From Desulfuromonadaceae bacterium (GTDB lineage Bacteria > Desulfobacterota > Desulfuromonadia > Desulfuromonadales > Geopsychrobacteraceae), in assembly GCA_013138655.1 (NCBI GenBank), contig WTCI01000148.1, positions 1-12,278 on the forward strand: 12,278 nt of DNA, given 5' to 3'. The position numbers and the translations under genes were made by a program. Positions 1 through 12,278 of this stretch are shown one piece after another (positions within the stretch are counted from its first letter, which is position 1; each line of letters opens with the position of its first letter). The notes under the pieces are model-generated. The model was not told where the DNA came from and ran no database searches. It saw nothing but the letters and a program-made list of their open reading frames with translations.

Positions 1-765
1 GAGATGGATGCCGTCCCGGAAGATATCCGGCGGATCTTCGTGACCTCCCACGACATCAGCCCGGAGGATCATGTGCTGATGCAGGCCGCCTTCCAGAGAC
101 ACACCGATAACGCCGTATCCAAAACCGTCAACTTCTGCAGTAACGCCACCCGTGACGACGTTTCCACAGTCTATCGTCTGGCTTACAAGCAGGGCTGCAA
201 GGGTGCAACCATCTACCGTGACGGCTCCCGCGACATGCAGGTTTTATCGGTCGCCAAAAAGGAAGATGAGAAAAAGCCTGAAGACGCGATTCCCATGGAG
301 AGCAGAAAACCCTCACGTAAACGGGAGCGTCCGCGCGCCCTGACCGGCTCTACCTACCAGATGGAAACCGGCTGCGGCCCCCTCTACATTACCATCAATG
401 AAGACGACAAAGGGCTGTTCGAACTCTTTACGACCATGGGCAAAGCCGGCGGTTGCGCGGCATCCCAATGTGAAGCGATTGGTCGCCTGGTGTCCCTCGC
501 CTGGCGCAGCGGCGTTCAGGCTCGTCAAGCCATCAAGCAACTGATCGGTATCACCTGCCACAAACCGTCCGGTTTTGGCGACAACCGCATCACCTCTTGT
601 GCTGATGCTGTTGCCAAAGCGATTGAACTGCACATGCTCAACGAGGAAGATTCTCCGACTCTGTATATCAGTAATGGCGGAGCCTGTCCTGAATGTGGCG
701 GCCCGGTAGAACATGAAGGCGGCTGTTGTGTTTGCCACGCCTGTGGTTTTTCCGAGTGCGCCTAG
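1..765 (+). CDS. nrdJ: Adenosylcobalamin-dependent (class II) ribonucleotide reductase, C-terminal part
   Basis: This enzyme reduces ribonucleotides to deoxyribonucleotides in the cytoplasm using adenosylcobalamin, so it works with or without oxygen. Only about 254 C-terminal residues are present and the frame is open at the window edge. Visible are the end of the barrel (HTDNAVSKTVNF, then GCKGATIYRDGSR, a class II signature), a charged linker at about residues 85-110, and a TSCPD-type domain (about 112-210, including TGCGPLYITIN and KAGGCAASQ). A Cys-rich tail follows (CPECGG, then CVCHACG), as expected for the thioredoxin-reducible or zinc-ribbon C-terminus of this family. The stop lies inside the next gene, so the two are probably translationally coupled. 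The 5' part lies left of the window. Confidence 0.93.
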   Translation, partial: EMDAVPEDIRRIFVTSHDISPEDHVLMQAAFQRHTDNAVSKTVNFCSNATRDDVSTVYRLAYKQGCKGATIYRDGSRDMQVLSVAKKEDEKKPEDAIPMESRKPSRKRERPRALTGSTYQMETGCGPLYITINEDDKGLFELFTTMGKAGGCAASQCEAIGRLVSLAWRSGVQARQAIKQLIGITCHKPSGFGDNRITSCADAVAKAIELHMLNEEDSPTLYISNGGACPECGGPVEHEGGCCVCHACGFSECA

Positions 766-1040
766 ACGAGCTAGATGCCGAACAGTGGGAAGCGATTTGC
801 CAGTGCTGCGGTGCATGCTGTTTCGAGAAAAAGATCGACTCCAGGGGGGTTGTCCGGACATTGGCAGCCCCCTGCCGTTTTCTGGATATCCATACCCGTA
901 ACTGTCGCATCTATCATCAACGCCTGCAAGCTGAAGAGGATTGCATCAAACTCACACCGGAAATACTGCCGACGTTGGCCTGGTTACCGAAAAATTGTGC
1001 TTATCGAAAACTGCTGGGTGACGATGACCAACGAAAATAA
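726..1040 (+). CDS. YcgN/UPF0260-type Cys-cluster protein (YkgJ-like metal-binding family)
   Basis: This is a small protein of about 104 residues with the family pattern LDELDAEQWEAICQCCGACC, then CRFLDIHTRNCRIY, then CIKLTPE and LAWLPKNCAYR. The clustered cysteines (CxxCGxCC near residue 27, later single Cys) are the proposed zinc/iron-chelating ligands; the biochemical role of the family is not established. I chose TTG at 726 because the homologous N-terminus (FFxxxxLDEL) begins before the internal GTG at 756, and because AAGGCGG lies about 5 bases upstream. The gene overlaps the end of nrdJ by 40 bases. It is shorter than the roughly 150-residue Escherichia coli YcgN and lacks its C-terminal portion. 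The family call is firm; the start and function are not. Confidence 0.8.
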   Translation: MCLPRLWFFRVRLDELDAEQWEAICQCCGACCFEKKIDSRGVVRTLAAPCRFLDIHTRNCRIYHQRLQAEEDCIKLTPEILPTLAWLPKNCAYRKLLGDDDQRK

Positions 1041-1181
1041 TCGGAGTTTTTATCGCTGTCTAAATTTTTTCGACGCCATCAAACAAAATTACCATGGGTT
1101 TTTAATATATTATGATTTTAGAATTAATTTACTGGACAATGGCACATAAGCTGCTGTATCAATAGATCCAATTGCTATTTC
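1041..1181. other. A+T-rich intergenic stretch
   Basis: No gene is supportable between the ycgN-like stop and the terminator. The stretch is A+T-rich, especially 1105-1135, and contains TATATTAT-like strings that could act as a -10 element. No convincing -35 partner is seen. It could be a long 3' tail or the promoter of a short transcript ending at the terminator at 1182-1223. Confidence 0.4.
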
Positions 1182-1223
1182 GCCTCGGACCTCCTCCCCC
1201 TCCTGGTCCGGGGCATTTTTTTT
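1182..1223 (+). terminator. Strong rho-independent terminator
   Basis: A 10-bp G+C-rich stem (1182-1191 with 1205-1214, one G-T wobble) closes a pyrimidine-rich loop and is followed after one A by eight T residues at 1216-1223. The orientation ends plus-strand transcription. It lies about 140 bases after the ycgN-like gene and about 135 before the transporter, so it insulates the two. Confidence 0.85.
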
Positions 1224-1357
1224 GCCTGTCAAAATCTTTGTTCTCAGCAGCGAGCAAATCAGCTAATCTTGACGGCTTAGCCATCTCATGACTTTTTGCG
1301 AGGGCATCAATCTTGATGCTTTTGCAAAATTCATGGTCCATTTTATCCGGGAGCATC

Positions 1358-2647
1358 GTGACATATTCACTTAAAAGAGCCAGGCGTTCCTGGTGTCTCT
1401 ATGACTGGGCTAATTCAGCTTTTGCGACAGTTATACTGGCGGCGGTTCTGCCGGTCTATTTTGTCTCACTGGTGCCGGGAGATGGTGCCACCATCTGGCT
1501 TTTTGGGGCACACAAATTTTCCGCCACCAGCCTTTGGGGCTACAGCGTTTCACTATCGATGTTGGTGTTGGCTTTTACCGCACCGGCACTCGGAATGCTG
1601 GCGGACAGAAAGGGTTGGCACAAGCGCCTGCTGCTGCTTTTCTGCATAATCGGTTGCTCGGCAACCGTCTTGCTTGCCCTCACCACACCAGGTGGATATC
1701 TCTGGGCTGCAGCTCTTTTCATCATCGGCAACATCGGCTTTGCCGGGGGCAACATTTTTTACAATTCCTACCTTCCGTTACTGGCACCGGCTGACGAAGT
1801 CGACCGACTCTCGGCACGCGGTTTTGCTTACGGTTATCTAGGCGGGGGCCTGTTGCTGGCACTGGTCTTTCTGCTTATTCTTAAATACGAAAGCTTTGGT
1901 TTTGTAGATATTGGCAGTGCAATCCGCTGCGGATTCATCCTGACCGGATTCTGGTGGTTGCTTTTTTCCATCCCCGCATTCCGCAACCTGCCCAGAACAA
2001 ATCCCGGAGCCGATAATACCCCTAAGTCTCCCCTGAAGAACTACCTGGAGCAGTTCCGACAGTTGCTGAAATATCGTGATTTGAGTCTGTTTCTACTGGC
2101 CTTTCTCTGCTACAACGACGGCATTCAAACGGTTATCAGTGTCTCGGCGATATTCGCCCGCGAAGAGTTGCGGCTTGGTCAAGGCACCATCATCGGCTGT
2201 TTTTTGATGATTCAGTTTCTGGCGATGCCGGGGGCTGTGCTGTTTGGTCGCTTGGCAGAAAAAATCGGTGCGGCGAGGGCTATCATGCTCTGTCTGGGTA
2301 TTTTCATTCTAGTCTGCGGTTTTGCCTATCGGATGACGGAGGCGTTCGAGTTCTGGCTGCTGGGAGGAGTGATCGCGATTATTTTAGGCGGCAGTCAGGC
2401 CCTGAGTCGCTCACTCTTTGCCAGCATGATCCCGCAGGGGAAAAATGCCGAATTTTTCGGTTTTTTCACCATCAGTTCGCGATTTGCTGCGATATTCGGG
2501 CCTTTGCTCTTCGCCCTGATCGCTGACTTCACAGGCAGTTCGCGCAATTCAATCCTGGCACTGGGGATTTTTTTCGTGGTAGGTGGGATTCTGCTGTTGC
2601 TGGTCAACGTCCCACGCGGACGCGAGTTGGCCAAACAACAAATGTAG
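1358..2647 (+). CDS. MFS transporter, UMF1 family (Atg22-like)
   Basis: A polytopic inner-membrane protein of about 429 residues with roughly twelve hydrophobic segments. Family signatures are visible: SWCLYDWANSAFAT at about residues 11-24, GMLADRKGW after the second or third helix (the MFS loop 2-3 motif), GGNIFYNSYLP, LSARGFAYGYLGGG, and in the second half CYNDGIQTVI and GGSQALSRSLFA...AEFFGFF. The family is related to the yeast vacuolar effluxer Atg22, but the bacterial substrates are generally unknown, so I name none. I prefer GTG at 1358, which has GGGAG four bases upstream and gives the usual short N-terminus before WCLYDW. ATG at 1316 and TTG at 1313 are in-frame alternatives with GAGGG upstream. 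It stands alone, with a terminator before it. Confidence 0.9.
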   Translation: MTYSLKRARRSWCLYDWANSAFATVILAAVLPVYFVSLVPGDGATIWLFGAHKFSATSLWGYSVSLSMLVLAFTAPALGMLADRKGWHKRLLLLFCIIGCSATVLLALTTPGGYLWAAALFIIGNIGFAGGNIFYNSYLPLLAPADEVDRLSARGFAYGYLGGGLLLALVFLLILKYESFGFVDIGSAIRCGFILTGFWWLLFSIPAFRNLPRTNPGADNTPKSPLKNYLEQFRQLLKYRDLSLFLLAFLCYNDGIQTVISVSAIFAREELRLGQGTIIGCFLMIQFLAMPGAVLFGRLAEKIGAARAIMLCLGIFILVCGFAYRMTEAFEFWLLGGVIAIILGGSQALSRSLFASMIPQGKNAEFFGFFTISSRFAAIFGPLLFALIADFTGSSRNSILALGIFFVVGGILLLLVNVPRGRELAKQQM

Positions 2648-2666
2648 GGCAGGCATTTTGCCCGCC
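2648..2666. repeat. Short palindromic intergenic repeat at the transporter stop
   Basis: Seven-base arms (2648-2654 and 2660-2666) pair with one mismatch around an ATTTT loop, starting immediately after the TAG stop of the transporter. Its look (GGGCAGGC...GCCCGCC) resembles dispersed REP-like palindromes; a copy count in the genome would be needed to confirm that. It may act as a weak 3' hairpin for the transporter mRNA. Confidence 0.45.
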
Positions 2667-2690
2667 GAATGCGTCAAGATTGGATTAAAC

Positions 2691-2882
2691 CGGCGGCCAC
2701 TGGCCTTGCCTAAAAATCCGACTCCGGTCACTTGCAAACAACTCGCAGGAGAAGACCCTCCACTATACCGATTGCGCGTCGACGATTATCGGATTCTTTA
2801 TCAGGCAGAAGATGATGTGCTGCTGTTCCTCATTGTCCATGTCGGACATCGTAAGAATGTTTATCGTTTTCTGAAAAAGTAA
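2691..2882 (+). pseudogene. RelE/ParE-family toxin, 5'-truncated remnant
   Basis: The C-terminal half of a RelE-superfamily toxin is preserved: NPTPVTCKQLAGEDPPLYRLR, then VDDYRILYQ and VHVGHRKNVYRFLKK, matching the central and last beta strands of the mRNA-interferase fold. The N-terminal helices are missing. Upstream in this frame there is only the out-of-frame tail of the transporter and the palindrome at 2648-2666. The reading frame can be extended back to a GTG at 2583, but that part has no toxin resemblance and overlaps the transporter. No antitoxin gene is adjacent. A functional toxin is therefore unlikely; the remnant probably marks a deletion or insertion joint. Confidence 0.75.
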
Positions 2883-3024
2883 ATCTTCAGGATTGATTTC
2901 AGCAGGATCAGTCACACCGGCATAGCCGCTGGTTTACTGAACTACACAATTATCCAGGAACTGACAACTGTTTCTATCTATGGAATTCTCTAACGATTTT
3001 TCATTTTTTGAACATTCCTGGACA
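2883..3024. other. Intergenic region upstream of the cytochrome promoter
   Basis: Nothing codes here on either strand as far as I can see. A weak GGC-ATA-GCC hairpin near 2918-2928 followed by GGTTT could be a poor terminator for the toxin remnant. The rest is unstructured and A+T-rich towards 3010. Confidence 0.35.
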
Positions 3025-3053
3025 TTGACAAAGACAAGGCATTCTGGTATAAC
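3025..3053 (+). promoter_or_regulatory. Sigma-70-type promoter for the cytochrome
   Basis: TTGACA at 3025-3030 (perfect -35), a 17-base spacer, and TATAAC at 3048-3053, preceded by TGG (extended -10). Transcription would start near 3060 and give a leader of about 210 bases before the cytochrome ATG at 3271. That leader contains the duplicated start module (3166-3194) and a REP-like hairpin (3202-3225). A second TATAAT at 3064-3069 lacks a -35. Confidence 0.7.
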
Positions 3054-3165
3054 ATTTGCGGGCTATAATGTTTGTGTGTGTATTTTCCTTAATAAGAAAA
3101 TGATTAATTCAGCCCGGAAAAGCCTGCCTAGTCTTGGATGAGATCAGCCGCGGGCTTCGCCCATT

Positions 3166-3194
3166 GCAGGAGGACATACATGAGGCGGTCCGTT
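3166..3194 (+). repeat. Duplicated translation-start module, copy 1
   Basis: AGGAGG at 3168-3173, a six-base spacer and ATG at 3180 begin a frame reading MRRSV. Bases 3170-3194 match 4427-4451 in 23 of 25 positions. After MRRSV the frame runs into the REP-like hairpin and then out of frame through the cytochrome start, stopping at 3395, with no protein character. It looks like the surviving 5' end of a lost exported gene rather than a working gene. A leader-peptide role cannot be excluded. Confidence 0.55.
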
Positions 3195-3201
3195 AATGAA
3201 C

Positions 3202-3225
3202 TACCCCACAGCAAGCTACGGGGTA
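3202..3225 (-). repeat. REP-like hairpin in the cytochrome leader
   Basis: Eleven-base arms (3202-3212 and 3215-3225) surround AA. On the plus strand two positions are A-C mismatches. As minus-strand RNA the same two positions become G-U wobbles, so all eleven pairs form. Together with the adjoining GTTCATT context it resembles the dispersed repeats common in this group. It lies 46 bases before the cytochrome ATG and would sit in its 5' leader. Confidence 0.6.
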
Positions 3226-3270
3226 TCAAAGCACTAACTGCTCGCGGTGCAAGTGATACGGGGGAAAGCC

Positions 3271-4356
3271 ATGGGAAAACATATGTTTCAGAAAAAGGTT
3301 TTGATAAGTCTAATAATCTTTCTGTGCTCAATTGTAGGGACAAACGCCTTGGCGAGAGTCGGCGGGCGTTGTTCCAATTGCCACACCATACATAACATGC
3401 AGAATGGCTCGCTTGTGAATGCAGGCGGGCCGCAAGCAACGCTGCTTAACGACAGCTGTGTCGGTTGTCATTCCAATAGCGGAACAGAAACCATTGTTAC
3501 ATTGGGGAGCACGTCCATCCCGATTGTTTTTAATGCCAGTGAGCCGACCTATCCCGCGACCGGAACAGCGTCTTCCACGTTGGCAGGCGGCAATTTTTAT
3601 TGGGTTGCCCAAGCGGGGGGTGATGCCTATGGACACAATGTCTATGGAATTTCCGGTCAAGATGGCACTCTTTCGGCAGCACCTGGAGCATCCACTGCCT
3701 GTGCTACCTGTCACAACAGTCTTGCCGGCTCCGAGTCCACCAGCGGCTGCAAAGGTTGCCACGTGCCGGCGCACCATGCCGATGACTCTGCTGAAGTTGT
3801 CGGGGCCACCGGTGGGTGGTACCGGTTTTTGGGTGAAAACCCTGCGATGATGGGCAGCCCGGATGTTTACGGGGTTAAGGGAATCGAAGAGGACAACTGG
3901 GAGCAGAATCCCGCTTCTGACAGCCACAACGGTTATTTTGGATCGTCAACTGTTTACGCGAAGTGCTTCTGGCCCTATTTACCGACATATTCCATTGGGC
4001 AGTTCTGTGTTGGATGCCATGGGAATTTTCATCATGAAATGAATAGCGCACAGCCGGGCGACGTCAGCGGCGCCTGGATACGTCATCCCTCAGATGTGAT
4101 TATTCCCAATGCAATTGAATATGCAAACTACACCGTTTATAACCCTTTGGCGCCTGTGGCAAAAACGGCCCTGGCGGGAAAGAAAAACTCAACGGTGGTT
4201 GAGCCGGGCGCTGACCTGGTCACCTGCATTTCCTGCCATCGTCCCCACGGCTCCCCTTATCCTGATATGTTGCGTTGGGATTACAGCAATAGTTGCAAGG
4301 TGGGTGTGAGCAACGCAGATTGCGGGTGCTTTGTATGTCATTCAACGAAGGATTGA
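3271..4356 (+). CDS. Secreted seven-heme c-type cytochrome, OmcS-like
   Basis: A 361-residue precursor with a Sec signal peptide (residues 1-28: charged MGKHMFQKK, hydrophobic core, likely cleavage after NALA). Seven CxxCH sites start at residues 34, 63, 144, 160, 246, 319 and 353. Many spare histidines (H41, H122, H168/169, H254/255, H272, H326) could give bis-His ligation. As I recall Geobacter OmcS, the layout is similar: an N-terminal CxxCHTxHN pair, a GGNFYWV...GHN segment, C(x)GCHxxxH then RHP, a CxSCHRxHGS site, and a terminal heme ending in KD. OmcS has six hemes; here there is one more, from the close C144/C160 pair. The likely role is periplasmic or extracellular electron transfer. 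ATG at 3271 is chosen for GGGGGAA upstream and the signal peptide. Assignment to the nanowire-forming group is inference. Confidence 0.88.
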   Translation: MGKHMFQKKVLISLIIFLCSIVGTNALARVGGRCSNCHTIHNMQNGSLVNAGGPQATLLNDSCVGCHSNSGTETIVTLGSTSIPIVFNASEPTYPATGTASSTLAGGNFYWVAQAGGDAYGHNVYGISGQDGTLSAAPGASTACATCHNSLAGSESTSGCKGCHVPAHHADDSAEVVGATGGWYRFLGENPAMMGSPDVYGVKGIEEDNWEQNPASDSHNGYFGSSTVYAKCFWPYLPTYSIGQFCVGCHGNFHHEMNSAQPGDVSGAWIRHPSDVIIPNAIEYANYTVYNPLAPVAKTALAGKKNSTVVEPGADLVTCISCHRPHGSPYPDMLRWDYSNSCKVGVSNADCGCFVCHSTKD

Positions 4357-4426
4357 ATAGTGAGCTGTACAGGGTGGGTCTTTTGGGGAAGCAGCAGGCG
4401 AAAAAACAGTGATTTAAGTACTTCAA

Positions 4427-4508
4427 GAGGACATACATGAGACGGTCCATTGTCAAGCTCGGCCTTTTCGCAGCGATGGTAGACCTCATGGCTCGACCCA
4501 ATGGGTAG
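4427..4508 (+). pseudogene. Signal-peptide stub of a lost exported protein (start module copy 2)
   Basis: AAGAGG at 4425-4430, a six-base spacer and ATG at 4437 start a 23-codon frame: MRRSIVKLGLFAAMVDLMARPNG, written in two parts as MRRSIVKLGL and FAAMVDLMARPNG, with stop TAG at 4506. Two arginines followed by LGLFAAMV look like the start of a Sec signal peptide; the frame ends before a cleavage site. Bases 4427-4451 repeat the module at 3170-3194. It sits 80 bases after the cytochrome and just before the convergent cyclase, so the rest of the gene was probably deleted. Confidence 0.5.
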
Positions 4509-4521
4509 CCCCTTCCAATTA

Positions 4522-6447
4522 CTACTGAAATTCAACCCGATTCCTACCATTATTTTTTGCCGCATATAAGGCTTTATCAGCTCTTAAAATCATATCTTTG
4601 ATTTCTTCTCCTTGCTGATATACGGTAACACCAAAGCTGCTTGTTTTGGTGTTAACCACAGAAAATTCATATCTTTCAATGTGTTTTCGCAGGCTTTCTG
4701 CCAGTTTTATCAATCCATTTTGGTCTGTTTCCGGACAGATAATAAGGAACTCGTCTCCACCCCATCGTCCGGCAACATCTGTTTCTCGAGTATGGAGTTT
4801 GAGCAGTTTGGCCACATCGACCAACACCTGATCCCCAACTTGATGCCCATAAGTATCATTGACGCTTTTAAAATGATCTATATCTAAAAGCACAATTCCA
4901 TAAGGATTATTAAATCTTTTAGTACGCTCGCTCTCGACTGTGAGAATTTCGTCAAGTTTACGACGATTGTAAAGCTCAGTTAAGCCATCTGTTACAGCAA
5001 GTCGTTCAAGAATTTCTACCTCTTTCCCCCTCATTTTTTCACGGAGTTGCGAATTAACCAGTGCGTCGGTTCTTGTCTCAAGCTCAATGACCATCGTATT
5101 GAAATTTTGACTCAGGTGGTCAATCTCGTCAATGCCCACGGCTTCCAACTTTTTTGTTTTAAGGCTTTCTCCAAGTCCGCGGGTCAAAGTGGAAAGCATC
5201 TCTATCGGCGTAGCTATCTTGACCGTAAGCTTGCGTGATTTACGAAGCAGAAACAGGAAAAAAATGATGTAAAAAAGTATCATCACGCCAATGGCAATAT
5301 AACCAATCTTTTTGCTCAGCTCTTTAAGCTTGTTTATCGGAGAAAAAATGAGTGATTCTTCTATCAGTGTTATCATTCGCCAACCGGTTTCTGTCACGAT
5401 CTCTTGGCTCACAAGATAGAGTGTTCCATCTATGCTCATTTCACTTATGTGATCTTTTGAGTCAAAAATTCTCTGCATCTGACTTTTGATCGACTCATTT
5501 TTACTCATGAGAATATTATATTCCTCAGGCTTCTCAACCGTCTTTTTAATGTTTTCGTTATACACATGGGTCTTGAGCTCTCTGAGCTTGATAAGCTGCT
5601 CGACCTTTTCCTGCATCGCCAGGATCATACCGTTTTTATCAACCATGAAAGTACCGGCATTCCATGGAATGCTCGAATTCAGGATGTTTTGTACGAATGA
5701 ATCGATAGTCACATCAAGACCGCCGACACCTTCTAGAAAATCGTCACGGTAAACAGGAAAAACATTAGAAACCATCCAACCCTGTCCAGCGGGATCAAGA
5801 TAGGCTCCCGTCCAGACCGGCTTACGCTCAGGGTTATGCTTGGCATCGGCTTCATAATAAAAGTTGAACTCTTCCATCTGGAGTGCTGGGCCATATTGTG
5901 CGGGCGCATTCGGCATAAACGGATAAATACGATTCATGCCATCCCATGTGTTCAGATATGCCTGTGTGATGATGGGGACAGTCTCTACGATAGATACTAA
6001 GAGTGGATCTAAAATTTCACTACAGCGTGCCTTAAACTTTTCTGCATCACCCATAACGGTGCTGCCGGAATAATACAGGCTCCCCCCACCATTGTTCTTG
6101 AGTTTGTAATAGACTCTATTTTCATGTACGCCGAATGCTGGTTCGCCATGTGGGAAAAAACAGGCATCAGTATTAGAAAAAAAAGCTTCATGGTCTCGCT
6201 GAATCAGCACAGCATAACGAGATATCTCTTTGAGTTGATTATTGATGTTCGTGACCTCGCGTGAAGTAATCTCTTGTAGGTTCTGAGTGACTTCTTCCAG
6301 CAAGGCCAGCTGATTTTTTTCTGATATGTAAAAATTAATAATAAAGTAGAGCAGCAGAAGCACCACTTCAATCGTAAAAATCGGGACAAGAGAACTTGTC
6401 AGATAATTTCGATAGATCATCGATTGGATATCGATTGATTTTTTCAT
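4522..6447 (-). CDS. Membrane diguanylate cyclase with Cache sensor, HAMP and GGDEF domains
   Basis: This protein makes cyclic di-GMP from two GTP. Numbering from the chosen ATG (641 residues): transmembrane helix 1 at about 19-41, a periplasmic sensor of about 340 residues with dCache character (NVFPVYRDDFLEGVGGLDVTID), transmembrane helix 2 at about 382-402, a HAMP-like linker (TPIEMLSTLTRGLGES...IDEIDHLSQNFNTM), then a complete GGDEF domain. The domain has DGLTELYNRR, the metal/GTP-binding LLDIDHFKSVND, the GGDEF signature at 563-567 and the inhibitory I-site RETD at 554-557, five residues before it. It should be active and product-inhibited. The ATG at 6447 has GCAGGAT upstream; a TTG 36 bases further out is the alternative. 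It converges on the cytochrome region. The ligand is unknown. Confidence 0.93.
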   Translation of the reverse strand: MKKSIDIQSMIYRNYLTSSLVPIFTIEVVLLLLYFIINFYISEKNQLALLEEVTQNLQEITSREVTNINNQLKEISRYAVLIQRDHEAFFSNTDACFFPHGEPAFGVHENRVYYKLKNNGGGSLYYSGSTVMGDAEKFKARCSEILDPLLVSIVETVPIITQAYLNTWDGMNRIYPFMPNAPAQYGPALQMEEFNFYYEADAKHNPERKPVWTGAYLDPAGQGWMVSNVFPVYRDDFLEGVGGLDVTIDSFVQNILNSSIPWNAGTFMVDKNGMILAMQEKVEQLIKLRELKTHVYNENIKKTVEKPEEYNILMSKNESIKSQMQRIFDSKDHISEMSIDGTLYLVSQEIVTETGWRMITLIEESLIFSPINKLKELSKKIGYIAIGVMILFYIIFFLFLLRKSRKLTVKIATPIEMLSTLTRGLGESLKTKKLEAVGIDEIDHLSQNFNTMVIELETRTDALVNSQLREKMRGKEVEILERLAVTDGLTELYNRRKLDEILTVESERTKRFNNPYGIVLLDIDHFKSVNDTYGHQVGDQVLVDVAKLLKLHTRETDVAGRWGGDEFLIICPETDQNGLIKLAESLRKHIERYEFSVVNTKTSSFGVTVYQQGEEIKDMILRADKALYAAKNNGRNRVEFQ

Positions 6448-6893
6448 AATGATCCTGCAGCCACTTGAAGACAGGTCAAACAATTTGGCATGTCTTCTCT
6501 GTTTATTTCGTATTGCGTGCCTGGATTTATAAGTAGTATGGCAGCTCCCGCATTCTTTGCATAATCGCGGTTCACGCGCGATCTATCCTTATTCGTTGGG
6601 TTTTCTTATTGTCTCTGAACAGGCCCCTGTGGAATAAACTCTTTTATTAATGGCTTTGCTTCTTGTTCTGTAATCTGTTTCATTACTAAAGGGTCACCTG
6701 TAATCGGGATTCAAGTAATCCGCTTCGCGGCAGAAGTTCCTGAAATAAACATCTTCCCTTCAGTTCTTTCCGCCCTGCTTTCCCATTTTACCTGAAAAAT
6801 CCTTCCGTACCAGCCGAGCATCTGCTTCTCCTGTCCACAAGCCGTCTTCCGTGGCGAAACTTATTTCAAAGATCCATGCCCAAATACGGGCTT
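6448..6893. other. Gene-poor region with minus-strand ORF fragments
   Basis: No complete gene is supportable in this stretch of about 450 bases. On the minus strand there are two startless fragments with protein-like character: one ending at 6760 (reading ATEDGLWTGEADARLVRKDF before its TGA), and one around 6612-6715 (reading GDPLVMKQITEQEAKPLIKEF before TAA). I recognise neither. They may be decayed distal cassettes or a broken gene at the edge of the array. No convincing promoter for the cyclase was found, although one should lie here. Confidence 0.4.
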
Positions 6894-6950
6894 CTTGAAC
6901 AATGGATTGAGACGACCTTTCAGGTCGTCTCAATCCTTATAGGTTAGGGT
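6894..6950 (-). other. Possible attC site / terminator hairpin of the DUF4019 cassette
   Basis: A perfect 15-bp inverted repeat (6904-6918 with 6922-6936, loop TTC) lies directly after the DUF4019 stop. It is bracketed by CTTGAAC (6894-6900) and GTTAGGG (6944-6950), which on the minus strand read GTTCAAG and CCCTAAC, close to the R' and R'' cores of an attC. The total length of 57 bases and the position three bases from the stop fit a cassette site. A fully paired stem without extrahelical bases is unusual for attC and would also serve as a terminator, though no T tract follows. Both readings remain open. Confidence 0.4.
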
Positions 6951-6952
6951 GC

Positions 6953-7381
6953 TTACCGGATGTAGTAACCTGTTACGCGCCACTCACCGTCACTTTCGAG
7001 CATGGGAGTGACTGTTTCTATTGCATTTTTCTTGTTTGTGAATGACGTAGAAAATTGAATAACAACATATTCTCCGTCAGGAGCACCAGGCAATGATTTT
7101 GTGTACTTTTGCCCTTTTATTTCTCTTTTGATGAGATTACCGAAGGTTGGCCGAAAGCTTTCAAGTTGCTTCTCCCACTGCTGCTTCGAAACTTGCTGTT
7201 TAAAAAAACTCGAAGTAGCATCCCAACTTTCCGAGTAACGACCAGAGTCGACAAGTTGTAGGAAATTTTCTGCTGCGGAGATGGCCGCCAGTTCTATTGA
7301 TTGGTCGGCAAAAGAAGCAGGTGCCAGGATGAGAAATGCCAGGAAAACGGCAAATGATTTAATTGTTGTAGAAGTTTTCAA
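6953..7381 (-). CDS. Secreted DUF4019-family protein
   Basis: About 142 residues with a signal peptide (M/KTSTTIKSF, hydrophobic FLAFLILAP, cleavage after ASFA). The mature part carries the DUF4019 pattern: A-A-FLQLVDSGRYSESWDATSSFF, then QWEKQLES, LPGAPDGEYVVIQFSTSF, and the end ETVTPMLESDGEWRVTGYYIR. The function of the family is unknown; the protein should be periplasmic. I chose TTG at 7381 because GGAGGG lies four bases before it. The GTG at 7393 would place the Shine-Dalgarno inside the gene and add four residues ahead of the signal peptide. It is the leftmost gene of the minus-strand cassette series. Confidence 0.85.
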   Translation of the reverse strand: MKTSTTIKSFAVFLAFLILAPASFADQSIELAAISAAENFLQLVDSGRYSESWDATSSFFKQQVSKQQWEKQLESFRPTFGNLIKREIKGQKYTKSLPGAPDGEYVVIQFSTSFTNKKNAIETVTPMLESDGEWRVTGYYIR

Positions 7382-7417
7382 AATGCCCTCCACATTTTAA
7401 AGTTTTTGCCTGCTAAC

Positions 7418-7730
7418 GAGCCTGTAGAAAAACTCTAGGAGGCTGTCGGACTATCCGGGCCGAAGCGAAAATTTGGAAGTTTGAGGCCGGATTTGGGCTC
7501 GTTTGAGAGCGCATAGCCGTAGCTATGGGCTGAAAAGGAGCTTAAATCTGGACCAAACAGCCGGATTTGCAGCTGGCTCATGGATAGTCCGACAGCCTCC
7601 TAGCAGTACTATGGCCTAAGAAAACCGGCCTCGAAATTTGGCCTCTGATTGATTTTCTCTACCTGGCGAATAATTTTGCCATCCTCGAAAATCGATACTT
7701 TCATCATTTCTGAGGTTTTTCTACAGCCTC
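7418..7730. mobile_element. Outer MITE-like element inserted in attC
   Basis: The ends are inverted: GAGCCTGTAGAAAAACTC at 7418-7435 against the complement of 7712-7730 (GAGGCTGTAGAAAAACCTC), one mismatch and one indel. It is flanked by AAC on both sides (7415-7417 and 7731-7733), or AACG if the left end lost one G, which looks like a target-site duplication. Without the inner element it would be about 145 bases. It holds a 32-codon minus-strand frame (7609-7707, starting MMKVSIFEDGKIIR) that I do not recognise, and no transposase. Confidence 0.6.
7435..7603. mobile_element. Inner 169-bp MITE with perfect terminal repeats
   Basis: The 18-base ends GAGGCTGTCGGACTATCC (7439-7456) and their exact complement (7582-7599) are flanked by CTAG on both sides, a likely 4-base target duplication. 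The interior folds back on itself: a CATAGC/GCTATG hairpin at 7512-7527 marks the centre, and the arms at about 7491-7505 and 7538-7552 are complementary at most positions. No ORF of note is present. It has inserted inside the outer element, whose ends share the first eight bases GAGGCTGT. Confidence 0.85.
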
Positions 7731-7821
7731 AACGGTTGCGATAATCGGCGGCGACGCGACACTCGCGACCCACTGAACTATTCGAGAATTTCGGCTGGCA
7801 ATTTCCATCCGCGTTTATTTG

Positions 7822-8235
7822 TTATGTTTTTTTCTTTTGAAGTACTTTATTATTTTCTATTCCCTTTTCTTTCGCAAGAAACTCAAAAAATTTCTTTATA
7901 CCAACCTTCAGATCGTTCTCTGTAGCATTGTCCCAAACTTTTCTTTTATACCAACTTCTGAAATGGGTATTTGCGATGCCTTTAGTGATTTCTTCAATGC
8001 TCGATACGTCAGTTTGTCTGCACAAAAACTCAATGAACATTGTAATTGTGCCAGTATGTTTGTTTGCAGTATTTTCAGTATATTTTTCCAATAGTGAATC
8101 ATAAAAATCATCTCTAAGGCATTCGAGATAAGTCTTGAAAGGCTCCCGCTCTTTTTCTGCTTGTTTCAATGCTTCGAAATATTCTTCGATATTTTCGCCA
8201 GGAATAGATACTTTGCCAGTGAATACTTTTGCCAA
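7822..8235 (-). CDS. Cassette protein resembling a stand-alone integrase core-binding (SAM-like) domain
   Basis: 137 residues, helical and charged, with no signal peptide. Residues about 50-130 (KYTENTANKHTGTITMFIEFL, then SIEEITKGIANTHFRSWYKRK, then DLKVGIKKFFEFLAKEKG) have the rhythm of the N-terminal core-binding domain of tyrosine recombinases. The whole catalytic domain (R-H-R-Y) is absent, and the gene ends in Lys-rich QKKKT at the attC core. It could bind DNA or antagonise a recombinase, but that is inference and I do not recognise a named family. The start TTG at 8235 has AGGA about eight bases upstream. The sequence is visibly more A+T-rich than the genes left of 6500, fitting foreign origin. 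Confidence 0.75.
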   Translation of the reverse strand: MAKVFTGKVSIPGENIEEYFEALKQAEKEREPFKTYLECLRDDFYDSLLEKYTENTANKHTGTITMFIEFLCRQTDVSSIEEITKGIANTHFRSWYKRKVWDNATENDLKVGIKKFFEFLAKEKGIENNKVLQKKKT

Positions 8236-8255
8236 TTTAAATTCCTATTCTTAAA

Positions 8256-8310
8256 AGCTAACGGTTTGAATTCAGCGGCCGGCCTGGTCCGCTGCAATGA
8301 TTTGCTAGGC
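8256..8310 (-). other. attC site (55 bp)
   Basis: Left core AGCTAAC (8256-8262; minus strand R' GTTAGCT) and right core GCTAGGC (8304-8310; minus strand GCCTAGC) surround a central CAGCGG/CCGCTG stem. The right core has C where the consensus GTTRRRY has T, and it contains the TAG stop of the gene to the right. The placement between two minus-strand genes and the length are typical of an integron attC. Confidence 0.65.
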
Positions 8311-8724
8311 GGCACTTCCCTGCAACCGTTCGAGAAACATCTGTGCTTTTGATGTCTTGAATCTACACTCTATTGTACCAGACCATTTCTCATTGAACGC
8401 TGAAGCGTCGTATGTGACGAACAACGAATCGCTTCCCTCAATGGCGCAGGTGAGTTCAGAGAAATTTTCGTGATCCAACGGAACGTAAATGAGTGGCTTG
8501 AACAGAGCAAACGCTGCAAACGTACGCTCAGTAAGCACAATACAACCTGTAAACCAGCTTCGTTTCCAGGAATGGTACCGACCAGGAGCCTTAAACTTCT
8601 TGAGAGTGATTGATCCGCCGATACCTTCATCTAGCAAGATTATGCCCTCGCCGTAGAGCGTAGGCGCATACCGCTTCGGGAGTTTTCCCCAGCCAAAGAA
8701 GCGGTGCAGTAGAGTCTTTTTCAT
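8305..8724 (-). CDS. Cassette protein of unknown function, possibly PH-like fold
   Basis: 139 residues with no signal peptide or membrane helix. The basic N-terminus (MKKTLLHRFFGWGKLPKRY) is followed by alternating beta-rich segments: GEGIILLDEGIGGSITLKKF, SWFTGCIVLTERTFAAFALF, then SDSLFVTYDASAF and the end GTIECRFKTSKAQMFLERLQ. The strand pattern ending in one helix suggests a PH-like barrel, but only by impression. ATG at 8724 follows the upstream attC core by about 17 bases and has no clear Shine-Dalgarno, common for cassette genes. It has its own attC on the left. Confidence 0.7.
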   Translation of the reverse strand: MKKTLLHRFFGWGKLPKRYAPTLYGEGIILLDEGIGGSITLKKFKAPGRYHSWKRSWFTGCIVLTERTFAAFALFKPLIYVPLDHENFSELTCAIEGSDSLFVTYDASAFNEKWSGTIECRFKTSKAQMFLERLQGSAA

Positions 8725-8740
8725 CGTCGTTTTAGGCGCC

Positions 8741-8831
8741 GCCTAACGGTTCTGACCTGAGCGGCGGCGTACTCAGGTACGAACTCAACGAGAACCGCCA
8801 CTGCTTCCCCGTCCGAACTCCTGGGTTATGA
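8741..8831 (-). other. attC site (91 bp)
   Basis: The left core GCCTAAC at 8741-8747 gives a perfect R' GTTAGGC on the minus strand; the right core GTTATGA at 8825-8831 gives TCATAAC. Inside, CCTGAG/CTCAGG and GGTTCT/AGAACC pair. It lies directly after the DUF3024 gene stop at 8839. This is one of the clearer sites in the array. Confidence 0.7.
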
Positions 8832-8838
8832 GTAGTTT

Positions 8839-9186
8839 TTAGCCCCAGAAACAGGCATATTCATCTTCTTCAACAACAGCCAAAAACTCCTCGATAGTTT
8901 TCACTTCTGGTGTGGGTTCATATTTGTGCCATTTAAGGTCGGCACGTTGCCAGTAGATTTTCCATGTTTTTGTGTTTTTAACGTACGTTGCCTTGGAAAT
9001 TGGTGACTCTATTTTTTCCCCTGGTTGGTTCCATAACTCTCTGATTTCATAAATTATGACGCTTTGCCCTTCAATTCGAAAGGCAAGATCCACTTGGTTT
9101 CGAACATGAGGTGCCGGTCGGCGCTTTTCTATGTACTGGCCAACTATTTTTTCATATCTCTTTATTTCAAATTCGCTGATTGCCAT
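8839..9186 (-). CDS. DUF3024-family protein (cassette gene)
   Basis: 115 residues, cytoplasmic. It matches the DUF3024 pattern closely: an N-terminal helix, RPAPHVRNQVDLAFRIEGQSV, IYEIRELWNQPGEK, then KATYVKNTKTWKIYWQRADLKWHKY, and the ending EFLAVVEEDEYACFWG. Members are small, often found in mobile or cassette settings, and of unknown function. It starts at ATG 9186, about 13 bases after the neighbouring attC core, with no strong Shine-Dalgarno. An attC follows 8 bases after the stop. Confidence 0.88.
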   Translation of the reverse strand: MAISEFEIKRYEKIVGQYIEKRRPAPHVRNQVDLAFRIEGQSVIIYEIRELWNQPGEKIESPISKATYVKNTKTWKIYWQRADLKWHKYEPTPEVKTIEEFLAVVEEDEYACFWG

Positions 9187-9299
9187 AGTCTTTACTCATA
9201 ACTGGTAACGATAATCGGCGGCGACGAACAACTTGCGACCCGCCGAACTATTCAAATTTAAAACAGAAGTATTTTCCGTCCGGTTCATTGGATTGATAC

Positions 9300-9384
9300 T
9301 AGTGCAGGCCCCCTCCATAGATACCGGACCACCCGGTATCCTTTGAGACTTCATGCAAACCTTCAAAGAAAGGAGCCTGCACTA
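9300..9384 (+). ncRNA. Candidate bridge-RNA-like fold in the IS110 leader
   Basis: Ten bases at 9300-9309 (TAGTGCAGGC) pair exactly with 9375-9384. Inside is a perfect 8-bp hairpin (9320-9327 with 9333-9340, loop ACCAC). The outer stem covers the transposase start codon. IS110 elements are known to encode a structured bridge RNA in their non-coding end that specifies target and donor DNA. Whether this fold is that RNA, or a translation-blocking hairpin, cannot be told without comparison to intact copies. Confidence 0.35.
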
Positions 9385-9719
9385 TGAGATTCTACACGAA
9401 ACAGCATCAATTTTATTGCGGTGTCGATCTGCATGCCGACGCCATGTATGTCTGCATCCTCGATTCCTCCGGGGGAATTGTCCTGCACAAGAACATTCCG
9501 ACCCGGCCGAAATCCCTCCTGAAACTGATCAAACCCTATCGTGACAGTCTGGTGGTCGCTTGTGAGTGCATGTTCTCATGGTACTGGCTGGCCTCTCCCA
9601 CATGCTTCGCGCGATGGTCCAACGGGCCAGCGCCGGATTCTGCCCCTTCCCCGACCCCGCACCTAACTGCGGCCATCAAAGAATTGATGGACCCTGATTT
9701 TTTGAATGGGACGGCATAA
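9384..9719 (+). pseudogene. IS110-family transposase, N-terminal fragment
   Basis: 111 codons. Residues 1-69 are clearly IS110: KQHQFYCGVDLHADAMYVCILD carries the first Asp of the DEDD RuvC-like site (D15), and ACECMFSWYWLA the Glu (E61). After residue 70 the sequence (SPTCFARWSNGPAPDSAP...) no longer fits the family; the remaining acidic residues and the C-terminal serine domain are missing. AAAGGAG lies upstream of the ATG but inside the hairpin at 9300-9384. An intact family member is about 330-400 residues, so a deletion joint lies near 9592. Confidence 0.85.
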
Positions 9720-9966
9720 GGGTACGAGCGTGATTCCAGGCGGCAGGGAGAACTCGAAGCCGAGCCCCTGCATCAAAGAGCCTCTATAAGTGTTTGGAGC
9801 AGAATTCGTCTGCAGCCAGAAGAGAATCCCAGGTCAGAAACCGGATGGCCTTGGTTTGATCAGTCACATGTCAAAGAACGAAAAACTTCAATCTTTTACG
9901 TTCGCGGGGTTTTTTTGTCCTTGACGAACGGGGGCCTGATAAGGGTTAGATGGCTTTTTTGAAAGG

Positions 9967-10239
9967 TCATCTTTTTAAAACTTCGTACTCCAGTCTCTTC
10001 AAGCGCTCACCGGTTTTATACAATTTGTATTCAAGCTTCAGGATCCGTTGTTGCATTCCCGTAATCATTACAGATTGTTGGCTGTTTTTCCTTAGTAATT
10101 CAACTAATAGCTCATTGTTAGTGGCAATGTTTTTTTGTTGAAGCTGAGTATTTTCAATCGTGCTGTTTTCGTCGGTGTTTGCATGAGCAGGGCCGGGAAA
10201 AATACCGAGTAGGAATATAAGAAATATGATTTTTTTCAA
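9967..10239 (-). CDS. Small secreted coiled-coil protein (cassette gene)
   Basis: 90 residues: a signal peptide (MKKIIFLIFLLGIFPGPAHA, cleavage after AHA), then a polar mature part with heptad-like spacing (LLVELLRKNSQQ, MQQRILKLEYKLY, RLKRLEYEVLKR) that should form a coiled coil in the periplasm. I do not recognise a family. TTG at 10239 is chosen because GGAGGG lies four bases upstream; the ATG at 10251 would put that Shine-Dalgarno inside the frame. The same arrangement (TTTAAATG-like, GGAGGG, TTG, AAA) starts the DUF4019 gene at 7381. Confidence 0.7.
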   Translation of the reverse strand: MKKIIFLIFLLGIFPGPAHANTDENSTIENTQLQQKNIATNNELLVELLRKNSQQSVMITGMQQRILKLEYKLYKTGERLKRLEYEVLKR

Positions 10240-10266
10240 TTTTCCCTCCATTTAAATATTGTTGTC

Positions 10267-10466
10267 ATTTAACGGCCCGGGCTGTTGAGCCGCGAGACTC
10301 GCAGGTAGCGGAGCAAGCTTGTTTGCGCAGACACTGAGAATCGCAGTCGGCTCGAACGCCATGGATAGGTGGAGCGCGTAGCGCGGAACCAATCCATGAT
10401 GTGAGAGTTTACTCGCCAGCCCGGGCCGATAAGTGGATCGCGAAGCGGTCCACTTATCGGTCTTGG
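10267..10466 (-). repeat. Palindrome-rich, ORF-less block beginning with an attC core
   Basis: ATTTAAC at 10267-10273 (minus strand GTTAAAT, a perfect R' core) starts a set of strong palindromes. There are 12-base arms at 10273-10284 and 10417-10428; an interrupted hairpin near 10361-10400 (CATGGAT...ATCCATG around GCGCGTAGCGC); and perfect 12-base arms CCGATAAGTGGA/TCCACTTATCGG at 10427-10438 and 10450-10461. GATAAGT after the first stem resembles a degenerate right core. I read it as an oversized attC or a non-coding cassette carrying REP-like hairpins. No protein is plausible on either strand. Confidence 0.45.
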
Positions 10467-10556
10467 GTAACCGGGCGCGCGGAGACGGTACGGTAAGCAA
10501 GGACTTTTTCGGAAACCGCCCAGCTTTATTCGCTCCGGTTGACCCGCGTGTTATGC
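10465..10556 (-). other. attC site (92 bp)
   Basis: Left core GGGTAAC (10465-10471; minus strand GTTACCC) and right core GTTATGC (10550-10556; minus strand GCATAAC). The arms GGGTAACCGG and CCGGTTGACCC pair with one extrahelical base, a feature expected of attC. The right core contains the TAA stop of the following minus-strand gene (10551-10553). Confidence 0.6.
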
Positions 10557-10889
10557 CAAGCCCTTATTTTCTTTATAGAATTCGATGGTTCTTTCAAGAG
10601 ACCCGAGGCAATTTTCTTTGACTTCTTCTTCTTTTATCAGGCCTCTTGCGATCCCCCTGGCAACAGCCATTTCAGGATCGCCCATCGCATATATTTTGTA
10701 TAGATCTCTTGATTTATAATTATGGTGTTGATGAATCTTTTCATTTAAGTCTAATGGGTTTAATTTGCCTTTTTCCCATTTTTTGAATTCTTCAAAAAGT
10801 CCGCCCAAGGCCAAATTCATTTCTTTCTCATAGGTAAGGCCAGCAAGTTCTCTCAAATGCTTTTTCTGCTTCTTATTGAATTCGCTCAT
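10551..10889 (-). CDS. Hypothetical cassette protein, 112 residues
   Basis: A charged, mostly helical cytoplasmic protein: MSEFNKKQKKHLRELAGLTYE, then LGGLFEEFKKWEKGKLNPLDL, NEKIHQHHNYKSRDLYKIYAMGD, and AVARGIARGLIKEEEV. I believe similar FNKKQKKxLRELAGLxYE proteins are widespread as unnamed small genes, but know no function. There is no signal peptide and no catalytic pattern stands out. ATG at 10889 lies 40 bases after the attC core at 10930-10936, with a loose AAGAGAAG upstream. It is flanked by attC sites on both sides, which makes it a complete cassette. Confidence 0.8.
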   Translation of the reverse strand: MSEFNKKQKKHLRELAGLTYEKEMNLALGGLFEEFKKWEKGKLNPLDLNEKIHQHHNYKSRDLYKIYAMGDPEMAVARGIARGLIKEEEVKENCLGSLERTIEFYKENKGLA

Positions 10890-10929
10890 AGGTTAAATCT
10901 TCTCTTTGATGTTCTCTTTTATTCTTTTG

Positions 10930-10987
10930 GCATAACGTTGAGCTCAGGGGCACCCGTTAGGGTGTCCCCTGCAGCGACTGGTTGGGC
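10930..10987 (-). other. attC site (58 bp), best in the array
   Basis: Left core GCATAAC (10930-10936; minus strand GTTATGC) and right core GTTGGGC (10981-10987; minus strand GCCCAAC) fit the consensus. The centre CAGGGGCACCC...GGGTGTCCCCTG (10945-10971) pairs with one bulged T around GTTA. The L-box region (GTTGAGCT against AGCGAC) has an unpaired base, as attC sites do. It begins five bases from the stop of the methyltransferase gene. Confidence 0.78.
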
Positions 10988-10991
10988 GATC

Positions 10992-11537
10992 TCACTTCAC
11001 AGCAACACCAAAGAACTCAACCCCATGCCTGCCAGATGACACAGCCAAGTTCGGGGCGATTACCCAGCCATGCTCGCTCAAGAACAGGCCGAGTTCTTCG
11101 GATCGCGTACTCCAGAGCCACGGTTCCCCGACAAGCTTAAGAACCCACAAAACCAGCCGTGTGCAAAGACCGGCATCAGGCCGACCGTCCGAACGAGTGC
11201 CGACATAGGTGAACGCGATCCGACTACCAGAGTCGCTGATTGCGGCGCACTGATGGAACAGAGCCCCGACCGCTTCCGGAGGCAGGTACATCAACAGGCC
11301 TTCGGCCACGATGACCGTTGGGGCAGTAACCCTCCATATCTCGTTCGCGCGCAGGACGTCCACCAGCTGCCGTTTGCCAAGGTCTTCTGCTATTAGGTGA
11401 AGATTGGCCAGCTCCCCCATGGCACTGATTCCCTTTGCCTTGAGGCGAGCGGTGGCGGGATGATCAATTTCAAAGAACTCCACACCGGCAAACTCTGGTG
11501 CCAGACGCCACCCTATCGTGTCATAGCCAGCACCCAA
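10992..11537 (-). pseudogene. Leucine carboxyl methyltransferase-type (PPM1/LCMT) SAM methyltransferase, N-terminally truncated
   Basis: About 181 residues of a class I SAM-dependent methyltransferase of the LCM family: LGAGYDTIGWRL (SAM-binding motif I), FFEIDHPATARLKAKGI (acidic residue binding the ribose), then TAPTVIVAEGLLMYLPPEAV and a C-terminal VEFFGVAVK. Family members normally have about 90-100 residues before LGAGYDT; here the frame runs back only about 20 codons to a stop at about 11598, within sequence belonging to the RAYT element, and its first possible start is a TTG inside motif I. The N-terminus was probably lost when the RAYT element inserted. Bacterial substrates of this family are mostly unknown. 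An attC follows, so it was a cassette gene. Confidence 0.8.
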
Positions 11538-11603
11538 GACGAGACAGAATGAATACGGGGTCGGACCAAGCCAAGCTGTTGATATTCAACAAAAACCATT
11601 CCA

Positions 11604-11912
11604 AAAATACCTGTTTTTAGATGCTATAGGGCGATTTTCGGCCTCAAAGTCGGGCCTATAAATTTCCTGTCCTTCACGAAGAACGAACGCGCCGTAATTT
11701 CGGCGACATCACGCGACCTTCCCTTCAGGCCAAGAGCATCCTGTGTTCTCCGGACAAACTCTGAACTTCCTACGGCGACGGTTTGGATCCAATAACCAGT
11801 GAATGAGCCGCTGGCGATCGCGGGCAAACTTCAACAAAAATTCCTTTTTGTGGCACCGGTGCGTGATGTGCCAGATGTAGCCGGGGATGAAATGCCTATG
11901 AGCTCTCGGCAC
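11604..11912 (-). pseudogene. REP-associated tyrosine transposase (RAYT, Y1_Tnp), deleted copy
   Basis: From GTG at 11912 the frame gives the RAYT N-terminus, PRAHRHFIPGYIWHITHRC then KKEFLLKFARDRQRLIHWL, including the HUH-adjacent start of the family. It then jumps after about 36 residues to the C-terminal part in another frame: WIQTVAVGSSEFVRRTQDALGL and KGRSRDV. About 600 bases holding the catalytic His pair and Tyr are missing, with a frameshift at the joint near 11790. The C-terminal frame ends at 11624-11626 and its homology continues slightly beyond. It is a non-functional relict parallel to the copy at 12033. Confidence 0.8.
11624..11661. repeat. TATAGG palindrome, copy 1
   Basis: CTATAGG (11624-11630) faces GGCCTATA (11653-11660) across a C/T-rich centre. 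It shares layout and many bases with copies at 11953-11992 and 12109-12146 and falls in the degenerate C-terminal end of the deleted RAYT copy. It is the most diverged of the three. Confidence 0.5.
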
Positions 11913-11952
11913 GGCCGACTCCCCCTCCTAAGTGAAAACACACTGTAATTTA

Positions 11953-11992
11953 CTTATAGGTCTGTTTTTGACCCCAAAAATCGGCCTATAAG
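11953..11992. repeat. TATAGG palindrome, copy 2
   Basis: CTTATAGG (11953-11960) pairs with CCTATAAG (11985-11992), and inside it TTTTTG pairs with CAAAAA around ACC. It lies between the two RAYT copies in non-coding sequence. It shares TTTTTGACCCCAAAAA with the copy at 12109-12146. Confidence 0.6.
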
Positions 11993-12032
11993 GGCATTTT
12001 AGGGGTCAAAAATGGAACATTTTCTTTAATTA

Positions 12033-12278
12033 TCAATTGGTTAGCTTGGTCCGACCCCGAGCACCGAGCACCGTTTTTACACGAAAAACATCCCATAAAA
12101 GTGCGTTTTTAGACGCTATAGGCCCATTTTTGACCCCAAAAACAGGCCCATAGCTCTCTTCGGTCTCCCGTAACACGTACACATCGTCGTTTTCTGCAAT
12201 ATCCCGCTTGCGACCTCGGGCTCCAAGTGCTACCTGGGTTCTTTGTGCAAACTCGGCACTCCCGACGGCAATACTTTG
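12033..12278 (-). CDS. REP-associated tyrosine transposase (RAYT), C-terminal part
   Basis: 81 codons plus stop, open at the right edge of the window. It reads SIAVGSAEFAQRTQVALGARG, then RKRDIAENDDVYVLRETEES and YGPVFGVKNGPIASKNALLW, ending GARGRTKLTN. The GSxxFxxRTQxALG stretch is the typical RAYT C-terminus after the HUH/Tyr catalytic domain, which would lie right of the window. RAYTs are single-stranded-DNA transposases thought to spread REP palindromes. The last codons are formed by the inverted repeat at 12044-12059, and a TATAGG palindrome is embedded in the coding sequence. Whether this copy is intact cannot be seen. Confidence 0.75.
   Translation of the reverse strand, partial: QSIAVGSAEFAQRTQVALGARGRKRDIAENDDVYVLRETEESYGPVFGVKNGPIASKNALLWDVFRVKTVLGARGRTKLTN
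12109..12146. repeat. TATAGG palindrome, copy 3, inside the RAYT reading frame
   Basis: CTATAGGCC (12109-12117) faces GGCCCATAG (12138-12146), with TTTTTGACCCCAAAAA between. On the minus strand it encodes the RAYT residues YGPVFGVKNGPIA, so the palindrome is used as coding sequence near the protein's C-terminus. Confidence 0.6.

Follow-up and report, generated by a model that had tools for sequence, protein, structure and literature searches.

The closest described relatives of this locus are sedentary chromosomal integrons and chromosomal cassette arrays without an integrase (CALIN), in which small promoterless genes, all oriented alike, each have an attC behind them, with further attCs scattered and the integrase not nearby. 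GTT is the crossover core of the integron integrase, IntI, and IS1111-type elements are known to target attC. An IS1111-attC group within the IS110 superfamily was reportedly described by Tetu and Holmes in 2008 and by Post and Hall in 2009. Passages of one study put ISKpn4 and ISPst6 at a constant position on one attC end (PMC11187229), and sections of another present group IIC-attC introns as attC-homing mobile elements that are not related to IntI (PMC7923331). The main transposases among cassette-associated proteins are given, in excerpts on that subject, as those of IS5, IS3, and the IS1111 group (PMC11089894). IS1272, a studied member of the IS1182 family, replaces inverted repeats without target duplication, according to portions of a further paper (PMC5678879).

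Cassettes, attC sites, and the integrase question

The segment from ∼6943 to 11550 on the minus strand of the window (the whole 12,278-nucleotide stretch analyzed) is an integron cassette array, in agreement with the main reading of a preliminary description made from the sequence. Between its attC sites are seven small genes, where six or seven had been counted before, and one unit without an open reading frame (ORF), all on the minus strand. In full, the segment is very probably a chromosomal CALIN composed of IntI-assembled cassettes, with three attCs occupied by three unrelated, attC-preferring elements; its host probably belongs to the Geopsychrobacteraceae (order Desulfuromonadales). It shares the organization of such arrays and differs from them in the occupied attCs and in its right side, where a dispersed repeat truncates it. 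The attC scores below are from covariance model R1, made from 34 attCs of relatives with the window and its sister copy left out, and model R3, made from 34 other, mostly short attCs with a structure specified by hand; R3 superseded a model, R2, that took just 6 pairs.

6943-6949, minus strand: R''-like core CCCTAAC of the last attC, read from the sequence; remainder of the site not seen
6953-7393, minus strand: cassette gene, DUF4019, signal-peptide-like start (PF13211, 134.2 bits)
7727-7827, minus strand: attC 6, R'' ACATAAC (contains stop codon), R' now GTTGAGG (R1, 56.5 bits)
7822-8235, minus strand: cassette gene, small protein similar to the tyrosine recombinase core-binding domain (SAM-like)
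8256-8310, minus strand: attC 5, R'' GCCTAGC (contains stop codon), R' GTTAGCT (R1, 27.3 bits; R3, 36.1 bits)
8305-8724, minus strand: cassette gene, ORF without Pfam or NCBIfam match
8741-8831, minus strand: attC 4, R'' TCATAAC, R' GTTAGGC (R1, 22.2 bits; R3, 12.7 bits)
8839-9186, minus strand: cassette gene, DUF3024 (PF11225, 136.3 bits)
9196-9301, minus strand: attC 3, main part, R' GTTATGA (R1, 62.5 bits)
9967-10251, minus strand: cassette gene, small protein with signal-peptide-like start (by eye), ORF without Pfam match
10267-10458, minus strand: ORF-less cassette, short hairpin, then long attC (∼10434-10267), R'' ACTTATC, R' GTTAAAT
10452-10556, minus strand: attC 2, R'' GCATAAC (contains stop codon), R' GATAAGT (R1, 60.3 bits; R3, 17.8 bits)
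10551-10889, minus strand: cassette 2 gene, ORF without Pfam or NCBIfam match
10930-10987, minus strand: attC 1, R'' GCCCAAC, R' GTTATGC (R1, 20.5 bits; R3, 46.2 bits)
10992-11537, minus strand: cassette 1 gene, SAM-dependent methyltransferase (LCM/TIGR00027 type), 5' part missing (PF04072, 71.9 bits)
11550-12278, minus strand: dispersed repeat at the right edge, repeats I1 to I3

Insertions interrupt or alter attC 3 and attC 6: attC 3 is split into R'' ATCTAAC (9951-9945) and the remainder at 9301-9196, with an IS110-type remnant in between, and the R' of attC 6 reads GTTGAGG because an element begins directly behind its GTT. Stop codons lie within R'' for the genes at 7822, 8305, and 10551, and the other four genes stop 3 to 15 nt before R'', much as had been claimed for stop codons contained in or touching R''. 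The R' cores GTTAGCT, GTTAGGC, GTTATGA, and GTTATGC of the preliminary description stand, as do its R'' cores GCCCAAC and ATCTAAC, assigned to attC 1 and attC 3; its GTTACCC belongs to an L' arm, the true R' in the R1 alignment being GATAAGT (10458-10452), and its GTTAAAT was assigned to the long attC of the ORF-less cassette, a site that R1 misses.

The methyltransferase fragment matched TIGR00027 at 97.6 bits (cut-off, 93.55) over model positions 86 to 245 of 259. The SAM-like protein gave only sub-cut-off matches, to PF13495 (18.3 bits) and to Xer models, and many of its homologues carry PF02899; a comparison with the long IntI of a same-genus genome (G004) showed no similarity. The segment 10458-10267, which appears to fold strongly, reads as an ORF-less cassette carrying its own long attC. 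R3 gave 9.3 bits over 10278-10363, and a 78% copy lies behind an attC match on another contig of the same assembly (C109). Three of the cassettes are present in a sister species (G002) at 99% identity in another chromosomal place (7412-9200 at 99.0%, with core DNA 93 to 94% alike); where G002 has the chromosomal flank of the window, no array was found. The left break in G002 falls within R', where bases differ and a repeat adjoins it, and so is not a clean crossover product. Copies of the right-edge repeat, which we take to be remnants of a REP-associated transposase element, occur in G002 and on contig C12 of the own assembly; its 67-amino-acid ORF had no Pfam match.

No integron integrase gene (intI) over cut-off was found in the assembly, which is 93% complete in 364 contigs, and neither contig nor assembly shows intI, attI, or Pc beside the array. 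The contig ends at 12278, so an intI to the right would be out of view; the rest of the assembly shows no intI, and thus an orphan cluster without integrase, which the preliminary description had offered as an alternative, is the better description. It is possible, though unlikely, that the array is part of a complete chromosomal integron with intI in the unassembled part of the genome. Full intI genes occur in 4 of 9 same-genus genomes and a partial one in a fifth, and the full genes lie near contig ends (G004, G007, G008, and G009), so that breaks at such places are common; because integron borders break assemblies, intI could simply be missing from this one. However, intI is absent from the own assembly (G000) and also from G001, G002, G005, and the 99%-complete G003, the right edge at ∼11550 is a dispersed repeat truncating the first cassette gene rather than attI, and the nine attC matches of the genome are spread over six contigs (five besides the window's), one of which ends at its attC. 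A restriction of palindromic attI to long IntI was not supported, since two loci with short IntI (L013 and L015) also have palindromes. For the integrase-less array preferred here, the cassettes would have been brought together by an integron integrase that either was lost later or came from a relative with an integron, through recombination of folded single-stranded attC at the G|TT of R'.

Transposable elements at fixed places of attC

Three attCs harbor one transposable element each, of three unrelated kinds, and each element takes up a fixed position in its site: the IS110-type and IS91-type remnants lie directly behind R'' and a MITE lies at the R' crossover.

6710-6942, minus strand: IS91-type remnant, terminal hairpin at 6904-6936
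7418-7730, minus strand: 313-bp MITE with IS1182-type ends and GTT on both sides (GTT, GAGGCTGTAG...CTACAGGCTC, GTTAGC)
7435-7603, no strand assigned: second MITE nested in the first, repeat I4, perfect 22-bp terminal repeats including CTAG
9302-9941 (limits approximate), plus strand: IS110-type remnant inside attC 3, truncated transposase ORF at 9384-9719

The IS110-type remnant matched PF01548 (truncated DEDD domain) at 18.7 bits, below the cut-off of 29, and both of its ends match longer elements in relatives at 79 to 85%. In the window copy and five others (L024, two in L025, L027, and L029), an R''-like AAC precedes the element, and the available accounts of the IS1111-attC group describe a similar constant position at an attC end; the window's element differs in being truncated and assigned to IS110 type only. 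The IS91-type remnant is 90% (6860-6948) and 80% (6710-6862) identical to the genome of a relative (G048), in which a gene with a partial Y2_Tnp match (70.2 bits), found in that relative only, lies between the two matching stretches. Its hairpin is present in 6 of 96 genomes, and 6 of 7 copies follow an R''-like core and one (L199) follows GGAAC; the invariant AAC ahead of the hairpin could instead be part of the element. The leftmost repeat (6894-6949), formerly listed as an attC, matched neither R1 nor R3 and is this terminal hairpin behind R'' 6949-6943. Each of these two elements may have arrived via a transposase preferring attC, and both would break the site.

The MITE at 7418-7730 sits exactly at the crossover GTT of the attC 6 R'. 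It has no transposase of its own (longest ORF, 48 amino acids) and is therefore classed only as a MITE with IS1182-type ends; the nested MITE is missing from a G002 copy. Transposase-bearing relatives of the outer MITE matched the IS1182 family model (271.8 bits; cut-off, 270) and have matching terminal repeats of ∼16 bp, as expected of that family; IS1182-annotated plasmid copies among the matches listed were 25 to 31% identical. Among full-length relatives in several phyla, 61 of 68 copies are flanked by GTT on either side, and of 66 copies, 38 have an attC model match that stops at the left end of the element and 28 have none there. This branch was found in Desulfuromonadales, other Thermodesulfobacteriota, Nitrospirota, and Gamma- and Betaproteobacteria. 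A score of the arms on the insertion sequence flanks discriminated poorly (at least 12 at 23 of 58 sites versus 67 of 677 controls, which were drawn from these very arrays and thus contain true attCs), and covariance models were used instead. Homing to attC did not mark one clade of the IS1182 transposase tree (24 label changes versus a shuffled mean of 25.1).

These results suggest that a wide IS1182 branch and its short non-autonomous derivatives probably reside in attC in one orientation, exactly at G|TT, duplicating GTT, and that, with IS110- and IS91-type homing to R'', attC is likely a shared landing site for three unrelated transposition chemistries. In contrast to the published excerpts on IS1272, GTT flanks both ends here and the attC R' is the target; group IIC-attC introns, as presented in the sections cited above, differ in being retroelements without terminal repeats. 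Searches of the open-access literature showed no IS1182-family element homing to attC. It is improbable that the units owe their position at G|TT to movement as cassettes by the integron integrase rather than to a choice of attC by their transposase. In favor of such movement, GTT is the core at which IntI acts, and the sequence directly after the right GTTAGC of the MITE differs between G000 and G002. However, the right end of the units brings neither R'' nor arms with it, three copies have other 3-bp repeats (AAT in L170, AAC in L176, and TTT in L135), as expected from target duplication, and several copies in Desulfospira joergensenii are at GTT sites without an attC match. In the transposition reading, the element would have come via a transposase preferring attC and duplicating GTT, so that the core would stand on both sides and the element would become the 5' part of the next cassette.

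Recognition of attC by covariance models

With R1 (filters off), six attCs scored 20.5 to 62.5 bits, all on the minus strand, and the best match elsewhere was 9.3 bits; a cassette array or CALIN requires two or more attCs in a row on one strand. R3 was strong at attC 1 and attC 5 (46.2 and 36.1 bits) and weak at attC 2 (17.8), attC 6 (13.3), attC 4 (12.7), and attC 3 (9204-9294; 9.8), with a best score of 6.3 bits outside the array; that three of the six main sites score 9.8 to 13.3 bits counts against the array reading. In the attCs of relatives, R''/R' and inner arms are paired, and the window sites fit both models. Paired cells there made up 87.9%, a value reached by none of 500 shuffles (72.1%), 15 of 34 sites had a compensatory change at one arm pair, and the count of pairs with two-sided change was within the shuffle range (61 of 500 as high). 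The same attC type adjoins intI in relatives (82.6 bits for the G004 site). These matches, from our own models of relatives' sites, fall where the preliminary description had placed attCs, and with the arrays and intI of close relatives and the stop codons in or near R'' they support its integron array.

A crude scan for R''/R' cores plus arms was unable to separate the majority of sites from chance. The only minus-strand site to exceed the top scores of all 30 first-order Markov sequences (maximum, 11.4) was 10930-10987 (12.2), and a still higher plus-strand score (14.4) went to the hairpin at 6894-6949, which is not an attC. An Rfam search returned two chance-level matches, attC not among them. 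That the sites are mere terminators, REP palindromes, or transposon ends between small genes is scarcely credible, for although the crude scan was near chance at most sites and one repeat proved to be a transposon end, the six one-strand R1 matches stand well above the 9.3 bits of the rest and an identical site type adjoins intI in relatives.

Significance of probable homing to attC

By itself, the array adds one more ordinary example to a known kind, and the homing elements matter more. If correct, an IS1182-type family that reads attC and keeps the crossover core would be a further, independent solution beside the IS1111-type elements and group IIC introns. Because a GTT core would be kept on either side, the array need not be broken by the element, which may travel with the next cassette; IS1182-type homing would thus bring mobile DNA into arrays that can survive its arrival. 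It would also offer a simple system for how a DDE-type transposase recognizes a site that is variable in sequence and constant in structure.

Cassette genes and attC sites

Seven minus-strand genes were identified between 6953 and 11537, in agreement with the six or seven small genes of the preliminary description. Profile searches assigned no family to three of them; the other four were as follows.

Minus strand: DUF4019 cassette gene (134.2 bits)
Minus strand: DUF3024 cassette gene (136.3 bits)
Minus strand: SAM-dependent methyltransferase cassette gene, 5'-truncated
7822-8235, minus strand: cassette gene with a product weakly like the SAM-like core-binding domain of tyrosine recombinases

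The SAM-like protein had 125 homologues at E ≤ 0.001, nearly all of ∼136 aa, several of them in cyanobacteria, a Chloroflexi MAG, and Desulfamplus. This search admitted only lengths of 0.55 to 1.75 times the query, and fused relatives were therefore invisible to it.

DNA matches to 7715-7835 were found in 27 of the 60 genomes searched (own genome counted), some spanning only the transposon end of the query and several lying on contigs that bear the integron integrase gene intI. Thirty-four attCs from relatives, aligned with the window and its sister copy left out, had the expected plan, in which TAAC of the R'' core pairs with GTTA of the R' core and an inner arm of AACCGG or AAGCGG pairs with CCGGTT or CCGCTT; one pair was C-G in 19 sites and G-C in 15. 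A crude attC scan of the window was unconvincing on its own. The proposed check with attC covariance models supported the array, with model R1, built from these 34 sites, matching six sites in the window, all on the minus strand, at 20.5 to 62.5 bits (next match, 9.3). Model R3, built from 34 other attCs, mostly short, matched two of these strongly (46.2 and 36.1 bits), three weakly (17.8, 13.3, and 12.7), and the sixth only partially (9.8). In the R3 alignment 87.9% of cells were paired versus 72.1% in shuffles (none of 500 as high); two-sided change, seen at eight pairs, did not exceed shuffles, 61 of 500 reaching that number. The E-values of both models are rough, and scores were therefore relied on.

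Two previously listed sites were misread. GTTACCC, taken for an R' core, belongs to the L' arm at 10452-10556, a site with GATAAGT as its R', and the repeat at 6894-6949, taken for an attC, was matched by neither model and reads as an IS91-type end.

The unit at 10267-10458 reads as a cassette without an open reading frame. Contig C109 of the same genome carries a 78% copy after an attC match, and the predicted fold is −102.9 kcal/mol over 199 nt, a value without shuffle control. Partial relatives occur at five loci (L045, L046, L047, L050, and L051) and are perhaps a family of noncoding cassettes; at L047, in G035, a hairpin precedes an attC whose 21-bp arms are perfect.

Integrase genes in the genome and its relatives

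No intI exceeded the 265-bit cut-off of TIGR02249 in the assembly (2.45 Mb, 364 contigs, 93% complete). The best place was a 309-aa frame (74.4 bits), which was taken for Xer; nearly all relatives have such a frame. At G000:C104:16666-16737, 24 positions of TIGR02249 were matched within a 63-aa frame (27.9 bits), and this 24-residue tyrosine recombinase piece may be all that remains of an integrase. TIGR02249 was over the cut-off in 25 of 60 genomes. Full intI genes were recovered in four genomes of the same genus (G004, G007, G008, and G009) and a partial one in G006; G001, G002, G003 (99% complete), and G005 gave weak matches only. In G004 an attC of the same type as the window's (82.6 bits) closes the unit adjoining intI.

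Scoring of 150 of 545 candidates in the genome gave nine R1 matches, four on C306, the window's contig, and one each on C59, C177, C325, C109, and C12, the last being weak (25.8 bits). The missing intI may be a gap in the assembly. The lack of an intI over the cut-off and the attCs on six contigs fit an orphan, scattered set, which the preliminary description had named as its alternative.

In 11 of 20 intI loci of relatives (L011, L012, L014, and L016 to L023), ∼120 to 190 extra N-terminal residues precede the family match, counted from the most upstream ATG; in the other nine there are only 5 to 50. The SAM_4 model matched two stretches in all three integrases tested, which suggests a doubled core-binding domain. 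The presumed attI of L016, L017, L019, L022, and L023 has a palindrome of ∼30 to 35 nt, ∼80 to 110 bases upstream of intI, which is unexpected for an attI; its arms vary by genome yet stay complementary (GGCAGC/GCTGCC, GGTAACC/GGTTACC, and GCTGAGC/GCTCAGC). At L087 (G046:C10:713801) and L088 (G017:C88:1154), attC matches lie 3' of intI on the same strand, as in so-called reverse integrons.

Mobile elements at attC sites

Four mobile elements or remnants lie within or at the edge of the array.

∼9302-9941: IS110-type remnant, directly behind the R'' of attC 3
Last attC, directly behind its R'': IS91-type end
7418-7730: 313-bp element with ends GAGGCTGTAGAAAAAC and GTTTTTCTACAGGCTC, flanked by GTT and GTTAGC
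7435-7603: second MITE, nested in the 313-bp element

The IS110-type transposase piece is below the Pfam cut-off. Longer relatives (L024, two at L025, L027, and L029) have an end adjoining an R''-like ...AAC in all five cases shown.

The IS91-type hairpin recurs in 6 of 96 genomes with up to three mismatches allowed; in G048 the stretches matching the window are separated by a gene that partially matches Y2_Tnp. In six of seven copies the preceding core keeps AAC intact and differs from RYYYAAC at no more than two positions; the remaining copy, L199, is preceded by GGAAC. The constant AAC might be part of the element itself. At L194 and L196 to L200 the hairpins were directly behind R''-like cores in five of six loci, and a branch of IS91 homing to R'' of attC is possible.

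The position of the 313-bp MITE matches the attC 6 crossover to the base. Among ten genomes of the genus there are three copies, one in this genome (G000) and two in the sister species (G002). On G002:C179 a 148-bp copy, which is without the nested MITE, follows an attC-like hairpin; the left flank of the copy is GTT and its right flank GTC. At this locus (L221:1064-1211) the lone hairpin that carries the copy lies behind a GAF-like gene and upstream of a formate/nitrite-transporter-like gene (genes named by eye). The nested MITE has ends GAGGCTGTCGGACTATCC with CTAG flanks, much like the ends of Nitrincola IS1182-type elements, and an 84% copy at L039:6727-6890.

G002 also carries 7412-9200 (three cassettes and the MITE) on contig C111 at 99.0% identity, versus 93 to 94% for core DNA beside the array. 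Homology of the array's chromosomal flank stops in G002 at window position 6523, with no array in the part seen behind this break. The block therefore has another location in G002 and exceeds the core in similarity, as would be expected from exchange. Its right break is directly behind GTTAGC. The left break is not a clean crossover, because identity begins within R' GTTATGA and the dispersed repeat next to the array in the window has a copy there in G002 as well.

IS1182-type elements and attC

The ends of the MITE also bound 1.8-kb elements in G039 and G048 with a 514- to 516-aa transposase of family IS1182 (271.8 bits; cut-off, 270). Because these first elements were met through an attC query, a new search was made with the transposase alone, and it found 19 copies or fragments, distributed over 12 of the 98 genomes searched (own genome counted). 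The left end and flank could be located in 14, all preceded by GTT; an attC was recognized by eye before 11, the exceptions being L095, L098, and L103.

From a scan in which each species was represented by a single genome, the best 80 of 235 relatives were kept, some of them copies from the 98-genome search. Both ends could be placed for 68, of which 61 have GTT on each side. Among the seven exceptions, a different 3-bp repeat occurs in L135 (TTT), L170 (AAT), and L176 (AAC), one end seems misplaced in L118, L168, and L190, and the remaining one is L142.

In 66 copies with a left end and at least 60 bases upstream, an attC model match ended within 1 base of the expected place in 38, all in transposase orientation and 35 with E ≤ 1 (the L152 site duplicates one in the R1 training set). 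The chance expectation is ∼0.03 such coincidences, by arithmetic from 117 matches in 417 kb on both strands. R3 alone, trained on attCs of which none adjoins the IS but some come from the same arrays, gave 32 of 66 at E ≤ 1. The 28 copies without a model match include some resembling attC (L121, L127, and L164) and some not (L161 and L171); Desulfospira joergensenii has one attC match in seven kept copies. The attC label was unclustered on a tree of 76 transposases (24 changes versus a shuffled mean of 25.1), and thus this behavior extends beyond a single clade of the set. Among the matches listed (30 of 1,569), plasmid copies in Pseudoalteromonas and Catenovulum were 43 to 46% identical and plasmid entries annotated as IS1182 family were 25 to 31% identical.

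The array would have been assembled by an IntI of the relatives' kind and would persist without it. The IS1182-type transposase seems to recognize the R' side of attC, duplicating GTT. Insertion leaves the upstream attC with GTTGAGG, which agrees with the consensus at six of seven positions, and would rebuild a full R' on the right of the element, so that the next cassette would keep its border. The differing sequence behind GTTAGC in G000 versus G002 is compatible with, but no proof of, an occupied attC 6 that still recombines.

Clusters of attC sites lacking an integrase and IS1111-type elements at attC are already known (PMC11187229, PMC11089894, PMC7923331), and the IS1182-family member IS1272 is reported to replace inverted repeats with no duplication of the target (PMC5678879). 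No description of IS1182 elements homing to attC was found in the portions of the open-access literature consulted.
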